A stretch of 64,000 bases of DNA from Galbibacter mesophilus (GTDB lineage: Bacteria > Bacteroidota > Bacteroidia > Flavobacteriales > Flavobacteriaceae), in NCBI RefSeq assembly GCF_023721415.1, contig NZ_JAMQVC010000002.1:682001-746000 (forward strand), given 5' to 3'. Positions 1 to 64,000 of this stretch are shown piece by piece. The position numbers were made by a program, and so were the translations under genes. The notes under the pieces were generated by a model, which was not told where the DNA came from, made no database searches, and saw only the letters and a program-made list of their open reading frames with translations. Position 1 is the stretch's first letter, and the number at the start of each line of letters is the position of its first letter.

Positions 1-1452
1 AATTTAGATAAACTAGCTTCGGAAGGAGTTAGGTTTAGTCAGCTTTATAACAATACAAGATGTTGCCCTTCAAGAGCAGCTTTACTCACAGGATTATACC
101 CGCACCAGGTAGGTATCGGAGCAATGACCGATACAGATATTCCAATTCCGGAATATCAAGGCTTTTTTCGTGAAGATGTTAAGACTATTGCAGATATATT
201 AAAAGAAATTGGCTATAAAACATTTATTTCTGGGAAATGGCATGTTGGTGAGAAAGAGGGGCATTGGCCCAAAGATCATGGATTTGATCAAAGCTTTGCC
301 CTAATCAATGGCGCTTCTAGCTACTTCGATTTTAAACCTTACAGAAACGATCTTTGGCCTTTAGGTAATGAAATAAAAGTAGTTGCCGATAACAAGGTTG
401 TAGATATGAATGAAAAAGATTTCTATGCCACAGATCTATACACAGATAAGGCTTTGGATATATTGGAAAAGCATAAAACAGACGAACCATTTTTCTTATA
501 TCTTTCTTACACAGCTCCCCACTGGCCGTTGCATGCACTTCCTGAGGATATTAAAAAGTATGAAGGTAGCTATGACGCTGGATGGGATGTAATAAGGGAA
601 AGTAGATTTGAAAAATTAAAAGCATTAAACTTAATTGAAAGTAAAACCGTTTTATCCGGTAAAAATCTGGACACTCGTGATTGGAATGCCCTAAACGAGG
701 AAGAAAGGAAATATGAAGCTAGGTTAATGGAGGTTTATGCGGCCATGATTGATAGGATGGATCAAAACATAGGAAAGTTGATAGATTACTTAAACACTAA
801 AGAAGAATTGGATAATACGGTTATAATTTTTCTTTCCGACAATGGCGGTTGTTCCGCAGGGAATTTGGCAAATGGAAAGTATTCACACCCAAGATTAGAC
901 CCCAAAGCTGAACCAGGAAGCCCTTCATCATTTACGAGTTATGGTCCGTCATGGGCAAATGTTAGTAATACTCCATTTAGGGAGTTTAAATCTAATATAC
1001 ACGAAGGAGGAATTGCAACTCCGTTTATTCTTTGGTACCCTAAGGCGATTAATTCAGGTATAATCTCAAAAACGCCTAGTCATATTATTGATGTAGTACC
1101 AACCTTATTAGATATTTGTGGAGTAGATGAAAATGAAGCCACTCTAAACACTTTAGAAGGAACTAGCTTATTACCATTTGTAACTGGAAAAGAAACCAAT
1201 TTTGAGAGGCCTTTGTATTTTGAGCATGAAGGAAATTGCGGAGTTATTTTAAAAGACTGGAAGGCTGTAAAAAATTATGGCAAGGATTGGGAACTGTACA
1301 ATTTGTCAGTAGATAGAAGCGAAACAAATAATCTTGCCAGTGAAATGCCAAAGAAACTTAAAAAATTGGTAATTCGTTATAATGAATGGGCACGGGAAAA
1401 CCGAGTACTGCCTTATGAAGATGTCAAAAAAGCAATCCCTTACCAGTTTTAG
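1..1452 (+). CDS. Sulfatase (arylsulfatase, S1 family), 5' end outside window
   Basis: The reading frame is open from base 1, so the true start lies upstream; 483 residues are visible. It should hydrolyse sulfate esters, probably on algal polysaccharide, in the periplasm or at the surface. The S1 signature C-C-P-S-R lies at visible residues 21-25; its first Cys would become formylglycine, which needs a maturase not seen in this window. Other family marks are the G-K-W-H segment near residue 79, the metal-binding L-S-D-N-G-G near residue 278 and an H-E-G-G segment near residue 338. The stop is one base before the next sulfatase gene, so the two are surely co-transcribed. The exact S1 subfamily is not decided here. 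Confidence 0.93.
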   Translation, partial: NLDKLASEGVRFSQLYNNTRCCPSRAALLTGLYPHQVGIGAMTDTDIPIPEYQGFFREDVKTIADILKEIGYKTFISGKWHVGEKEGHWPKDHGFDQSFALINGASSYFDFKPYRNDLWPLGNEIKVVADNKVVDMNEKDFYATDLYTDKALDILEKHKTDEPFFLYLSYTAPHWPLHALPEDIKKYEGSYDAGWDVIRESRFEKLKALNLIESKTVLSGKNLDTRDWNALNEEERKYEARLMEVYAAMIDRMDQNIGKLIDYLNTKEELDNTVIIFLSDNGGCSAGNLANGKYSHPRLDPKAEPGSPSSFTSYGPSWANVSNTPFREFKSNIHEGGIATPFILWYPKAINSGIISKTPSHIIDVVPTLLDICGVDENEATLNTLEGTSLLPFVTGKETNFERPLYFEHEGNCGVILKDWKAVKNYGKDWELYNLSVDRSETNNLASEMPKKLKKLVIRYNEWARENRVLPYEDVKKAIPYQF

Positions 1453-1453
1453 G

Positions 1454-2701
1454 ATGATAAATTTAAAATCTTCATATTTTGGATTTCTTGCAATGAGCGC
1501 GATATTAGTGTCATGTGCTAAAAAGGATAGCGCTGCTCAGTTAAATGTAATTTATATCAGTATGGAAGACATGATGCCCTCGTTCGGGTGTTATGAAGAT
1601 ACCATTGCGTATACCCCAAATATTGATAAATTTTCCGAAGATGCTATAATATTTAAGGATGCTCATTGTCAGGTTGCGCTTTGCACGCCTTCAAGAACAA
1701 GTATACTTACAGGGATAAGACCTTCAACCAGTGGAATCGTAAAAATTGATGATGATTGGCAAAAAATGTTACCTCATGCCACCTCACTGCCAAGACACTT
1801 TAGGAATTCGGGATATCACACTGTAATTGCGGGTAAAATTCACGATTATAGAAGTGGGGAAACGGACGATGCGTACAGCAAAGTTTTTGATATTCATGGA
1901 ATAGATGATAACGATTTAGCATTTAAAGCCATTGACAATGCAATCAATCAAAAGAAACCATTTTTTTTGGCATTGGGATATAGTCAAACCCATGATCCTT
2001 GGACTCCAGACCCAAAATCGGAAAGCCATTATTCTTTAAATCAATTTTCATCGAAAGACCGTCACCCTTACTACAAAGGTGAGTTATTGGATTCTACAGA
2101 TATTAAAAATCTTCAGAAGAAATATTATGGAGAAATAACAGAGGTAGATAGTCTAATAGGTGAGATCTTGGCCAGAATAAAGCAACTTGAATTGCATAAA
2201 AACAGCGTAATACTTCTTGGAGCTATGGATCATGGATATAGTTTTGGAAATCATTCACATTGGGGGAAAGGCAATAATTACGACGATGAAACCCGTGTAC
2301 CTTTACTCATCAGCACTCCAGGATGTAAAAATCTAGCTATAGAAGCTTTAATCGAGTTGGTCGATATTTATCCCACCCTGATTGAATTATGTGGATTACC
2401 TAATCCACCTCAAAGCTTAGAAGGAATAAGTTTTGTTCCGTTGTTGAGATCTAAAAACAAAGAATGGAAAAAAGCTGTGTTCACGCATAGAGCTTATAAC
2501 AAAGATATTGTAGGAGTAAAAACTAAAAAATACACTTTTATTGATTTTGAAGGAGACAGCGTGGAGTTGTACAATAGGATTAGTGATGCATTAAATCGTA
2601 AAAATATTGCAAATGAATTTCCTGAAGTAGTTTCAGAAATGAAAATTCTAAAAGAAAAAGGTTGGCGAAATGCCATGCCGAAAGAAAACCAACCAAACTA
2701 A
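1454..2701 (+). CDS. Sulfatase lipoprotein, iduronate-2-sulfatase-like
   Basis: The ATG at 1454 gives 415 residues and a lipoprotein signal ending L-V-S-C (Cys21), so this start is preferred over longer ones lying inside the upstream gene. The active site motif C-T-P-S-R is at residues 77-81. The flanking P-S-F-G-C-Y block and the later D-H-G and H-W-G-K segments resemble iduronate-2-sulfatase (S1_7-like). The usual D-D metal pair after the first beta strand reads E38-D39, a conservative change. It should remove sulfate from a uronic acid or related sugar. It starts one base after the previous gene and four bases separate it from the GH63-like gene, which indicates one operon. Confidence 0.92.
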   Translation: MINLKSSYFGFLAMSAILVSCAKKDSAAQLNVIYISMEDMMPSFGCYEDTIAYTPNIDKFSEDAIIFKDAHCQVALCTPSRTSILTGIRPSTSGIVKIDDDWQKMLPHATSLPRHFRNSGYHTVIAGKIHDYRSGETDDAYSKVFDIHGIDDNDLAFKAIDNAINQKKPFFLALGYSQTHDPWTPDPKSESHYSLNQFSSKDRHPYYKGELLDSTDIKNLQKKYYGEITEVDSLIGEILARIKQLELHKNSVILLGAMDHGYSFGNHSHWGKGNNYDDETRVPLLISTPGCKNLAIEALIELVDIYPTLIELCGLPNPPQSLEGISFVPLLRSKNKEWKKAVFTHRAYNKDIVGVKTKKYTFIDFEGDSVELYNRISDALNRKNIANEFPEVVSEMKILKEKGWRNAMPKENQPN

Positions 2702-2705
2702 TAAA

Positions 2706-4595
2706 ATGAAAATAAGTTATCTTTTAATAACATGTATTTTAATTTTTGGGTCGTGTGACCTATCAAAACCAAATTCTCCGAAAGTTGAAAATAAAACAGA
2801 AGCTTTACAAGATTCTCTTGTAAAAGGTTGGAACACCTGGAACAATCCCAGTGTTCTGTCTTATGTTAAAATGCCGGACGGACTCAAACTTCAAATAAAA
2901 ATGCGAAAAAAAGGGCATGGTCCTTATTGGCTTGGGGATGCTTATGTGGCTAATCCAAAATACAATTTTGCTGAAGTAATAAAGCCAAAGGAACATGCAT
3001 ATGATGGCAGTTATACGGCTTTACATCTTTCTTGGGAAGGAATGAACGCATCCATAGAAACGGCCGTTGATGGTGAGGACTTTGTTATGCTATATACACC
3101 GGATTCTATTCAAGAATCAGTTCATATTTTAGTATTAGAATCAGGTTATTTATGGAACAAACCAGGACTCTTACGTTTAGAGGAAGATATTATTGAAGCT
3201 TCGAGCGATGATAATAAAACGGTGATTCGGAATATTGGAACCGATACAAATATGCCTTTACCCATACCAACCCCGTACTTTTCGTTTGATTCTGACAATA
3301 AAATTGCCATATATACTGGAAAAGAGCGCTCAATTCAAGAAGTTGAGGCGATTATCCTTAACAAGAAAAACCAATTTAAGGAAAATACTAGTCAATATGG
3401 CGAACTCGCATCCGTTTATGAAGCTATTCAATCCGTAGTCGCTTGGAACCAGTTTTACGATGCCTTTAACGATAGAGGTATTTCATCTGTTAGTCGCATT
3501 TGGAATGAGGCCTGGGGAGGATACATCATTTTCGATTGGGACACCTATTTTATTGCATCAATTGCGGCAATTGATAATAAAAATTTAGCCTACAGCAATG
3601 TTTTTGCAATAACAAATAGTATAACAGATAGTGGGTTTATTCCAAACGTAGCTGCTACTTACAAAAAATCCAACGACCGCTCCCAGCCACCTGTGGGTGC
3701 AATGACGGTTAAAATGATTTACGATCAGTATAAAGAGAAGTGGTTTTTGGAAGAAGTATATGGAAACTTACTGGCGTGGAATAGGTGGTGGACAAACAAC
3801 AGGGATAATAAAGGTTTCCTGTCATGGGGTTCAGATCCACACCCGCAAGGAATGCAGGGAAACACGATGAAAGCAGCGAAATGGGAATCTGGACTTGATA
3901 ACTCTCCCATGTTTGATGAAATTGCCTTTAATGAAGAAACCCACATGATGGAACTTGCTTCCGTTGGGTTAATGAGCTTGTACATCGCAGACTGTAAATA
4001 TTTGGCTGAAATAGCCTCGGTATTAGGAAAGCTTGAAGATAGAGAAGAATTATTGAATAGAGCCAAAATGTACTCCGATAAGCTCAATGAGTTATGGGAT
4101 GATAACCTTGGCATTTACCGGGATAAGAATTTGATTACGGGAGAGTTCACAGAACATTTATCTCCTACACATTTTTACCCTTTGCTGGCAGGTGTCCCAA
4201 CACAGGAACAAGCTACTCGAATGATTGAAGAACATTTTATGAACCCTGAAGAATTTTACGGTAAGTATATGATGGCTTCCATTGCTAAGAACAATGCCGC
4301 TTATCCAGATAACAGCTATTGGAGGGGTAGAATATGGGCACCAATGAACTATCTGGTTTACTTGGGATTAAGAAATTATGATTTGCCAGAAGCGAGAAAG
4401 ATATTATCTGAGAAATCGAAAGAATTGTTGCTAAAGGAGTGGAACGATAAACGTCATATATACGAAAACTATAACGCAGAAATCGGTGTGGGGGATGATG
4501 TTCGCAATAGTGATCCATTCTATGCTTGGGGAGGACTCCTGGGATATATTCCATTGATTGAAGAAGGTTATGTAAAGATTGAAACCATCAAATAA
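2706..4595 (+). CDS. GH63-like glycoside hydrolase lipoprotein
   Basis: The ATG at 2706 begins a lipoprotein signal with Cys17 (F-G-S-C), giving 629 residues. The C-terminal two thirds form an (alpha/alpha)6 barrel of clan GH-G: W-G-G-Y..F-D-W-D-T at about 269-280, the catalytic-acid segment W-E-S-G-L-D-N-S-P at 393-401 (Asp398), and an E-N-Y-N then F-Y-A-W-G-G run near the C-terminus. GH63 members such as E. coli YgjK are alpha-glucosidases; related proteins hydrolyse mannosylglycerate. It is the last gene of the sulfatase operon, so the substrate is probably a fragment released from a sulfated glycan. No SusC/SusD pair is visible; it would lie to the left. Confidence 0.85.
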   Translation: MKISYLLITCILIFGSCDLSKPNSPKVENKTEALQDSLVKGWNTWNNPSVLSYVKMPDGLKLQIKMRKKGHGPYWLGDAYVANPKYNFAEVIKPKEHAYDGSYTALHLSWEGMNASIETAVDGEDFVMLYTPDSIQESVHILVLESGYLWNKPGLLRLEEDIIEASSDDNKTVIRNIGTDTNMPLPIPTPYFSFDSDNKIAIYTGKERSIQEVEAIILNKKNQFKENTSQYGELASVYEAIQSVVAWNQFYDAFNDRGISSVSRIWNEAWGGYIIFDWDTYFIASIAAIDNKNLAYSNVFAITNSITDSGFIPNVAATYKKSNDRSQPPVGAMTVKMIYDQYKEKWFLEEVYGNLLAWNRWWTNNRDNKGFLSWGSDPHPQGMQGNTMKAAKWESGLDNSPMFDEIAFNEETHMMELASVGLMSLYIADCKYLAEIASVLGKLEDREELLNRAKMYSDKLNELWDDNLGIYRDKNLITGEFTEHLSPTHFYPLLAGVPTQEQATRMIEEHFMNPEEFYGKYMMASIAKNNAAYPDNSYWRGRIWAPMNYLVYLGLRNYDLPEARKILSEKSKELLLKEWNDKRHIYENYNAEIGVGDDVRNSDPFYAWGGLLGYIPLIEEGYVKIETIK

Positions 4596-4782
4596 GCAGT
4601 ATTGACAAATTTATCTTTTTACAAAATGCAATTCCTGTTTAGGATCTAGAGTCTGTCTTAATTTAATTTTGAGAGCTGCTTGGGAATGACTAAATTTAAA
4701 GAGAGTGAGGTTAGTAGAAGTTAACCTTCCAAAATACGAACCTTGAAATTAGGTCAAACCTTAACTATCAAATTAGAATAAT

Positions 4783-5643
4783 ATGAAAATATTGAAAATC
4801 AGCTGCTGTTTACTTTGCATAATTTGCCTATCCGTAAGTTGCAAAACCGACACTAAAAAAGAAAAGAGTACTTCCAAAGATAAAATTGTAAGCAAACCTG
4901 AAAGCGAAACTGTTGAAGTGGAAATTAGCAGGGAAGAAATTATCTACAAAACAGATACAACTACAATGAAGGGGTATATCGCCTATAACTCTAAGGTGCA
5001 GGGTAAGCGACCGGGGATACTTGTTGTGCACCAATGGTGGGGACACAATGATTACAGTAGAAAACGAGCGGATATGCTTGCAGAATTGGGTTACGTTGCG
5101 TTGGCAGTAGATATGTATGGTGACGGAAAACAAGCAAAGCATCCCAAAGATGCTGGTAAGTTTGTGGGAATGGTAATGAAAAATATTGATGTGGGCGAAG
5201 CGAGGTTCGATGCCGCCATGAAAGCTTTAAAAGCGAATCCAAATGTAGATTCTGAAAAAATAGCCGCCATTGGATATTGCTTCGGCGGAAGCGTAGTATT
5301 GACAATGGCAAATATGGGGAAAGACTTAGATGCTGTAGCTGCATTCCACAGTGGTGTGCAACTTCCAGTAATGCCTTCGGAAGAAATTAAAGCTAAAATT
5401 TTAATTTGTAACGGCGCTGATGACCCACTTGTTTCTTTAGAGTCCATTGCAGCATATACCAAAGCTATGGATAGCGTAAATGCCGATTATGAATACATAT
5501 CTTATGAAGATGCCGTTCACGCTTTTACCAGTAAGGAGGCGGATTCATTGGGTAAAAAATTTGACTTGCCACTGGCTTACAACCAAGAAGCTGATGAAAA
5601 ATCTTGGGCAGAACTTCAGAAATTGTTGAAGGAAGTATTTTAA
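4783..5643 (+). CDS. Dienelactone hydrolase family lipoprotein
   Basis: This 286-residue protein has a lipoprotein signal ending L-S-V-S-C (Cys20) and a charged linker to about residue 50, then an alpha/beta hydrolase of the dienelactone hydrolase family. The nucleophile motif G-Y-C-F-G-G has Cys166; the rest of the triad is likely Asp214 (A-D-D-P) and His246 (V-H-A-F). The family cleaves lactones and esters; its exported form suggests an envelope substrate, which is unknown. It is a single-gene unit: 187 bases separate it from the GH63-like gene and a strong terminator follows. Confidence 0.9.
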   Translation: MKILKISCCLLCIICLSVSCKTDTKKEKSTSKDKIVSKPESETVEVEISREEIIYKTDTTTMKGYIAYNSKVQGKRPGILVVHQWWGHNDYSRKRADMLAELGYVALAVDMYGDGKQAKHPKDAGKFVGMVMKNIDVGEARFDAAMKALKANPNVDSEKIAAIGYCFGGSVVLTMANMGKDLDAVAAFHSGVQLPVMPSEEIKAKILICNGADDPLVSLESIAAYTKAMDSVNADYEYISYEDAVHAFTSKEADSLGKKFDLPLAYNQEADEKSWAELQKLLKEVF

Positions 5644-5669
5644 TTTCAATAAAATTTGAATCCATAATA

Positions 5670-5700
5670 AATCCGAACTCACAAGGTTCGGATTTTTTTA
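5670..5700 (+). terminator. Rho-independent terminator after the dienelactone hydrolase
   Basis: Nine-base perfect stem (5670-5678 with 5686-5694), 7-base loop, then a run of seven T. Confidence 0.9.
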
Positions 5701-5805
5701 TGTTAAACAATCCTTAAACCCCCGTTAAAGTGCTTTAAAACATCTGTTTAGCTTCAAAAATTGTAGTACCTTTTAGGGAAATCAAATTACTAAACCAAAA
5801 AAATA

Positions 5806-7776
5806 ATGAGTAAACCTTTAAACGTATCTCAAAAACTTATAAAACAGCATTTACTGGAGGGCGAAATGACGCCTGGAAGCGAAATCGGAATTAAAATAGA
5901 CCAAGCTTTATTGCAAGATGCAACAGGTACGCTTGTTCAATTGGAATTGGAAGCAATGGGACTTGACAAAGCCAAAACCGAAGTGGCGGTACAATATGTA
6001 GATCATAACTTGTTGCAAACCGACTTTAAAAATGCAGACGATCATCTGTTTTTACATTCAGCGGCCCAAAAATTCGGACTGTGGTATAGTCGTCCAGGTA
6101 ATGGGGTGAGTCACCCTGTTCATATGGAACGTTTTGGTAAACCTGGTAAAACACTTGTTGGTTCGGATAGTCATACGCCAGCAGCGGGATCACTTGGTAT
6201 GTTGGCCATAGGAACCGGCGGATTGGATGTAGCAGCAGCCATCGCTGGTCAACCTTATTTTGTAAAAATGCCTCAAATTATGGGGGTAAAGCTTACGGGA
6301 AAATTGCCAGATTGGGTAAGTGCCAAGGATGTTATTTTGGAAATGCTCCGCAGATATGATGTGAAAGGTGGTGTCGGTAAAATTATTGAGTATTACGGAG
6401 AAGGATTAAAATATTTAAGTGCCATGGATAGGCACGTTATTGCCAATATGGGAGCTGAATTAGGTGCGACTACAACCGTTTTTCCAAGTGATGAAGAAAC
6501 CAAAAGATTCTTAAAATCCCAAAAAAGGGAAGAAGATTGGATTGAATTAGTGGCTGATGAGGGTTGCGAATACGACTTAGAAGATGAAATTGTTCTCGAC
6601 AATCTCGTTCCATTAATCGCCATGCCTACAAGTCCGGGGAATGTTGTTCCCGTAAGCGAAGTGGAGGGCAAGGAAATCAGTCAAGTTGTTATTGGTTCTT
6701 CTGCAAATCCAGGGTTACGTGATTTTTGGATTGCGGGTGCCATTGTAAAAGATAAAAGCATTAATCCAAATGTGTCCTTTGATATTAATCCAACTTCCAG
6801 ACAGATTATTCAAAATATGATAGACAACCGAGCATTTGCCAATCTTATTAAAGCAGGTGCAAGATTTCACCAATCGGGTTGTATGGGCTGTATCGGTATG
6901 GGGCAAGCGCCCGCTAGTGGAACTATTAGTTTGCGTACCATGCCTAGAAACTTCCCGGATAGGTCGGGAACAAAAGATGACCAAGTCTATTTATGTAGTC
7001 CAGAAACAGCTGCAGCCTCGGCTCTAACAGGAAAAATTACCGATCCAAGAAGTCTGGAGAAGCTTTTTGATATGACTTATCCACAGTTCGAAGCTCCAGA
7101 AATTGAAATTATTAACACGGAAATGTTGGTAGCACCGCCAGAGGATGGAGCAGAATTGAGTTTGAAAAAAGGTCCTAACATTAAAACTTTACCACATATC
7201 GAACCTTTAAACGACCGCTATAAAATTCCAGTGGTTCTTAAAATGGGCGACAATGTCTCCACGGATGAAATTTTAAAGGCGGGTGCAGAAGTGTTGCCTT
7301 TCAGAAGTAATATTCCAGAAATCAGTAAGTTTTCTTATACAGTTATTGATGAAACTTTTTACGACCGCGCCATGGAAGCCAAAAAACAGTATGGTGGTCA
7401 TATAGTGGTGGCTGGTGAAAATTATGCGCAGGGAAGTAGTAGGGAACACGCCGCTCTAGCGCCAAAATATTTGGGACAGATAGCGGTAATTGCTAAAAGC
7501 TACGCACGAATTGCTTGGCAGAATTTGGTGAACTTCGGAATTCTACCTCTTGAATTTGAGAATAATGAGGATTATGATAAAATAGAACAAGGAGCCGAGG
7601 TTACCTTTAAAAATTTAGTGGAGGATGTTAAAAATAACAATCCAATTAGGGTGTCGATTGCTAACAAGGGGAAAGAAGTTATAGTTAATACAAAACACTC
7701 TTTGAGTGAGCGACAAGTAAATTTACTGCTTAAAGGAGGAATTATTAACGATTTCAAAGAGAAACTAGCATCTTAA
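5806..7776 (+). CDS. Aconitate hydratase, Aquifex type
   Basis: At 656 residues it matches the short, putative Aquifex-type aconitases rather than the roughly 750-residue mitochondrial-type or 860-residue AcnB forms. It should interconvert citrate and isocitrate in the TCA cycle. Visible marks are G-S-D-S-H-T at about 119-124, the cluster motif G-C-M-G-C with Cys359 and Cys362, a R-N-F-P-D-R segment, and the swivel-domain motif G-S-S-R-E-H near 545. The loop that usually reads G-S-C-T-N reads G-S-S-A-N (Ser299), so the first of the three classical 4Fe-4S cysteines is missing. This may be normal for the subfamily. It stands alone with its own leader, 12 bases ahead of the nitroreductase gene. 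Confidence 0.93.
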   Translation: MSKPLNVSQKLIKQHLLEGEMTPGSEIGIKIDQALLQDATGTLVQLELEAMGLDKAKTEVAVQYVDHNLLQTDFKNADDHLFLHSAAQKFGLWYSRPGNGVSHPVHMERFGKPGKTLVGSDSHTPAAGSLGMLAIGTGGLDVAAAIAGQPYFVKMPQIMGVKLTGKLPDWVSAKDVILEMLRRYDVKGGVGKIIEYYGEGLKYLSAMDRHVIANMGAELGATTTVFPSDEETKRFLKSQKREEDWIELVADEGCEYDLEDEIVLDNLVPLIAMPTSPGNVVPVSEVEGKEISQVVIGSSANPGLRDFWIAGAIVKDKSINPNVSFDINPTSRQIIQNMIDNRAFANLIKAGARFHQSGCMGCIGMGQAPASGTISLRTMPRNFPDRSGTKDDQVYLCSPETAAASALTGKITDPRSLEKLFDMTYPQFEAPEIEIINTEMLVAPPEDGAELSLKKGPNIKTLPHIEPLNDRYKIPVVLKMGDNVSTDEILKAGAEVLPFRSNIPEISKFSYTVIDETFYDRAMEAKKQYGGHIVVAGENYAQGSSREHAALAPKYLGQIAVIAKSYARIAWQNLVNFGILPLEFENNEDYDKIEQGAEVTFKNLVEDVKNNNPIRVSIANKGKEVIVNTKHSLSERQVNLLLKGGIINDFKEKLAS

Positions 7777-7788
7777 AAACAGACAGAT

Positions 7789-8394
7789 ATGACAGAATTA
7801 GAACAGTTACACTTAGATAAAATAGCAAAAACCAATCATGAGATTTATGCATTGCTTAAAATGCGATGGAGCCCAAGAGTTTTTAAGGAAGATAAAATTC
7901 CGGAAGATGAAGTAAAACAACTCTTTGAGGCTGCGCGTTGGGCACCAAGCTCTTTCAATAGACAGCCTTGGCGTTTTATTTATGCAGAAAAAGGAACCGA
8001 CGCTTATGACAAAATAGTAGGTTGCTTAAGCGATTTTAATAAAAGCTGGGTAAAAAATGCTCCCTTGTTAATGATTACCGCATACAAAGAGAAAACGGAA
8101 GAAGGACAGGAGAATTTCCATGCTTTACACGATTTAGGACTGGCGGTTGGAAATATGTGCGTGCAAGCGCAATACATGAATATTGGTGTGCACCAAATGG
8201 CGGGAATCGATTGGGAGAAAGCACAGAAAGAGTTTAATGTTCCGGAAGGGTTTCATGTAACAACCGCCATCGCCTTTGGTTACTACGGTGGTGATTTTGA
8301 AAAATTGAATGAAGAATTACTCGAAATGGAAACCAAGGAAAGAGAGCGTGTACCACAGGAAGATTTTGCATTTAAAGATGGTTGGAAGAAATAG
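7789..8394 (+). CDS. Nitroreductase family protein
   Basis: A 201-residue FMN-dependent oxidoreductase of the nitroreductase fold. The N-terminal R-W-S-P-R-V-F and A-R-W-A-P-S-S-F-N-R-Q-P-W-R block (about residues 25-60) is the FMN phosphate and dimer-interface signature. The C-terminal region has the G-Y-Y-G-G turn. The physiological substrate cannot be told from sequence; such proteins reduce quinones, nitro compounds or flavins with NAD(P)H. It follows the aconitase gene by 12 bases and is closed by a strong terminator, so the pair is probably co-transcribed. Confidence 0.9.
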   Translation: MTELEQLHLDKIAKTNHEIYALLKMRWSPRVFKEDKIPEDEVKQLFEAARWAPSSFNRQPWRFIYAEKGTDAYDKIVGCLSDFNKSWVKNAPLLMITAYKEKTEEGQENFHALHDLGLAVGNMCVQAQYMNIGVHQMAGIDWEKAQKEFNVPEGFHVTTAIAFGYYGGDFEKLNEELLEMETKERERVPQEDFAFKDGWKK

Positions 8395-8423
8395 TTGTGG
8401 GTTTATAGTTAACCTGAATAGAA

Positions 8424-8457
8424 AGTCCCGAAAAAGTTATTTTCGGGATTTTTTTTG
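8424..8457 (+). terminator. Rho-independent terminator after the nitroreductase
   Basis: Nine-base stem (8426-8434 with 8440-8448), 5-base loop, then eight T. Confidence 0.9.
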
Positions 8458-8499
8458 TTAGAGCTCAGTAGATAGTTACCTAATTTAGTATCATTAGAT

Positions 8500-8566
8500 T
8501 GTCTGGCTGAGCGCAGTCGAAGCCTATTTTATAAATGAAAAGTCCTCGACTGCGCTCGAACTGACA
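8500..8566. repeat. Interspersed inverted repeat, GAGCGCAGTCGA type
   Basis: Two inverted copies of a roughly 25-base element (8500-8524 and 8542-8566) share the core GAGCGCAGTCGA and flank about 17 bases, so the unit can form a hairpin. Related single copies appear at 39341-39390 and 50531-50559. This resembles small dispersed repeats common between genes of Flavobacteriia. Confidence 0.75.
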
Positions 8567-8662
8567 TCTATTCAATATTAAATATTTGGTAATATAGAAC
8601 TAATGAAATAAATAGATAAGTATTTAACTACTCACCTCTATCTTTTGTTTTATATTTAGTGA

Positions 8663-8836
8663 ACTGAAAAAGAGAATTCTATTGAACAATACCATTTATT
8701 AATTGATATTACTGTAAAAGAAAATGGATGATTTTTTGCTTTTAGCAAAGAAGAAAATTACAGCATAGCCTAAGCTACGGTTTTATTTTATGATGAAGGT
8801 AAAAGTAAAAAGACACATTTTATTCCAGTAATATTG
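8663..8836 (+). pseudogene. Possible decayed coding remnant
   Basis: In the frame of the downstream FAD oxidoreductase, this stretch reads as plausible protein interrupted by two in-frame stops (TGA at 8729, TAA at about 8768); for example, a 20-odd residue segment before 8836 looks like ordinary coding sequence. No start or family is recognised. It could be the decayed 3' end of a small gene or chance. The rest of the 442-base gap 8395-8836 holds a terminator and a repeat. Confidence 0.25.
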
Positions 8837-9979
8837 ATGAGTAAATGGTATAAACATTCCAATAATTTTGATGTTATCATCGTTGGTGGTGGTTTAGCGG
8901 GGCTAACGGCCGCTATTCATTTGTCCAAATTACAATATAGCGTTTTGGTTTTCGAGAAAAACAGCTATCCGCATCATAAAGTTTGCGGAGAATATGTTTC
9001 AAGGGAAGTAATTCCATATTTAGATACGCTGGACGTTTCATTCAATCAGTTTTCATTACCGTCGATTAATCAATTAAAAATTTCCACTGTAGATGGTAAA
9101 CTTTTACAAACTAATTTACCTCTTGGCGGAATTGGAATTAGTAGATATGCTTTTGATAATTTATTTTATGAAAAAGCATCTGAAAACAATGCCCAATTCA
9201 AATTCGATTCAGTAAAAGATATCATTTTCAGCAACAATAAGTTTACAGTACATACAAAAGATGAAGAATTTTCTGCTGAAATAGTCATCGGGGCCTACGG
9301 CAAACGAGACCAGTTGGATAAACAATTGAAGCGGAAGTTTATCGATGAAAAATCGGGTTGGCTGGGAGTAAAAGCGCATTACCACTTGGAGGACTTCCCT
9401 AAAAACATGGTTGAATTACATAGTTTTAATGGTGGTTACGCAGGTTTGTCTAAAACAGAAACAGGAGCTGTAAATTGCTGCTATTTGGCTTCCTATAAAA
9501 GCTTTAAAAAAGAGAGAAATGTAGAAGCTTTTACTAAAAATACGGTAGCAAAAAACCCGTGTTTAAATGACTTTTTCAATAATTCCCACCCCATTTTTAA
9601 AGAACCAATGGCAATAGCACAAGTATCCTTTTCAGAAAAAAAAAGTGTTCATAATCACATTCTTATGTGTGGCGATACCGCTGGGTTAATTCATCCGCTT
9701 TGCGGGAATGGTATGGCCATGGCGATACATAGTGCTAAATTGGCTGCTGAAGAAATAGATAGTTATTTTAAGAATTCAGCACAGAGCAGGGCAGACTTAG
9801 AAAAATCCTATGAAAAAAGGTGGAACCGCTTATTTAAAAAACGATTATGGATGGGAAGACGATTGCAAAGTATCTTGCTAAACGACACGCTTTCAAAATC
9901 CGTAATGACATTGATAACCAAATCGCCGTGGTTACTCAATAAAATGATTTCAGCAACCCATGGAAAGCCGATTGTATGA
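8837..9979 (+). CDS. FAD-dependent oxidoreductase of the type III PKS operon
   Basis: The ATG at 8837 gives 380 residues. The N-terminal dinucleotide fold I-I-V-G-G-G-L-A-G-L (about 14-23) with Glu closing the second strand binds FAD. The C-terminal G-D-T-A-G-L-I-H-P-L-C-G-N-G-M (about 280) is the second FAD motif of geranylgeranyl reductase-like and aromatic hydroxylase flavoproteins. It overlaps the methyltransferase gene by four bases and opens the PKS operon. By analogy with the Streptomyces griseus srs operon (type III PKS, methyltransferase, flavoprotein hydroxylase) it may hydroxylate the ring of the phenolic lipid; reduction of a double bond is the alternative. Confidence 0.88.
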   Translation: MSKWYKHSNNFDVIIVGGGLAGLTAAIHLSKLQYSVLVFEKNSYPHHKVCGEYVSREVIPYLDTLDVSFNQFSLPSINQLKISTVDGKLLQTNLPLGGIGISRYAFDNLFYEKASENNAQFKFDSVKDIIFSNNKFTVHTKDEEFSAEIVIGAYGKRDQLDKQLKRKFIDEKSGWLGVKAHYHLEDFPKNMVELHSFNGGYAGLSKTETGAVNCCYLASYKSFKKERNVEAFTKNTVAKNPCLNDFFNNSHPIFKEPMAIAQVSFSEKKSVHNHILMCGDTAGLIHPLCGNGMAMAIHSAKLAAEEIDSYFKNSAQSRADLEKSYEKRWNRLFKKRLWMGRRLQSILLNDTLSKSVMTLITKSPWLLNKMISATHGKPIV

Positions 9980-10695
9980 TATTTCATTTCCCAAATCGAT
10001 GTGAAGATACCGAGTTGATGGACGATCCAAATCTTAATCCGGCGATGCTGGAGGAAGTCCTTAAAGATCTCGCAACAGTTAACAAGCTTTTAAATGGAAA
10101 TAAAATTACCATAAAAGCCATTGAAAAAATTATCAGAGATAATCCAAATGAGCATTTTACGATTTTAGACATGGGCTGTGGAGACGGACAGTTACTTCGA
10201 GACATTTCTGTGTATTTCAGAAAAAAGCGAAGAAATTTTGCTTTAGTTGGCATTGATATAAGCGAAAAAGGCATTGAGATAGCTAAAGAGCGCTCTAAAG
10301 AATATCCTGAAATCAGTTTTCATTGTCAAGATATTTTAAATCTAACAACGAATGCTTTAGAATGCGATATTTTAGTGTGTTCGCTAACCATGCATCATTT
10401 TAAAGACCATGAAATACCTCTTTTCCTTGAGAAATTTGTTCATCTAGCTAAAATTGCGGTAATCATTAACGATTTAGAAAGAAGTAAGCTCGCATATTAT
10501 CTTTTTAAATTCTTTAGTGCTATTTTTATAAAAACGAAAATTGCTAAAGAAGATGGTTTGGTATCCATAAAAAGTGGATTCACAAAAGACGATTTACACC
10601 ATTTTTCTAATAATTTACCTCAAATATCACATTCCATTCAATGGAAATGGGCTTTTCGCTATTTGTGGGTACTGCAAAAAGCCAAATCAAAATAA
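9976..10695 (+). CDS. Class I SAM-dependent methyltransferase of the PKS operon
   Basis: This 239-residue protein has the class I methyltransferase motif I (I-L-D-M-G-C-G-D-G-Q, about 59-68) and motif II (V-G-I-D-I-S, about 91-96), followed by a C-S-L-T-M-H-H-F post II segment. It overlaps the flavoprotein gene by four bases (ATGA) and lies four bases before the type III PKS gene, so the three are translationally linked. The likely job is O- or C-methylation of the polyketide product. The acceptor cannot be read from the sequence. Confidence 0.88.
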   Translation: MIFHFPNRCEDTELMDDPNLNPAMLEEVLKDLATVNKLLNGNKITIKAIEKIIRDNPNEHFTILDMGCGDGQLLRDISVYFRKKRRNFALVGIDISEKGIEIAKERSKEYPEISFHCQDILNLTTNALECDILVCSLTMHHFKDHEIPLFLEKFVHLAKIAVIINDLERSKLAYYLFKFFSAIFIKTKIAKEDGLVSIKSGFTKDDLHHFSNNLPQISHSIQWKWAFRYLWVLQKAKSK

Positions 10696-10699
10696 GTTT

Positions 10700-11755
10700 A
10701 TGAGTGAAGTAAGAATTACTGCCGTTGCCAAAGAATTACCGCCTTTTGAACGCAAAACGGAAGATATTATTCCTTTTGTGGAGCTTTGGTTAGGTAATCA
10801 AGATGAACGGTTTAGACGAAAAGTCATTAAAATTTTTGAAGGGGCCGCTGTGGATAAACGTTACGGAATTATGGATGTTGAAGAAGTGTTTACGGCTACT
10901 TCCTTTGAAGAAAAAAACAACATTTATATCCGTGAGGTGAAAAAATTGGGCACCAATGTGTTACAAAAAGCACTTGATAATGCTAACTGGGCTCCAGATT
11001 CGGTCGATTTTATAATTACTGTGAGTTGTACCGGAATTATGATTCCTTCGCTTGATGCGTATCTCATAAACGCCTTAGAAATGCGTCAGGACATCGTAAG
11101 ACTTCCCGTTACCGAAATGGGCTGTGCTGCAGGTGTAAGCGGACTTATTTACGCGGCTAACTTTTTAAAATCTAATCCAGGAAAACGTGCCGCCGTGGTT
11201 GCAGTGGAGAGTCCAACAGCTACTTTTCAGCTCGATGATTTTTCCATGGCGAATATGGTTAGTGCGGCTATTTTTGGAGATGGAGCTTCCTGTGTGTTAC
11301 TTTCTTCGGAAGAAAATACTGAAGGTCCAAAAATAATAGGAGAGGAGATGTACCATTTCAAAGATGCTACTCGCATGATGGGTTTTGATCTCACCAATGG
11401 CGGACTTAAAATGATATTAGACCCAGCGGTTCCCGCCACCATTGCCGAGCATTTTCCTAAAATTATTCACCCATTCTTGGAGAAACATAATTCTTCCATA
11501 GAAAAGGTTAATCACCTAATTTTTCATCCTGGAGGGAAAAAGATTGTTCAAACCGTAGAGGAACTGTTTGGAGAATTGGGCAAAAACATTGATGATACAA
11601 GAGAAGTTTTACGTCTTTACGGAAATATGAGCAGCGCAACCGTTTTGTATGTTTTGGAGCGCTTTATGGGCAAAGAAATTGGCAAAGGGGAGCAAGGACT
11701 TATTCTCAGTTTTGGCCCGGGGTTCTCTGCACAACGTGTTTTACTAGAATGGTAA
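10700..11755 (+). CDS. Type III polyketide synthase (chalcone/stilbene synthase family)
   Basis: The ATG at 10700, just after the methyltransferase stop, gives 351 residues, typical for bacterial type III PKSs; longer frames read through the upstream gene. The catalytic triad is complete: Cys142 (M-G-C-A-A-G), His276 (F-H-P-G-G) and Asn309 (Y-G-N-M-S-S). The C-terminal S-F-G-P-G-F loop (about 337-342) shapes the cyclisation pocket. The enzyme condenses an acyl starter with malonyl-CoA and cyclises it to a resorcinol, pyrone or phloroglucinol. The downstream FAS-like genes suggest a fatty acyl starter and so an alkylresorcinol or alkylpyrone product. Confidence 0.95.
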   Translation: MSEVRITAVAKELPPFERKTEDIIPFVELWLGNQDERFRRKVIKIFEGAAVDKRYGIMDVEEVFTATSFEEKNNIYIREVKKLGTNVLQKALDNANWAPDSVDFIITVSCTGIMIPSLDAYLINALEMRQDIVRLPVTEMGCAAGVSGLIYAANFLKSNPGKRAAVVAVESPTATFQLDDFSMANMVSAAIFGDGASCVLLSSEENTEGPKIIGEEMYHFKDATRMMGFDLTNGGLKMILDPAVPATIAEHFPKIIHPFLEKHNSSIEKVNHLIFHPGGKKIVQTVEELFGELGKNIDDTREVLRLYGNMSSATVLYVLERFMGKEIGKGEQGLILSFGPGFSAQRVLLEW

Positions 11756-11757
11756 TT

Positions 11758-12552
11758 ATGGATTCACAACAAAAAAACACGAAATATTGGGCGCTTATTT
11801 TAGGAGGAAGTAGTGGTTTGGGTTTGGCTTCTGCTAAAAAACTGGCGCTAGACGGTTATAATTTGCTAATAATTCATCGCGATAGGAGAACTGATATTTC
11901 CACGATTGAAGCGGAATTCGAAGCGATAAGAAACCTAAATGTTCAGCTAAAAACGTTCAATCTGGATGCAACGAATGCAGAAAAAAGAAATGAATTACTG
12001 AAAGATTTGAAGGATTTTGTTCAGAGAAAATCGATAAAGGTAGTTTTGAATAGCATCGCCAAAGGAAATTTAAAACCGATGCTTTCTGATAAAGAGAAAT
12101 CACTGGGAAATCAAGATTTTCATCTAACCATTGATGCCATGGCGATTTGTATTTACGATTGGACTAAAGGTTTACTAGAAGCAGATTTACTTGCTGAAGA
12201 TACCCGTGTGCTTTCTTTTACCAGTGAAGGCAATACCAAAGCTTGGAAAAATTACGGAGCTGTTTCTGCAGCTAAGGCAGCTTTAGAGGCTATTCATAGA
12301 AATATGGCTTTGGAATTCGCTGAAAAAGGAATTAAGTCCAATTGTATTCAAGCAGGCGTTACCGAAACCAATAGCTTCAAAATGATTCCTGGTAGCGATA
12401 TTTTAAAGAAGAATGCTATTTCCAGAAATCCGAATGGCCGGTTAACGACTCCAGAAGATATTGCCAATGTAGTTTCGTTGCTGTGTAGAGATGAGGCAAA
12501 ATGGATTACAGGAACTATTATAAAAGCCGATGGCGGTGAAAGTCTTCAATAA
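11758..12552 (+). CDS. SDR oxidoreductase, FabL-like enoyl-ACP reductase candidate
   Basis: The start is taken at the ATG at 11758 (264 residues); an ATG at 11749 that overlaps the PKS stop is also possible. The Rossmann motif is G-G-S-S-G-L-G-L at about 16-23. The active site is Tyr166 and Lys173, a Y-x6-K spacing as in FabI/FabL enoyl-ACP reductases rather than the Y-x3-K of FabG ketoreductases. The following K-A-A-L-E-A helix and the C-terminal G-x-T-I-x-x-D-G-G-x-S-L resemble Bacillus FabL. It could reduce the 2-enoyl-ACP in starter synthesis. A ketoreductase role is less likely but not excluded. Confidence 0.85.
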   Translation: MDSQQKNTKYWALILGGSSGLGLASAKKLALDGYNLLIIHRDRRTDISTIEAEFEAIRNLNVQLKTFNLDATNAEKRNELLKDLKDFVQRKSIKVVLNSIAKGNLKPMLSDKEKSLGNQDFHLTIDAMAICIYDWTKGLLEADLLAEDTRVLSFTSEGNTKAWKNYGAVSAAKAALEAIHRNMALEFAEKGIKSNCIQAGVTETNSFKMIPGSDILKKNAISRNPNGRLTTPEDIANVVSLLCRDEAKWITGTIIKADGGESLQ

Positions 12553-12563
12553 AAATTGGCGTT

Positions 12564-13025
12564 ATGAATACTACTGAAAAAATCTTACAAAACCTGCCCT
12601 ACGAAGAGCCATTTCTCTTTGTGGATGGTTTGCAGGAAGTTTCAGAAGAAAGAGTAGAAGGATTTTATACCTTTAAATCTGACTCCTATTTTTATAAAGG
12701 ACATTTTAAAGGGAATCCAGTTACCCCCGGTGTAATATTAACAGAGTGTTGCGCTCAAATAGGATTGGTTTGTATGGGTTTATACACTTTTACTTTAAGT
12801 GACACTTTAATTAACAAAAATCAGATTGGTATAGGTTTGAGCAGCTCAGAAATGGAATTTTATACACCTGTTTATCCTGATGAAAAAGTTCGTGTGGTTT
12901 CTGAAAAAATATATTACCGGTTTCATAAATTAAAATGTAATGTAAAAATGTACAACAGTAAAAATGAGTTGGTTTGCAAAGGTACGATTGCTGGAATGAT
13001 AAAGTCGTTGGATGATGGAAGATAG
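12564..13025 (+). CDS. Hotdog-fold 3-hydroxyacyl-ACP dehydratase (FabZ-like)
   Basis: A 153-residue single hotdog domain. The N-terminal L-P-Y-E-E-P-F-L-F-V-D matches the FabZ start, catalytic His47 lies in Y-K-G-H-F-K-G-N-P-V-T-P-G, and the catalytic acid Glu61 follows in T-E-C-C-A-Q. It should dehydrate 3-hydroxyacyl-ACP to 2-enoyl-ACP. It overlaps the next ketosynthase gene by 14 bases, a coupling consistent with a dedicated fatty acid module in the PKS operon. Confidence 0.9.
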   Translation: MNTTEKILQNLPYEEPFLFVDGLQEVSEERVEGFYTFKSDSYFYKGHFKGNPVTPGVILTECCAQIGLVCMGLYTFTLSDTLINKNQIGIGLSSSEMEFYTPVYPDEKVRVVSEKIYYRFHKLKCNVKMYNSKNELVCKGTIAGMIKSLDDGR

Positions 13026-14289
13026 AGTTGTTATTACAGGTTTGGGAGTTTGCGCACCAAATGGTACCGGATTGAAGGAATTCACGGAATCTTTGGAAAA
13101 AGGTATCAGTGGTATTTCTTTTCAGCCAGATTTAGCCGATTTAAATTTTGGTTGTCAAATTGCGGGAAAACCCACCGTAGATAATGACTTACTAAAAAAC
13201 TATTTTTCAGATTTACAGTTAAAAGACCTAAAAGCTAGTGGTTTGGTTTATGGTGTTATCGCAGGAATGGATGCTTGGAATGATGCCGGCCTAACCCGTG
13301 CTGAAAGGGAACAACCTGAATGGGACAATGGCGTTATGTTTGGTACTGGTGTATCGGGTGTGGATAAATTTAGGGATTCTGTTTATTTAATTGATGATAA
13401 AAACGTTCGCAGACTGGGTAGCACAACGGTTATTCAAACCATGGCGAGCGGAATTAGTGCTTATTTAGGTGGAATTTTAGGCGCTGGAAATCAGGTTACC
13501 ACAAATTCTTCGGCATGTACAACCGGAACGGAAAGTATTTTGATGGCTTTTGAGCGTATTAAATATGGGAAAGCTAAACGTATATTGGCTGGAAGCACCT
13601 CCGATAGCGGTCCGTACGTTTGGGGCGGATTTGACGCTATGCGCATTTTGCCAAGAAAATATAACGACAATCCAACACAAGCTAGCAGACCAATGAGTGC
13701 TACTGCCGCAGGATTTGTACCAGGAAGTGGAGCAGGGGCGCTGGTGCTGGAATCCCTCGACAGTGCCCTGAAGCGTAATGCGCACATCTATGCAGAAGTT
13801 TTGGGCGGACATATAAATAGTGGCGGACAAACAGGCGAAGGAAGTATGACGGCGCCCAACAGTGAAGCCGTACAACGCTGCATAAAGCAGGCAATGAAAG
13901 ATGCCAATGTGCAACCAACAGCAATCGATTCCATAAACGGCCACTTAACAGCCACCACAAAAGATTCCTTGGAAATTGAAAATTGGAGTAAAGCTTTGGA
14001 GCGGAAAGGTGTTGATTTTCCTTACGTAAACTCATTTAAAAGTTTGTTTGGGCATTGTTTATCGGCCGCTGGGAGTATTGAATGTATTGGCGCTGTATTA
14101 CAATTTCAGGAAAACAAAATCTTTGGAAATATAAATTGTGAAGATATACATCCGTCCATTGCAAGCCTCATCGCTCAAAACAAAATACCTCAAAAGACGA
14201 TTGATTTTGCCCCAGAAATCACAGCAAAAGCCAGTTTTGGATTTGGTGATGTTAATGCTTGTGTTATCTTTAAAAGATATAAAAAGTAA
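13012..14289 (+). CDS. Beta-ketoacyl-ACP synthase (FabF/KAS II family)
   Basis: This 425-residue condensing enzyme has an intact Cys-His-His triad: Cys169 (S-S-A-C-T-T-G), His311 (I-N-G-H-L-T-A-T) and His348 (L-F-G-H-C-L-S-A-A-G). The N-terminal V-V-I-T-G-L-G-V is typical for KAS II. It elongates acyl-ACP with malonyl-ACP by Claisen condensation. The start may be the ATG at 13012 or at 13015; both overlap the dehydratase gene. The second His sits in an unusual N-G-H-L context rather than N-A-H-G, so it is a divergent specialised KAS and not the housekeeping FabF. Confidence 0.92.
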   Translation: MMEDRVVITGLGVCAPNGTGLKEFTESLEKGISGISFQPDLADLNFGCQIAGKPTVDNDLLKNYFSDLQLKDLKASGLVYGVIAGMDAWNDAGLTRAEREQPEWDNGVMFGTGVSGVDKFRDSVYLIDDKNVRRLGSTTVIQTMASGISAYLGGILGAGNQVTTNSSACTTGTESILMAFERIKYGKAKRILAGSTSDSGPYVWGGFDAMRILPRKYNDNPTQASRPMSATAAGFVPGSGAGALVLESLDSALKRNAHIYAEVLGGHINSGGQTGEGSMTAPNSEAVQRCIKQAMKDANVQPTAIDSINGHLTATTKDSLEIENWSKALERKGVDFPYVNSFKSLFGHCLSAAGSIECIGAVLQFQENKIFGNINCEDIHPSIASLIAQNKIPQKTIDFAPEITAKASFGFGDVNACVIFKRYKK

Positions 14290-14382
14290 GCTATGAAATG
14301 CTATTAGCACATTTCAATTCACCCCTTGATTTAGTCAGTAGGGTATTCCATCTGACCAATAAGAACAATTAAACATGAACAG

Positions 14383-14640
14383 ATGAATAAAGAACATTAC
14401 GACAAACTAAAAGAAATAGTTAAAGTGTATTTGCCAGAAGACGTTTCGGTGGAAGCGATTACTGAAGAAAGTAATTTCACCCAAGAACTAAATATCAATT
14501 CTGCTAATTTGGTCGATATTATTTTAGATGTGGAAGATGAATTTGATATTATGCTTGAAAATGACGACATGAACGAAATGCAAACGGTAAAAGATGCCTT
14601 GAAAATCATCGAACAGAAACTTCAAGAAAAGGAAAATTGA
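14383..14640 (+). CDS. Acyl carrier protein of the PKS operon
   Basis: An 85-residue acidic protein of ACP size and helix pattern. The phosphopantetheine site is Ser40 in N-I-N-S-A-N-L, replacing the usual D-S-L, followed by the acidic helix D-V-E-D-E-F-D-I. It is the last gene of the operon, 93 bases after the ketosynthase. It probably carries the acyl chain worked on by the KAS, dehydratase and reductase encoded upstream. The diverged attachment motif suggests it serves only this pathway. Confidence 0.88.
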   Translation: MNKEHYDKLKEIVKVYLPEDVSVEAITEESNFTQELNINSANLVDIILDVEDEFDIMLENDDMNEMQTVKDALKIIEQKLQEKEN

Positions 14641-14647
14641 TTGTTTT

Positions 14648-15005
14648 TAGAAGACGGATGCTAGAGGTTTGCAATTTCTGGTTTTGTGTAATTAAGCGAA
14701 TAACTAACAATGAAAACGTTGCCCTAAGCTCTATGCTCTATGCTGCATAGTGCATATGGCCTATAGCTTATAGCTGGTTTTTCTTCGACCAACATTGATA
14801 GATTAAAAAATTTAAGAATACAGGAACACGGAAGTGCTAAATTTCTAGTTCAATATTTCCTATAGCGTATAGTTTATTGCAGTTGAAAAATAAAGATTTA
14901 CGATAGTTGCCCTAAGCCTTAAGCTCCACGCTTAGAAAGTTTCCGAACCCCGCTTAATGCATATGGCCTATAGCTTATGGCTGGTTTTTCATCGACCAAC
15001 TTTGA
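14648..15005. repeat. Intergenic repeat region with direct repeats
   Basis: This gene-free 384-base gap (14641-15024) holds two 48-base direct copies, 14751-14798 and 14958-15005, differing at three positions. A shorter repeat (GTTGCCCTAAGC at about 14719 and 14906) precedes each. A segment at 14648-14686 resembles 55420-55469, and more weakly 50588-50630 and 52585-52626, so it belongs to a dispersed intergenic family. No ORF or RNA gene is evident. Confidence 0.75.
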
Positions 15006-15024
15006 ACCTTTGAACCTCTGCCAC

Positions 15025-15786
15025 TTAAAGCTTTTCCAGTCTTTTTTGCTCTCGAAAACGTTCAAAAACCCCAAGTGCATTTAGGTAGCAGATGATGATA
15101 CCCTTTTTCCCATCGAGAATACCGAAACGGATGATGTAATGATTGAAAAACTTCCATGCCGGTCGGAAGTACTGTTTAAAAACATTCCATTTCTTTCCCT
15201 TCAGATAGGCCTCTTTTGCTTTTAACCGACCGTATCGAAGCATTTTACCTTTGTAGTCCTCATAATTTTTATAGCAGAAATGCAGTAGCTTTTCTTTTAA
15301 TTTCCCTTCAGAACCATTTACTTGTAAAGTTTCATGTACTATCCGTTCATCTATAAACGCGCATTTACTTTTTCTGAATAAGCGGTAGACCTTGTCCGTT
15401 TGCCAACCGCTAAAATGCAGTCGTTCATTTTCAAACATAAAGGTTCGGTAATTCCAATAGGCGTCAAAAGCGTTCGGATTGTTAATGGTTTGTATAATTT
15501 CTTTCTGAAGGGCAGGCGTAACGCGTTCATCAGCATCGAAAAAATAGACCCAATCGTTCTTGGCAAGACTAAGCGCGTACGATTTCTGTTGGGTGAAGTT
15601 TTCAAACGGATGCTGAACAGCGCTTACATCAGGATGATTATTGAGAAACTCCCAAGTTCCATCGGTACTAAAAGAGTCCACTACAATAATTTCATCAGCA
15701 AAAAGGACACTTTTAATGCAATCTTCAATATAGTCAATTTCGTTATATGCAATAACAACGACCGATAATTTTTGGGATGTACTCAA
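15025..15786 (-). CDS. Family 2 glycosyltransferase (WaaE/KdtX-like)
   Basis: A 253-residue GT-A fold enzyme. It starts with V-V-V-I-A-Y-N-E and has V-V-D-S-F-S-T-D-G-T at about 36-45 and the metal-binding F-D-A-D-E-R at about 84-89. The N-F-T-Q-Q-K-S-Y-A-L stretch is typical of the subgroup that includes lipopolysaccharide core glucosyltransferase WaaE/KdtX. It probably adds a hexose to envelope glycan, LOS or LPS. It is monocistronic and convergent with the PKS operon across the repeat region. Confidence 0.88.
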   Translation of the reverse strand: MSTSQKLSVVVIAYNEIDYIEDCIKSVLFADEIIVVDSFSTDGTWEFLNNHPDVSAVQHPFENFTQQKSYALSLAKNDWVYFFDADERVTPALQKEIIQTINNPNAFDAYWNYRTFMFENERLHFSGWQTDKVYRLFRKSKCAFIDERIVHETLQVNGSEGKLKEKLLHFCYKNYEDYKGKMLRYGRLKAKEAYLKGKKWNVFKQYFRPAWKFFNHYIIRFGILDGKKGIIICYLNALGVFERFREQKRLEKL

Positions 15787-15918
15787 TGCTGAAAATTTAA
15801 TGAATGCTTTCCAGTAAACACCTGTTTTCTTTTGAAACAGTTAAAAAGCATCAATTGAAACCGTAAAGATATTGCCTATCTTCAGAATAAAAAAGGAAAA
15901 TTAAGGGAAGGAAAAAAG

Positions 15919-15962
15919 AATGTCATGCTAAATCTTCATAAAAGAATATTCAGCATGACATT
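15919..15962 (-). terminator. Terminator downstream of dapD
   Basis: Perfect 11-base inverted repeat (15919-15929 with 15952-15962). On the minus strand it is followed by a T-rich run (complement of 15911-15918). Confidence 0.8.
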
Positions 15963-15984
15963 AAAATATTAATAATTATTACAA

Positions 15985-16800
15985 TTAAACGGCTACATCG
16001 TATTCACGAAGCGCATCGTTTAAAGACGTTTTTTTGTTGGTACTTTCTTTTCTTTTACCAATAATAAGCGCACAAGGCACATTATATTCACCCGCTGCAA
16101 ATTTCTTGGTGTAGCTACCTGGAATCACAACCGATCTTGCAGGAACATATCCCTTCATTTCCACAGGTTCGTCTCCCGTAACATCGATAATTTTGGTAGA
16201 AGCCGTAAGCACAACATTAGCACCCAATACAGCCTCTTTTTCAACTCGCACACCTTCTACTACAATACATCTAGAACCGATAAATGCATTGTCCTCAATG
16301 ATGACTGGAGCAGCTTGTAACGGCTCTAAAACACCACCAATACCAACGCCACCACTTAAATGCACGTTTTTACCAATTTGAGCACAACTTCCTACGGTTG
16401 CCCAAGTATCTACCATGGTCCCTTCGTCTACATAAGCACCAATATTTACATAACTAGGCATTAAAATAGTTCCTGAAGAAATATAAGCACCATGACGCGC
16501 AACAGCGTGAGGAACTACGCGTATACCTTTTGCAGCATAATCTCTTTTAAGCGGAATTTTATCATGAAACTCCAACGGACCAGCTTCAATGGTTTCCATT
16601 TTTTGAATCGGGAAATAGAGTACAACGGCCTTTTTAACCCATTCGTTTACTTGCCAACCGTTTTCAGTAGGTTCTGCAACACGTAATGTTCCTTCATCCA
16701 ACATGGAAACAACTTCCCGAATGGTTTTAACAGTGTTTTCCTCTTTTAACAATTCCCTGTTTTCCCAGGCATTTTCTATGATTGTACGTACCTCGTTCAT
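15985..16800 (-). CDS. dapD: 2,3,4,5-tetrahydropyridine-2,6-dicarboxylate N-succinyltransferase
   Basis: At 271 residues it has the length of DapD. The N-terminal helical part is followed by a left-handed beta helix with hexapeptide repeats (about 105-210), including the G-A-Y-V-D-E-G-T-M-V-D-T-W-A-T-V-G-S-C-A-Q segment and G-G-V-G-I-G-G-V-L-E. It succinylates tetrahydrodipicolinate with succinyl-CoA in the diaminopimelate and lysine pathway, supplying peptidoglycan. It is monocistronic, with a TATATTTG -7 element 19 bases upstream of the start and a terminator downstream. Confidence 0.95.
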   Translation of the reverse strand: MNEVRTIIENAWENRELLKEENTVKTIREVVSMLDEGTLRVAEPTENGWQVNEWVKKAVVLYFPIQKMETIEAGPLEFHDKIPLKRDYAAKGIRVVPHAVARHGAYISSGTILMPSYVNIGAYVDEGTMVDTWATVGSCAQIGKNVHLSGGVGIGGVLEPLQAAPVIIEDNAFIGSRCIVVEGVRVEKEAVLGANVVLTASTKIIDVTGDEPVEMKGYVPARSVVIPGSYTKKFAAGEYNVPCALIIGKRKESTNKKTSLNDALREYDVAV

Positions 16801-16818
16801 TTAAATAAAATTTTGTTA

Positions 16819-16826
16819 CAAATATA
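16819..16826 (-). promoter_or_regulatory. Candidate -7 element for dapD
   Basis: On the minus strand it reads TATATTTG, an exact match to the Bacteroidota TAnnTTTG box. No clear TTTG -33 box is at the right distance. Confidence 0.5.
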
Positions 16827-16960
16827 AAACGGTTCCCCAAACTAACCTACCTTATTTACATCTATAACATTTTATAACATTTTGTTGGAATTATTTTCAT
16901 GAATACGCGATTGGAACCGTGGAAACCATTCTAAAAAGCTATTTTTGTAAAAAAATTGGT

Positions 16961-17374
16961 ATGGGAAGAATATTGGCTATAGATTTTGGCGGAAAGAGAA
17001 CGGGAATTGCGGTAACCGATGAACTTCAAATAATCGCTTCGGGATTAACAACGGTCCCCACGGAAGAACTGATTTCTTTTCTGAAGGATTACACTACTAA
17101 AGAAAATGTAGAATTGATACTTGTAGGACAGCCAAAAAGATTGAACAATGAATTTTCTGATGTTGAGCAGGAAATACTCAAGTTTATAGGGGTTTTAGAA
17201 AAAGAAATTCCAAATATTCCCATTAAAAGGGTAGATGAGCGATTTACTTCTAAAATTGCTTTCCAAAGCATGATAGACAGCGGTGTTAAAAAGAAAAGGC
17301 GTAGAAGCAAGGAATTGTTGGACGAGGTGAGCGCCACTGTGATTTTGCAATCCTATTTATATAATCAGCAGTAA
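16961..17374 (+). CDS. ruvX: Putative pre-16S rRNA nuclease (YqgF/RuvX family)
   Basis: The start is placed at the ATG at 16961 because the family begins M-G-R-I-L-A-I-D-F-G; this gives 137 residues, the usual length. Motifs are D-F-G-G-K-R-T-G-I-A at the N-terminus, G-Q-P-K-R-L in the middle, K-R-V-D-E-R-F-T-S at about 92-100 and D-E-V-S-A-T near the end. YqgF is an RNase H-fold nuclease that matures the 5' end of 16S rRNA; it was formerly called a Holliday junction resolvase. The neighbours def and the DUF5606 gene follow downstream. Confidence 0.93.
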   Translation: MGRILAIDFGGKRTGIAVTDELQIIASGLTTVPTEELISFLKDYTTKENVELILVGQPKRLNNEFSDVEQEILKFIGVLEKEIPNIPIKRVDERFTSKIAFQSMIDSGVKKKRRRSKELLDEVSATVILQSYLYNQQ

Positions 17375-17463
17375 TATTTCCCAATTAAAACACAATAGTT
17401 TAAGAAAATCTATAAACTGTTATTAAAATAGCAAAGAAAAATGAAAGCGTATCGATTTTTTTT

Positions 17464-17471
17464 TAACTTTG
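17464..17471 (+). promoter_or_regulatory. Candidate -7 element for the small T9SS protein
   Basis: Reads TAACTTTG, matching TAnnTTTG, about 70 bases upstream of the ATG at 17541. The -33 box is weak. Confidence 0.4.
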
Positions 17472-17540
17472 TGTTTGACAGTTAGTTTATTAGACCTAAC
17501 AATCTTCTTATTTATTAACGTAAAATTTAAAGTGAATGAA

Positions 17541-17957
17541 ATGAGAATTACCCTTATCTTATGCTTATTAATGCAATTTGTTTTCGCAAGAGCAGGAAAC
17601 GAACAAAAGTTTATTGTGCCCCACACAGAATCTTTACACGCGAACCATTTCAATTCTAATTTAACTTCCTGGAGTCTGGAAAGCATGCTTATGCTTTATC
17701 CACAAAGCGGTCTTGAAGACGATTCTATTAAAGTTTATCCAAATCCGGTGAACCGAAAGGATATGCTTAATATTTCAATGACCGATCCTGGAAAAAAACG
17801 TTTAGCTTTTTACGACATTACCGGTAAAATGGTAAAAGTTATAGAAACAGAACGAACTTCTTTTTCGTTTAGTGTACAGGATTTAGGAACGGGTGTTTAC
17901 ATTTTAAATGTAAGTGCTGCAAAATTTCAAACAACTAAAAAGGTGATTGTTAAGTAA
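17541..17957 (+). CDS. Small secreted protein with T9SS C-terminal sorting domain
   Basis: The ATG at 17541 gives 138 residues with a signal peptide (about 1-18). Residues 62-138 form a type A T9SS sorting domain: V-Y-P-N-P-V at 65-70, F-Y-D-I-T-G-K-M-V-K-V at 90-100, L-G-T-G-V-Y-I-L-N-V at 115-124 and the K-K-V-I-V-K end. Only about 43 residues remain between signal and sorting domain, with no recognised fold. The protein should be exported by the Sec then Por secretion pathway and attached to the cell surface or released. Its stop codon lies within the loop of its terminator hairpin. Confidence 0.88.
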   Translation: MRITLILCLLMQFVFARAGNEQKFIVPHTESLHANHFNSNLTSWSLESMLMLYPQSGLEDDSIKVYPNPVNRKDMLNISMTDPGKKRLAFYDITGKMVKVIETERTSFSFSVQDLGTGVYILNVSAAKFQTTKKVIVK

Positions 17958-17976
17958 AACAGTCACCTTGGTTTTT
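17940..17976 (+). terminator. Terminator overlapping the stop codon of the T9SS protein gene
   Basis: Twelve-base stem (17940-17951 with 17958-17969, one mismatch); the 6-base loop contains the TAA stop. A T run follows. Confidence 0.8.
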
Positions 17977-18055
17977 CTGAATTATCAATATTTTCTTTTC
18001 GCTTTCTACTTTATTGGAATTACTTTGTACTTTTGCAACCTCAATTTTAATAATT

Positions 18056-18646
18056 ATGATATTACCTATAGTTGCATACGGTGATCCCGTTTTAAGAAAG
18101 GTAGCCAAAGATATTCCAAAAGATTACCCTAAGCTGGACGAGCTTTTAGAAAACATGTTTGAGACCATGTACAATGCCTATGGGGTAGGTTTAGCTGCAC
18201 CCCAAGTTGGTTTGCCCATTCGCTTATTTGTAATCGATGCTTCTGCCTTTGCAGATGATGAAGATTTATCTGAGGAAGAAAGAGAGATGCTAAAAAACTT
18301 TAAAAAGGTTTTTATCAATCCTACAATCATTGAGGAGACTGGTAAAGAATGGACCTTTAATGAAGGCTGTTTAAGCATACCCGATATCCGTGAAGATATT
18401 TCCAGGAATGAAACCATTAAAATTGAATACTTAGATGCCGATCTAAAACTACATACTGAAGAGTTCAGTGGATTGGCAGCAAGGGTTATTCAGCATGAAT
18501 ATGACCACATTGAAGGTGTTTTGTTTACAGACAAGCTTTCTAGTCTAAAGAAAAGATTGCTGAAAGGTAAACTGAGTAACATTTCAAAAGGAAAAATAAA
18601 AGTAGATTATAAAATGCGTTTTCCAGATGCTAAAAAAGCACGTTAA
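18056..18646 (+). CDS. def: Peptide deformylase
   Basis: The ATG at 18056 matches the conserved start M-I-L-P-I-V-A-Y-G-D-P-V-L-R; 196 residues. The three family motifs are present: G-V-G-L-A-A-P-Q-V-G, E-G-C-L-S-I-P (metal Cys) and Q-H-E-Y-D-H (metal His pair with catalytic Glu). An acidic insertion between motifs 1 and 2 is common in Bacteroidota. The enzyme removes N-formyl groups from new proteins. A TACTTTTG box at 18028-18035 is a possible -7 element. Confidence 0.96.
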   Translation: MILPIVAYGDPVLRKVAKDIPKDYPKLDELLENMFETMYNAYGVGLAAPQVGLPIRLFVIDASAFADDEDLSEEEREMLKNFKKVFINPTIIEETGKEWTFNEGCLSIPDIREDISRNETIKIEYLDADLKLHTEEFSGLAARVIQHEYDHIEGVLFTDKLSSLKKRLLKGKLSNISKGKIKVDYKMRFPDAKKAR

Positions 18647-18704
18647 ACGTTTTGAATATACAATCAAAGCAAAGATATTTGCGTTCTCAAAAAAATAATT
18701 GTTT

Positions 18705-19139
18705 ATGGGCTTAGATAAAATATTGGCCATTTCGGGAAAACCGGGACTTTATGAATTAAAAGCACAAACCCGATCTGGTTTTGTGGCACAATCTTTAATC
18801 GATGGTAAAAAAATAAGCGTTGGTTTACGTAATAATGTAAGCTTGCTTTCAGAAATTGCTATTTATACCTTGTCGGAAGAAGTTCCGCTTCGTGAGGTTT
18901 TCAATAAAATAAAAGAGAAGGAAAACGGTGGAAAAACTTCAGTAGGTCATAAAGAACCTAAAATAAAACTGGAGGAGTATTTCTTTGAAGTACTACCAGA
19001 TTATGATGAAGACAGAGTATATGCCAGCGACATTAAAAAAGTGATTCAATGGTACAACCTTTTGGTAGATAAAGGGATTACGGATTTCGACTCTGCAGAA
19101 AATAAAGAAGAGGGAGAGGCTGAAGAAGCTTCAGAATAG
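18705..19139 (+). CDS. DUF5606 family protein
   Basis: The ATG at 18705 begins M-G-L-D-K-I-L-A-I-S-G-K-P-G, the conserved start of this Bacteroidota family (144 residues). The fold starts with a small domain around T-R-S-G-F-V-A-Q-S-L, and the C-terminal end is acidic and disordered. The function is not known. It directly follows def (58 bases), an association common in Flavobacteriia, and ends at a strong terminator. Confidence 0.85.
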   Translation: MGLDKILAISGKPGLYELKAQTRSGFVAQSLIDGKKISVGLRNNVSLLSEIAIYTLSEEVPLREVFNKIKEKENGGKTSVGHKEPKIKLEEYFFEVLPDYDEDRVYASDIKKVIQWYNLLVDKGITDFDSAENKEEGEAEEASE

Positions 19140-19163
19140 TCTTATTCACACTCCATGTTAATA

Positions 19164-19203
19164 AAAAAGGAAGCCTGTTTGTAAAAACAGGCTTCCTTTT
19201 TTA
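19164..19203 (+). terminator. Terminator after the DUF5606 gene
   Basis: Strong hairpin with a near-perfect stem of about 15 bases (AAGGAAGCCTGTTT and its complement) ending in a T run. Confidence 0.92.
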
Positions 19204-19312
19204 GTAAATTTAAATACTAAGAAGAGTAGGGCAAAACACCTAATTATATCCATAGGTTTGGAGACTTACGCTTTTTACCCTCTCAAAAGTCGATTTAAAA
19301 AACCGCATCCAA

Positions 19313-19822
19313 ATGATTCGTTATACTGCCAAAAGTAATTTACTTGCGCTCAAAGAAATTATTTCTAAATTATCCCTTGAACAGTTTAAGGAACCCATTT
19401 TGGTGCTAAACCATTCCTCGATTGGGATGCATGTAAGGCATGTTTTGGAATTTTACCAATGCCTATTTAATGCGGTTTCAAAAGAAGTATTGAATTATGA
19501 TGATAGATTACGCAACAAGCAAATAGAAACCGATTTGTCGTATTGTTTGACTATTTTGGACGAAATTCTTTTAAAGATTGATGGAGCGGACGAAAATTCG
19601 GTTTTTACACTTTTTGCAAATTATGCCATAGATGGGGAGAGAGCTCCAGAAGAAGTGCAAACAACCATGAAAAGGGAGCTTATTTATAACATTGAACACA
19701 CCGTACACCATTTGGCAATTATAAAAATTGGGGTCAAGGCATTGGATCCTTCAATAGAATTTAATGAAAATATTGGGGTAGCAGCCTCCACCTTACGATT
19801 TAAAAAAGCATGTGCACAGTAA
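19313..19822 (+). CDS. DinB-like protein
   Basis: A 169-residue, mostly helical protein of the DinB/YfiT four-helix bundle type. The metal-binding histidines are visible as M-H-V-R-H-V-L-E-F near 42-49 and H-T-V-H-H-L-A near 125-131. Members act as metal-dependent thiol transferases or have unknown roles. It overlaps the next gene by 13 bases, so the two are coupled. The precise reaction is unknown. Confidence 0.8.
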   Translation: MIRYTAKSNLLALKEIISKLSLEQFKEPILVLNHSSIGMHVRHVLEFYQCLFNAVSKEVLNYDDRLRNKQIETDLSYCLTILDEILLKIDGADENSVFTLFANYAIDGERAPEEVQTTMKRELIYNIEHTVHHLAIIKIGVKALDPSIEFNENIGVAASTLRFKKACAQ

Positions 19823-20499
19823 GTTTTATACCTAAAAATGATGGATTTTATCTGACTTCCAATAGGGATGAAGATCCGCTTCGCGAAACCTTACCACCTC
19901 AAAAGACTACTTTAAAGAATGGCGTTACATTAGAAGCTCCCATTGATAAAGAAAAAAGGGGAAGCTGGATTGCTACCGATAATCAAGGGAAGGTGGCCTG
20001 TATTTTAAACGGTGGCTTTGAATTGCACGAAAGGCAACTTCCATACGCAAAAAGTCGTGGAGCTTTTGTATTTGAAGCTTTTGAATATGATACTTTTCTA
20101 GATTTCATGGATGGGGTAAACTTAAACAACATTGAGCCCTTTACTTTAATTTTAGTGGACTCTTTTTTACAGGTATTGGTTTGGGATGGTAAAAAAAAGC
20201 ATATTCAGCTATTGAGTAAAGAAATTCCACATTTATGGTCGTCATCAACGCTTTACAGTCCCGAGATTCATGAAAGAAAGCTTGAAATATTTGATGAGTT
20301 TCTTCAAAAGGGAAAAGTTACGGCTGAATCTATTTTAGCATTGCACGGAATTGATGGTGATGATGAATTTGTATTAAATCTTCCGTATGTAAAAACGGTA
20401 AGTACAACCCAAGTAATCGTGAATTCAGAAAAAGCAGAGCTTACTTATTTTGATAGAAACTTGGCCGAAATAGCATCCGATACAAGTAAACAACCTTGA
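19810..20499 (+). CDS. NRDE family protein (TANGO2-like)
   Basis: The 229-residue protein starts M-C-T-V-S-F and contains the hallmark S-N-R-D-E-D at 17-22, as in the NRDE/TANGO2 family, which has an Ntn-hydrolase-like fold with Cys2 as a possible nucleophile. The eukaryotic homologue is linked to acyl-CoA or heme trafficking; the bacterial role is unclear. It overlaps the DinB-like gene by 13 bases. Confidence 0.85.
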   Translation: MCTVSFIPKNDGFYLTSNRDEDPLRETLPPQKTTLKNGVTLEAPIDKEKRGSWIATDNQGKVACILNGGFELHERQLPYAKSRGAFVFEAFEYDTFLDFMDGVNLNNIEPFTLILVDSFLQVLVWDGKKKHIQLLSKEIPHLWSSSTLYSPEIHERKLEIFDEFLQKGKVTAESILALHGIDGDDEFVLNLPYVKTVSTTQVIVNSEKAELTYFDRNLAEIASDTSKQP

Positions 20500-20599
20500 A
20501 ACGGGCACACGAGAAATTATAGATTAAAAAGAATATTTCGACGCTTGCCTGACGGCAGTCAGCTTATAAATCACACTTAGTAAGCAAAAGGAACTCTTG

Positions 20600-21634
20600 A
20601 TGAAATGGAAACGTTGGCGCATAAAAATGACTTCTTGGGAATATTGGCCCATGTGGGTGTTATATGTTCCCGTGGTGTTTCAGCATTTCTACCTGGCTTT
20701 AAAGGCTAAAAGTCTCTTTTTTTTCCTAAAAGTAAATCCCGCCATAAAAGAAGGTTTTATTTTAAGTGATGAAAAATACACTTCTCTCAAATTGGTTCCT
20801 GAAGAAAACAGACCAAAAACGATTTTAATTGAAAAAGGAAAGTCGCTGAGTGATATTTCTGATGCTTTAAAAAAAAATGCAATAGAGTTTCCTATAATTG
20901 TGAAACCCAATATAGGTTTCCGCGGAGTTTTGGTAAAGCTTTGTGAAAAAGTGGATGATTTAAAGGGTATTGACTTCAACAAAACATCCTATATCATTCA
21001 AGAGTATATAGATTTTCCGGTGGAAGTTGGAGTTTTCTATTACCGTTTTCCAAATTCGCTGTCGGGTTTCATTCCTTCCATTACGCTAAAAGAATTTTTA
21101 TCCATTACCGGTGACGGTATTTCTACTTTTTCTGAATTAATAGAGCAGAAGCCCCGAGCATTTCTTCAATATGATAAATTAAAAAATACATTTTTTGATA
21201 CATGGGATAAAGTGATTCCTAAAGGAGAGATTATTAAACTGGAAAACATAGGAAATCACAATCGCGGTACTAAATTTATTAATGGGAATCATATAATTGA
21301 CGAAGCACTACTCAAAGTATTTGATGAGCTTAGTTTTAAAATGAAAGGTTTTTATTTCGGCAGGTTTGATATAAGAACAAGCTCCATCGCTGATTTGAAA
21401 AAAGGAAAGAACTTTAAAATTCTGGAAGTGAACGGAGTGGGTGCTGAGGCAACACATATTTATGACCCCAATTATCGTCTTTTGGATGCATGGCGCGAAA
21501 CTCTTTTTCTATGGCGGATAGCCTTTAACATAGCTATGGAAAACAAGCAAAAAGGAGAGCAATTTCCTGTTTTTTCTGATGCGAAAAAGCGTTATTTGCA
21601 ATATAAAAATTACAAAAAAGTAGCCCTAAGCTAG
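20600..21634 (+). CDS. ATP-grasp-like protein
   Basis: The ATG at 20600, three bases after a TTG, gives 344 residues with an upstream AAAAGGAA ribosome site. The N-terminal 40 residues are hydrophobic and aromatic (W-E-Y-W-P-M-W-V-L-Y), suggesting membrane contact. The rest resembles ATP-grasp enzymes: I-I-V-K-P-N-I-G-F-R-G near 92-101, I-Q-E-Y-I near 131, and the metal-binding E-V-N-G-V-G-A-E near 273-280. It may ligate a small molecule to an amine or carboxylate; the substrate is unknown. Confidence 0.75.
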   Translation: MKWKRWRIKMTSWEYWPMWVLYVPVVFQHFYLALKAKSLFFFLKVNPAIKEGFILSDEKYTSLKLVPEENRPKTILIEKGKSLSDISDALKKNAIEFPIIVKPNIGFRGVLVKLCEKVDDLKGIDFNKTSYIIQEYIDFPVEVGVFYYRFPNSLSGFIPSITLKEFLSITGDGISTFSELIEQKPRAFLQYDKLKNTFFDTWDKVIPKGEIIKLENIGNHNRGTKFINGNHIIDEALLKVFDELSFKMKGFYFGRFDIRTSSIADLKKGKNFKILEVNGVGAEATHIYDPNYRLLDAWRETLFLWRIAFNIAMENKQKGEQFPVFSDAKKRYLQYKNYKKVALS

Positions 21635-21665
21635 AAATCCCTCAAATCGCTATACAAATTTAAAA

Positions 21666-22451
21666 ATGACTGGAATGAATTCAAGACAAGAGCAACTTCA
21701 GGCAGTAGACAGGTTATTGACTATCATGGATGAATTGCGCGAACAATGTCCATGGGATAAAAAACAAACCTTACAAAGCCTTCGCCATCTTACTATTGAA
21801 GAAACGTACGAGTTGGGAGATGCTATTTTGGACAATGATTTGGAGGAGGTAAAAAAAGAATTGGGCGATTTGCTGTTGCACATTGTTTTCTATGCCAAAA
21901 TAGGAAGCGAAACAAACGATTTTGATATCGCAGATGTAGCCAATGGAATTTGCGAAAAACTGATTTCAAGGCATCCACATATTTATAGCGATGTAAAGGT
22001 AGAAAATGAAGAGGACGTAAAGAGAAATTGGGAAAGCCTTAAGCTTAAAGAGGGCAAGAAAAGTGTTTTGGAAGGCGTGCCCAAAAGTTTACCAGCCTTA
22101 GTGAAGGCAAGCAGAATACAAGACAAAGTAGCCGGTGTTGGTTTTGATTGGGAAGAGCCACAACAGGTTTTTGAAAAATTACAGGAAGAATTGGGGGAGT
22201 TGCAAGAAGAAGTTAACAAAGATGATAAAGATAAAATTGAAGCCGAATTTGGTGATGTGCTATTTTCAATGATTAATTATGCTCGGTTTTTAAAAATCAA
22301 TCCTGAGGATGCTTTGGAACGAACCAATAAAAAGTTCATAAAACGATTTCAATATTTGGAAAGCAAATCCAAAGAATTTGGGAAAAGCCTTGAGGATATG
22401 ACACTTACCGAAATGGACGTTTTTTGGGAAGAAGCCAAGCGTATTTCATGA
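21666..22451 (+). CDS. mazG: Nucleoside triphosphate pyrophosphohydrolase MazG
   Basis: At 261 residues it has the length of E. coli MazG, with two tandem MazG domains. The first holds C-P-W-D-K-K-Q-T-x-x-S-L-R-x-x-x-x-E-E-T-Y-E-L and E-L-G-D-L-L-L-H; the second has E-E-L-G-E-L near 175 and E-F-G-D-V-L-F-S near 195, with E-x-x-D metal sites. It converts NTPs and dNTPs to monophosphates plus pyrophosphate, cleansing the pool. The first ATG at 21666 is used; an ATG four codons later is also possible. Confidence 0.94.
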   Translation: MTGMNSRQEQLQAVDRLLTIMDELREQCPWDKKQTLQSLRHLTIEETYELGDAILDNDLEEVKKELGDLLLHIVFYAKIGSETNDFDIADVANGICEKLISRHPHIYSDVKVENEEDVKRNWESLKLKEGKKSVLEGVPKSLPALVKASRIQDKVAGVGFDWEEPQQVFEKLQEELGELQEEVNKDDKDKIEAEFGDVLFSMINYARFLKINPEDALERTNKKFIKRFQYLESKSKEFGKSLEDMTLTEMDVFWEEAKRIS

Positions 22452-22500
22452 AACCGAATAAAAGGGTATTTTAACGAATATTAATGAATTTAGCTCGAAA

Positions 22501-22533
22501 TTTGTTTTTTATTTAAGAAATGTTTTATATTTG
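22501..22533 (+). promoter_or_regulatory. Promoter of the ECF sigma gene
   Basis: TTTG (22501-22504), 21 bases, then TATATTTG (22526-22533): an exact fit to the Bacteroidota TTTG-N19-21-TAnnTTTG promoter. The expected start near 22540 leaves a leader of about 100 bases before 22647. Confidence 0.8.
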
Positions 22534-22646
22534 GCACTGAACTAATTTAAAAAACGAACGCCTATACCATAAAATTACTTTTAAACTAATAATGAATTAA
22601 CAATGAGTTGCCACTGGCAACCCTAATTTGTATTAAAAGTAATTGT

Positions 22647-23228
22647 ATGGAGCAAACACTTCACGACGGTGCCCTTGTAGCACAGTATATAAAAGGCGAC
22701 GAACAATCTCTCGAAATATTGATAAATAGGCATTCTCAGCGTATTTATAGCTTTATATTTTCAAAGGTTTACGACAAAGATGTTACGGAAGATATCTTTC
22801 AAGATACATTCATCAAAGTAATAAAAACTTTAAAAAGAGGTAATTACAACGAAGAAGGAAAGTTTTTACCTTGGGTAATGCGTATTTCCCATAACCTGGT
22901 CATAGATTATTTCAGAAAAAACTCAAGAATGCCAAAATTTGAAGGCAGCGACGATTTCAATATCTTTTCTGTTCTTGGCGATTCTGCTTTAAATGCTGAA
23001 AAACAAATCATTAAAGACCAAGTAGAAACCGACGTTAAAAGACTAATAGACGAATTACCGGAAGACCAAAGGGAAGTATTGGTAATGCGGCTTTATAAGG
23101 ATATGAGTTTTAAGGAAATTGCAGAACAAACAAATGTGAGTATAAATACAGCTTTGGGTAGAATGCGTTACGCAATAATCAATTTAAGGAAGATGGTAGA
23201 AAAGAATAATATTGTTTTAACTAATTGA
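22647..23228 (+). CDS. RNA polymerase sigma factor, ECF family
   Basis: The ATG at 22647 begins M-E-Q-T-L-H-D and gives 193 residues. Region 2 runs from about 25 to 100 with the D-V-T-E-D-I-F-Q-D-T-F core helix and I-S-H-N-L-V-I-D-Y-F-R-K; region 4 (about 130-185) has L-P-E-D-Q-R-E-V-L-V-M-R and the F-K-E-I-A-E-Q-T-N-V-S helix-turn-helix. No anti-sigma gene is adjacent. A small 47-residue gene follows in the same direction and may be co-transcribed, so regulation may differ from the classical sigma/anti-sigma pair. Confidence 0.93.
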   Translation: MEQTLHDGALVAQYIKGDEQSLEILINRHSQRIYSFIFSKVYDKDVTEDIFQDTFIKVIKTLKRGNYNEEGKFLPWVMRISHNLVIDYFRKNSRMPKFEGSDDFNIFSVLGDSALNAEKQIIKDQVETDVKRLIDELPEDQREVLVMRLYKDMSFKEIAEQTNVSINTALGRMRYAIINLRKMVEKNNIVLTN

Positions 23229-23283
23229 TACAATATAAAGATGATAGCTCCGTTATTAAATTATTAATAATAAAATTTGGGGC

Positions 23284-23427
23284 ATGCAAAAACTTTACTC
23301 TTTTCAGAAATCAAAATCCGATACGTTAAAACCCAAAGAATCAACTATTGAATTTTTACTTAGTTATTCTAAGGCTTTAAGTGTTATGAAGTACAAAAAG
23401 TTGGAATTTGACACCTTGTTAAACTAA
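23284..23427 (+). CDS. Small 47-residue protein downstream of the ECF sigma factor
   Basis: A short ORF beginning M-Q-K-L-Y-S-F-Q-K-S-K and ending L-E-F-D-T-L-L-N, with 55 bases between it and the sigma gene and a terminator right after it. It is basic and mainly helical, with the segment P-K-E-S-T-I-E-F-L-L in the middle. From memory, comparable short proteins follow this sigma factor in other Flavobacteriia, but I cannot verify that here. The function is unknown. Confidence 0.65.
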   Translation: MQKLYSFQKSKSDTLKPKESTIEFLLSYSKALSVMKYKKLEFDTLLN

Positions 23428-23436
23428 ACTTTTTCT

Positions 23437-23470
23437 AAAAAGACCTGTTGTTCATCAACGGGTCTTTTTT
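23437..23470. terminator. Bidirectional terminator between the sigma operon and nth
   Basis: Stem AAAAAGACC..GTTG with its complement (one GU pair), A-rich on the left and T-rich on the right, so it can serve both converging units. It overlaps the end of the nth gene. Confidence 0.85.
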
Positions 23471-24123
23471 GTTTTAGCCGCGTTGTAATCTTTTATAACC
23501 GACTTCCTCCCGATAGTTTTGGTAATAATGTCCTTTTCAAGATTCCAGCCTCTTGCGGGCGAATACTCCCGTGCGTAATAAATTATTTGAAGATGGAGCT
23601 TGTTCCATAATTCTTTTTTGAACAAGCGTTTGGCATCTTTTTCTGTTTGGGTTACATTCTTACCGTTGGAAAGTCCCCAGCGGTACATCAATCGGTGAAT
23701 ATGTGTATCTACAGGAAAAGCAGGTATGCCAAAAGCTTGGGATATCACCACGCTAGCTGTTTTGTGACCAACACCGGGCAATGCTTCCAATGCTTCCATA
23801 TCCGCAGGAACTTCACCGTTGTACTTTTCAATTAAAATTTGCGATAGTCCGTGGATGCCTTTGGATTTCATAGGTGATAAACCGACTGGCTTAATGATTT
23901 CCCGTATTTCTTCCACAGATAATTTCACCATTTGGTAGGGATTTATAGCCCTATCAAAAAGTAATGGAGTTATTTGATTAACTCTTGCGTCGGTACTTTG
24001 AGCGGACATTAAAACGGCTATTAAAAGGGTATAGGGATCGGTATGGTCAAGGGGAATGGGAACGGTTGGGTATAACTCTTCCAAAGTATTCACCACAAAA
24101 TCAACCTTTTCTGCTTTGGTCAT
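23455..24123 (-). CDS. nth: Endonuclease III, iron-sulfur-free form
   Basis: At 222 residues it has the helix-hairpin-helix G-V-G-H-K-T-A (catalytic Lys121) and F-P-V-D-T-H-I (Asp139), the pair that makes endonuclease III a bifunctional glycosylase/AP lyase for oxidised pyrimidines. The C-terminal 4Fe-4S loop normally holding four cysteines is replaced by R-E-Y-S-P-A-R-G-W, and the protein has no cysteine at all. It acts on DNA in base excision repair. The gene converges on the sigma operon through a shared terminator. Confidence 0.94.
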   Translation of the reverse strand: MTKAEKVDFVVNTLEELYPTVPIPLDHTDPYTLLIAVLMSAQSTDARVNQITPLLFDRAINPYQMVKLSVEEIREIIKPVGLSPMKSKGIHGLSQILIEKYNGEVPADMEALEALPGVGHKTASVVISQAFGIPAFPVDTHIHRLMYRWGLSNGKNVTQTEKDAKRLFKKELWNKLHLQIIYYAREYSPARGWNLEKDIITKTIGRKSVIKDYNAAKTKKTR

Positions 24124-24173
24124 TTTTACGTAATTTTAAACAAAAATAACGGAACAAAGTTCAAATAAAAAAT

Positions 24174-24635
24174 ATGTTTATGAAGACATTGAAAGCAGGA
24201 GATAAAGTACCGGATTTTACAGTAAAAGATCAAGATGGAAACGATGTTTCCCTATCCGATTATAAAGGAAAGAAACTAGTGGTATTTTTCTATCCAAAGG
24301 CCAGTACACCGGGTTGTACCGCCGAAGCATGCAATTTAAGGGATAATTACAAAGCCCTTCAGGAAGAGGGTTACAGTTTGTTGGGCGTTAGTGCAGATTC
24401 TCAAAAAAGACAAACCAATTTTAAGAACAAGTATGAGTTTCCATTTCCTTTATTGGCAGATGAAGAAAAGGAAGTCATTAATGCTTTTGGCGTTTGGGGA
24501 CCTAAGAAATTTATGGGTCGCGAATATGACGGGATTCACCGTATGACTTTTATTGTAAATGAAGAAGGGGTAGTGGAGCGCGTAATTGAAAAGGTAAAAA
24601 CAAAAGATCACGCCGCCCAAATATTGGATGCGTAG
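24174..24635 (+). CDS. bcp: Thioredoxin-dependent thiol peroxidase (BCP peroxiredoxin)
   Basis: A 153-residue peroxiredoxin (151 if the ATG at 24180 is used). The peroxidatic Cys is in T-P-G-C-T-A-E-A-C with the resolving Cys five residues later, the atypical 2-Cys arrangement of BCP/PrxQ. The N-terminal K-V-P-D-F-T and G-V-S-A-D-S segments fit the family. It reduces hydrogen peroxide and lipid peroxides using thioredoxin. It diverges from nth with a 50-base gap that must hold both promoters. Confidence 0.95.
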   Translation: MFMKTLKAGDKVPDFTVKDQDGNDVSLSDYKGKKLVVFFYPKASTPGCTAEACNLRDNYKALQEEGYSLLGVSADSQKRQTNFKNKYEFPFPLLADEEKEVINAFGVWGPKKFMGREYDGIHRMTFIVNEEGVVERVIEKVKTKDHAAQILDA

Positions 24636-24650
24636 ATTTTGATAATAAGA

Positions 24651-24691
24651 AAAATGCGAGCATTCTTTTAAAGGAAGTTCGCATTTTTTGT
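24651..24691 (+). terminator. Terminator after bcp
   Basis: Inverted repeat AAAATGCGA with TCGCATTTTT about 18 bases later, ending in a T run. Confidence 0.8.
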
Positions 24692-24779
24692 GCTTTTAGA
24701 ATCCCATGCTTTTATAAGTTAAATCGTTTATAGAGACGAAATAATAAATTCAATCGGCTAACTTAAAATGTCATAATAA

Positions 24780-25310
24780 ATGAACTTGGTAAAATTTAGT
24801 AAAGATTTAGGAAACTTGAAGCCTAATAGAAAATTACTTTTAAGAAGAGGGTATAGTGATGAAATGATTGATAAATTATATATTCAAGAGTATCAAATAG
24901 AAGATAAAATTTTAAATTCAAAGGCCTTAAATCACTACAAATCTATAGAAGCACGAGATTTCATCGAACTATTTAATTTAGAAAGGTTTAGAATAAGGAA
25001 CATAAGTTTTCCGAAGAAATTGGAATATGTAGAGAAGTATCTAAAAGTAGGGGAATTTGATGGCGGTTATTTGGGGTTAGATGAAATAACCGGAATGATT
25101 TACATAATATATTCTGATAACTTAAATTGTGTAAATGAAATCTTTTCCACAAAAGACTCAGAATATTTTGACATTTTATTGATAATCGCAGAATATTCTA
25201 AGAATGTTTCCGAAGGTAAAATCAATGCCTTTGATGAGAATGCTAAAAACAAATTTATTGAAAAATGTTATTCAGTTTGTCCATCAGGATCATATGAGAT
25301 ATTCTTATGA
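24780..25310 (+). CDS. Uncharacterised protein, possibly SUKH-like
   Basis: This 176-residue protein has no signal peptide and is rich in Lys, Glu, Ile and Asn. The segment F-D-G-G-Y-L-G-L-D near 93-101 and the following short strands recall SMI1/KNR4 (SUKH) immunity proteins, but I cannot assign it with confidence. The coding sequence is more AT-rich than its neighbours. It is an isolated gene: no toxin is encoded next to it. If SUKH-like it could be an orphan immunity protein. Confidence 0.6.
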   Translation: MNLVKFSKDLGNLKPNRKLLLRRGYSDEMIDKLYIQEYQIEDKILNSKALNHYKSIEARDFIELFNLERFRIRNISFPKKLEYVEKYLKVGEFDGGYLGLDEITGMIYIIYSDNLNCVNEIFSTKDSEYFDILLIIAEYSKNVSEGKINAFDENAKNKFIEKCYSVCPSGSYEIFL

Positions 25311-25477
25311 TTTTCTTATTAAAAGTTTGAAATATATGGTATCCTCCAGCAAGTGATATCTTCCTATCTGCGCACAATCAAAATGAGTAAAACCAAAAAC
25401 ACACGAGACTTTTCAATAGTTCAAAATTAAAACTTATAAATACACTAGAAATCCCAAGCAGGAAGTTTCAATTCTTC

Positions 25478-26398
25478 CTAGGCATTTAAAAAATCATCAA
25501 TAGCCTTTCGCATTGGAATAGAAGGTTGGGCACCGATTTTTTGAACGGAAAGGGCAGAGGCTGCTGTTGCAAAACGAATGGCATCTTCAATACGCTTGTT
25601 CTCGGTAAGGGCAACGGCAAAACTTCCGCAGAAAACGTCTCCAGCGGCAGTGGTGTCTTCTGCAATTACTTTAAAAGCCGGAATAAAATGGGTTTCATCG
25701 TTTAAATTATAAACAACTCCCTGCGCTCCAAGCGTTACAATAACTATTTTTGGTCCAAGCAAAGCTAATTCTTGGCAAGCCTTTTTAGCCGAGTCTATTG
25801 TGTTAACCTTTTTTCCTGTAATAAAGCTCGCTTCCGATTCATTGACCACGAAAAATTTAACCTTTTGTAAAATTGATGTATCAAACGGTTGGGCCGGCGC
25901 CATGTTCCACAGTATGGGAATATCTTTTTCTTCAGCAATAGAAAGAATGTATTCAATAGTTTTTAAAGGGATTTCGAATTGTAGCAGTATAATATCTGCA
26001 GAAGAAATGGCAGATAAGGATTTGTCTATTAAATCTGGGGTAAGCATGTAATTGGCACCAGGCGCTACGGATAAATAATTTTTGCCATCATCGCCAATCA
26101 TCACTAGTGCGTGTCCGCTTGCGACGTTGTCACATTTATAAATAAAATTGGTGTTGATTCCATCTTCCTCAAAATTATTAATCATTTTAGGGTGATATGG
26201 GTCTATTTTTCCTACGCAATTTACAAAAGTAACCTTTCCCCCCGCACGGGCAGCAGCCACCGCTTGATTAGCACCTTTTCCTCCAAATACCTGTTGAAAA
26301 GTAGCATTTGTAATAGTTTCTCCTTCCGAAGGTAACGTATGCATCTTCATAATCATATCCACATTGGAACTTCCTATAACTACAATGTTTCCATCCAT
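25478..26398 (-). CDS. rbsK: Ribokinase (PfkB family)
   Basis: A 306-residue PfkB-family sugar kinase. The N-terminal G-S-S-N-V-D-M (about 7-13) and the G-G-K-G-A-N-Q-A-V-A-A-A motif (about 38-49) are those of ribokinase, and the C-terminal D-T-T-A-A-G-D-V-F anion-hole motif (about 249-257) holds the catalytic Asp. It phosphorylates ribose or a related pentose. It is the last gene of an operon with a permease and deoC, so the substrate may be deoxyribose as in deoxyribokinases. The permease gene is two bases upstream. Confidence 0.93.
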   Translation of the reverse strand: MDGNIVVIGSSNVDMIMKMHTLPSEGETITNATFQQVFGGKGANQAVAAARAGGKVTFVNCVGKIDPYHPKMINNFEEDGINTNFIYKCDNVASGHALVMIGDDGKNYLSVAPGANYMLTPDLIDKSLSAISSADIILLQFEIPLKTIEYILSIAEEKDIPILWNMAPAQPFDTSILQKVKFFVVNESEASFITGKKVNTIDSAKKACQELALLGPKIVIVTLGAQGVVYNLNDETHFIPAFKVIAEDTTAAGDVFCGSFAVALTENKRIEDAIRFATAASALSVQKIGAQPSIPMRKAIDDFLNA

Positions 26399-26400
26399 TT

Positions 26401-27405
26401 TTAAATAATTCTAGCTAAAATGATTAGTATTAGTCCGATTATAAAAAAACCGAACATTGCTGTTAGCCACGGAGCGGTTTTCTTCTTCGCCGTTGCAAAT
26501 TCTTTCCAAATAAATACACCCCACGCCGCAGAAATCATGGTGGCTCCTTGACCGAGACCGTAGGAAATAGCATAACCCGCTTTTTCGGAAGCAATTAAAC
26601 TAAATTCCATAGCGGTACACCAAATTAATCCACCTAAAATACCCATAATATGCGTTTTAAGGGAAGCGGTGGAGAAATATTGTTTATAGGAAACTGGTTC
26701 CCCCACAAGCGGCTTATACATAAACCAGCTATTAAATACAAAGTTGGAAATAAAGATACCCAATGTGAAAATGAACATGGCGGTGTACGGAGTTAACAAA
26801 CCTATTTCTGGGGCTTTGAAATCGCTAATCATAGCATCTGCCACAAAGCGGTAGAAAAACCCCATTAAAATTCCGGACAGAATTGAAATGATAATACCTT
26901 TTTTCTTGTTGCCATGAGAGGTTTTGGGAAGTTTTGTATAGGCCTTTGCATTGAATAAAATAGCGAGCACTACAAGAAGCAATCCTAAAAATAAGAGATA
27001 AGGGTTTCCTAGGGGATCAGCCATGTAATTAACAACGACGCCAATAACCAAAGCTAAACCAACGGCTATTGGAAATGCCACGGCCATACCCGCTATGGCG
27101 GTAGCAGCCACGATTAATAGGTTGGATAAGTTAAAAATGACACCTCCCAGAAATGCCGCCAAAAGGGCTTCGGGGTTTGCAAGGGTTAAATCGGTAATAA
27201 AGTCCCTGCCATTCTCCCCGTTACTTCCCAAAGTAATGCCGAACAAAAGCGAAGTTATTACCAAACCAATGGAATAATCCCAATAATAAAGGGAAAAAGA
27301 CCAATTTTTCGGTGTAAGTTTAAGTGTGTTTATCCAAGAACCCCAGCCAATCATTGTGATAATACAAAATAAAACGGCCGCGGAGTAAGAGTCTACAATA
27401 TACAT
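26401..27405 (-). CDS. GRP-family sugar transporter
   Basis: A 334-residue membrane protein with about ten transmembrane helices in two halves, without a signal peptide. The first helix W-G-S-W-I-N and the conserved A-V-A-F-P-I-A-V-G and Y-G-L-G-Q-G-A segments match the glucose/ribose porter (GRP, RhaT-like) family of the DMT superfamily. It probably imports the sugar phosphorylated by the ribokinase encoded two bases downstream. Database names for such proteins often read multidrug DMT transporter, which is less fitting here. Confidence 0.85.
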   Translation of the reverse strand: MYIVDSYSAAVLFCIITMIGWGSWINTLKLTPKNWSFSLYYWDYSIGLVITSLLFGITLGSNGENGRDFITDLTLANPEALLAAFLGGVIFNLSNLLIVAATAIAGMAVAFPIAVGLALVIGVVVNYMADPLGNPYLLFLGLLLVVLAILFNAKAYTKLPKTSHGNKKKGIIISILSGILMGFFYRFVADAMISDFKAPEIGLLTPYTAMFIFTLGIFISNFVFNSWFMYKPLVGEPVSYKQYFSTASLKTHIMGILGGLIWCTAMEFSLIASEKAGYAISYGLGQGATMISAAWGVFIWKEFATAKKKTAPWLTAMFGFFIIGLILIILARII

Positions 27406-27432
27406 GGCAAGTATTTACGTTTTTGATAAGAA

Positions 27433-28140
27433 TTAGTTCTTATATTTCTTTTCTGCTTCTTTCATAATGGTTTCCGTAGCTGTGGCTCCCACACGGTTGG
27501 CACCTGCTTCTTTGGCCTTTAACAATTGTTCCAAAGTACGTATACCGCCAGAAGCTTTAACTTTTACATTAGGACCGATGGCATTTTTCATCAACTGCAA
27601 ATGGGGAATGGTGGCACCGATATAATTATAATTCCCATCGCTATTTTTGCTGAAACCAAATCCGGTAGAGGTTTTAACATAATCTACCTTAGCCTCGGTA
27701 CAAATTTCACAGAGTTTTTTCAATGTTTTTTCTTCGGAAATATAATCGGTTTCGAAGATAACCTTAATAGTAGCGTTGTTTTTATGGCAAGCCTCGGTTA
27801 TTGATGATATTTCCTTTTCTACATATGCCCAATCTCCTTCCAGTGCTTTGGCAATATTGATCACCATATCCACTTCTTCAGCTCCGTCCTTACATACATT
27901 TTCCGTTTCAAAAACTTTGGTTTCAATACTAGAGTTACCAGCGGGAAAACCAATAACACAACAAATTTTAACATCGGTATGTGCCAAGAGTTTTTTGGCA
28001 TCTGCTACCATGTAGGACTTCACGCAAATGGAAGCAACGTTATATTTTTCTGCTACTTTACAACCTTCCTTTAAGTCGGTAAAGGTGTGGGTAGGGTGGA
28101 GGATAGAATGATCTATCATTTTTGCAATTTCCTGTATCAT
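27433..28140 (-). CDS. deoC: Deoxyribose-phosphate aldolase
   Basis: The ATG at 28140 (M-I-Q-E-I-A-K-M-I-D-H-S) gives 235 residues; the longer frame would overlap the upstream gene. Catalytic residues are Lys156 (V-K-T-S-T-G-F, Schiff base), Lys195 (V-K-A-S-G-G-I) and Asp91 (V-D-M-V-I-N). It cleaves 2-deoxyribose-5-phosphate to acetaldehyde and glyceraldehyde-3-phosphate. It lies between the GH9-like and permease genes, 17 and 27 bases away. Confidence 0.95.
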   Translation of the reverse strand: MIQEIAKMIDHSILHPTHTFTDLKEGCKVAEKYNVASICVKSYMVADAKKLLAHTDVKICCVIGFPAGNSSIETKVFETENVCKDGAEEVDMVINIAKALEGDWAYVEKEISSITEACHKNNATIKVIFETDYISEEKTLKKLCEICTEAKVDYVKTSTGFGFSKNSDGNYNYIGATIPHLQLMKNAIGPNVKVKASGGIRTLEQLLKAKEAGANRVGATATETIMKEAEKKYKN

Positions 28141-28157
28141 TTGTATATTTTTTAAGA

Positions 28158-29999
28158 TTATAATTTTGAAAGTTCCATAAGTCCGGTTAGAAATGCTGCG
28201 GAATGAGGAATCCAATCTTCATCAGTAAATGAAAACGGACCGTCGTTCTCTTTTTTAGGCGAAACATCCATTTTAAATTGTTCACCGGTTGAAAAGCCAT
28301 TGCAAACAACGCCTCGCGTGTTAAACCACGTCCCTGCGGTTTTATTTCCAACCGCATTCATCATACTACGCGGAACGGCTTGGTCTTTTAAAATGTCTTC
28401 AGAATAAATTACGCTTCCTTTAAGGCTGTCTGCGGTAACACCCGCATTTAAACCAGCAATCCATTGTAAATTACCGATTGCAATTTCCTTCAGTTTTGAA
28501 TCTTTAAAAAGTGCACTTAACTTAGAAGCGATGGCTGCAGTATATCCATAAATGGCATTGGTACCGTGAAAAAAGCCAGCAAACCAAATAGGACCTTCAT
28601 TCCCGAAAATTCCGTTGGGAACAAGAAGAAACGGGTTTTCCGAACACGTTGGAATTAAAACTCCGTATGCATATTTTTTTAAACATTCTTTCCATTCGGG
28701 CGCTTTTCCATGGTCGGGCCAAAGCGATAGCATTTCAAAAAAAGGAATTAAATAATTGGGAAATAATCCGCCAGCATCAGCGCCATATTCTTTGTGTTTT
28801 ATAGCGTGCACCCATAAATTCTCACTATGTGGAAGGCTGGAAAACTCTTTGAAATGCCCGTAATATCCATGCTCTGTCTGACTTTCGGTAAACTGCCTTT
28901 GCATAATTTCGTCAGCATAACCAATAGCCAATTCCTTGGCGTCTGTATTGCCTAGTTTGAAGCTTTCCAAACAACACCAGCATAAAAATATAAGATCCCT
29001 CGTGAGCCATTCATCTTTAGGAATTTCTGTATTTTCTGGCAATCCTCTTTGAAATTTGGAGTATCCATAGTCGCCTAATGGTTTGGCCTCGTTTAGGAGC
29101 CAATCCAAGGAAAGGTCTGCTGCATTTCTATAAGTTTTTATTTTTTCAGAATAGTCGTTCGGTAGGCAGTCGGCTGCTTTATAAAGCGCAACCACCGCTT
29201 TTGAAACATCATTGGGGAGAACAAAATCTTCATGACCGAGAAGATCGTGACTCATAGCTCCTTTTTTATACCCCAATTCAGTTGCTTTTTCCTGTGTCAT
29301 TACCAAATAATCAGCGCCAACAATAATTTGCTCATAAACACGGTTTAAATAATCCTTGTCAATGGCTTCATGTTGATGTTTGCCAATATCTGCTAAGCAC
29401 ATAATCATGGCGCTTTGTGCGGGACTTTCAGCCCAAAGGGCCCCAGCATCCTGCCAGCCGGCGCCAACGCCTGTAAAATGCTTTCGGCGTTCAAGCATAT
29501 CTACAGATGCCCAAACATGGGAGGCATTCCAAAGTATATCTTTTTTAACGGCAAAACCTTCTTGTTGGAAGTAAACCTCCTCTTCATTTTGCACAATAAT
29601 TTTCCATACACCTTCTTCAGAAATATCCTTAAAAGTAGCTATCCACCAATGACTTTTCCAAGTTTCGCCCCAATAGATAAAGTTACTTTGGTATTCTTTT
29701 TCTGAATTTTCTGGAATAAGTTTACAAACCGCAGGTTGTTTTATCAATTCCTTTTCGGGCATACGAAGGATAATTCTGGCCGGCTCATTTAAAGGATAAC
29801 CAATTTGAGAAAATAGAAGTCCGGAAACTTTGGTATTCTTGGTTTGAAGTGATTCGGGAATTTTATAATGATAATTTTTCCAGGGCCTTTCTGATTTGTC
29901 TTCGGTGGTACAAGCAAAAACGCTTTGCGTTAAAATACCACCACCGAAAAACGCTGAATTTTTTAAAAACTTCCTTCTGGTCGGTTCTTTATCTTTCAT
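28158..29999 (-). CDS. GH9-like protein with Tat signal and altered catalytic motif
   Basis: The 613-residue protein starts with a twin-arginine signal (T-R-R-K-F-L, then a hydrophobic stretch and Cys30). An N-terminal Ig-like CelD-type domain (Q-I-G-Y-P-L-N-E-P-A at about 65-74) is followed by an (alpha/alpha)6 barrel of the GH9 type. In GH9 the G-W-x-D-A-G-D motif carries the catalytic base; here it reads G-W-Q-D-A-G-A (Asp184, Ala187), so the usual base is missing. A candidate acid Glu lies in F-T-D-E-D-W near the C-terminus. It is the first gene of the operon leading to deoC and ribokinase. It may be a divergent hydrolase or a binding protein. Confidence 0.8.
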   Translation of the reverse strand: MKDKEPTRRKFLKNSAFFGGGILTQSVFACTTEDKSERPWKNYHYKIPESLQTKNTKVSGLLFSQIGYPLNEPARIILRMPEKELIKQPAVCKLIPENSEKEYQSNFIYWGETWKSHWWIATFKDISEEGVWKIIVQNEEEVYFQQEGFAVKKDILWNASHVWASVDMLERRKHFTGVGAGWQDAGALWAESPAQSAMIMCLADIGKHQHEAIDKDYLNRVYEQIIVGADYLVMTQEKATELGYKKGAMSHDLLGHEDFVLPNDVSKAVVALYKAADCLPNDYSEKIKTYRNAADLSLDWLLNEAKPLGDYGYSKFQRGLPENTEIPKDEWLTRDLIFLCWCCLESFKLGNTDAKELAIGYADEIMQRQFTESQTEHGYYGHFKEFSSLPHSENLWVHAIKHKEYGADAGGLFPNYLIPFFEMLSLWPDHGKAPEWKECLKKYAYGVLIPTCSENPFLLVPNGIFGNEGPIWFAGFFHGTNAIYGYTAAIASKLSALFKDSKLKEIAIGNLQWIAGLNAGVTADSLKGSVIYSEDILKDQAVPRSMMNAVGNKTAGTWFNTRGVVCNGFSTGEQFKMDVSPKKENDGPFSFTDEDWIPHSAAFLTGLMELSKL

Positions 30000-30028
30000 A
30001 ATGGTTGGAAGGTTAATTTAGTGTTTTC

Positions 30029-30078
30029 CAAATGTAATCAATAAAACTTGTACGTACAAGTTTTATTGACTACATTAG
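30029..30078. promoter_or_regulatory. Palindromic operator overlapping divergent promoters
   Basis: A 46-base near-perfect palindrome (arms 30031-30053 and 30054-30076, one mismatched pair) centred on ACTTGTACGTACAAGT. On the minus strand, TTG, 20 bases, then TACATTTG (30029-30036) forms a promoter for the GH9-like operon. On the plus strand CTTG (30047-30050), 20 bases, then TACATTAG (30071-30078) forms a weaker one for the GH36 gene. The core has the length and symmetry of GntR/HutC-type operators, so the GntR protein encoded at 34731 is a candidate binder. Confidence 0.75.
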
Positions 30079-30115
30079 TTATATTATTTATTGAAAAACC
30101 TAACTTAATTAACCA

Positions 30116-32269
30116 ATGAACTTTAAATTTATTTACTTTTCCATACTCATCTGCAGTAGTTTATCTTTTTCTCAAAATAACAAGAATCAAAAAAATAGCA
30201 TATTTGAAATAGCCAATGCATCTGTAAGCAGAAGTTTCAACAACCGCCAAAACAATTGGCAAACAGCCTTTATTCATTTAAAGGATAGTAAAGATACTTT
30301 GGTAGGAAAGAGCAAGGACTTTTCTTTTTTATGGAATGGTAAAAGATATTCAGGTTTATCTGATTGGACGTTAGTCAAAACCACCAATTTTAAGGATGAA
30401 GATGGCGGCAAGGGATTAAGCGTTACTTTAAAGGAAAAAGTTGTAAACCCTTCTGTAGAAATAACCATTTTTTATGTGGTTTATTCTGATATTCCTGTAA
30501 TCAGAAAATGGATTCAGTTTAAAAATTTAGCGTCTAAAGAAAGTAATTTAGAAGATCTTACTGTGGAAGATCTTTCTACAAACCTTAATAAAATTGATTC
30601 CTGGGTATACCATAATTATGCCCGTATGAAACATTTGATGAAATATGAAGGTGACTGGGACGATCCTTTGGTGGTGGTGCATGATCATAGCAAAAGAGCT
30701 GGGATAGCTTTGGGTAACGAAGCGGTTGGGGTTTTAAAGCGAACGGCCTTTCATACCACAGAGAATAATGTGGAAATAGGACTTACAAAACCTTCTTCTA
30801 CATATCCTTTCCGAAAATGGCTGGCACCCAACGAAACTTGGGAAAGTTATAAAACCTTTATTTGTTTATACTCCAATAGAAATGATGGCTTCGATGTAGT
30901 AAATAATGAAGTAAATACCTTTACTACCCAATATATGAAGCCGCAAGTATTAAAACTGAATGAGAAACCCACTTTTGTGTACAATACTTGGTATCCCTTC
31001 CGAACGCACATTAACGATTCATTGATTCGGTCGGTTGCAAAGTCGGCAGCAGCGTGTGGAATTGAAGAATTTGTCATAGACGATGGTTGGCAAGTAAATG
31101 CACACGGGAAGTCTTCCATAAGAGGCTGGGGTGAAAATTATGGGGATTGGCACGTAGATAAAACTAAATTTCCCAATGGATTAAAACCAGTTTTTGATTA
31201 TATTAAATCGCTTGGAATGAAGCCCGGTTTATGGATTTCTATTGCATCCGCTACCAAAGATTCCAAGGTGTATAAAGAACATCCAGAATGGTTTGTAAAA
31301 GATGAGGAAGGGAAGATAGGAAACCTGCATTTTAATAGTGAACAGGATCAAGGCTTTTATACCGCTTCGTTTGGTACTGAATGGAAAGACTATATAAAAG
31401 ACGTTATTGTTAGATTGGTAAAAGATTACGGTTTAGCGTATGCTAAGCTGGATTTAGCGGTTGTAAGCAGTCCCTATGTTAATAACGATTCTATCGCGGG
31501 TTCATATGCCAAAGGCCACCTTTATAAAGATCATTCGGAATCTTTTCTGGTTTTATACGACCGATTATTACAATTCTTTGACGAACTACATGAAGAGGTA
31601 CCTGAGTTATTTATTGATTGTACTTTTGAAACAGCGGGAAAGCTACACATGATGGATTACGCCTTTGCGAAACACGCTGAAGGGAATTGGCTGTCTAATT
31701 TTGAAGAAGCTTCGCCTGTAGGCCCTCTTCGGGTAAGGCAAATGGCTTGGTGGAGAAGTCCGGTAATGCCGGCAGCTTCCTTGGTTATTGGGAATTTACC
31801 TATGGATGATCCGAATTTTATGTTTGGATTTAAATCGCTGGTGGGTACGTTGCCCATTGTATTGGGGGATCCGCGAAAACTTTCCGAAGAAAAGAAAAAT
31901 CTTATTCATTCTTGGGCAACTTGGTTAAAAGATAAGCAAAAAAAGTACGATTATATGGCGTATCGTAAAGATCTGCCAGGATTTGGTGAACCTCAAGAGG
32001 GAATGTGGGATGGGTGGCAACGTATTAACTTTGAAACCAAAAAAGGCGGATTGGTAGGTGTATTTAAGCAAGGAGCAAAGGAACCAGAGCGGACCGTTTT
32101 TATTAATGATTTATTTTCTGATAAAATATACGATTTACGCAAAGCACCCAATGGAGAATTAGTATGCCAGAAAACTGGAAAAGACTTGATGGAAAACGGC
32201 TTTCCTGTGATTATTACGGAATCGTACGGCGGTGAAATATTTGAAATTGAATTATTGGATAGTAAATAA
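30116..32269 (+). CDS. GH36 family alpha-galactosidase-like protein
   Basis: A 717-residue secreted protein with an N-terminal signal (about 1-19, S-L-S-F-S-Q). After a beta-rich N-terminal domain, the (beta/alpha)8 barrel shows N-T-W-Y-P-F-R, F-V-I-D-D-G-W-Q at about 320-327 and the predicted nucleophile Asp446 in Y-A-K-L-D-L, where GH36 enzymes usually have K-W-D. The acid/base Asp is less clear (the F-I-D-C-T-F region near 502 is a candidate). It probably removes alpha-galactosyl groups from glycans in the periplasm. It diverges from the GH9-like operon at a shared operator. Confidence 0.85.
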   Translation: MNFKFIYFSILICSSLSFSQNNKNQKNSIFEIANASVSRSFNNRQNNWQTAFIHLKDSKDTLVGKSKDFSFLWNGKRYSGLSDWTLVKTTNFKDEDGGKGLSVTLKEKVVNPSVEITIFYVVYSDIPVIRKWIQFKNLASKESNLEDLTVEDLSTNLNKIDSWVYHNYARMKHLMKYEGDWDDPLVVVHDHSKRAGIALGNEAVGVLKRTAFHTTENNVEIGLTKPSSTYPFRKWLAPNETWESYKTFICLYSNRNDGFDVVNNEVNTFTTQYMKPQVLKLNEKPTFVYNTWYPFRTHINDSLIRSVAKSAAACGIEEFVIDDGWQVNAHGKSSIRGWGENYGDWHVDKTKFPNGLKPVFDYIKSLGMKPGLWISIASATKDSKVYKEHPEWFVKDEEGKIGNLHFNSEQDQGFYTASFGTEWKDYIKDVIVRLVKDYGLAYAKLDLAVVSSPYVNNDSIAGSYAKGHLYKDHSESFLVLYDRLLQFFDELHEEVPELFIDCTFETAGKLHMMDYAFAKHAEGNWLSNFEEASPVGPLRVRQMAWWRSPVMPAASLVIGNLPMDDPNFMFGFKSLVGTLPIVLGDPRKLSEEKKNLIHSWATWLKDKQKKYDYMAYRKDLPGFGEPQEGMWDGWQRINFETKKGGLVGVFKQGAKEPERTVFINDLFSDKIYDLRKAPNGELVCQKTGKDLMENGFPVIITESYGGEIFEIELLDSK

Positions 32270-32290
32270 TATTGTTCCTCTAAAAATCAC

Positions 32291-32335
32291 AAAGTCGCTG
32301 AAAGGATATTTCTTTCAGCGACTTTACATTTTTTA
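32291..32335. terminator. Bidirectional terminator between GH36 and GH97 genes
   Basis: Fourteen-base perfect stem (AAAGTCGCTGAAAG and its complement) with a 7-base loop, then A-C-A and a T run for the plus strand; converging genes end on both sides. Confidence 0.88.
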
Positions 32336-32343
32336 AGCTATTT

Positions 32344-34269
32344 TTAGTTGGTTTTAGCAACAAAACCACCGAAAGGCAACACCTTAATGGTGAGGGTTTT
32401 AGTTGATTCTGTATATTTGAATTCCCTTGCTTCTTCGCCATCCATGATTAATTCAAAGTCAGTATTCCCATTAATAAAAGAGGTGTCAATTGTCCATTCT
32501 TTTTCGGAATCTTCTCCATTAATCCCAGCGATATACCATGCATTTTCTTTTCGTCTCGCTAAAACAACATCTTTTCCTGGTGAACCTTGTAAATATTTCA
32601 CTTCATCCCAAGCTACAGGAACTTCCCGTAAAAAATTCTTAGCAAATTCGGGGATGGACTCATAACCTTTTTTAGAGCCTCCAAAATGTTGAATACCAGA
32701 TTCAAATAAAACTGATAAGGCTAATTCATGTGTGTAGGTGGTTATGTGTGGTAAAATGTTATCATAAAATAAAACAGGCGTATAGTCCATAGAACCAATA
32801 ACATTTCTGGTGAAAGGCAAGATGGTATTGTAGGCGGGTGCTCTTTCCGTAAAGGTTTTGTCAAAAGAGTAACACTCAGCTCCCTTTACACTTTCCATGG
32901 TTAAAAGATTAGGATACGTACGTGCCCAACCGCGCGGAATACTAGCCCCATGAAAGTTAACAAGTATTTCAAAATCGCTGGCATCTTTTAAAATTTCAGG
33001 ATAAAGGTCCAAGATGGTTTGTTTATCACTTTGAAAAAAATCGATTTTAACCCCTTTTATGCCCCAATCCTGTAATTTTTTAAATTCGGCTCTTCTCGTT
33101 TCCTTTATATGCATTCTATCGCGAGGTTCTTCAGTTACCACATTATGCGGCCCACCAGAGTTGTACCAAGCCAGCAACCCAATATTTTTGGAATTGGCAT
33201 AAGAAACCAATTCCTGAAGTGTTCCTCCATTCATTTTGTTCCAATTGGCATCTACCAAAGAATATTCCCAATTCATTTCCGCGGCAAGGTCAACATAATC
33301 CTTTAGCTTGTCAAAATCCTGCGGACTATCATGATCGGCTAGCCAGCTCCAAGAAGCACGTCCGGGAAGAATCCAGGAAGTATCTTCTAACTGACTTTCT
33401 TCACTAACATTCTTTACGAGATTAGAAGTTACGATATCATTTAAATCGTTGGAAATGGTCATGGTCATCCAACTCGTTTTCCACGGTAATGTGTGAGAGG
33501 GGTTAGATTCGTACAATCCTTCTGCCTCTGCTTTATTCGGAAAAAGAAAAGTATATTCCTTGTTTTGAGGATCAGCTTTAAAATGAATACCAGCATAACT
33601 GTTATCGAAACCAGCGTCACTTAGGAGCGCATAGGTTTTTCCCAATTGAAACAAGGCAGGAAAACACCATCCTTCCCCAGTAGGTGATTTTTCATACAGC
33701 GATGGTACTTCCTCATGATATTTCTCGTATGCAGGACTCCATTTTGTAGGCTCCGCTTGGGGCATAAGCCATGCTTTTCCTTCTTTTGCAAACTTAATTG
33801 TGCTTGCGTCCTCTTTAATTGTAACTTCTTTGTTTTCATTTTCAGGAAAAACATAGCGATAAGCATAGCCATCATCATAAACTTGAAACTCTACAACGAA
33901 AGGAATTCCATTTTCATTGAATACGGTTATTTCTTTTTGAATACCATTTTGGTTTACACGAGATTGTTTTCCTGATTTTAAGGTATAACCTTGTGTAAAC
34001 GCACTGTCATTGGAAACTTCTTGTATGCTTAGATTTTTAGAAAAATCGGAATCGTTTCGCACAATGCCCACACGCGATGCCTTTAGAATAGTATCTTTCT
34101 CTAAAATAACATCATAAAATAATTTCCCTTCCTGTAAGTATAATTGAATTTCTATATTTTTCTTAGGGGAAGAAATGCTTACGTTTTGAATTTTTTCTTT
34201 GGAGCATCCTATTGCAATACAGATAATAAAAAGACTGAAAACGGTTTTTGTTAAAAATGATTGCTTCAT
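32344..34269 (-). CDS. GH97 glycoside hydrolase lipoprotein, retaining alpha-galactosidase type
   Basis: The 641-residue protein has a lipoprotein signal (Cys22 in I-A-I-G-C). A beta-sandwich N-terminal domain (about 25-290) precedes a TIM barrel and a short C-terminal beta domain, as in GH97. The candidate nucleophile Asp410 lies in G-V-K-I-D-F-F and the candidate acid/base Glu459 in T-M-E-S. An Asp nucleophile is typical of the retaining alpha-galactosidase branch, unlike SusB-type inverting glucosidases, which use Glu. With GH36 it suggests degradation of alpha-galactosides. It is the partner of the GntR gene across a gap of about 460 bases. Confidence 0.9.
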   Translation of the reverse strand: MKQSFLTKTVFSLFIICIAIGCSKEKIQNVSISSPKKNIEIQLYLQEGKLFYDVILEKDTILKASRVGIVRNDSDFSKNLSIQEVSNDSAFTQGYTLKSGKQSRVNQNGIQKEITVFNENGIPFVVEFQVYDDGYAYRYVFPENENKEVTIKEDASTIKFAKEGKAWLMPQAEPTKWSPAYEKYHEEVPSLYEKSPTGEGWCFPALFQLGKTYALLSDAGFDNSYAGIHFKADPQNKEYTFLFPNKAEAEGLYESNPSHTLPWKTSWMTMTISNDLNDIVTSNLVKNVSEESQLEDTSWILPGRASWSWLADHDSPQDFDKLKDYVDLAAEMNWEYSLVDANWNKMNGGTLQELVSYANSKNIGLLAWYNSGGPHNVVTEEPRDRMHIKETRRAEFKKLQDWGIKGVKIDFFQSDKQTILDLYPEILKDASDFEILVNFHGASIPRGWARTYPNLLTMESVKGAECYSFDKTFTERAPAYNTILPFTRNVIGSMDYTPVLFYDNILPHITTYTHELALSVLFESGIQHFGGSKKGYESIPEFAKNFLREVPVAWDEVKYLQGSPGKDVVLARRKENAWYIAGINGEDSEKEWTIDTSFINGNTDFELIMDGEEAREFKYTESTKTLTIKVLPFGGFVAKTN

Positions 34270-34730
34270 TTAAGTAAAAATTGATTGGTTAGTTAGGTGA
34301 GGTGTATGTCATGTTTTATTATGAACCTGTAACCTCACATAAGCTCCGTTGTGTCCTAACTGTAAATGGAAGGTTGATATCGGAGCAGTGGTTATAAAAG
34401 TAAGAAATACCTTAATTCGTTTATTACCAGTTAATAATTTTTTTGTAAAGTTGAAAGAATAGTGTAATATTTTGATAATAATTGATACAAAGGCTAACTA
34501 TTCAAATTATCGTTTAAAATAGATTTACAACATTTTTTTCATGAAATACAATTAACTAGAACGAAAAAATAAGCAGTTTTTTTAAGTCAAGCATAAATCA
34601 TTTAATTTTTTTTGCTTCGGTCAATAGTCGTAGTGAGGTATTCTTAGAGAATCGTTAGAAAGAGGATTGTATGAAGACTTTAAATTGGTTGTATATTTGT
34701 TTTCAGTATTGTAGAAATAGAAAACACCAA
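34270..34730. other. Gene-free interval between GH97 and GntR genes
   Basis: About 460 AT-rich bases upstream of two diverging genes. The only clear signal is the candidate GntR promoter at 34666-34699. I do not see a copy of the 30,050 palindrome core or an RNA gene here. Confidence 0.5.
34666..34699 (+). promoter_or_regulatory. Candidate promoter of the GntR gene
   Basis: ATTG (34666-34669), 22 bases, then TATATTTG (34692-34699). Because this -7 box lies after the ATG at 34671, transcription would start near 34705 and only the ATG at 34731 could be used. Confidence 0.6.
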
Positions 34731-35453
34731 ATGGGAGCTCAAAAACAATCCATTCCTAAATATCAAGTAGTCTGTAATCATTTTAAAAAGCGAATTCAAA
34801 AAGGATATTTTCTTCCTGGGGACTATTTGCCATCGGAACATGCTATTTGTGCGCAATTTAATGTCACGAGAACTACTACTCGAAGAGCGTTGGATGCACT
34901 TTTGAATGAAGGATTTATTACAAAAGAAAGAGGTAAGGGGAGTAGAGTAGTGGAACGGAAAAACGCTTTGGGACTTCTAACCGTGAAAGGTTTTTCTGAA
35001 GTTTCAGGAGAAAAGGCGGAAACGCTGGTTGTAGAGGATACCGCACTAGATAGTTGGAATGATATACCATATTTTGCTCCTTCTTCCAAGGAAAAAGATT
35101 CAGAATGTGTTTCCTTTAGTCGATTAAGAAATATGGAAGGAAATGCGGTTATGGTAGATAAAACTTGGTATTCTTTAGACTATCTGCCATTAATTTCAGC
35201 AAAAGACTTTGTAGCGGATTCCTTCTTTAAAACTCTTAGTAAACAGTATTTGATTGAAATTCTGGGCTCAGATCAAGAGTTAAGGTCAGAACCAGCGACG
35301 GCTTCTTTGGCGGAACAGTTAAATATAAAAACCGGTGACCCAATACTGCACATCTCCATTAGGTTTACCACCACTAAATCAGGTTTTTACATTTACAGTG
35401 AGGTATATTGTAACACCAAAAAATACCCGATAAGTAACAGCTATTTTATCTAA
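34731..35453 (+). CDS. GntR family transcriptional regulator with UTRA domain
   Basis: The ATG at 34731 (M-G-A-Q-K-Q-S) gives 240 residues, the usual length; the ATG at 34671 lies before the candidate promoter. The N-terminal winged helix has P-G-D-Y-L-P-S-E-H near 32 and the recognition region N-V-T-R-T-T-T-R-R-A-L-D-A-L (about 44-57). The C-terminal UTRA domain (about 85-240) senses a small ligand, often a sugar phosphate. It likely controls the GH36/GH97 and deoC-type operons through the palindrome at 30031-30076. This is inferred from position. Confidence 0.88.
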   Translation: MGAQKQSIPKYQVVCNHFKKRIQKGYFLPGDYLPSEHAICAQFNVTRTTTRRALDALLNEGFITKERGKGSRVVERKNALGLLTVKGFSEVSGEKAETLVVEDTALDSWNDIPYFAPSSKEKDSECVSFSRLRNMEGNAVMVDKTWYSLDYLPLISAKDFVADSFFKTLSKQYLIEILGSDQELRSEPATASLAEQLNIKTGDPILHISIRFTTTKSGFYIYSEVYCNTKKYPISNSYFI

Positions 35454-35469
35454 AAGAAATAGCGAATCT

Positions 35470-36936
35470 TTATTCCTGCTTCTCCTTCGCCTTAAGTTCT
35501 TTCTTTGGCTTATAATCGAAAAGACCTTTTTCTTTAATCAATTCAGCAATCCCTTTTGGAAGCATTTTTTCCCATCCATCTTCGCCTTCAGCAATCATTT
35601 TTAATACTTCTCTAGAGAAAATGTCCAAAATCTGATCATCATAGTCAAAAATATCAACCACTTTACCGTTGTATTTGAAGAACTTATAAAGCTCTTTCAT
35701 ACGCGGATGAACCTTTAAGTTGTTGCTGGTTGTAGTTAAGCCAGTTTCCTGATCGATCATAGGGTAGAGGTACACTTTTAAATCCTTGTAGAATAGTTTT
35801 CCGAAGGCTTCCAAGATTCCTCCACTTAAATGGCGATAATATTTTTCATCAAAAATATCCACTAAATTGTTAACACCCATGGTAAGCGCCATACGCTCTT
35901 TAGAATATTCAGAGAAGTATTCAACGAGTTTATAATATTCCTGGAAATTGGAAATCATTACCGTTTGGCCGAGTGAACAAAGCAGTTTTGCACGGTCCAT
36001 GAAGTCTTCTTCGTCAATTTCCCCTTCTGCACGAAGGTTGGAAAGGGTAATTTCAAAAACAACCACTGTATTATCAACATCTACTTTGTTTTCCCGAATA
36101 AATATGTCGTACGATTTTTTGTACATGTCCATATTCACCATGGTTACCGGTCTAAAACTACCTCTAAGAGCCAAGATGTTCTTTTTGTAAAGAATCGCTG
36201 CCGGAAGGATGTTATTGCCATCTGGACCAAACATTACGGCGTCTGTCATTCCGTTCTTAACAAGCTGTAAGCTCATTAATCGGTTGTCAACCTCTTCAAA
36301 ACGTGGACCAGAGAAATTAATGGTATCAATTTCAATAGTATCGTTATCGATATGGTCGTATAAGTATTTTAAAAGTTTTTTCGGTTTGTGGTGCTTGTAA
36401 AATGCTCCATAAATAAGATTTACCCCAACAATCCCCAACGTTTCTTGTTGCAAGCGGGCTTCCGTTTGTTTAAAACGAATATGCAGAATAATCTCGTTGT
36501 AATCTTCATTTGGATCCAGTTGAAAACGAATTCCCAGCCAACCGTGACCTTTAAACTTCTTAGCAAAATCAATCGTAGCTACGGTATTTGCGTAAGAAAA
36601 GAAAATTTTATTCGGATTTTCATCACGAGGGATGCGCTCTTCCATTAAACGCATTTCGTGTGATAACATTTTTTTTAATCGGGCTTCCGTTACATATCGT
36701 CCATCGTCTTCCACTCCGTAAATGGCGTCGCTAAAACTTTTGTCGTAAGCACTCATGGCTTTTGCGATGGTCCCTGAAGCTCCACCAGACCTAAAAAAGT
36801 GTCTAACGGTTTCTTGACCTGCGCCTATTTCTGCAAATGTTCCATAGATATCTTCATTCAAATTTATTCGTAACGCTTTGGATTTAAGCGAAGGAACATT
36901 CTCAAAGTTCTTATCCCCTTTTAAAACTAATGTCAT
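35470..36936 (-). CDS. Conserved Bacteroidota protein of unknown function
   Basis: A 488-residue cytosolic protein without signal or membrane segments, ending in a Lys/Glu-rich tail (K-P-K-K-E-L-K-A-K-E). Internal blocks such as A-E-I-G-A-G-Q-E-T-V-R-H-F-F-R-S-G-G-A-S-G-T (about 36-58) look strongly constrained, so it is a real conserved gene. I recognise it as a recurring family in Flavobacteriia but know no proven function; I see no catalytic signature. A TAACTTTG box at 36956-36963 on the minus strand is a likely -7 element 20 bases upstream. Confidence 0.85.
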   Translation of the reverse strand: MTLVLKGDKNFENVPSLKSKALRINLNEDIYGTFAEIGAGQETVRHFFRSGGASGTIAKAMSAYDKSFSDAIYGVEDDGRYVTEARLKKMLSHEMRLMEERIPRDENPNKIFFSYANTVATIDFAKKFKGHGWLGIRFQLDPNEDYNEIILHIRFKQTEARLQQETLGIVGVNLIYGAFYKHHKPKKLLKYLYDHIDNDTIEIDTINFSGPRFEEVDNRLMSLQLVKNGMTDAVMFGPDGNNILPAAILYKKNILALRGSFRPVTMVNMDMYKKSYDIFIRENKVDVDNTVVVFEITLSNLRAEGEIDEEDFMDRAKLLCSLGQTVMISNFQEYYKLVEYFSEYSKERMALTMGVNNLVDIFDEKYYRHLSGGILEAFGKLFYKDLKVYLYPMIDQETGLTTTSNNLKVHPRMKELYKFFKYNGKVVDIFDYDDQILDIFSREVLKMIAEGEDGWEKMLPKGIAELIKEKGLFDYKPKKELKAKEKQE

Positions 36937-36955
36937 TGCAGCTTTTAATTTAGTA

Positions 36956-36963
36956 CAAAGTTA
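36956..36963 (-). promoter_or_regulatory. Candidate -7 element for the 488-residue conserved gene
   Basis: On the minus strand it reads TAACTTTG, matching TAnnTTTG, 20 bases from the start codon. It diverges from a TAAATTTG box at 36998-37005 that may serve the MBL gene. Confidence 0.45.
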
Positions 36964-37022
36964 AAAAGTTTCATGAAGCTATTCGGAATAATAATGATAA
37001 ATTTGATAAAAAATTTAGCAGT

Positions 37023-37787
37023 TTGAAGGTAACATTTCTCGGTACAGGTACTTCTCAAGGAATTCCTATAATTGGAAGCAACGATCCAGTTTCCAAAAGC
37101 AGTGATTCTAAAGACAAGCGTTTACGGGTTTCTGTAATGGTAGAATGGGACGGTTTTAGGTACATTATAGATTGTGGCCCCGATTTTAGACAGCAAATGC
37201 TTACGCATGATGTAAAAAAAATAGATGGTATTTTATTTACGCACGAACATGCAGATCACATCATGGGATTAGACGATATTCGTCCTTTTTTCTTCCGTCA
37301 AGGGGATATTCCCATTTACGGTCATAAAAGAGTGCTGGAATCTTTAAAGATAAAGTTCGACTATATTTTTGCGACAAAAGATCGTTACCCCGGGGCGCCA
37401 GCCGTTCAAGAAAATATAATTGAAAATAATGTGCCGATTTCACTAGGAAATTTGGAAGTGGTCCCAATAAATGCATTTCACAACAGGTTGCAGGTATTTG
37501 GGTTTCGATTTGATAAGTTTGTGTACCTCACAGATGTAAAAAAAATTGCTCTTGAAGAAATTGAAAAACTAAAGGGGACAGAGATTTTGGTGGTGAATGC
37601 CTTGCGGAAAGAACCACATCATTCCCATTTTAATGTGGAAGAGGCATTGGCTTTTATTGAAGAAGTGGCTCCTAAAAAAGCCTTTCTAACACATATTAGT
37701 CCGATGATGGGTTTTCATGAAGAAGCCCAAAAAGAATTACCGGCAAATGTTTATATTGCTTATGATAATTTAATTGTTGAAATTTAA
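37023..37787 (+). CDS. MBL-fold metallo-hydrolase (PhnP-like)
   Basis: Starts at TTG 37023 because the conserved family start M-K-V-T-F-L-G-T-G-T-S-Q-G-I-P begins there and no ATG is available before it. The 254-residue protein holds the metallo-beta-lactamase motif H-E-H-A-D-H (about 75-80) and D-C-G-P-D. PhnP-like enzymes hydrolyse cyclic phosphodiesters or related phosphoesters; the substrate here is not known. It opens a cluster with the next two genes, 12 bases apart from the following one. Confidence 0.88.
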   Translation: MKVTFLGTGTSQGIPIIGSNDPVSKSSDSKDKRLRVSVMVEWDGFRYIIDCGPDFRQQMLTHDVKKIDGILFTHEHADHIMGLDDIRPFFFRQGDIPIYGHKRVLESLKIKFDYIFATKDRYPGAPAVQENIIENNVPISLGNLEVVPINAFHNRLQVFGFRFDKFVYLTDVKKIALEEIEKLKGTEILVVNALRKEPHHSHFNVEEALAFIEEVAPKKAFLTHISPMMGFHEEAQKELPANVYIAYDNLIVEI

Positions 37788-37799
37788 AATGCCCTCATT

Positions 37800-38294
37800 A
37801 TGAAGAGAAACATTTTCATGTACCTATTTTTCTTTGCTGTATTGTACATTATATATCAATATGTAAGCTCGAAAAAATATTTTGAAAAAGAAACTGTAAA
37901 AATTGAGAATTTAGAAGCTGAAAATGAAAGATTAGGCGATTCCATTAAAACGTTGACCTTAGACAAATTAGACCTTCAATATTTTTCTTTGGAAAATAAC
38001 GACGATGCCCTTGCGTATTATTACGATTATGAAATTAATAACCCTGCACGTTACATCGCCGATAAATTATTGGAAACCAACGAACATAAGGGTAATAACC
38101 CATTAGTTCCTTACGATGGCATGTCTGGGGCACCCATGAAAATAAATAAAATTAAGGTGCTTAATCACAAATGGATTATCGCCGATTTCTCTGATGGAAA
38201 GCATTGGGGAGAGATTTTTATAAAATACGAGCTTAAAGAAGATTTAAGTGTAGATTTCACGTTGTTAGATCATTTATTATATACCAGAAGTTAA
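37800..38294 (+). CDS. Hypothetical membrane-anchored protein
   Basis: A 164-residue protein with one N-terminal transmembrane helix (about 5-21), a short coiled-coil-like acidic segment (about 30-60, V-K-I-E-N-L-E-A-E-N) and a compact C-terminal domain with an N-H-K-W-I-I-A-D-F-S-D-G segment. The C-terminal part would lie outside the inner membrane. No family is recognised. It lies 12 bases after the MBL gene and four before the TerC gene, so the three form an operon. Confidence 0.75.
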   Translation: MKRNIFMYLFFFAVLYIIYQYVSSKKYFEKETVKIENLEAENERLGDSIKTLTLDKLDLQYFSLENNDDALAYYYDYEINNPARYIADKLLETNEHKGNNPLVPYDGMSGAPMKINKIKVLNHKWIIADFSDGKHWGEIFIKYELKEDLSVDFTLLDHLLYTRS

Positions 38295-38298
38295 TTGT

Positions 38299-39255
38299 AT
38301 GATAGTTTGGATATCTTTTATAACATTAATTGTTATTTTTTTAGCGATAGATTTAGGGATTTTCAATAAAAATCCACACGAGATAACCAATAAGGAAGCG
38401 AGTGTGTGGACAGCCATTTGGGTGAGTACAGCCTTGCTATTTTCCTTAGTAATCTTTTTCATTTTTAAGCATGGATGGGTTGATAATCCAGATGGTCTTA
38501 CACCAACTAAAGCGCTACTGAAGTACATAACAGGTTATTTAATAGAACTTTCACTAAGTATCGATAACATTTTTGTGATTGCGGTTATTTTTACCTCTTT
38601 TAGAATTCCTAAAATGTATCAACACCGTGTTTTATTTTGGGGAATTATAGGAGCGATTGTTTTTAGGGCCTTGATGATACTATTTGGTGTTTTCCTTATT
38701 AAAAAGTTCGATTGGATTATTTACGTATTCGGGGCTTTCTTAATCTACACGGGTATTAAAATGGCTTTTGAAAAAGACGATGAAAACTACGATCCAAGAG
38801 ATTCTTTTGTGTACAAAACCATTAGAAAATTCATCCCGATAACTCCTGTCATCAATAGCGAACATTTTTTTATAAAAAAGAAGCACTTAACAGTTGCTAC
38901 GCCTTTATTTATTGCACTTATTATTATAGAATTCACCGATATTCTCTTTGCGTTAGATAGTATTCCGGCCATTCTAGCTATTACATCAGATCCTTTCCTA
39001 GTGTTCAGTTCGAACATTATGGCCATTTTGGGACTTCGATCCATGTATTTCTTTTTGGCCAACATGCTGGAGCGCTTTGGATACCTTAAATACAGTTTGG
39101 TGGTTATTCTTAGTTATGTAGGTGTAAAAATGATATTGTCGCACCATATTGAAATTCCGGAGTGGCTTTCGTTGTCGGTAATCGGACTTTCACTTGGGGC
39201 TGGGGTATTATTTTCACTTTACCAGGAAAAGAAAGAAGTGCTGGAGGAACAGTAA
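38299..39255 (+). CDS. TerC/Alx family membrane protein
   Basis: A 318-residue integral membrane protein with about eight transmembrane helices. Family marks are S-L-S-I-D-N-I-F-V-I near 79-88 and the second acidic motif F-A-L-D-S-I-P-A near 217-224, which bind metal in Alx/TerC manganese exporters. It probably moves manganese or is involved in membrane protein metallation. It starts four bases after the preceding gene. Confidence 0.92.
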   Translation: MIVWISFITLIVIFLAIDLGIFNKNPHEITNKEASVWTAIWVSTALLFSLVIFFIFKHGWVDNPDGLTPTKALLKYITGYLIELSLSIDNIFVIAVIFTSFRIPKMYQHRVLFWGIIGAIVFRALMILFGVFLIKKFDWIIYVFGAFLIYTGIKMAFEKDDENYDPRDSFVYKTIRKFIPITPVINSEHFFIKKKHLTVATPLFIALIIIEFTDILFALDSIPAILAITSDPFLVFSSNIMAILGLRSMYFFLANMLERFGYLKYSLVVILSYVGVKMILSHHIEIPEWLSLSVIGLSLGAGVLFSLYQEKKEVLEEQ

Positions 39256-39340
39256 TTTTTGGTAGTATAATCTGATTTAAAATAACATATATTAATAGTT
39301 TTTTTAAATTAGTTTATTGTTTAGGATGAAGAATGCTAAT

Positions 39341-39390
39341 TTCAGACTGAGCTCCTGTGCTGAACGTTGCTTCAGTATGTCGAAGTCTAC
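39341..39390. repeat. Degenerate copy of the intergenic GTCGAAG element
   Basis: A segment with TTCAGACTGAGC and TGTCGAAGTC resembles the elements at 8500-8566 and 50531-50559. The gap 39256-39523 otherwise shows only the tilS -7 box. Confidence 0.55.
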
Positions 39391-39511
39391 TATGGGACTT
39401 TAAATTGCTCTCATAAACTGCCTTGATTTCTTATACTTTCTGGATTCAGGAAAATAATTACTTGCTTTTACCATCTTTTTTTCAATCAAAATATAACTAA
39501 GAATTCCTCCT

Positions 39512-39519
39512 TATCTTTG
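39512..39519 (+). promoter_or_regulatory. Candidate -7 element immediately before tilS
   Basis: TATCTTTG matches TAnnTTTG and ends four bases before the ATG at 39524. Transcription would start at or near the start codon, so the message could be leaderless. No Shine-Dalgarno sequence is visible. Confidence 0.55.
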
Positions 39520-39523
39520 CGGT

Positions 39524-40846
39524 ATGCTGGAAAAGTTTAGAACACATATTGAGCGGAAGTTTCCATTTTTCTTCGAATCGAAAATAGCGATTGCTTCCAG
39601 TGGTGGAATTGATAGTATGGTGCTTACCCATTTATGCCAACAATTGGAGATAAATATTTGTGTGCTGCACTGCAATTTTCAGTTGAGGGGAGAAGAAAGC
39701 GACCGTGATAAACAATTTCTTCAGCAGTATCTTGAAAAAGAAAAAATACCTTTTTATGCTACGGATTTCGATACGAACACCTACGCTGAAAAGAACAAGG
39801 TTTCAACACAAATTGCTGCGAGGGAGCTACGTTATAAATGGTTTGAAGAACAAAAGAAGTTGTTGCAATTTGATTACTTATTAACCGGTCATCACGCAGA
39901 CGATAACTTAGAAACTTTTTTAATCAACCTTACAAGAGGAACGGGAATAGATGGGTTAACAGGAATACCTACCATGAATAATTACATTGTTAGGCCAATG
40001 CTTCCTTTCTCACGGGACGAAATTTTTCAGTATGCCCTCCAAAAAGATATTGCTTGGCGCGAAGACGAAAGCAATGCCGAAACTAAGTATTTGCGAAACA
40101 AAATTAGGCACGATGTTATTCCGAAGTTAAAAGAAATCAATCCAGAGGTATTGCAGAACTTCCGTAAAACCGTACAGAACCTAAAAGGTGCTTCAGAAAT
40201 TTTAAAAAACCACGTGGAAGAAGTAAGAGCTTCTATCTTCAAGTACCAGCAAGAAGAAATTCATATTCCAATCGAAGAACTCCAAAAATTATACCCATTG
40301 GAATCCTTTCTGTTTTACTTATTTAGTCCGTACGGTTTTGCAGATACTAACGACCTCATTTTAGTTTTAGATGCACAAAGTGGTAAACAACTGTTCTCCA
40401 AAACGCATCGGTTGCTAAAGGACCGAAACAAATTACTGTTAGCGTCATTGGTAGCTGAACAAAAGTCAACAACATCAGTTTTTTTTATTTCTGAAGATGA
40501 AAAGGAATTGTCTTCGCCAATCCGTTTGTCGATAGAGTTAATAGACAAAATTGAAGACGAAAGCCGACAAATAACTTACCTTGATAAAGAAAAGTTAAAG
40601 TTTCCCTTAAAGCTGAGGAAATGGCAAAATGGTGACTATTTTTACCCTTTCGGAATGCAAGGAAAGAAAAAATTGAGCAAGTTTTTTAAAGATGAAAAAT
40701 TCTCATTGCTTTCCAAGGAAAATCAATGGTTACTTTGCAATGCTGATGATGTAATTATTTGGATTGTAGGCAAGCGGCCAGACAATCGTTTTAAAGTAAC
40801 CGATAAAACAAAGCAAATTTTAAAAATTGAATGCCTTGATGCGTAA
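39524..40846 (+). CDS. tilS: tRNA(Ile)-lysidine synthase
   Basis: A 440-residue protein with the N-type ATP pyrophosphatase P-loop S-S-G-G-I-D-S at about 26-32, the H-C-N-F-Q-L-R-G-E-E-S segment near 51 and G-H-H-A-D-D near 122-127, all typical of TilS. It attaches lysine to C34 of tRNA-Ile (CAU), changing its codon and amino acid identity, and is essential. Its 3' end overlaps the dsbD gene by eight bases, which points to translational coupling. Confidence 0.95.
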   Translation: MLEKFRTHIERKFPFFFESKIAIASSGGIDSMVLTHLCQQLEINICVLHCNFQLRGEESDRDKQFLQQYLEKEKIPFYATDFDTNTYAEKNKVSTQIAARELRYKWFEEQKKLLQFDYLLTGHHADDNLETFLINLTRGTGIDGLTGIPTMNNYIVRPMLPFSRDEIFQYALQKDIAWREDESNAETKYLRNKIRHDVIPKLKEINPEVLQNFRKTVQNLKGASEILKNHVEEVRASIFKYQQEEIHIPIEELQKLYPLESFLFYLFSPYGFADTNDLILVLDAQSGKQLFSKTHRLLKDRNKLLLASLVAEQKSTTSVFFISEDEKELSSPIRLSIELIDKIEDESRQITYLDKEKLKFPLKLRKWQNGDYFYPFGMQGKKKLSKFFKDEKFSLLSKENQWLLCNADDVIIWIVGKRPDNRFKVTDKTKQILKIECLDA

Positions 40847-42818
40847 ATTTCTACCGGTTCTTTTATTACTAGTAACTTTTTTCTCCCAAGCCCAAGATGC
40901 GGTACAATGGAAAACTTCCGTGGAAAAAGTCTCGGAAACGGAATATAAACTTTTGATTCATGCCAGTATTATTGAAAATTGGCATTTGTATGCGCAAAAT
41001 CAGCCACTTGGCGAAGAGGCTTCTATAATTCCGACCGTTTTCACCTTTAAGGGCGATGGATTTCAATTACTTGGGAATACGGTAGAGGAAACACCGATAA
41101 CGGAACTTGATCCCATTTTCGAGGAAGAATTGTCTTATTTTGATGGTGATGTAACGTTTACCCAGCTCGTAAAAGTAACCGATCCCAATCGGAAATCTAT
41201 CATAGGATTTGTAGAATATCAAGCATGTGATGACGAACGCTGCATCTTTGCGGATAACGATTTAGGTTTTTCCCTCGACGGAAGTGAAGTCGTATTTGGT
41301 GATAAAAAAGTAGATCAAAAAAGTGTAAATCTAGCAAAAGAACTTGCTTTACCTCTTAAAAATAAAGAATTATTGAAAGAGGTTCAAGGGAGTGAGGTTA
41401 GCAAAGAACGTGATCTTTTTAGCTTATTTATCCTTGGCTTTTTGGGAGGCTTAATTGCCCTTTTAACGCCTTGTGTTTTTCCTATGATTCCACTCACGGT
41501 TTCATTTTTCACGAAACAGTCCAGTAATAAAAAGAAAGGTGTCTCCAATGCCATTCTTTACGGAGTATTTATCATCGGAATTTATATGGCGTTGAGTGTG
41601 CCTTTTCACTTTTTGGATTCCATTGCTCCCGAAATCCTTAATAATATTTCTACCAATGTTTGGTTAAATGTGATTTTCTTTTTGATTTTCGTCTTTTTTG
41701 CTTTTTCGTTTTTTGGATATTATGAGCTTACCCTTCCGGCATCTTGGGGTAATAAAATGGATGCAGCTTCAGGTTCTGGCGGACTCATAGGAATCTTTTT
41801 TATGGCGTTAACGCTAGCTATAGTTTCTTTTTCCTGTACAGGACCAATTCTTGGATCCCTTTTGGCAGGATCACTCTCTAATGATGGTGGTGCTATGCAG
41901 TTAACTGTGGGAATGACAGGTTTTGGTGTGGCACTTGCTCTGCCATTTGCGTTGTTTGCCTTATTCCCAAACATGTTGAAATCACTACCAAAATCTGGTG
42001 GGTGGATGAATACGACCAAAGTAATTTTAGGTTTCCTTGAGTTAGCATTGGCATTTAAATTCTTATCCAATGCCGATTTGGTAGAGCATTGGGGAATCTT
42101 AAAAAGAGAAATTTTTATAGGTATTTGGATTGTGATTGGCGTGCTTATGGCGCTGTATGTGTTTGGAATCATTCGTTTTCCACATGACGGTCCCAAGAAA
42201 AAAATAAGCTTTTATCGCGCTATTTTTGGCGTAGCTATCATCGGATTTGTAATTTATTTAATTCCGGGCTTACAGAAATCAAAAGAATCTAATTTGAAAC
42301 TCTTGAGCGGATTTCCACCGCCTGTGTTTTATAGTGTTTATCCACAGGAAAGTGATTGTCCGTTGGGACTAACTTGCTTTAAGGATTTTGAGGAAGGACT
42401 TGCCTATGCTAAGAAAAATGATAAGCCTATTTTATTGGATTTTACAGGTTGGGCCTGCGTTAACTGTAGGAAAATGGAAGAAAACGTATGGAGCGAACCC
42501 GAAATTTTTTCTTTGCTGAACGACGAATATGTCCTTATTTCGCTGTACGTTGATGATAGAAAAGATTTGCCCAAAGAAAATCAATTTAATTATAAATTAC
42601 CTAACGGAAGGATAAAGTCTATTAAAACCATCGGTGATAAATGGGCAACCTTTCAAACCATTAATTTTGAAACAGCCTCTCAGCCTTATTATATTTTAAT
42701 GTCTCCTGAGTTGGAAATTCTTAATAAACCACAGCAATATACTGAAGCTATTGCTTATTACAATTGGTTAAAAGAAGGTTTGGAAAACTATAAAAAATAT
42801 AACTTTAGCTTTCAGTAA
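40839..42818 (+). CDS. dsbD: Thiol:disulfide interchange protein DsbD
   Basis: The ATG at 40839, inside the tilS end, gives 659 residues with a signal peptide (F-F-S-Q-A-Q). An N-terminal immunoglobulin-like domain (about 20-180) is followed by the eight-helix core with L-T-P-C-V-F-P-M-I-P and F-S-C-T-G-P-I (the redox pair) and a C-terminal thioredoxin-like domain with C540-V-N-C543. It carries electrons from cytosolic thioredoxin to the periplasm for disulfide reduction and cytochrome c maturation. Confidence 0.93.
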   Translation: MRKFLPVLLLLVTFFSQAQDAVQWKTSVEKVSETEYKLLIHASIIENWHLYAQNQPLGEEASIIPTVFTFKGDGFQLLGNTVEETPITELDPIFEEELSYFDGDVTFTQLVKVTDPNRKSIIGFVEYQACDDERCIFADNDLGFSLDGSEVVFGDKKVDQKSVNLAKELALPLKNKELLKEVQGSEVSKERDLFSLFILGFLGGLIALLTPCVFPMIPLTVSFFTKQSSNKKKGVSNAILYGVFIIGIYMALSVPFHFLDSIAPEILNNISTNVWLNVIFFLIFVFFAFSFFGYYELTLPASWGNKMDAASGSGGLIGIFFMALTLAIVSFSCTGPILGSLLAGSLSNDGGAMQLTVGMTGFGVALALPFALFALFPNMLKSLPKSGGWMNTTKVILGFLELALAFKFLSNADLVEHWGILKREIFIGIWIVIGVLMALYVFGIIRFPHDGPKKKISFYRAIFGVAIIGFVIYLIPGLQKSKESNLKLLSGFPPPVFYSVYPQESDCPLGLTCFKDFEEGLAYAKKNDKPILLDFTGWACVNCRKMEENVWSEPEIFSLLNDEYVLISLYVDDRKDLPKENQFNYKLPNGRIKSIKTIGDKWATFQTINFETASQPYYILMSPELEILNKPQQYTEAIAYYNWLKEGLENYKKYNFSFQ

Positions 42819-42877
42819 GTTAAAGGTTAATTTTAAATAGCTAAATTGTAAATAGATAATTTTATTATTGCTTACAG

Positions 42878-43075
42878 ATGAAACTTACCAAAATACAGTT
42901 TATTACCATTATTTGCTTTGCTGCCTATATTATTTGGGAAATATTAGTGCAAAGGTGGGCACTAAATCAATCTGGAGCGATAATTCGCGTAGATTTGATT
43001 ATCATACTTCCCATTTTACTAGTACTTTTTATAATCTCATTATTTCAATTTATAAAACGTAGAAATAAGGATTAA
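42878..43075 (+). CDS. Small two-helix membrane protein
   Basis: A 65-residue protein with two predicted transmembrane helices (about 8-24 and 39-58) and a basic R-R-N-K-D end, typical of small envelope proteins. The overlapping frame starting ten bases earlier lacks this pattern. Its stop overlaps by four bases the end of the converging gene on the minus strand. Function unknown. Confidence 0.65.
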   Translation: MKLTKIQFITIICFAAYIIWEILVQRWALNQSGAIIRVDLIIILPILLVLFIISLFQFIKRRNKD

Positions 43076-43590
43076 CTAAACAAATCTCGAATCTCTTTCT
43101 TTATGTATCCCAAAGCGGCATAGGAGGGAGGTTGCTTTTCTAAAAAATTATTCAGCACTTCTTCTCTAAGTTTTCCTGCGTCTTCAGCATTCATGCTTGC
43201 TTTTCTTATAATTTGTATAGTAGCGTTTTTGGCAGCTTTAATAACGTTCCAACATTCATCGGATATATAAATCTGCTGCGCTAAATTATGGTCAAACTCA
43301 CTTTCAATGGTAGCTATCAACTGTGCTTCATACAAGTCTTTATCGGCATTTTCAGGAGCAATTCTTATTAATAATTTGGATGGATTGATGCGTTCCAAGA
43401 AGAGTGCCATTCTTTCGTAGGCTTGTAATCGAATAGGAACGGTATTCTTGTCCATTTCCTTATGAAGTAAAAAACGTCTACGTCCTTCTTCATTCTTGGT
43501 ATGCAAATTGAAAAAATAATAAGCAATAGCTCCCGTAATTACTGCTGGGAGAATAAAAAACAGTAACTCAATAATGTTAAATTGGTCCAT
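43072..43590 (-). CDS. Conserved hypothetical membrane-anchored protein
   Basis: This 172-residue protein has a single N-terminal transmembrane helix (about 8-27) and a cytosolic helical domain with the blocks R-L-Q-A-Y-E-R-M-A-L-F-L-E-R-I and Y-I-S-D-E-C-W-N-V-I. The pattern is one I associate with a Bacteroidota-wide family of unknown function. It lies ten bases after the glutamate-synthase-like gene and is probably co-transcribed with it. Confidence 0.75.
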   Translation of the reverse strand: MDQFNIIELLFFILPAVITGAIAYYFFNLHTKNEEGRRRFLLHKEMDKNTVPIRLQAYERMALFLERINPSKLLIRIAPENADKDLYEAQLIATIESEFDHNLAQQIYISDECWNVIKAAKNATIQIIRKASMNAEDAGKLREEVLNNFLEKQPPSYAALGYIKKEIRDLFS

Positions 43591-43600
43591 TAGGTTTTAG

Positions 43601-45196
43601 TTAATAGCGTATTTGTTTGTGTTTAAATTTGTCTATGGCACCTTTCGTGGTGTAATGTCCACCAAGGTGAGGGCAATTTAATAAACTTTCTGTTCCGTTA
43701 AAAGGAACTTCCACTTTATTATATCCATACACATTTGCCAAGGGTTGGGTTAAACTTTTATCACCTAAATTAATATCTACATCTTCCATGGTTAATTGAG
43801 AAGGATGTTCGTAACCGCAAGCATGGGTTATTTCGATAAGTTCTTTTTTGAAATTTTTAAAATAATAACTTACCCGTTCAGCTTTATCCTCAATATTTAT
43901 TCCGGCTTGTAACCATTTATTTTGAGTAGCCACTCCACTCGGACAGGTATTATTGTGACATACTTTTGCCTGAATACAACCAATACTAAGCATCGCTTCA
44001 CGAGCAACATTAACCAAATCCGCGCCCATAGCAAATGCCATGGCAGCTTTAGATGGAAAACCTAATTTCCCGCTTCCAATAAATACAATTCTATCTGTAA
44101 TTTCAGCATCTTTAAATACGCGGTATAAATCGCTGAAAGAGTACACCCAAGGCAAAGAAACATGATCTGCGAAACTCGGTGGAGCCGCACCGGTACCACC
44201 TTCACCACCATCTACAGTAATGAAATCAGGGCCTTTGTTTGTTCTCTTCATAATTGCAGCCAATTCTTTCCATTGATCCAATTTACCGATGGCTGCCTTA
44301 ATGCCTACTGGAAGTCCGGTTTCTTTGGCAATATCTTCAATAAATGCCACCATTTCTGTAACGTTCGAGAACGCAGAGTGATTGGGAGGAGAAAGTACAT
44401 CTTTTCCCATAGGAACATGGCGAATTTCAGAAATCTCTTTGGTGATTTTAGAAGCAGGCAATACACCACCTTTTCCTGGCTTTGCTCCTTGGGAGAGTTT
44501 TATTTCAATAGCTCTAATTTGTGGATATTCAGCAACAAGCTCTTTCAATTTTTGCATGGAAAAGTTACCATTATCATCGCGTACACCAAAATAACCAGTT
44601 CCGATATGGAATACCACATCCGCGCCTTTTTTATGATAAGGAGAAAGTCCGCCTTCTCCAGTATTATGATAGGCATGGGATAAATAACATCCTTTATTCA
44701 TAGATTCCACAGCCCTTGCTGAAAGCGAACCGAAACTCATGGCAGATACGTTTATAATAGAGGCCGGACGATAAGGTCTTTTCCGCTTGTTGTAACCGCC
44801 GATAAGTTTAGCACAGGGTAAAAAATAGGGATCACTTGCATTTGGATGATCCATTTTTACTTTGTAGGGCATCATCGCATTGTTGATAAAAACGTAATGG
44901 GATTCATGGATATCTCTATCCGTTCCAAAACCTTCGTAATTGTTTTCGTTCTTGGCAGAAGCATAAATCCATCCCCTTTCAATGCGATTAAAAGGTAATT
45001 CTTCTCGATTGTTGGCAACGATGTATTGTCGAAGCTCTGGACCGATACTTTCCAATAAGTACCGAATGTGTCCAACTACTGGAAAGTTATGCGTGATAAT
45101 ATGTTTTTTGTTGAAAAAAACATCTCTAATGGCAATTGCTACAAGAATGATAAGTATCCATACCCACCAATCGATATTCAATAAAAAATCTATCAT
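43601..45196 (-). CDS. FMN-binding glutamate synthase family protein
   Basis: A 531-residue protein with an N-terminal membrane helix (about 8-25) and the FMN-binding barrel of glutamate synthase. Marks are L-S-Q-G-A-K-P-G-K-G-G near 228-238, T-V-D-G-G-E-G-G-T-G-A-A-P near 320-332 and a 3Fe-4S cluster loop, C-I-Q-A-K-V-C-H-N-N-T-C-P, near 397-409. It lacks the N-terminal glutamine amidotransferase domain and the C-terminal GltB domain, so it is not a full glutamate synthase. Its role is unproven, probably a ferredoxin- or flavin-linked oxidoreductase on the inner membrane. Confidence 0.92.
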   Translation of the reverse strand: MIDFLLNIDWWVWILIILVAIAIRDVFFNKKHIITHNFPVVGHIRYLLESIGPELRQYIVANNREELPFNRIERGWIYASAKNENNYEGFGTDRDIHESHYVFINNAMMPYKVKMDHPNASDPYFLPCAKLIGGYNKRKRPYRPASIINVSAMSFGSLSARAVESMNKGCYLSHAYHNTGEGGLSPYHKKGADVVFHIGTGYFGVRDDNGNFSMQKLKELVAEYPQIRAIEIKLSQGAKPGKGGVLPASKITKEISEIRHVPMGKDVLSPPNHSAFSNVTEMVAFIEDIAKETGLPVGIKAAIGKLDQWKELAAIMKRTNKGPDFITVDGGEGGTGAAPPSFADHVSLPWVYSFSDLYRVFKDAEITDRIVFIGSGKLGFPSKAAMAFAMGADLVNVAREAMLSIGCIQAKVCHNNTCPSGVATQNKWLQAGINIEDKAERVSYYFKNFKKELIEITHACGYEHPSQLTMEDVDINLGDKSLTQPLANVYGYNKVEVPFNGTESLLNCPHLGGHYTTKGAIDKFKHKQIRY

Positions 45197-45203
45197 ATAA
45201 AAA

Positions 45204-46475
45204 TTATTGTCCTAAATAATCATAAACTATTTGTGTAAACGCTTTTACTCCCAATAACATCCCGCTTTCATCGATGTAAAAATCTGGGGTATGGTGCGGT
45301 GCAGGCTCTTTGGAGTTTTTAGGCATTCCACCCAGAAAAAAATAAAATCCAGGCACTTTCTCCTGAAAAAAGGAGAAATCTTCACCTCCCGTAGTAGCTT
45401 TCACTAACTCAACCTGTTCTTTTCCTGCTACCTTTTCAAGAGATGGGAGCATTTGCGCCACCAGTTCCTCATCGTTATAAGTAATGGCTGTAAAATTTTC
45501 AATTTCTATCGTTGCCTCTCCGCCATACGCTTTTGCGATGGTTGGAACCATTTCTTTCATTCTATTTAGAATTAACTCACGCATTTGTGGATCCAATGTT
45601 CTAACCGTTCCAGTCATTTGCGCGCTTTCAGGAATAATATTAAAGCGAACACCACTAGTTATTTTTCCTACAGTTATCACCGCAGCTTCATCTACCAAAG
45701 GTGCTTCCCGACTGATGATGGTTTGAAGTCCATCAATGATTTTAGCAGAAATAAGAACTGGATCTACACCGCTCCATGGTGCAGAACCATGCGTTTGTTT
45801 GCCTTTTACGTCAATAACAAATCGTTCTACAGCAGCCATGGTACCGCCTGGCTTATAACGAATCGTACCTACCGGAGTGGAGGAGTTTATGTGCAACCCA
45901 AAAATGGCATCTACTTTTGGATTTTCCAAGACGCCTTCTTTTATCATAAGTTTAGCGCCGCCTTCTTCTCCAGGTGGCGGACCTTCCTCAGCGGGTTGGA
46001 AAATGAATTTAACCGTTCCTGCAAAATCGTTATTCTTACTTAAAACTTCTGCAACGCCCATTAAAATTGCAGTGTGTGTATCGTGGCCACAAGCGTGCAT
46101 AACACCCGTTTCCTCTCCAAGAAATGTGGTTGTAACTTCCGATTTAAAGGGGAGATCGTTTCTTTCGGTAACTGGTAGTGCATCAATATCGGCACGTAAT
46201 GCAATTACTTTTCCCGGCTTTTTTCCTTTTAGAATGCCAATTACGCCTGTTTTGGCAACTCCCGTTGTAACTTCAAGTCCGAGTTTATTTAAATGCTTTG
46301 CGATTTTTTCTGAAGTTTTAAACTCCCGATTGGATAACTCTGGATATTGGTGAAAATCCCTTCTCCATTCAATCACGTCGTCTTCAATAGCCGCAATATC
46401 CTTTTCAACGCTATTCTGAGCGTAAATTTCAGTAGCTATACAAACTAAAAATGCTAATAAGTAAAGTCTATTCAT
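45204..46475 (-). CDS. Secreted M20 family amidohydrolase
   Basis: The ATG at 46475 starts a signal peptide (M-N-R-L-Y-L-L-A-F-L, cleavage near A-Q); the longer frame has an implausible start. The mature M20D metallopeptidase has R-R-D-F-H-Q-Y-P-E-L-S, the metal motif H-A-C-G-H-D-T-H-T and a second metal residue in P-A-E-E-G, plus the C-terminal H-H-T-P-D-F. It resembles IAA-amino acid hydrolases and aminoacylases that cleave N-acyl amino acids. It is seven bases from the glutamate-synthase-like gene. Confidence 0.9.
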   Translation of the reverse strand: MNRLYLLAFLVCIATEIYAQNSVEKDIAAIEDDVIEWRRDFHQYPELSNREFKTSEKIAKHLNKLGLEVTTGVAKTGVIGILKGKKPGKVIALRADIDALPVTERNDLPFKSEVTTTFLGEETGVMHACGHDTHTAILMGVAEVLSKNNDFAGTVKFIFQPAEEGPPPGEEGGAKLMIKEGVLENPKVDAIFGLHINSSTPVGTIRYKPGGTMAAVERFVIDVKGKQTHGSAPWSGVDPVLISAKIIDGLQTIISREAPLVDEAAVITVGKITSGVRFNIIPESAQMTGTVRTLDPQMRELILNRMKEMVPTIAKAYGGEATIEIENFTAITYNDEELVAQMLPSLEKVAGKEQVELVKATTGGEDFSFFQEKVPGFYFFLGGMPKNSKEPAPHHTPDFYIDESGMLLGVKAFTQIVYDYLGQ

Positions 46476-46872
46476 TTCAATATATTTAACGGTGGATATG
46501 TTAACAGTAAGGTTTTTCACTCTTTAGTAAATATATTGATTTTCTTGCTTTTCGGATAATAGGAAACTATTAAACATTGAATAACAATGATGTTTATTTA
46601 CGACAAATAGTTTTGTTGTAATTTCATTTTTTGTTATTTGTAAATCTGAAAACACTCTTTGAAACAATCTTAAATCATGATTCAGACATGAATAGGTTAA
46701 CTTTTCCTACACAATATTACAAAATTATTATCATTTAAATATAAATTATAATCTATTTTTAAAGTATCGTGTTTTATCTAGAAGTAATATAGTTGCTAAA
46801 TATGTAATTTCATTTTTCATATTATCGGTATTAGTTTAGTAAATTGGTCGCACCAACCTAAATTACATTTTT
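46476..46872. other. Gene-free AT-rich interval
   Basis: About 400 bases between diverging genes. It is strongly AT-rich with no ORF, tRNA or clear inverted repeat; I see no certain promoter. Confidence 0.4.
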
Positions 46873-47973
46873 GTGAAATCACCTAAGATCAAAAGCTTTA
46901 TAGCTGTACTATTTATTAGTATTTGTAGTCAAGCACAAATTAACACTGGAGTAGTGGTATTGGATGAAGTCGAGCAGAGCCGCTATCAAAGCCTTATCAA
47001 AAAAAACCGAGAAGTTGCTTTTATTCATGATAGTTTGCAGACTTTGGCGGACACTCATTTGAAAATAGCTCCAAAACCTTTGTCTATTATTACTTACGAA
47101 GGATTATTGGAAACCGATCCCGACAGGATAAAATCTATTGAAAGTTTGCTGGATGCCAACAAAACGGTTGATTTAATTTATGCCGAGTATGGTTCTAACA
47201 AAACAGTTTATTCCGATAAAATTAAAGAAATTGTGTTGGCTTGGGCAAATACTTACAAAGCCAGTGGCAATCCTATTAACGAGAATAAGTTAACACCTTT
47301 ATTTTGGGGATACGCCTTGCATAAATCAAAGTTTTCTTCCGAAGAAAAAGCAATTGTAACCACCTGGATGCAATCCATTGCCAAGAAACAAGTGAATAGA
47401 AAGAGCACACCCAACAACAATTGGCAATCCAAACGTTTAAAAATTATCGGAATTATTGGCTGCGTAATAAACGATGAATCCTTAAAATTGTTCGCTCTCG
47501 AGGGCATTAAAGAATATATTTCTTCCGCTTATTTTCCTGACGGAACCAGCAACGATTTAAAAACTCGGGATGCCATGCATTATCATAGCAGCGGAATTGA
47601 GCCATTGCTGGATATGTTTATCAATCTTCAAAAATTTGATCAGCGATTTAATCAGTATTCATATGAAGATGAAGAAGGCACATCTATTGAAAAGGCGATC
47701 AACTTTATGAAGCCTTACCTGGCTGGAGAGAGAAAACATCGTGAATGGGTGAATACCACTGTTGAGTTGGATAAACAGAAAGCCAAAGCGGGATTGGAAG
47801 AATATAAAACGGGAAAACTGTACGATCCAAAAGATGCCATTCCTATGCTGAATTGGGCCGTGTATTATCAACCAGAGCTTTTTAAATATATCTGTGGGTG
47901 TGGCACCTGTTACATTTGTAATGTAGAGGCCTTTTTTAATAGTCCGCTTATTCGTTCCGGGCTATCGGAGTAA
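46873..47973 (+). CDS. Alginate lyase-like secreted protein
   Basis: The GTG at 46873 starts a signal peptide (cleavage near S-Q-A-Q, residue 22) and no ATG is near. The 366-residue protein resembles the alginate lyase (alpha/alpha) toroid family: A-N-T-Y-K-A-S-G-N-P-I-N-E at about 125-137, N-N-W-Q-S-K-R-L-K near 182-190 and R-D-A-M-H-Y-H near 232-238, matching the catalytic Asn/His/Tyr segments. The C-terminus has a Cys-rich C-G-C-G-T-C-Y-I-C run near 349-357, not usual for the family. It may cleave uronic acid polymers; the substrate is not established. Confidence 0.72.
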   Translation: MKSPKIKSFIAVLFISICSQAQINTGVVVLDEVEQSRYQSLIKKNREVAFIHDSLQTLADTHLKIAPKPLSIITYEGLLETDPDRIKSIESLLDANKTVDLIYAEYGSNKTVYSDKIKEIVLAWANTYKASGNPINENKLTPLFWGYALHKSKFSSEEKAIVTTWMQSIAKKQVNRKSTPNNNWQSKRLKIIGIIGCVINDESLKLFALEGIKEYISSAYFPDGTSNDLKTRDAMHYHSSGIEPLLDMFINLQKFDQRFNQYSYEDEEGTSIEKAINFMKPYLAGERKHREWVNTTVELDKQKAKAGLEEYKTGKLYDPKDAIPMLNWAVYYQPELFKYICGCGTCYICNVEAFFNSPLIRSGLSE

Positions 47974-48125
47974 AAAAGCAAACTTCATTCAGGTAGATGA
48001 ATGACTGTTTATAAAAACTGGTTTCTTCAGTTTAAAAACTATGCTTTTATAACTAACTTGCACGCTAAAATAAATTGCACTATTTTACTTGGTAACAAGC
48101 AATAGCTCATCGAGTCATTGCTTAA

Positions 48126-50480
48126 TTGAAAAGAAAAACAGGATTTACTTTGGAAAATTATTTAGCGGAATTAAATGAAGCACAGCGCGCACCTGTGTTG
48201 CATAAGGATGGGGCATTAATGGTAATCGCTGGAGCAGGTTCGGGAAAAACCCGTGTATTAACCTACAGGATTGCCTATTTGATGAACCAAGGGGTAGATG
48301 CGTTTAATATTTTGGCACTTACGTTTACCAACAAGGCCGCGAGGGAAATGAAGAAACGTATCGCCAGTATCGTTGGGAACAGCGAAGCCAAAAACCTTTG
48401 GATGGGTACTTTTCACTCCGTTTTTGCTAAAATTCTTAGGATTGAATCCGACAAACTGGGCTATCCCAACAATTTTACCATTTACGATACGCAAGATTCA
48501 CAACGGCTTATTAATTCCATTATCAAAGAAATGGGGTTAGATAAAGACGTTTATAAATACAAGCAAGTACAAAACAGAATCTCTTCCTATAAAAATAGCT
48601 TAATTACGGTTAAGGCGTATTTCAATAATCCAGAACTTATGGAAGCCGATGCCATGGCAAAACGGCCGAGGCTAGGGGAGATTTACAATGCATATTGTGA
48701 GCGCTGTTTTAAAGCAGGCGCTATGGATTTTGATGATTTATTGCTGAAAACAAATGAGCTTCTTACCCGCTTCCCCGATGTTTTAGCGAAATACCAAGAC
48801 CGCTTTCGTTATATTTTGGTAGATGAGTATCAAGATACAAACCATTCCCAATACTTAATCGTAAAAGCACTTTCAGACCGTTTTCAAAATATTTGTGTGG
48901 TAGGGGACGATGCGCAAAGTATATATGCTTTCCGTGGGGCGAATATCAATAACATTATGAACTTCCAAAAGGATTATGATAATGTGCAAATGTACCGCTT
49001 GGAACAAAATTATCGTTCCACTAGAAACATTGTAAATGCTGCCAATTCGGTTATTGAAAAAAATAAAACCCGCCTCGATAAAGTGGTTTGGACCGATAAC
49101 GACGATGGAAATTTCATAAAAGTACACCGCTCGGTTACCGATGCTGAAGAGGGACGTTTTGTGGCATCTACCATTTTTGAAACTAAAATGCAGGAGCAGG
49201 TTCCCGACGGTCAATTTGCGGTGTTGTACCGTACCAATTCCCAATCGCGTTCCATTGAAGATGCATTACGAAGAAAGGATATTCCGTACCGTATTTATGG
49301 CGGATTATCATTTTATCAAAGAAAAGAAATTAAAGATGTTTTGGCGTATTTGCGCCTAATTCTTAATCCGAAAGATGAAGAAGCATTAGTAAGGGTTATA
49401 AATTATCCTGCAAGGGGAATAGGACAAACAACGATTCAGAAATTAACCGTGGCCGCAAATCATTTTAAGCGTTCCATTTTTGAAGTCATGGAAAACCTAG
49501 ATAGAATCGACCTTAAGATTAATTCGGGTACCAAAAGGAAACTGGAGGATTTTGTTACCATGATTAAAAGTTTTCAGGTGACCAATCAAACTGCTGATGC
49601 TTTTGTACTGGCAGAGCATGTTACCAAGAAAACTGGATTGTTGATGGAGTTCAAAAAGGATGGAACACCAGAAGGAATCGCTCGCATGGAAAATGTGGAA
49701 GAACTGTTGAACGGTATTCAGGATTTTGTTGAAGGGCAAAAGGAAGTAGCAGATGCGAAAGGGGATTTGGCAGAATTTATGGAAGACATCGCGCTGGTAA
49801 CCGACTTGGACAAAGATACCGGTGATGATGACCGTGTGGCGCTAATGACCATCCACTTGGCAAAAGGATTAGAATTCCCTTATGTTTTTATTGTGGGTAT
49901 GGAAGAAGACCTTTTTCCATCGGCTATGAGTATGAATACACGTAGCGAGCTGGAAGAGGAAAGAAGATTGTTTTATGTAGCGCTTACCCGTGCAGAAAAA
50001 CAGGCGTACCTAACTTACACACAAAGTCGTTACCGATGGGGAAAATTGATAGATGCTGAGCCAAGCCGTTTTATTGAAGAAATCGACGATAAATATTTAG
50101 AGTATTTAACGCCACCGTTGGATAGTGATTATCGCTACAAACCGATGATTGATGCCGATATTTTCGGGGAGGTGGACAAAAGTAAGTTCCGTCTACGCAA
50201 GCCTACGCCAGGTACACCGCCAACTTCGCATAAACCTTCCGAAGAAAAACTAAGGAAACTTAGAAAAATCAAACCCGATTTAGGGGAAACGACTACCAAC
50301 AATCAAAATTTGGATGCAGATTTGGTGATTGGCAGTAAAGTTTCGCATACAAGGTTTGGAAATGGTGAAATTGTAAGCTTGGAAGGTGTCGGAAACGATA
50401 AAAAAGCTGAAATCCGTTTCGATACCGGAGGGATAAAAAAACTATTGCTACGCTTTGCAAAACTTGAGGTTATTGGTTAG
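48126..50480 (+). CDS. UvrD/PcrA-type DNA helicase
   Basis: The 784-residue SF1A helicase starts at TTG 48126, since the conserved N-terminal segment begins shortly after and no ATG lies before it. Motifs are I (A-G-A-G-S-G-K-T), II (V-D-E-Y-Q-D-T-N), III (G-D-D-A-Q-S-I-Y), IV (Y-R-S-T-R-N) and the later L-M-T-I-H-L-A-K-G-L-E-F-P and Y-V-A-L-T-R-A. The tail ends in a small PcrA-like domain (S-H-T-R-F-G-N-G-E-I-V). It unwinds DNA in nucleotide excision and mismatch repair or replication restart. Confidence 0.95.
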   Translation: MKRKTGFTLENYLAELNEAQRAPVLHKDGALMVIAGAGSGKTRVLTYRIAYLMNQGVDAFNILALTFTNKAAREMKKRIASIVGNSEAKNLWMGTFHSVFAKILRIESDKLGYPNNFTIYDTQDSQRLINSIIKEMGLDKDVYKYKQVQNRISSYKNSLITVKAYFNNPELMEADAMAKRPRLGEIYNAYCERCFKAGAMDFDDLLLKTNELLTRFPDVLAKYQDRFRYILVDEYQDTNHSQYLIVKALSDRFQNICVVGDDAQSIYAFRGANINNIMNFQKDYDNVQMYRLEQNYRSTRNIVNAANSVIEKNKTRLDKVVWTDNDDGNFIKVHRSVTDAEEGRFVASTIFETKMQEQVPDGQFAVLYRTNSQSRSIEDALRRKDIPYRIYGGLSFYQRKEIKDVLAYLRLILNPKDEEALVRVINYPARGIGQTTIQKLTVAANHFKRSIFEVMENLDRIDLKINSGTKRKLEDFVTMIKSFQVTNQTADAFVLAEHVTKKTGLLMEFKKDGTPEGIARMENVEELLNGIQDFVEGQKEVADAKGDLAEFMEDIALVTDLDKDTGDDDRVALMTIHLAKGLEFPYVFIVGMEEDLFPSAMSMNTRSELEEERRLFYVALTRAEKQAYLTYTQSRYRWGKLIDAEPSRFIEEIDDKYLEYLTPPLDSDYRYKPMIDADIFGEVDKSKFRLRKPTPGTPPTSHKPSEEKLRKLRKIKPDLGETTTNNQNLDADLVIGSKVSHTRFGNGEIVSLEGVGNDKKAEIRFDTGGIKKLLLRFAKLEVIG

Positions 50481-50530
50481 TTTTAGTTGATAGTTGGGTT
50501 AATTAGTTCTTATTTTTTTATAAATCCTTC

Positions 50531-50559
50531 TGTCAGGCTGAGCTTGTCGAAGCCCGTCA
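50531..50559. repeat. Intergenic element TGTCAGGCTGAGCTTGTCGAAG
   Basis: A single copy of the dispersed element seen as a hairpin at 8500-8566. The following 50588-50630 (AGACAGAAGACGG..) belongs to a second, degenerate intergenic family also seen at 14648, 52585 and 55420. The 235-base gap 50481-50715 holds nothing else recognisable. Confidence 0.7.
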
Positions 50560-50715
50560 TAGAAACTTTATGTTGCTCCTAATTAATAAGAGACAGAAGA
50601 CGGAGGACAGAAGCTGGAAGCTCGAGCCCCAAGATTCAGTAGAAAAGAGAAAAAAATGTAATTTAAAACCAAAAAACCCTACACCAAATACCCAACACCT
50701 AAAAACCAGAAAGAA

Positions 50716-51339
50716 ATGGCAGAATTAATTCGTATTTACAATGAGAATCCGAACCCGAAAGAAATAAAAAGGGTAGTGGATGTGTTGCGCGACGGTGGTT
50801 TGGTTATTTATCCAACAGATACCGTTTATGGTTTGGGCTGCGATATTACCAACTCGAAAGCGTTGGAGAAAATTGCAAGAATCAAGGAGGTGAAACTGGA
50901 TAAAGCTAATTTTTCCTTTATATGTGCCGACCTCAGTAATTTATCGGATTACATACGCCAAATTGATACAGCTACCTTTAAAATTTTAAAACGCACCTTG
51001 CCAGGACCTTATACTTATATTCTTCCTGGAAATAATAGCCTACCAAAGGATTTCAAAAAGAAAAAAACCGTCGGGATTCGTATTCCAGACAATAATATTG
51101 CCCGTACTTTGGTGAGGGAGTTGGGGAATCCTATCGTATCTACTTCCATTCGTGATGAAGACGAGGTGATTGAATATACGACCGACCCAGAATTGATTCT
51201 AGAGAAGTGGGATAAATTGGTAGATATTGTAGTTGATGGCGGTTATGGAGATAATGTAGCTTCCACGGTAATCGACCTTTCGGGCAGCGAACCTGTAATT
51301 ATTCGTGAAGGAAAAGGGGATATAGATGAAGTTCTTTAG
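50716..51339 (+). CDS. L-threonylcarbamoyladenylate synthase (Sua5/YciO/TsaC family)
   Basis: A 207-residue YrdC-fold protein with G-G-L-V-I-Y-P-T-D-T-V-Y-G-L-G-C-D near 27-43, the K-R-T-L-P-G-P-Y-T-Y-I-L segment near 95-106 and G-I-R-I-P-D. It makes threonylcarbamoyl-AMP for t6A modification of tRNA at position 37. Because it lacks a Sua5 C-terminal domain it fits the TsaC/YciO length class. It lies eight bases before the glycosyltransferase gene. Confidence 0.92.
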   Translation: MAELIRIYNENPNPKEIKRVVDVLRDGGLVIYPTDTVYGLGCDITNSKALEKIARIKEVKLDKANFSFICADLSNLSDYIRQIDTATFKILKRTLPGPYTYILPGNNSLPKDFKKKKTVGIRIPDNNIARTLVRELGNPIVSTSIRDEDEVIEYTTDPELILEKWDKLVDIVVDGGYGDNVASTVIDLSGSEPVIIREGKGDIDEVL

Positions 51340-51347
51340 TTCGCCCA

Positions 51348-52580
51348 ATGTATAAAAAAACAGCTCTTTTTATCGGCTATGTTTGGCCAGAACCCAATTC
51401 TTCCGCTGCTGGCAGTAGAATGCTTCAGTTGCTACGCTTTTTTAAGGAGCAGGATTATGAAGTGGTGTTTTCTTCTCCCGCAAAAAAGGGCACCCACATG
51501 TTTGATATAGAATCAGAGGGCATTCAGCAGAAAGAGATAATGCTTAACAATAATTCCTTTGACGAATTTGTAAAAGAATTGAATCCGGCCGTTGTAATTT
51601 TTGATCGATATATGATGGAGGAGCAATTTGGTTGGCGCGTGGCCGAAAATTGTCCAGAAACCATTCGAATATTGGATACAGAAGACCTTCATTTTCTTCG
51701 GAAGGAACGGCAGAAAGCATTAAAAGGGAAGTCCGCTGTAGATGAAACCTCGCTTCTAAAAAGTGAATTGGCACAACGGGAACTTGCGAGTATTTATCGT
51801 TGTGATGTTTCATTGATTATTTCTGAAGTGGAAATGGATTTGTTAAAATCCACATTTAAGGTTCCGGATGAGCTGTTGCACTATCTCCCTTTTATGATTG
51901 ATAAAAGCAATTCTTCAAATATTTTGTTTGAAGACAAAGAAGATTTTATCTTTATCGGCAATTTTCTGCACGAACCCAATTGGGATGCCGCTTTAGCGCT
52001 TAAAGAAACGGTTTGGCCGTTGATAAAAAAACAATTGCCAAAAGCGAAACTCAATATTTATGGGGCGTATGCGACTGAAAAAGTATACAATCTCCATAAT
52101 GAAAAAGAAGGTTTTTTAGTACATGGATGGGCAGAAAATGCGGAGAAAGAGCTTAGCAAATCAAGAATATTACTGGCACCATTACGATTTGGGGCAGGCT
52201 TAAAAGGTAAATTGATAGAAGCCATGCAAGTGGGAACACCAAGTGTAACCACCGATGTTGGGGCCGAGGGAATTAATGGTGAGTTTAATTGGAGCGGATT
52301 TATTTTTAACAATCCGATAGATTTTGCCAATGCTGCCGTGGCTTTATATACTGCGGAAGAAGAATTTCGTCAAGCCGTAAAAAATGGAAATAGAATCCTA
52401 GAGATGCGTTTTGACGCTGCCGTTCACAAACAATTCTTCAAAACTAAATTAAAAGAACTTCAAAATAATTTAGCACAACATCGAACCGAAAATTTCATTG
52501 GGAGCATGTTACAACAACAAACCACACAGGCCAGCAAATACCTATCTAAGTGGATTGAAGCGAAGAACAAGAATAGCTAG
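51348..52580 (+). CDS. GT4-like glycosyltransferase
   Basis: A 410-residue GT-B type enzyme. The N-terminal domain starts Y-V-W-P-E-P-N-S-S-A-A-G near 11-22, and the C-terminal Rossmann domain has I-F-I-G-N-F-L-H-E-P-N-W-D-A near 203-216 and P-L-R-F-G-A-G-L-K-G-K-L-I-E-A-M near 281-296, the family nucleotide-sugar binding motif with the E-x7-E-like region. It probably builds envelope or exopolysaccharide glycan. It follows the Sua5 gene by eight bases. Confidence 0.88.
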   Translation: MYKKTALFIGYVWPEPNSSAAGSRMLQLLRFFKEQDYEVVFSSPAKKGTHMFDIESEGIQQKEIMLNNNSFDEFVKELNPAVVIFDRYMMEEQFGWRVAENCPETIRILDTEDLHFLRKERQKALKGKSAVDETSLLKSELAQRELASIYRCDVSLIISEVEMDLLKSTFKVPDELLHYLPFMIDKSNSSNILFEDKEDFIFIGNFLHEPNWDAALALKETVWPLIKKQLPKAKLNIYGAYATEKVYNLHNEKEGFLVHGWAENAEKELSKSRILLAPLRFGAGLKGKLIEAMQVGTPSVTTDVGAEGINGEFNWSGFIFNNPIDFANAAVALYTAEEEFRQAVKNGNRILEMRFDAAVHKQFFKTKLKELQNNLAQHRTENFIGSMLQQQTTQASKYLSKWIEAKNKNS

Positions 52581-52584
52581 TTTT

Positions 52585-52626
52585 GATGCAGGAAGTAGGA
52601 GGCTGAATGTTTCGTTTCTAGTTTCT
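52585..52626. repeat. Degenerate intergenic repeat family member
   Basis: Segment GATGCAGGAAGTAGGAGGCTGAATG.. resembles 55420-55469 and 14648-14686 at low identity. Confidence 0.4.
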
Positions 52627-52721
52627 TTATTTTTTATTTGACATCAACATTTAATTTACTTCCAACGTTGAGAGAAGTCGCATCACATTGACTGTTTCGC
52701 TCTTGATTCCCGTTTATGGTC

Positions 52722-53612
52722 TTAATTTTTCACAGCTACTTTTTGCTTTATCCATTCTAAAGCTATTTCAACTGGCGTGGTGTTTTCAGAAAAAGCAGTG
52801 TTGTGGCCTAAACTTGGAAAAAGAGAATATTCAAATGGTTTCCCGTTAGCTTTAAATGCATTGAGCTGTTCTATACATAACTTTACAGGAATTTGTATAT
52901 CCTTTTCACCAAATAGCCAAAGTCCGGGTATGGAAAGCCTATTGAGTAAAATTTTTGGATCAGTAGCTGTAAACTGATATTTATCGGGGTCGTTTTTAAT
53001 ATGTTCCCGTGCATCCTCTTCGGTGTGGGTCTTCCAAAAATCAGTTCTTCCATCGGTATAAAATTGAAAGCGAAGTTGTTCCAGGGTAGTGATGGTAGGA
53101 CAGCTAAATAAAATCATGAATTCTATTAAAGGATTTTTACTTGCAGCTATTGAGATTATCCAACCGGCTTGACTAAAACCGAGTAAACCAATAGGTGTAT
53201 TTTTGTTCCGACGTTGAAGTAGTTTAACAGCCGCATTGGCATCGTTTGCCAGTAAATTAAGGTTATTAGAATCTATATTATTTGTACCAACTTCGGGACC
53301 TGCATATATTCCTCCAGATTTTCCAACCCCACGCTTATCATACGTTAGTACACAGATTCCATTACTGGCTAAAAGTTTGGCAAATTCGTCCATTCGTGGT
53401 TCTTGACCAGAACCATGAACGATAACTAAAGACGAATGTGGTTTTTTTGGACTGTAAATTGTTCCTGCAAGCGTAACTCCTTCACTCACAAACGTAATTT
53501 CTTCAGATTTAATGGGATCAAAAGATTGAGCATTTCCTTGATAAAATTGAGTAACAAATAAGAAAACTATTAGAATGCTCTTAGCTATTTTGGTGAATTT
53601 AATTTGAATCAT
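52722..53612 (-). CDS. Secreted alpha/beta hydrolase
   Basis: A 296-residue protein with a signal peptide (cleavage near G-N-A-Q, residue 29). The alpha/beta hydrolase shows oxyanion segment V-H-G-S-G-Q-E-P (about 69-76), nucleophile Ser in G-F-S-Q-A-G, an acid Asp in G-E-K-D-I-Q and final His in S-L-G-H-N. It is a serine esterase or peptidase of the S9/DUF-like sort. The substrate is unknown. Confidence 0.88.
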   Translation of the reverse strand: MIQIKFTKIAKSILIVFLFVTQFYQGNAQSFDPIKSEEITFVSEGVTLAGTIYSPKKPHSSLVIVHGSGQEPRMDEFAKLLASNGICVLTYDKRGVGKSGGIYAGPEVGTNNIDSNNLNLLANDANAAVKLLQRRNKNTPIGLLGFSQAGWIISIAASKNPLIEFMILFSCPTITTLEQLRFQFYTDGRTDFWKTHTEEDAREHIKNDPDKYQFTATDPKILLNRLSIPGLWLFGEKDIQIPVKLCIEQLNAFKANGKPFEYSLFPSLGHNTAFSENTTPVEIALEWIKQKVAVKN

Positions 53613-53975
53613 TGTGGTGTTTGAATGTTAGTTCAGTCTACTAATTAAATTGAGCTAGTAAAGTTTTATAAAACTACCTATAATTTACTTAGAATACAAC
53701 CATCACTTACCCCTTAACAGCACTCTGTCTAGGTGCTAAAACCAACTTTTTAGGTACGATTATACCCCGTTTGGGCTTTAAAACGTGCTCGAAAAGCTAC
53801 CAACTTTACGACTCAACAAGTTAACAGTAGTCCACAAAAAGGGAAAAATACCCTTTTAAAATTTCTTTGTTCACTCTAATTTGTAGTAAATCTTAAAATA
53901 GTCTATTAACCTGCTATGTTTTTACATGGCATTAAAAAATTTTACAGTAAATTTCGGATGATTTATTCCTATTTC
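53613..53975. other. Gene-free interval upstream of the histidine kinase
   Basis: About 360 bases between diverging genes. Apart from a small hairpin near 53835-53860 (AAAAGGG..CCCTTTT) I see no gene or clear promoter. Confidence 0.4.
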
Positions 53976-54764
53976 ATGGAGAACGAAAAAGAGGTTATTA
54001 GTCTTATCATTTACGTAAGTGTGCTTATTGTAATACTTATCGTGTTTGTAGTAACCTTCTTTCTAGCCTATCAGCGTAGAAAAACAGAACTCCTCATAGA
54101 AAAAGCAGATCAGCTGCGAAAGTTCGAACTTGAACTTTCCAAAGCGCAAACAGAGATTCAAGAACAAACTTTTAAGAATATAAGTTGGGAGTTGCACGAT
54201 AATATTGGTCAGCTGCTATCAGTGGCTAAAATGCAGCTAAATATGCTTCAATATGATCTTCCGGAGGAAAAACGAAAAGGTTTTGAAGAGGCTTCCAATG
54301 TTTTGGGTCAGGGACTAAAAGAACTGCGCCAACTTTCCCATACATTGAATACTGATTTTGTTTCTAAAATAGGACTACAAGAGTCCATTGAGAATGAAAT
54401 AAATCGTTTTAAAAGGCTTAATTTTTTGAATATCGAATACGAAGTAGAGGGGGAGCCTTATAACATTGATAAAAAGGATGAAATCATCATTTTTAGAATT
54501 TACCAAGAGTGTTTTTCCAATGTGGTTAAATACTCAAAAGCTTCCGTGTTGAAAATTTTGCTAAAGTATTCAGATTCAGAATTATTCGTAAGCGCAACCG
54601 ATAATGGTGTGGGTTTCGACGCTGCTTCGGAAAATGAAGGCACCGGACTTATGAACATGCGAAAAAGGGCCGAACTAATAGGAGCAGATTTTTCTATTAA
54701 AACCCAAAAAGATGAAGGAGTTTCAGTAACTTTACGGTATCCAACCAAGCGTAAGAAAACATGA
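53976..54764 (+). CDS. Sensor histidine kinase (HisKA_3, NarX/DesK type)
   Basis: The ATG at 53976 (M-E-N-E-K-E-V-I) gives 263 residues; in-frame ATGs upstream lack support. One transmembrane helix (about 8-30) precedes a coiled-coil segment and the dimerisation/phosphoacceptor box I-S-W-E-L-H-D-N-I-G (His74). The HATPase domain has the N box Y-Q-E-C-F-S-N-V-V-K-Y and G box D-N-G-V-G-F-D plus G-T-G-L-M-N-M. It has no large sensor domain, so it may sense the membrane or a partner. It overlaps the response regulator gene by four bases. Confidence 0.93.
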   Translation: MENEKEVISLIIYVSVLIVILIVFVVTFFLAYQRRKTELLIEKADQLRKFELELSKAQTEIQEQTFKNISWELHDNIGQLLSVAKMQLNMLQYDLPEEKRKGFEEASNVLGQGLKELRQLSHTLNTDFVSKIGLQESIENEINRFKRLNFLNIEYEVEGEPYNIDKKDEIIIFRIYQECFSNVVKYSKASVLKILLKYSDSELFVSATDNGVGFDAASENEGTGLMNMRKRAELIGADFSIKTQKDEGVSVTLRYPTKRKKT

Positions 54765-55405
54765 AGAAGTATTCAATAGCCATTGTAGACGACCACTCCC
54801 TTTTTGCTAAATCTTTAATCTCTTTAGTTGACTCTTTTGATAATTACAAAGTAATTTTTAATGCCACCAATGGTAAGAATTTTATTGAAGAACTAGAGAA
54901 ACATTCGTTACCAGATATTGTCCTAATGGATATAAATATGCCGTTGATGAATGGTATTGAAACCATGGAGTGGCTGAAGGAAAATCATCCGCAACAAAAG
55001 GTAATCGCCCTTTCCATGGACGATAGCGAGGAAACCATTATAAAAATGCTTCGGATGGGGGCGAAAGGATATTTACTGAAAGATATTCACCCCGAGATTT
55101 TTCAGAATGCACTGGACGACGTTATTCATAAAGGTTTTTATTATTCCGACAGAATTACTAATAAACTGCTGGATAATATCGATAAAAAAGAAACTGATCC
55201 AAACGAAGTTAAATTGAAAGAGCGCGAGGTAGAGTTTCTAAAATTGGCCTGTACAGAAATGACTTACAAGGAAATTGCTGCCGAAATGTGTCTTTCCCCA
55301 AAAACAATCGACGGTTACCGTGAAAGTCTTTTCGATAAACTGGAAGTACGCAGCAGAATCGGACTCGTGCTTTACGGAATTAAAAATAAAATGGTTGAAA
55401 TGTGA
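54761..55405 (+). CDS. LuxR/NarL family response regulator
   Basis: A 214-residue protein with receiver domain (acidic D10-D11, phospho-acceptor Asp57 in L-M-D-I-N-M-P, and an M-G-A-K-G-Y-L-L-K segment near 106-114) and C-terminal LuxR HTH (K-E-R-E-V-E-F-L-K-L-A, T-Y-K-E-I-A and S-P-K-T-I-D-G-Y-R). It is the partner of the upstream kinase, linked by a four-base overlap. Target genes are unknown. Confidence 0.95.
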   Translation: MKKYSIAIVDDHSLFAKSLISLVDSFDNYKVIFNATNGKNFIEELEKHSLPDIVLMDINMPLMNGIETMEWLKENHPQQKVIALSMDDSEETIIKMLRMGAKGYLLKDIHPEIFQNALDDVIHKGFYYSDRITNKLLDNIDKKETDPNEVKLKEREVEFLKLACTEMTYKEIAAEMCLSPKTIDGYRESLFDKLEVRSRIGLVLYGIKNKMVEM

Positions 55406-55419
55406 TTTTTGCTTTAAGC

Positions 55420-55469
55420 TAGAAGACAGAGGCTGGATGTTAGAAGTTTGAAAAGTTTCTGGTTTTTGG
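55420..55469. repeat. Intergenic repeat family member
   Basis: TAGAAGACAGAGGCTGGATG.. followed by TTTCTGGTTTTT closely resembles 14648-14686 in order and spacing. The rest of the 200-base gap to 55606 is unremarkable. Confidence 0.55.
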
Positions 55470-55606
55470 CAGAAGAAAACCCAATTAACAAACACGTCCT
55501 ATTGCGTAAAGCTTACTGCTCACAATAAACAAACAACAGGTATTAAATATAGAAAAACTTTGCCTCTCTGTCCCTTTGCAGCTTTGCCACTCAACAATCG
55601 AACAAA

Positions 55607-56008
55607 TCAAGGGATTTTTACGTCCGATGAGTCGGGTTTTATCAGTTTTAGAATGTCTGAAAAAGAATGTGCCATCACTGCTTTTTCACCTCGAATGGCA
55701 ATTGGATAAACCAAAGTCTCCGGATTTTTGTTAAGGACCTTTAGAGCATCGTCGTCATCCAATTTTACATTTTCCCCATAAGTATTGGTAAATGCTGGAT
55801 GATCGGTTGGAATTAGTTCTGGTACTGTTCTTCCAAGCCTCTCCGCAATTTCTACCCATTCAGTATCTGCAATTTTGGTTTTAGTAAGATCGATGGCCAA
55901 AATTTTGGCATCAGAGGAGGCTACGTATGCTTGGCATTCTCTTCCTAGTTTCGTACTAGGATTGAATATAAAAGTTATTTGTCTATCGTTTGTTGCTAAA
56001 ATACTCAT
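55607..56008 (-). CDS. ArsC-like thioredoxin-fold protein lacking the catalytic Cys
   Basis: The ATG at 56008 is preferred to a GTG at 56017; 133 residues. The C-terminal K-N-P-E-T-L-V-Y-P-I-A-I-R-G-E-K-A-V near 94-111 matches arsenate reductase/Spx-like proteins, but the active-site loop N-P-x-C reads N16-P17-S18-T19, so the catalytic Cys is Thr. A Cys at residue 25 is out of place. Arsenate reduction is therefore unlikely by the usual mechanism. It lies next to a ribosome hibernation factor. Confidence 0.7.
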   Translation of the reverse strand: MSILATNDRQITFIFNPSTKLGRECQAYVASSDAKILAIDLTKTKIADTEWVEIAERLGRTVPELIPTDHPAFTNTYGENVKLDDDDALKVLNKNPETLVYPIAIRGEKAVMAHSFSDILKLIKPDSSDVKIP

Positions 56009-56091
56009 TTCTTCCACGGCTATAATTATTTTTAAAGCACTACCTTTAAAATGTAAGTATCTTAAAGATAGTGCTTTGTTTTATATAAAGA

Positions 56092-56397
56092 CTATTGTTT
56101 CGCCTTCATTTTTTCCTTTTTCTTTCTCAACTGTTTATCCAAATCGTTATACGCTTCAGCTATAGACATTTCAAATTTCTCGTGAGAAGCTTCGGCGAAA
56201 AGTCTTGGTCCTGGAACGCTTAAACGGATGTTGCAAATTCTCCCGGTATCTTTGGAAGAGGTATTTTCAGTTTTAAAAAATACATCAGCCCGCACGATAA
56301 AGTCATATTTATCAACCAATTTATTAATTCTCTTGGTCGCCATTTCTTCTAAACGGCTACTGGCCGCAACATTGTCATATTCAAAATTTATCTGCAT
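56092..56397 (-). CDS. hpf: Ribosome hibernation-promoting factor, HPF/YfiA family
   Basis: A 101-residue protein of the short HPF type with M-Q-I-N-F-E-Y-D-N-V, a R-I-N-K-L-V-D-K-Y helix and an E-A-S-H-E-K-F-E-M-S-I-A segment, then a basic tail (K-K-K-E-K-M-K). It binds the 30S subunit at the A/P sites and inactivates ribosomes in stationary phase or stress. Confidence 0.9.
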   Translation of the reverse strand: MQINFEYDNVAASSRLEEMATKRINKLVDKYDFIVRADVFFKTENTSSKDTGRICNIRLSVPGPRLFAEASHEKFEMSIAEAYNDLDKQLRKKKEKMKAKQ

Positions 56398-56574
56398 AGT
56401 TAATTAGTTTTATATCACTTACTGCGGTTAATCATTCAGTGATAGGTTCCTTTTAAAATTACTAAAATTAACAATGCTGATAAAGCAAATTTATTGGTTT
56501 AATAAGAATTTATGATTGCTTGTTGGTAAATAGTTAATTTGGTGTGTGTTGGAAACGAATAAAACCGACCAGAA

Positions 56575-56874
56575 TTACAGATATTCTGTTAATTTTTTAA
56601 CGAGGTCATTTTTAGGAATTACCCCAGACTGGCGCCATAACGAAGCTCCATTTTTGAAAATCATAAAAGTGGGAACCCCGCGAACTTGAAACCTTCCGGC
56701 CAGTTCTTGATTCTTATCTACGTTAACTTTTATGATATTAATTTTATCACCCATGCTTTGTTTTACTTCATCAAGAATTGGCATCATGGTTTGGCAAGGA
56801 CCGCACCAGTCTGCATAAAAATCAATTAACACAGGTTTATTCACGTCTACTATATCTTTAAAACTACTTTTCAT
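56575..56874 (-). CDS. trxA: Thioredoxin
   Basis: A 99-residue single thioredoxin domain with the active site W-C-G-P-C (about 24-28), D-F-Y-A-D ahead of it and the cis-Pro segment R-G-V-P-T-F-M near 67-73. No signal peptide, so it acts in the cytosol as a disulfide reductase, possibly for the BCP peroxiredoxin and DsbD elsewhere in the window. Confidence 0.94.
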   Translation of the reverse strand: MKSSFKDIVDVNKPVLIDFYADWCGPCQTMMPILDEVKQSMGDKINIIKVNVDKNQELAGRFQVRGVPTFMIFKNGASLWRQSGVIPKNDLVKKLTEYL

Positions 56875-56925
56875 TTCTAAAATTTATTTAAGGGTACAAT
56901 TGGTCGTATATTTCGTAAAAATCTT

Positions 56926-57210
56926 TCAGTTTATTGGCTGAAGGTATTTTCGTTCCATCCAAAATGTACCGAATGGAATTATAGAACACAACAATACAAT
57001 AAATAAGGTTTTTAAAGACCAATTTAATCGTTTGTAAAACACGAAAGCCATGATTACATAAGCGATAAACAGGATTCCGTGAAGCATTCCTACAATTTTA
57101 TTCGGACCATGAAAATCCATCAAATACTTTAATGGCATGGTAACACCAAACAATAATAAATACGAAATACCTTCTAATATACTGATGAGTCTAAAATTCT
57201 TAAGCGTCAT
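56926..57210 (-). CDS. DUF3817 family membrane protein
   Basis: A 94-residue protein with three predicted transmembrane helices and the conserved L-E-G-I-S-Y-L-L-L-F-G segment and H-G-x-L-F-I-A-Y-V of DUF3817. The function is unknown; the family is common in Bacteroidota and Actinobacteria. It ends 51 bases upstream of the thioredoxin gene, on the same strand. Confidence 0.88.
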   Translation of the reverse strand: MTLKNFRLISILEGISYLLLFGVTMPLKYLMDFHGPNKIVGMLHGILFIAYVIMAFVFYKRLNWSLKTLFIVLLCSIIPFGTFWMERKYLQPIN

Positions 57211-57233
57211 TCTCTACGTTTTCCCACAAAAAT

Positions 57234-57261
57234 AAAGCACCGAAGACAGTTTCGGCGCTTT
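57234..57261 (-). terminator. Terminator after the dipeptidase gene
   Basis: Eleven-base stem with one mismatch (57234-57244 with 57251-57261) and a 6-base loop; the minus strand continues into a T-rich run. Confidence 0.7.
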
Positions 57262-57331
57262 CAATTGTTAAAGGTTATTTAATTTTCATGCACTAAGCAC
57301 TTACCGTAAATCACAATTTATTTCTGAATAC

Positions 57332-58669
57332 CTATTCTGTTGTCGTAGCTTGTTCTTCTTTCAACTGAATTTGTTTTGCGATGGCTTGTACTTCATCCAT
57401 TACGCGTAATAAATTTCCGCTCCATAGCTTTTCAATTTCATTTTGTGAATAGCCTCTACGCACCAATTCTTTGGTGACATTCAGCGTTTCAGAGGCATCA
57501 TTCCAACCATAAATACCACCGCCTCCATCAAAATCGGAGCTTATCCCAACTTGGTCAATGCCAAGTTTTTCAACTAAATAATCTATATGGTCTACAAAAT
57601 CAGCAACGTTTACTGGATCTTTAACTTTCGAAATAGAGTCCAATTTTGGAGTCACAGCATTTCTGATTGTTCGGTACTCCTTGTAATACGTGTCCCTTTC
57701 ATCTTCCGAAATACTTCTAATAGCTTCACGCTCCAATATTTTAAAGTCATGCTTTTTGGCTTCCGCCTGAAGCACTTTATCCACTTCTAAGTCGAATAGG
57801 CTATCTTTTTCAATATTTACATAGGGCGCAAATGCAACCGCTTGTACCACGCCGCCATTATCTTTAACCCATTGTAACTGCTCGTCATCCAAATTCCTGT
57901 TGTGGTTACTCAATGCTCGGGCAGAGGAGTGGGAAGCAATTACAGGTGCTTCACTCAAGGCTATCATCTGTTTAATGGCTTCTTTGGAAGGATGTGAAAT
58001 GTCTATCATCATTCCGTAGCGGTTCATTTCCTTTATAACTTGTTTGCCCAATTCGCTTAAACCATTGTGCAACCAAACACTATCTTTTTCACCCGTATTG
58101 GAATCGGATAACTGACTGTGTCCTTGATGTGCCAAGGACATGTAACGACCGCCCATGTCATAAAACTTCTTCACATTGGCAACTTCTTTTCCTATAGGAT
58201 AGCCGTTTTCAATACCAATCATGATTACCTTTTTGCCTTTTGCATGAATGGCTCTAACATCTTCAGAATTTAAAGCCAATTCCACTTCAGCAGGAGCAAT
58301 ATCTTCACAAAGCTTGCGAATCGCTTCAAACTTTGAAACGGCATTTTCATAGGCCTTGGCATAACCCTCTTCATTCAATGAGTCTTGTCCTGTGTACACC
58401 ACCAACCAAGCGACGTCCAGTCCACCTTCTTTCATTTTCGGCAAGGTAATTTGGGTTTCTAGATTTTGCGTATAGTTAATGGAATCTGTAAAATTAGCCA
58501 CATTGATATCACAATGTGTGTCCAACGTTATAATATTCTTTTGAATCTGAATAGCCTTTGCGTGTATTTCATCTTCCGTTAAGGCATGTTCTGCCGGTTG
58601 TTGTTCTGTTTTTTCTTTGCAGGAAGCAAGAATTACAAGTAATGCAATAACAAATATGGTGTTCTTCAT
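57332..58669 (-). CDS. Membrane dipeptidase (M19) lipoprotein
   Basis: The ATG at 58669 gives 445 residues with a lipoprotein signal (Cys18 in L-A-S-C). Zinc ligands of the M19 family are seen as D-T-H-C-D near 50-54, G-I-E-N-G near 151-155, L-A-H-Q-G-H and I-S-H-P-S, with S-D-F-D-G-G-G near 378. It cleaves dipeptides, including the D-amino type, at the periplasmic side of the envelope. It has its own terminator. Confidence 0.93.
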   Translation of the reverse strand: MKNTIFVIALLVILASCKEKTEQQPAEHALTEDEIHAKAIQIQKNIITLDTHCDINVANFTDSINYTQNLETQITLPKMKEGGLDVAWLVVYTGQDSLNEEGYAKAYENAVSKFEAIRKLCEDIAPAEVELALNSEDVRAIHAKGKKVIMIGIENGYPIGKEVANVKKFYDMGGRYMSLAHQGHSQLSDSNTGEKDSVWLHNGLSELGKQVIKEMNRYGMMIDISHPSKEAIKQMIALSEAPVIASHSSARALSNHNRNLDDEQLQWVKDNGGVVQAVAFAPYVNIEKDSLFDLEVDKVLQAEAKKHDFKILEREAIRSISEDERDTYYKEYRTIRNAVTPKLDSISKVKDPVNVADFVDHIDYLVEKLGIDQVGISSDFDGGGGIYGWNDASETLNVTKELVRRGYSQNEIEKLWSGNLLRVMDEVQAIAKQIQLKEEQATTTE

Positions 58670-58820
58670 AATAGTGTAATTAAACAATTTCAATAAGCAT
58701 TAAAATCTATTTTCAATATTTTAAGACTTACATACAAATATCTGTTAAACCGATCAATTTAAATGATTTTCTTCCCATAATCTAGTAAGTTAGGGTTATA
58801 ACCATTTAAAAATCAATATT

Positions 58821-58964
58821 ATGCTTACAGTTATTTTAAATATTTTATTACCCCCATTATCCGTGTATTTAAACCACGGATTCGGACAAACATTTCTAAT
58901 TAGTTTACTGTTAACCTTAATAGGTTGGTTGCCAGGAGTTATTCATGCTTTTATTGTAAACTAA
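58821..58964 (+). CDS. YqaE/Pmp3 family membrane protein
   Basis: A 47-residue protein from an ATG at 58821 to the TAA at 58962. It has two transmembrane helices and the family signature L-L-P-P-L-S-V-Y-L and I-G-W-L-P-G-V-I-H-A near the end. The Pmp3/YqaE (UPF0057) family affects membrane potential and stress tolerance. Two bases separate it from the DUF1206 gene, so they are co-transcribed. Confidence 0.85.
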   Translation: MLTVILNILLPPLSVYLNHGFGQTFLISLLLTLIGWLPGVIHAFIVN

Positions 58965-58966
58965 TT

Positions 58967-59767
58967 ATGGACGATAAGAAAAAAGAAAATATTGCAAGGT
59001 TGGGTATTGCTACCAAAGGAGTTGTTTATTCCTTAATTGGTGGTATTACCGCCCTTTCTGTAGTTGGAGTTACTGGACAAAAAGCAGGTAGCTCTGGCGT
59101 ATTGGATTATGTAGCAAAGCAACCTTTTGGTAGGGTGGTTCTTGGAATTTTAGCATTAGGACTAATTTGTTTTGTGCTTTGGCGGTGCTATCAGGCAATC
59201 ATGGATCCTGAAAATCACGGAAAAGATTTAAAGGGTATCGTAAACCGACTGGCATATCTGTCCAGTGGCGCTTTTTATGCTGTTTTGGCTTATGCCGCCG
59301 TTAAAAGAATTATTTCGGGATTATCTTCCGGTAGTGGAGGTGGAGGAAAAGAATCAATGCTTCAATTTTTATTGGATAAACCTTTAGGTCAAATATTGGT
59401 AACCATTGTGGGATGTTGCTTTTTAGGAAAAGCAATTTACCAATTGTATAAAGCCTATTCTGGAAAATATAGGGACGAAATTGAACACGCCGGATTGGAT
59501 AGCAAAGCGCAAAAAGTAATTTTAAATGCTGGAAAAGTTGGCTATACCGCAAGGGGAATCGTAATTATAATAGTTTCTTACCTAATTTTTAAAGCTGCTT
59601 GGTACAACAATTCCAATCAGGCAGGAGGGAAGGAAGAGGCTTTTCAAGTGTTGCAGTCCAACTTTGGAAGTTTGATTATGGCCTTGGTAGCTATTGGATT
59701 GTTAGCCTACGGAATATTCATGTTTGTAAAGGCAAAATACAGACCTATTAACATTAAAAATAATTAA
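58967..59767 (+). CDS. DUF1206 family membrane protein
   Basis: The ATG at 58967 (M-D-D-K-K-K-E-N-I) gives 266 residues; the longer frame would run through the Pmp3 gene. It has three similar two-helix modules, each beginning with an A-R-L/G-I-A-T-K-G or V-G-Y-T-A-R-G-I segment, the layout of DUF1206. The glycine-rich loop G-S-G-G-G-G-K near 140 is odd. Function unknown; with Pmp3 it may support membrane stress tolerance. Confidence 0.88.
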   Translation: MDDKKKENIARLGIATKGVVYSLIGGITALSVVGVTGQKAGSSGVLDYVAKQPFGRVVLGILALGLICFVLWRCYQAIMDPENHGKDLKGIVNRLAYLSSGAFYAVLAYAAVKRIISGLSSGSGGGGKESMLQFLLDKPLGQILVTIVGCCFLGKAIYQLYKAYSGKYRDEIEHAGLDSKAQKVILNAGKVGYTARGIVIIIVSYLIFKAAWYNNSNQAGGKEEAFQVLQSNFGSLIMALVAIGLLAYGIFMFVKAKYRPINIKNN

Positions 59768-59768
59768 T

Positions 59769-60275
59769 ATGAAACCATTAGATAAAGTACCTAATCTTTC
59801 AGTAGATTTAATAAATGACACCAAATGGGAATTGTCTTCCCAAAAGCCGGAAAGCTTTACCATGCTCGTCTTTTACCGGGGCTTGCATTGTCCTGTTTGT
59901 AAAATCTATTTGGAAGAGTTAACATCTAAACTAGACGATTTTGAAGAAAGAGGCGTGAACGTTATTGCCATTAGTGCTAACACAAAAGAATTGGCGCAAA
60001 AAACCGCGGATGAGTGGGATATTTCAACACTCCCGCTTGGTTATGGACTAAGTAAAGAGGAAGCCCGAAAATGGGGACTTTATATTTCTTCTGCTATAGC
60101 AGATAAAGAGCCCGAAACGTTCTTTGAACCTGGGTTGTTTTTAGTAAAACCAGACCAAACGTTGTATGCATGTTCCGTGCAATCCATGCCTTTCGCGAGA
60201 CCAGATTTTGATGACATTTTAGACGCTATCGACTTCGTGAAAAAGAAAGATTATCCGCCAAGAGGTGTTGAATAG
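59769..60275 (+). CDS. Peroxiredoxin-like AhpC/TSA family protein
   Basis: A 168-residue thioredoxin-fold protein with F-Y-R-G-L-H-C-P-V-C near 31-40, where the C-x-x-C pair occupies the peroxiredoxin active site. Later blocks (V-I-A-I-S-A, L-F-L-V-K-P-D) fit the AhpC/TSA superfamily, but it lacks the T-x-x-C of classical 2-Cys enzymes. It probably reduces peroxides or thiols. It follows DUF1206 by one base as the third gene of the operon. Confidence 0.85.
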   Translation: MKPLDKVPNLSVDLINDTKWELSSQKPESFTMLVFYRGLHCPVCKIYLEELTSKLDDFEERGVNVIAISANTKELAQKTADEWDISTLPLGYGLSKEEARKWGLYISSAIADKEPETFFEPGLFLVKPDQTLYACSVQSMPFARPDFDDILDAIDFVKKKDYPPRGVE

Positions 60276-60279
60276 TTCT

Positions 60280-62106
60280 TTACGTTTTCGGAAGCATTTG
60301 ACCAAGCAGGAGGGAAGCGGTAATCCATAAAATAATGGACAACATCCCACCTATAATTAAAAAATGTTTGAATTTATAGATTCCCAATCCGTAAATGAGC
60401 GTATTGGTTTGATAACCTAGGGGTGTGAAAAAACTAAAATTAGCCGAAAACAAGACGGCCAGAATAAAAGGTTTTAAGGGCAAATTACTCGCAGAAGCTA
60501 TGGAAATAGCAATGGGAGTCATAATAATCGCGGTAGCATTATTAGAAACAATACCACTCATAACCATTGTAAACAAAAATATAATACCGATGGTTATGGT
60601 TGGCTGTTTACCAGACATTAATTCCAGTAATTGCGAAGAAACCCAAACGTCGGCGCCACTATTGTGCATGGCCACCCCCAAGGGAATCATTCCTGCTAAC
60701 AGAAATATAATCTCCCAGTTAATGTTTTGATATACTTTACTAAGTTCAATACAGTTAAACATTAATAACAGCAAAACTCCTGTTAGGGAACTTGCTAAAA
60801 TAGATAACATACCAGACGCCGCGAGCCCAATTACAGCCAGTAAAATTACAAAAGTGAGGGTCTTTTTTACGGGTGACACCAAGGAAAGAGAGGTGTGTTC
60901 CTTAAGTACCGCCATATTTTCTATGGTAGAGAACTCATCTATTTTATCCTTGGGAACTTCAACTAACAAGCGGTCGCCCACTTTTAATTTAATTTTGTCT
61001 ATGCTGGTATGTAGCAGCTTATCTTTTACATTTTTGATATTTCGACGCCTTTTAACAGCCAGTGGCAATGCCCCATTGATTCTTTTATCTTTCAGTTCGT
61101 CAATAGAGCGTTTTAGCAATGGCGCTCCTGGAAGCATCAAAAGCTCTACAATGGTATTTTTTTCAGCATCAAATTCATTTATTTCTTCTTCAGATTCATC
61201 TACACGATTGTCATCAACATGGTAATTGTTAAGAATAACCCCTTTCATTTCTTTTATCCGAACCAAACTTTCCATATCGCAATAGAGTAGGAGCTTATCT
61301 CCTTTTTTAAGCGTTATGTATTTTCCAGGCGACTTATTGGAAATCCCATCCCTGGTAAGTTTCAACAAGGTAATGCCAGTGTCTTGATATAAAGGCGTTT
61401 CCATTATTTTTTTTCCGATAAACTCAGATTCGTCCGTAAATTCAATACTCGTTAAGTACTGATCCAATTCATACTCCTTATCCAAATTATTATTGGTATC
61501 CCATGGGAGTAAAAAGGAAGTTAGCGTTATAAATACAATCCCAATACCAAGAAAAATAAGTCCGTACAGGGAGAATTCGAAAAACGTAAAACGTTCAGCA
61601 CCAAATTCATTTGCTACAGAGTTCACAATCAAGTTTGTAGATGTTCCCATAAGTGTACAACTACCACCAAGAATCCCAGCAAAAGAAATGGGTAACAGTA
61701 GTTTAGAACGGGGAATATTGAATTTTATGGATAGTTCCGTGAGGATTTTAATAAAAACAATCACCACTGCAGTAGTGCTAATAAATGCTGAAATAGTCCC
61801 CGAAATAAGCATAAAAGCCGGAATAAGCAGGAGTATAGGGAGTATTTTCAACTTTTTGAGTCCGTTAGCCAATAAATTGATAATGCCATTCTGTTCCAAA
61901 GCAATGGCTATAATCATGAGGCAGAGTACCGTAATGGTAGCCGTATTAGAGAAACCGCTAATGGCTTCTTCGGGAGAAACTACCCCAAATAACAACAAGC
62001 TTACAATAATGAAAAAGGCAATTTTATCTACCGGGAATACTTCAAAAGCAAAAAATATAATCACCAAAGCGAGTACAGCAAACACATATATAATTTCTAC
62101 CGACAT
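60280..62106 (-). CDS. SLC13 family transporter with two TrkA-C domains
   Basis: A 608-residue membrane protein with about 11-12 helices in two halves flanking a soluble middle (about 215-405) that holds two TrkA-C ligand-binding domains, such as S-E-F-I-G-K-K-I-M near 230 and L-L-V-E-V-P near 390. Helix motifs S-T-T-A near 110 and the S-N-N-A-T segment near 520 match the ion-transport (DASS) family. It probably transports dicarboxylates, sulfate or another anion, gated by a small ligand. It converges on the peroxiredoxin gene with a four-base gap. Confidence 0.9.
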   Translation of the reverse strand: MSVEIIYVFAVLALVIIFFAFEVFPVDKIAFFIIVSLLLFGVVSPEEAISGFSNTATITVLCLMIIAIALEQNGIINLLANGLKKLKILPILLLIPAFMLISGTISAFISTTAVVIVFIKILTELSIKFNIPRSKLLLPISFAGILGGSCTLMGTSTNLIVNSVANEFGAERFTFFEFSLYGLIFLGIGIVFITLTSFLLPWDTNNNLDKEYELDQYLTSIEFTDESEFIGKKIMETPLYQDTGITLLKLTRDGISNKSPGKYITLKKGDKLLLYCDMESLVRIKEMKGVILNNYHVDDNRVDESEEEINEFDAEKNTIVELLMLPGAPLLKRSIDELKDKRINGALPLAVKRRRNIKNVKDKLLHTSIDKIKLKVGDRLLVEVPKDKIDEFSTIENMAVLKEHTSLSLVSPVKKTLTFVILLAVIGLAASGMLSILASSLTGVLLLLMFNCIELSKVYQNINWEIIFLLAGMIPLGVAMHNSGADVWVSSQLLELMSGKQPTITIGIIFLFTMVMSGIVSNNATAIIMTPIAISIASASNLPLKPFILAVLFSANFSFFTPLGYQTNTLIYGLGIYKFKHFLIIGGMLSIILWITASLLLGQMLPKT

Positions 62107-62233
62107 AAAGGTTGTTTGTTATTTTAATTAAAGATATTTGAAATACCAATTGGTTGTATACAACAAAATTGTAAATTATTGGATAGGATTAAATTAATCG
62201 CTTAATTTGGTACGCTTCGTTTAAAAACAATAT

Positions 62234-63076
62234 ATGGATAAAGAGGAGAAAAAACTACAAGATATTGATAAAGAACTGGATAAGTCCCAAAAATCCAATG
62301 AAACCGCTGCCAAGAGTCACGGGGAAATTTTAAAAGAACAGATTTGTGAAGGAAACGAGGTTTACAAACGAAGCACCAGCAGTATATTACTGAGTTCTTT
62401 AACGGCGGGCTTGGAAATAGGATTTAGCTATTTAATGATTTGCTCGGTATTTTTTTATTTTGAAGGAAAAGTAGCCGAAGACACCTTGTTTAAACTCATG
62501 GCATTGGTATATCCATTGGGGTTTATTATGGTGGTTTTAGGACAATCCATCTTGTTTACAGAGCAAACCTCTTTATTGACTTTGCCCGTGCTGAACAAAA
62601 AACATTCCGTAGGTAGTTTATTACGTCTTTGGGGACTGGTAATTCTAGGAAATTTACTAGGAGGGTGGCTTATAGCGTTGGTTTTACGATGGATAGGCCC
62701 CGAATTGGGGATTTTCACCGAACAAACAATCACAAAAATTGCCGAACACGTAACACATTTTAGTCCGCTGGTTATTGTAGTAAGTGCAGTATTGGCCGGT
62801 TGGTTAATGGGGTTGCTGTCATGGTTAATAACATCATCTAAAGATACGGTAAGCCGAATTGTTATTATTTATATGATTACCGCATTAATGGCATTTACGG
62901 GATTGCACCATAGTATTATTGGAAATATAGAAGTATTTGCAGGCATGTTAAGTTCGCCAACTATTATGCTAACGGATTATCTAACATTTCAAAGTCTGGC
63001 ATTAACCGGAAACGCCATGGGTGGAGCAATCTTTGTAGCCTTGCTAAAGTATAGAGCATTTGTATTCAATGTATAG
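62234..63076 (+). CDS. Formate/nitrite transporter family protein (YfdC-like)
   Basis: A 280-residue protein with an N-terminal Lys/Glu-rich cytosolic segment (about 1-45) followed by six transmembrane helices. The long charged N-terminus and pore residues (E-Q-T-S near 114) recall YfdC rather than FocA or NirC. It may pass small anions. It is monocistronic and followed by an AT-rich gap. Confidence 0.88.
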   Translation: MDKEEKKLQDIDKELDKSQKSNETAAKSHGEILKEQICEGNEVYKRSTSSILLSSLTAGLEIGFSYLMICSVFFYFEGKVAEDTLFKLMALVYPLGFIMVVLGQSILFTEQTSLLTLPVLNKKHSVGSLLRLWGLVILGNLLGGWLIALVLRWIGPELGIFTEQTITKIAEHVTHFSPLVIVVSAVLAGWLMGLLSWLITSSKDTVSRIVIIYMITALMAFTGLHHSIIGNIEVFAGMLSSPTIMLTDYLTFQSLALTGNAMGGAIFVALLKYRAFVFNV

Positions 63077-63378
63077 CCGAGCAAATAGGCTGATACATAA
63101 TACAACATATTGGACTTTTTATAGAAAGAGGGAGGTTTTGAAATATTCTATTTTACATAATGTAAATTATGAGTCAAATACAACTTGTTTTTAACGTGTA
63201 GTAAATTATATAAATAATTAATTAAGCGTTATGGTGATGTTAGATGCATGAAAGTAACTGACTATCTGGTTAATAAGTTTGTTTATAATGTTAATAACCA
63301 TTAAAAATTTTATTAACATTACTTATTTACAATTTATATTTTTGTAATTATAAATAAACTATAAACTATTGGTAAAAA
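63077..63378. other. AT-rich gap before the zinc-ribbon gene
   Basis: About 300 very AT-rich bases. The only signal is TATTTTTG at 63337-63344, a candidate -7 box for the zinc-ribbon gene, with no clear -33 box. Confidence 0.35.
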
Positions 63379-63636
63379 ATGATTAAAGATAACTATAACA
63401 GAAAAATTAAACTGCAATGCGTTTCATGTTCAGGAACTGAATTTGACTTTAGTGAAGATAAAACGTGGGTTAAATGTCTAAATTGCGAAATAGAATACAA
63501 TGGAGGGTACAATGAACTGCTGGAGCTTAATAAACCAAACGTTGACTCTGCAATGGAACAACTACAAAGGCAAGTTTTAGACGATACTAAAAAGCAACTA
63601 AATAATGCTTTCAAGAAAATGAAATTCAAATTGTAA
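63379..63636 (+). CDS. Small zinc-ribbon protein
   Basis: An 85-residue protein whose first half is a zinc ribbon: C-V-S-C (14-17) and C-L-N-C (33-36), then a helical tail rich in Gln, Lys and Asp. The pattern resembles small putative zinc-binding proteins often found beside nucleases, but no function is known. Its TAA stop overlaps the ATG of the next gene (TAATG), so translation is coupled. Confidence 0.8.
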   Translation: MIKDNYNRKIKLQCVSCSGTEFDFSEDKTWVKCLNCEIEYNGGYNELLELNKPNVDSAMEQLQRQVLDDTKKQLNNAFKKMKFKL

Positions 63637-64000
63637 TGGCATATATTCCTAGTGAAGATGAGATTTTAAAAGCAGTAAAGGATTCAGGATATTTATTTGA
63701 ACAAGAAATAGCAACTATTTTTGAAAACAATGGTTTTCATATTCGAACTAATTCGGCTTTTCAAGACTTAGATAATCAAGTTTCCAGAGAAATGGATTTT
63801 ATTGGATATAAATCATATAATAATGAAAGTCAAAATAATTTATGTATACATGTAAGAGTTTTAGCAGAATGTAAAAATAATAAGAATCCATATGTTTTTA
63901 TTGAAAGAAAGAAAGGTAAAGTTGATAGTCAATATATTCCTCCAAACTTTATTTTTCCCAATTCTTACAAGGAAAATTTGGAAGGTAATAGATATAGAAT
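63636..64000 (+). CDS. PD-(D/E)XK nuclease-like protein, truncated by window edge
   Basis: At least 121 residues, continuing past the window. Residues 48-57 (N-Q-V-S-R-E-M-D-F-I) and 76-83 (V-L-A-E-C-K-N-N) give the order D54 ... E78-x-K80, the core of restriction-endonuclease-like folds; E22/E24 may complete the metal site. The gene is AT-rich and starts inside the stop of the zinc-ribbon gene. It may be a nuclease of a defence or mobile element; only the full length would tell. Confidence 0.65.
   Translation, partial: MAYIPSEDEILKAVKDSGYLFEQEIATIFENNGFHIRTNSAFQDLDNQVSREMDFIGYKSYNNESQNNLCIHVRVLAECKNNKNPYVFIERKKGKVDSQYIPPNFIFPNSYKENLEGNRYR

Follow-up and report, generated by a model that had tools for sequence, protein, structure and literature searches.

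The intergenic region between two divergently transcribed carbohydrate genes in the Galbibacter mesophilus window (the whole stretch of 64,000 nucleotides analyzed here) contains a 46-bp near-perfect palindrome, which very probably works as a switch, with a single GntR-type repressor blocking two promoters at once. Its central core, ACTTGTACGTACAAGT, is predicted to be bound as an operator by the GntR/UTRA protein (HutC subfamily) whose gene lies at 34731-35453 (Table 1). Two mirror-image housekeeping (sigma-A) promoters are predicted to run outward from this core, with the CTTG of each operator half also serving as the -33 box for the promoter reading across the center. Binding of the dimer would shut off the GH36 gene along with the GH9-like/deoC/transporter/kinase operon, and binding of a pathway sugar or sugar-phosphate to the UTRA domain would release the repressor. 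We consider it highly likely that the core is the operator of this protein and that the bound dimer represses both promoters. The two overlapping promoters would presumably also exclude each other's polymerase.

This layout is of a known, ordinary kind, and its cross-species backing is unusually good. It provides a candidate operator, regulator, and regulon for a GntR/UTRA group in Bacteroidetes, a phylum nearly missing from the reviewed set of GntR motifs, where it is represented by 1 HutC regulator (PMC4494728).

Table 1. Features of the palindrome and the surrounding genes (window coordinates)
Feature	Position	Strand	Basis
Ribokinase-family sugar kinase	25478-26398	-	TIGR02152, 335 bits (cutoff 300)
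RhaT/ureide-permease-like sugar or nucleoside transporter	26401-27405	-	Pfam/NCBIfam searches
deoC, deoxyribose-phosphate aldolase	27433-28140	-	TIGR00126, 209 bits (cutoff 117)
GH9-like protein, 613 aa, first gene of left operon	28158-29999	-	Profile and Foldseek
-7 box TACATTTG, GH9-like/deoC operon promoter, 6/6 of TAnnTTTG	30029-30036	-	Sequence; phasing over sites
46-bp palindrome, one mismatched pair	30031-30076		Inverted-repeat search and simulation
Operator core ACTTGTACGTACAAGT, predicted GntR/UTRA site	30046-30061		Kept at homologous loci; co-occurs with GntR
-33 box CTTG, GH36 promoter, within operator	30047-30050	+	Sequence; N20 phasing over sites
-33 box CTTG, GH9-like/deoC operon promoter	30057-30060	-	Sequence; phasing over sites
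-7 box TACATTAG, GH36 promoter, 5/6 of TAnnTTTG	30071-30078	+	Sequence; phasing over sites
GH36-like (Melibiase) glycosidase	30116-32269	+	PF02065
GH97 glycosidase, linked	32344-34269	-	PF10566 and others
GntR/UTRA (HutC subfamily) regulator, predicted operator binder	34731-35453	+	PF00392 and PF07702; co-occurrence

Palindrome and predicted overlapping promoters

An inverted-repeat search confirms the palindrome of the original prediction, with its single mismatched pair and two arms, 30031-30053 and 30054-30076, of 23 nt each that are 96% complementary and have no spacer. It is the longest near-perfect palindrome in the window (at most 1 mismatch), and its length is far beyond chance: in 200 order-1 Markov simulations of the window, the arm length has a mean of 11.1 and a maximum of 16. 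The center of the site lies at 30053.5 and that of the intergenic region at 30057.5. The window contains no second match to the core with up to 3 mismatches, and the inner 14-mer of the core has no further exact match in the 3.77-Mb genome; because of this uniqueness, a repeat element was rejected. A viral origin of the motif was also rejected, as the viral contigs searched for it gave 0 matches.

Both strands carry the -33 and -7 boxes that had been predicted for them, in the arrangements CTTG-N20-TACATTAG (plus) and CTTG-N20-TACATTTG (minus), which are mirror images overlapping on ACTTGTACGTACAAGT. The core spans both -33 boxes, as had been claimed, and the plus -7 box does have the one mismatch ascribed to it. 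As in sigma-A promoters of Bacteroidetes, the -7 boxes fit the TAnnTTTG consensus, derived from mapped starts in Flavobacterium psychrophilum (PMC9723704) and also given in PMC2483708, and have a TTG 20 nt upstream. The differences are that both -33 boxes read CTTG, matching 3 of the 4 bases of the TTTG consensus (PMC2483708), that they are embedded in the operator, and that two such promoters overlap in mirror image.

With the -7 box placed at -12 to -5, transcription is predicted to start near 30083 (plus) and 30024 (minus). The start codons of the divergent pair are at 30116 and 29999, respectively, so that the predicted 5' leaders are ~25 to 33 nt long and the operator center is ~30 bp upstream of both predicted starts. 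From this position, a bound dimer would be expected to block RNA polymerase at both promoters.

The same phasing is found at homologous sites. Scoring of 16 such sites in both directions (32 arms), over spacings of 12 to 29 and with a threshold of at least 5/6 of TAnnTTTG, places a box exactly N20 from the operator CTTG in 18 arms, with 0 to 2 at each other spacing. If N19 to N21 are allowed, 21 of the 32 arms have a box, compared to a mean of 1.9 and a maximum of 8 with shuffled flanks. A good box at N20 is present on both arms in 5 of the 16 sites. This phasing indicates that the operator is placed so that its TTG serves as the -33 box.

Candidate regulator and distribution of its predicted sites

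The protein encoded at 34731-35453 combines an N-terminal GntR winged-helix domain (PF00392, 54.4 bits; cutoff, 27) with a C-terminal UTRA sensor domain (PF07702, 54 bits; cutoff, 23.8) and, judged by this domain content, fits the HutC/UTRA subfamily of GntR, which includes TreR, NagR/YvoA, and DasR. It falls below the cutoff of every curated NCBIfam equivalog; its identity as the trehalose operon repressor TreR was rejected (TIGR02404, 100.3 bits versus a cutoff of 211.95). Motifs of the HutC subfamily are GT-N4-AC palindromes, and in a divergon both operons are usually served by one site close to its midpoint (PMC4494728). The core here contains TTGT-ACGT-ACAA, with GT and AC four bases apart, and a central site serving both operons is likewise what is predicted.

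The DNA-binding domain aligns with that of the AraR structure 4egy (E = 2.9e-7), and the residues corresponding to AraR E30, R41, and R45 are kept. In AraR, the GntR DNA-binding domain is followed by a LacI-type sensor domain. The sensor of the window protein is UTRA, and the genes differ as well from those of Bacillus subtilis AraR; AraR identity was rejected because of the sensor, and the regulator is therefore AraR-like only in its reading of DNA. The inner TTGTACGTACAA of the operator also agrees with the B. subtilis AraR box consensus, At(T/A)tGTaCGTAcaa(A/T)T (PMC4218819).

The original prediction named this protein as the candidate regulator, a choice supported by the HutC-type spacing (PMC4494728), the AraR residues, sites that adjoin GntR genes, and the distribution of the site. 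A search of 299 sampled Flavobacteriaceae genomes for the exact 16-mer ACTTGTACGTACAAGT finds it in 8, versus 0 for the reversed control. A search of the same 299 genomes with the GntR protein recovers a close relative (E < 1e-70) in 11 and a weak one in two. Every one of the 8 genomes with the site belongs to these 11 (hypergeometric p = 1.1e-13, with no correction for common ancestry or linkage), a p-value that is too generous, since the regulator, site, and targets are linked and maybe inherited as a block, so that the genomes are not independent. All 8 have a site no more than 10 kb from the GntR gene. Two exact 16-mer carriers, G129 and G189, also have a one-mismatch copy ~100 bp upstream of GntR.

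Three GntR-bearing genomes have no exact 16-mer, and two of these contain near copies (loci L050 and L051). In G247, ACTTGTATGTACAAGT, which has a single mismatch, stands ~100 bp upstream of GntR; in G018, a copy with 2 mismatches stands ~215 bp upstream of it. Each genome has a further 1-mismatch copy in its cluster. The third, G212, has no recognizable site in the 15 kb examined. It contains a long AT-rich inverted repeat (L052, about 1700-1760; arms of ~27 bp) ~200 bp upstream of GntR, the center of which resembles a degraded operator. Within the genus, the 12-mer TTGTACGTACAA is restricted to the two genomes that encode a close relative of GntR (one with 2 copies, the other with 3) and has 0 copies in the five others.

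The GH9-like gene is rare, being present in 4 of the 299 genomes, the window's own included. Conservation of the palindrome along with the gene pair, the test set for the original prediction, is seen in G256, a genome of the same genus, which keeps the divergent pair, the core, and a perfect intergenic palindrome of 48 bp (L019:8771-8818). Its 28-bp middle, AATAAAACTTGTACGTACAAGTTTTATT, is identical to that of the window, and the outer arms and the flanks beyond are changed. A metagenome-assembled locus of a third flavobacterium (L017) has the identical core upstream of the gene for a GntR relative with 49% identity, the first gene in an operon of the order GntR-GH9like-deoC-transporter-kinase, with a divergent gene across the site that appears GH1-like by eye. 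GH9-like relatives are also present in L018 and L020 to L022, and in the stretches examined there neither GntR was detected nor the site found; parts of the gene set are kept in L018 and Persicobacter.

In other genera (L032, L033, L034, L036, and L037), the operator is found at a conserved cluster of genes for a Gfo/Idh-like oxidoreductase, a GMC oxidoreductase, a ROK-type kinase, and an SIS-like protein (named by eye, except for the GMC protein, which is assigned by Pfam). The same operator at a different cluster suggests that this GntR group has moved between catabolic clusters. G217 has a second GntR relative that is more distant (37% identity), and its gene lies directly before a deoC-like gene (L053:7613-9112), again pairing a GntR-type regulator with a DeoC-type aldolase.

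Alternative readings of the palindrome

Given its long near-perfect arms, the palindrome could fold into a hairpin or cruciform and might then be a terminator, an attenuator, or another RNA or DNA hairpin element. However, the genes diverge, so that transcripts of an upstream gene never enter it, and the predicted starts lie outside it, so that neither promoter transcribes it. The stem is AT-rich and has no loop, and distant relatives conserve only the core. A terminator scan found nothing at the palindrome, and Rfam gave 0 matches at 25000-36000; on these negatives and the gene orientation, a terminator or structured RNA was rejected, and a hairpin role of whatever kind appears extremely improbable. 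It is unlikely, too, that the core serves one gene only and that the mirror promoter arises simply from the symmetry of the palindrome. Several homologous sites do have a good -7 box on a single arm, but in the window and in G256 each of the two arms has a box at N20 that matches 5/6 or 6/6, and in both genomes the two flanking genes start within ~40 bp of the palindrome.

HutC-subfamily proteins can act by means other than simple repression. The GntR protein might thus be an activator, or a different regulator might bind the operator, for instance an AraC-type protein encoded near the locus in relatives; we regard these options as quite improbable. G256 has an AraC-type gene nearby that is itself preceded by a second copy of the site, and L017 has a similar gene (by eye), but none was found by eye in the window's own cluster. 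Moreover, the genomes with the exact site coincide with GntR-bearing ones, and a GT-N4-AC site with perfect two-fold symmetry is well suited to a GntR dimer. As for activation, the center of the site, near -30, falls on the promoter, as is typical of repression.

Predicted target genes, possible wider regulon, and outer arms

The GH9-like protein has a Tat-type signal and a lipobox-like sequence (by eye). It has no Pfam match at E ≤ 0.001 and no NCBIfam match. A profile built from its relatives detects 3h7l, an endoglucanase-related structure (E = 3e-7), and the best Foldseek matches of its model, predicted with the Persicobacter row left out and of only moderate confidence (mean pLDDT 60), are GH9-related structures (3h7l, E = 1.4e-13; 5dgq). 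The model thus supports a GH9 fold; the label "GH9-like" given to the protein in the original prediction holds for fold and profile but not for the Pfam GH9 profile, which is not matched. A search of the window for the core reveals no operator of its own for the GH97 gene and no site upstream of the GntR gene, so autoregulation is not obvious.

A second palindromic site, AGTTGTACGTACAACT, is located 342 bp to the left of the window (G000:C2:681658-681671; L060:3659). It shares the core GTTGTACGTACAAC, has the putative promoter GTTG-N20-TAATTTTA, and precedes an operon of two sulfatases and then an MGH1-like glycosidase, which runs into the window (-158 to 4595). Most of the 2-mismatch copies in the genome lie within open reading frames or have no -7 box; G000:C2:681658 is the only one that is intergenic with a box at N20. 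G256 keeps this site (L066:5783) and the sulfatase operon, which is weak evidence of conservation because the two sequences are close. Of seven genomes, the window genome and G256 are the only ones with a close copy of the first sulfatase (90% identity). The GH9-like/deoC/kinase/transporter operon, the GH36 gene, and, provisionally, the sulfatase operon would thus be tied into one sugar pathway.

Between the window and G256, arm positions 15, 16, 20, and 21 from the center have changed identically on both arms, which is the one unusual trait of the locus. Two of these positions fall within the spacer, and the other two are the unconstrained NN of the -7 box; selection on the promoter consensus does not explain the matched changes. 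An extended palindrome occurs in G129 as well, at another gene cluster, and most other sites lose symmetry soon past the core. Conceivably, though this is doubtful, the outer arms evolve in concert by template-switch homogenization seeded by the operator, a case drawn from one species pair. Such homogenization of arms is a known process (PMC8604942; PMC7202029). If it operates here, the promoter would be copied from one arm to the opposite one, which could turn a one-sided operator into a matched bidirectional promoter in one mutational step.

The gene surroundings vary in related clusters. On the Persicobacter plasmid pPP4 (L022:11220-21346), sulfatase, deoC, rbsK, GH9-like, GH36, and GH97 genes follow in this order in one direction, and GntR was not detected. 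In G256, another exact operator copy precedes the AraC-type regulator gene (L019:4164), and GntR may control this second regulator there. The same genome has an apiosidase-like gene between GH36 and GntR (L019:11068-12453), absent from the window's cluster, which may hint at the substrate.
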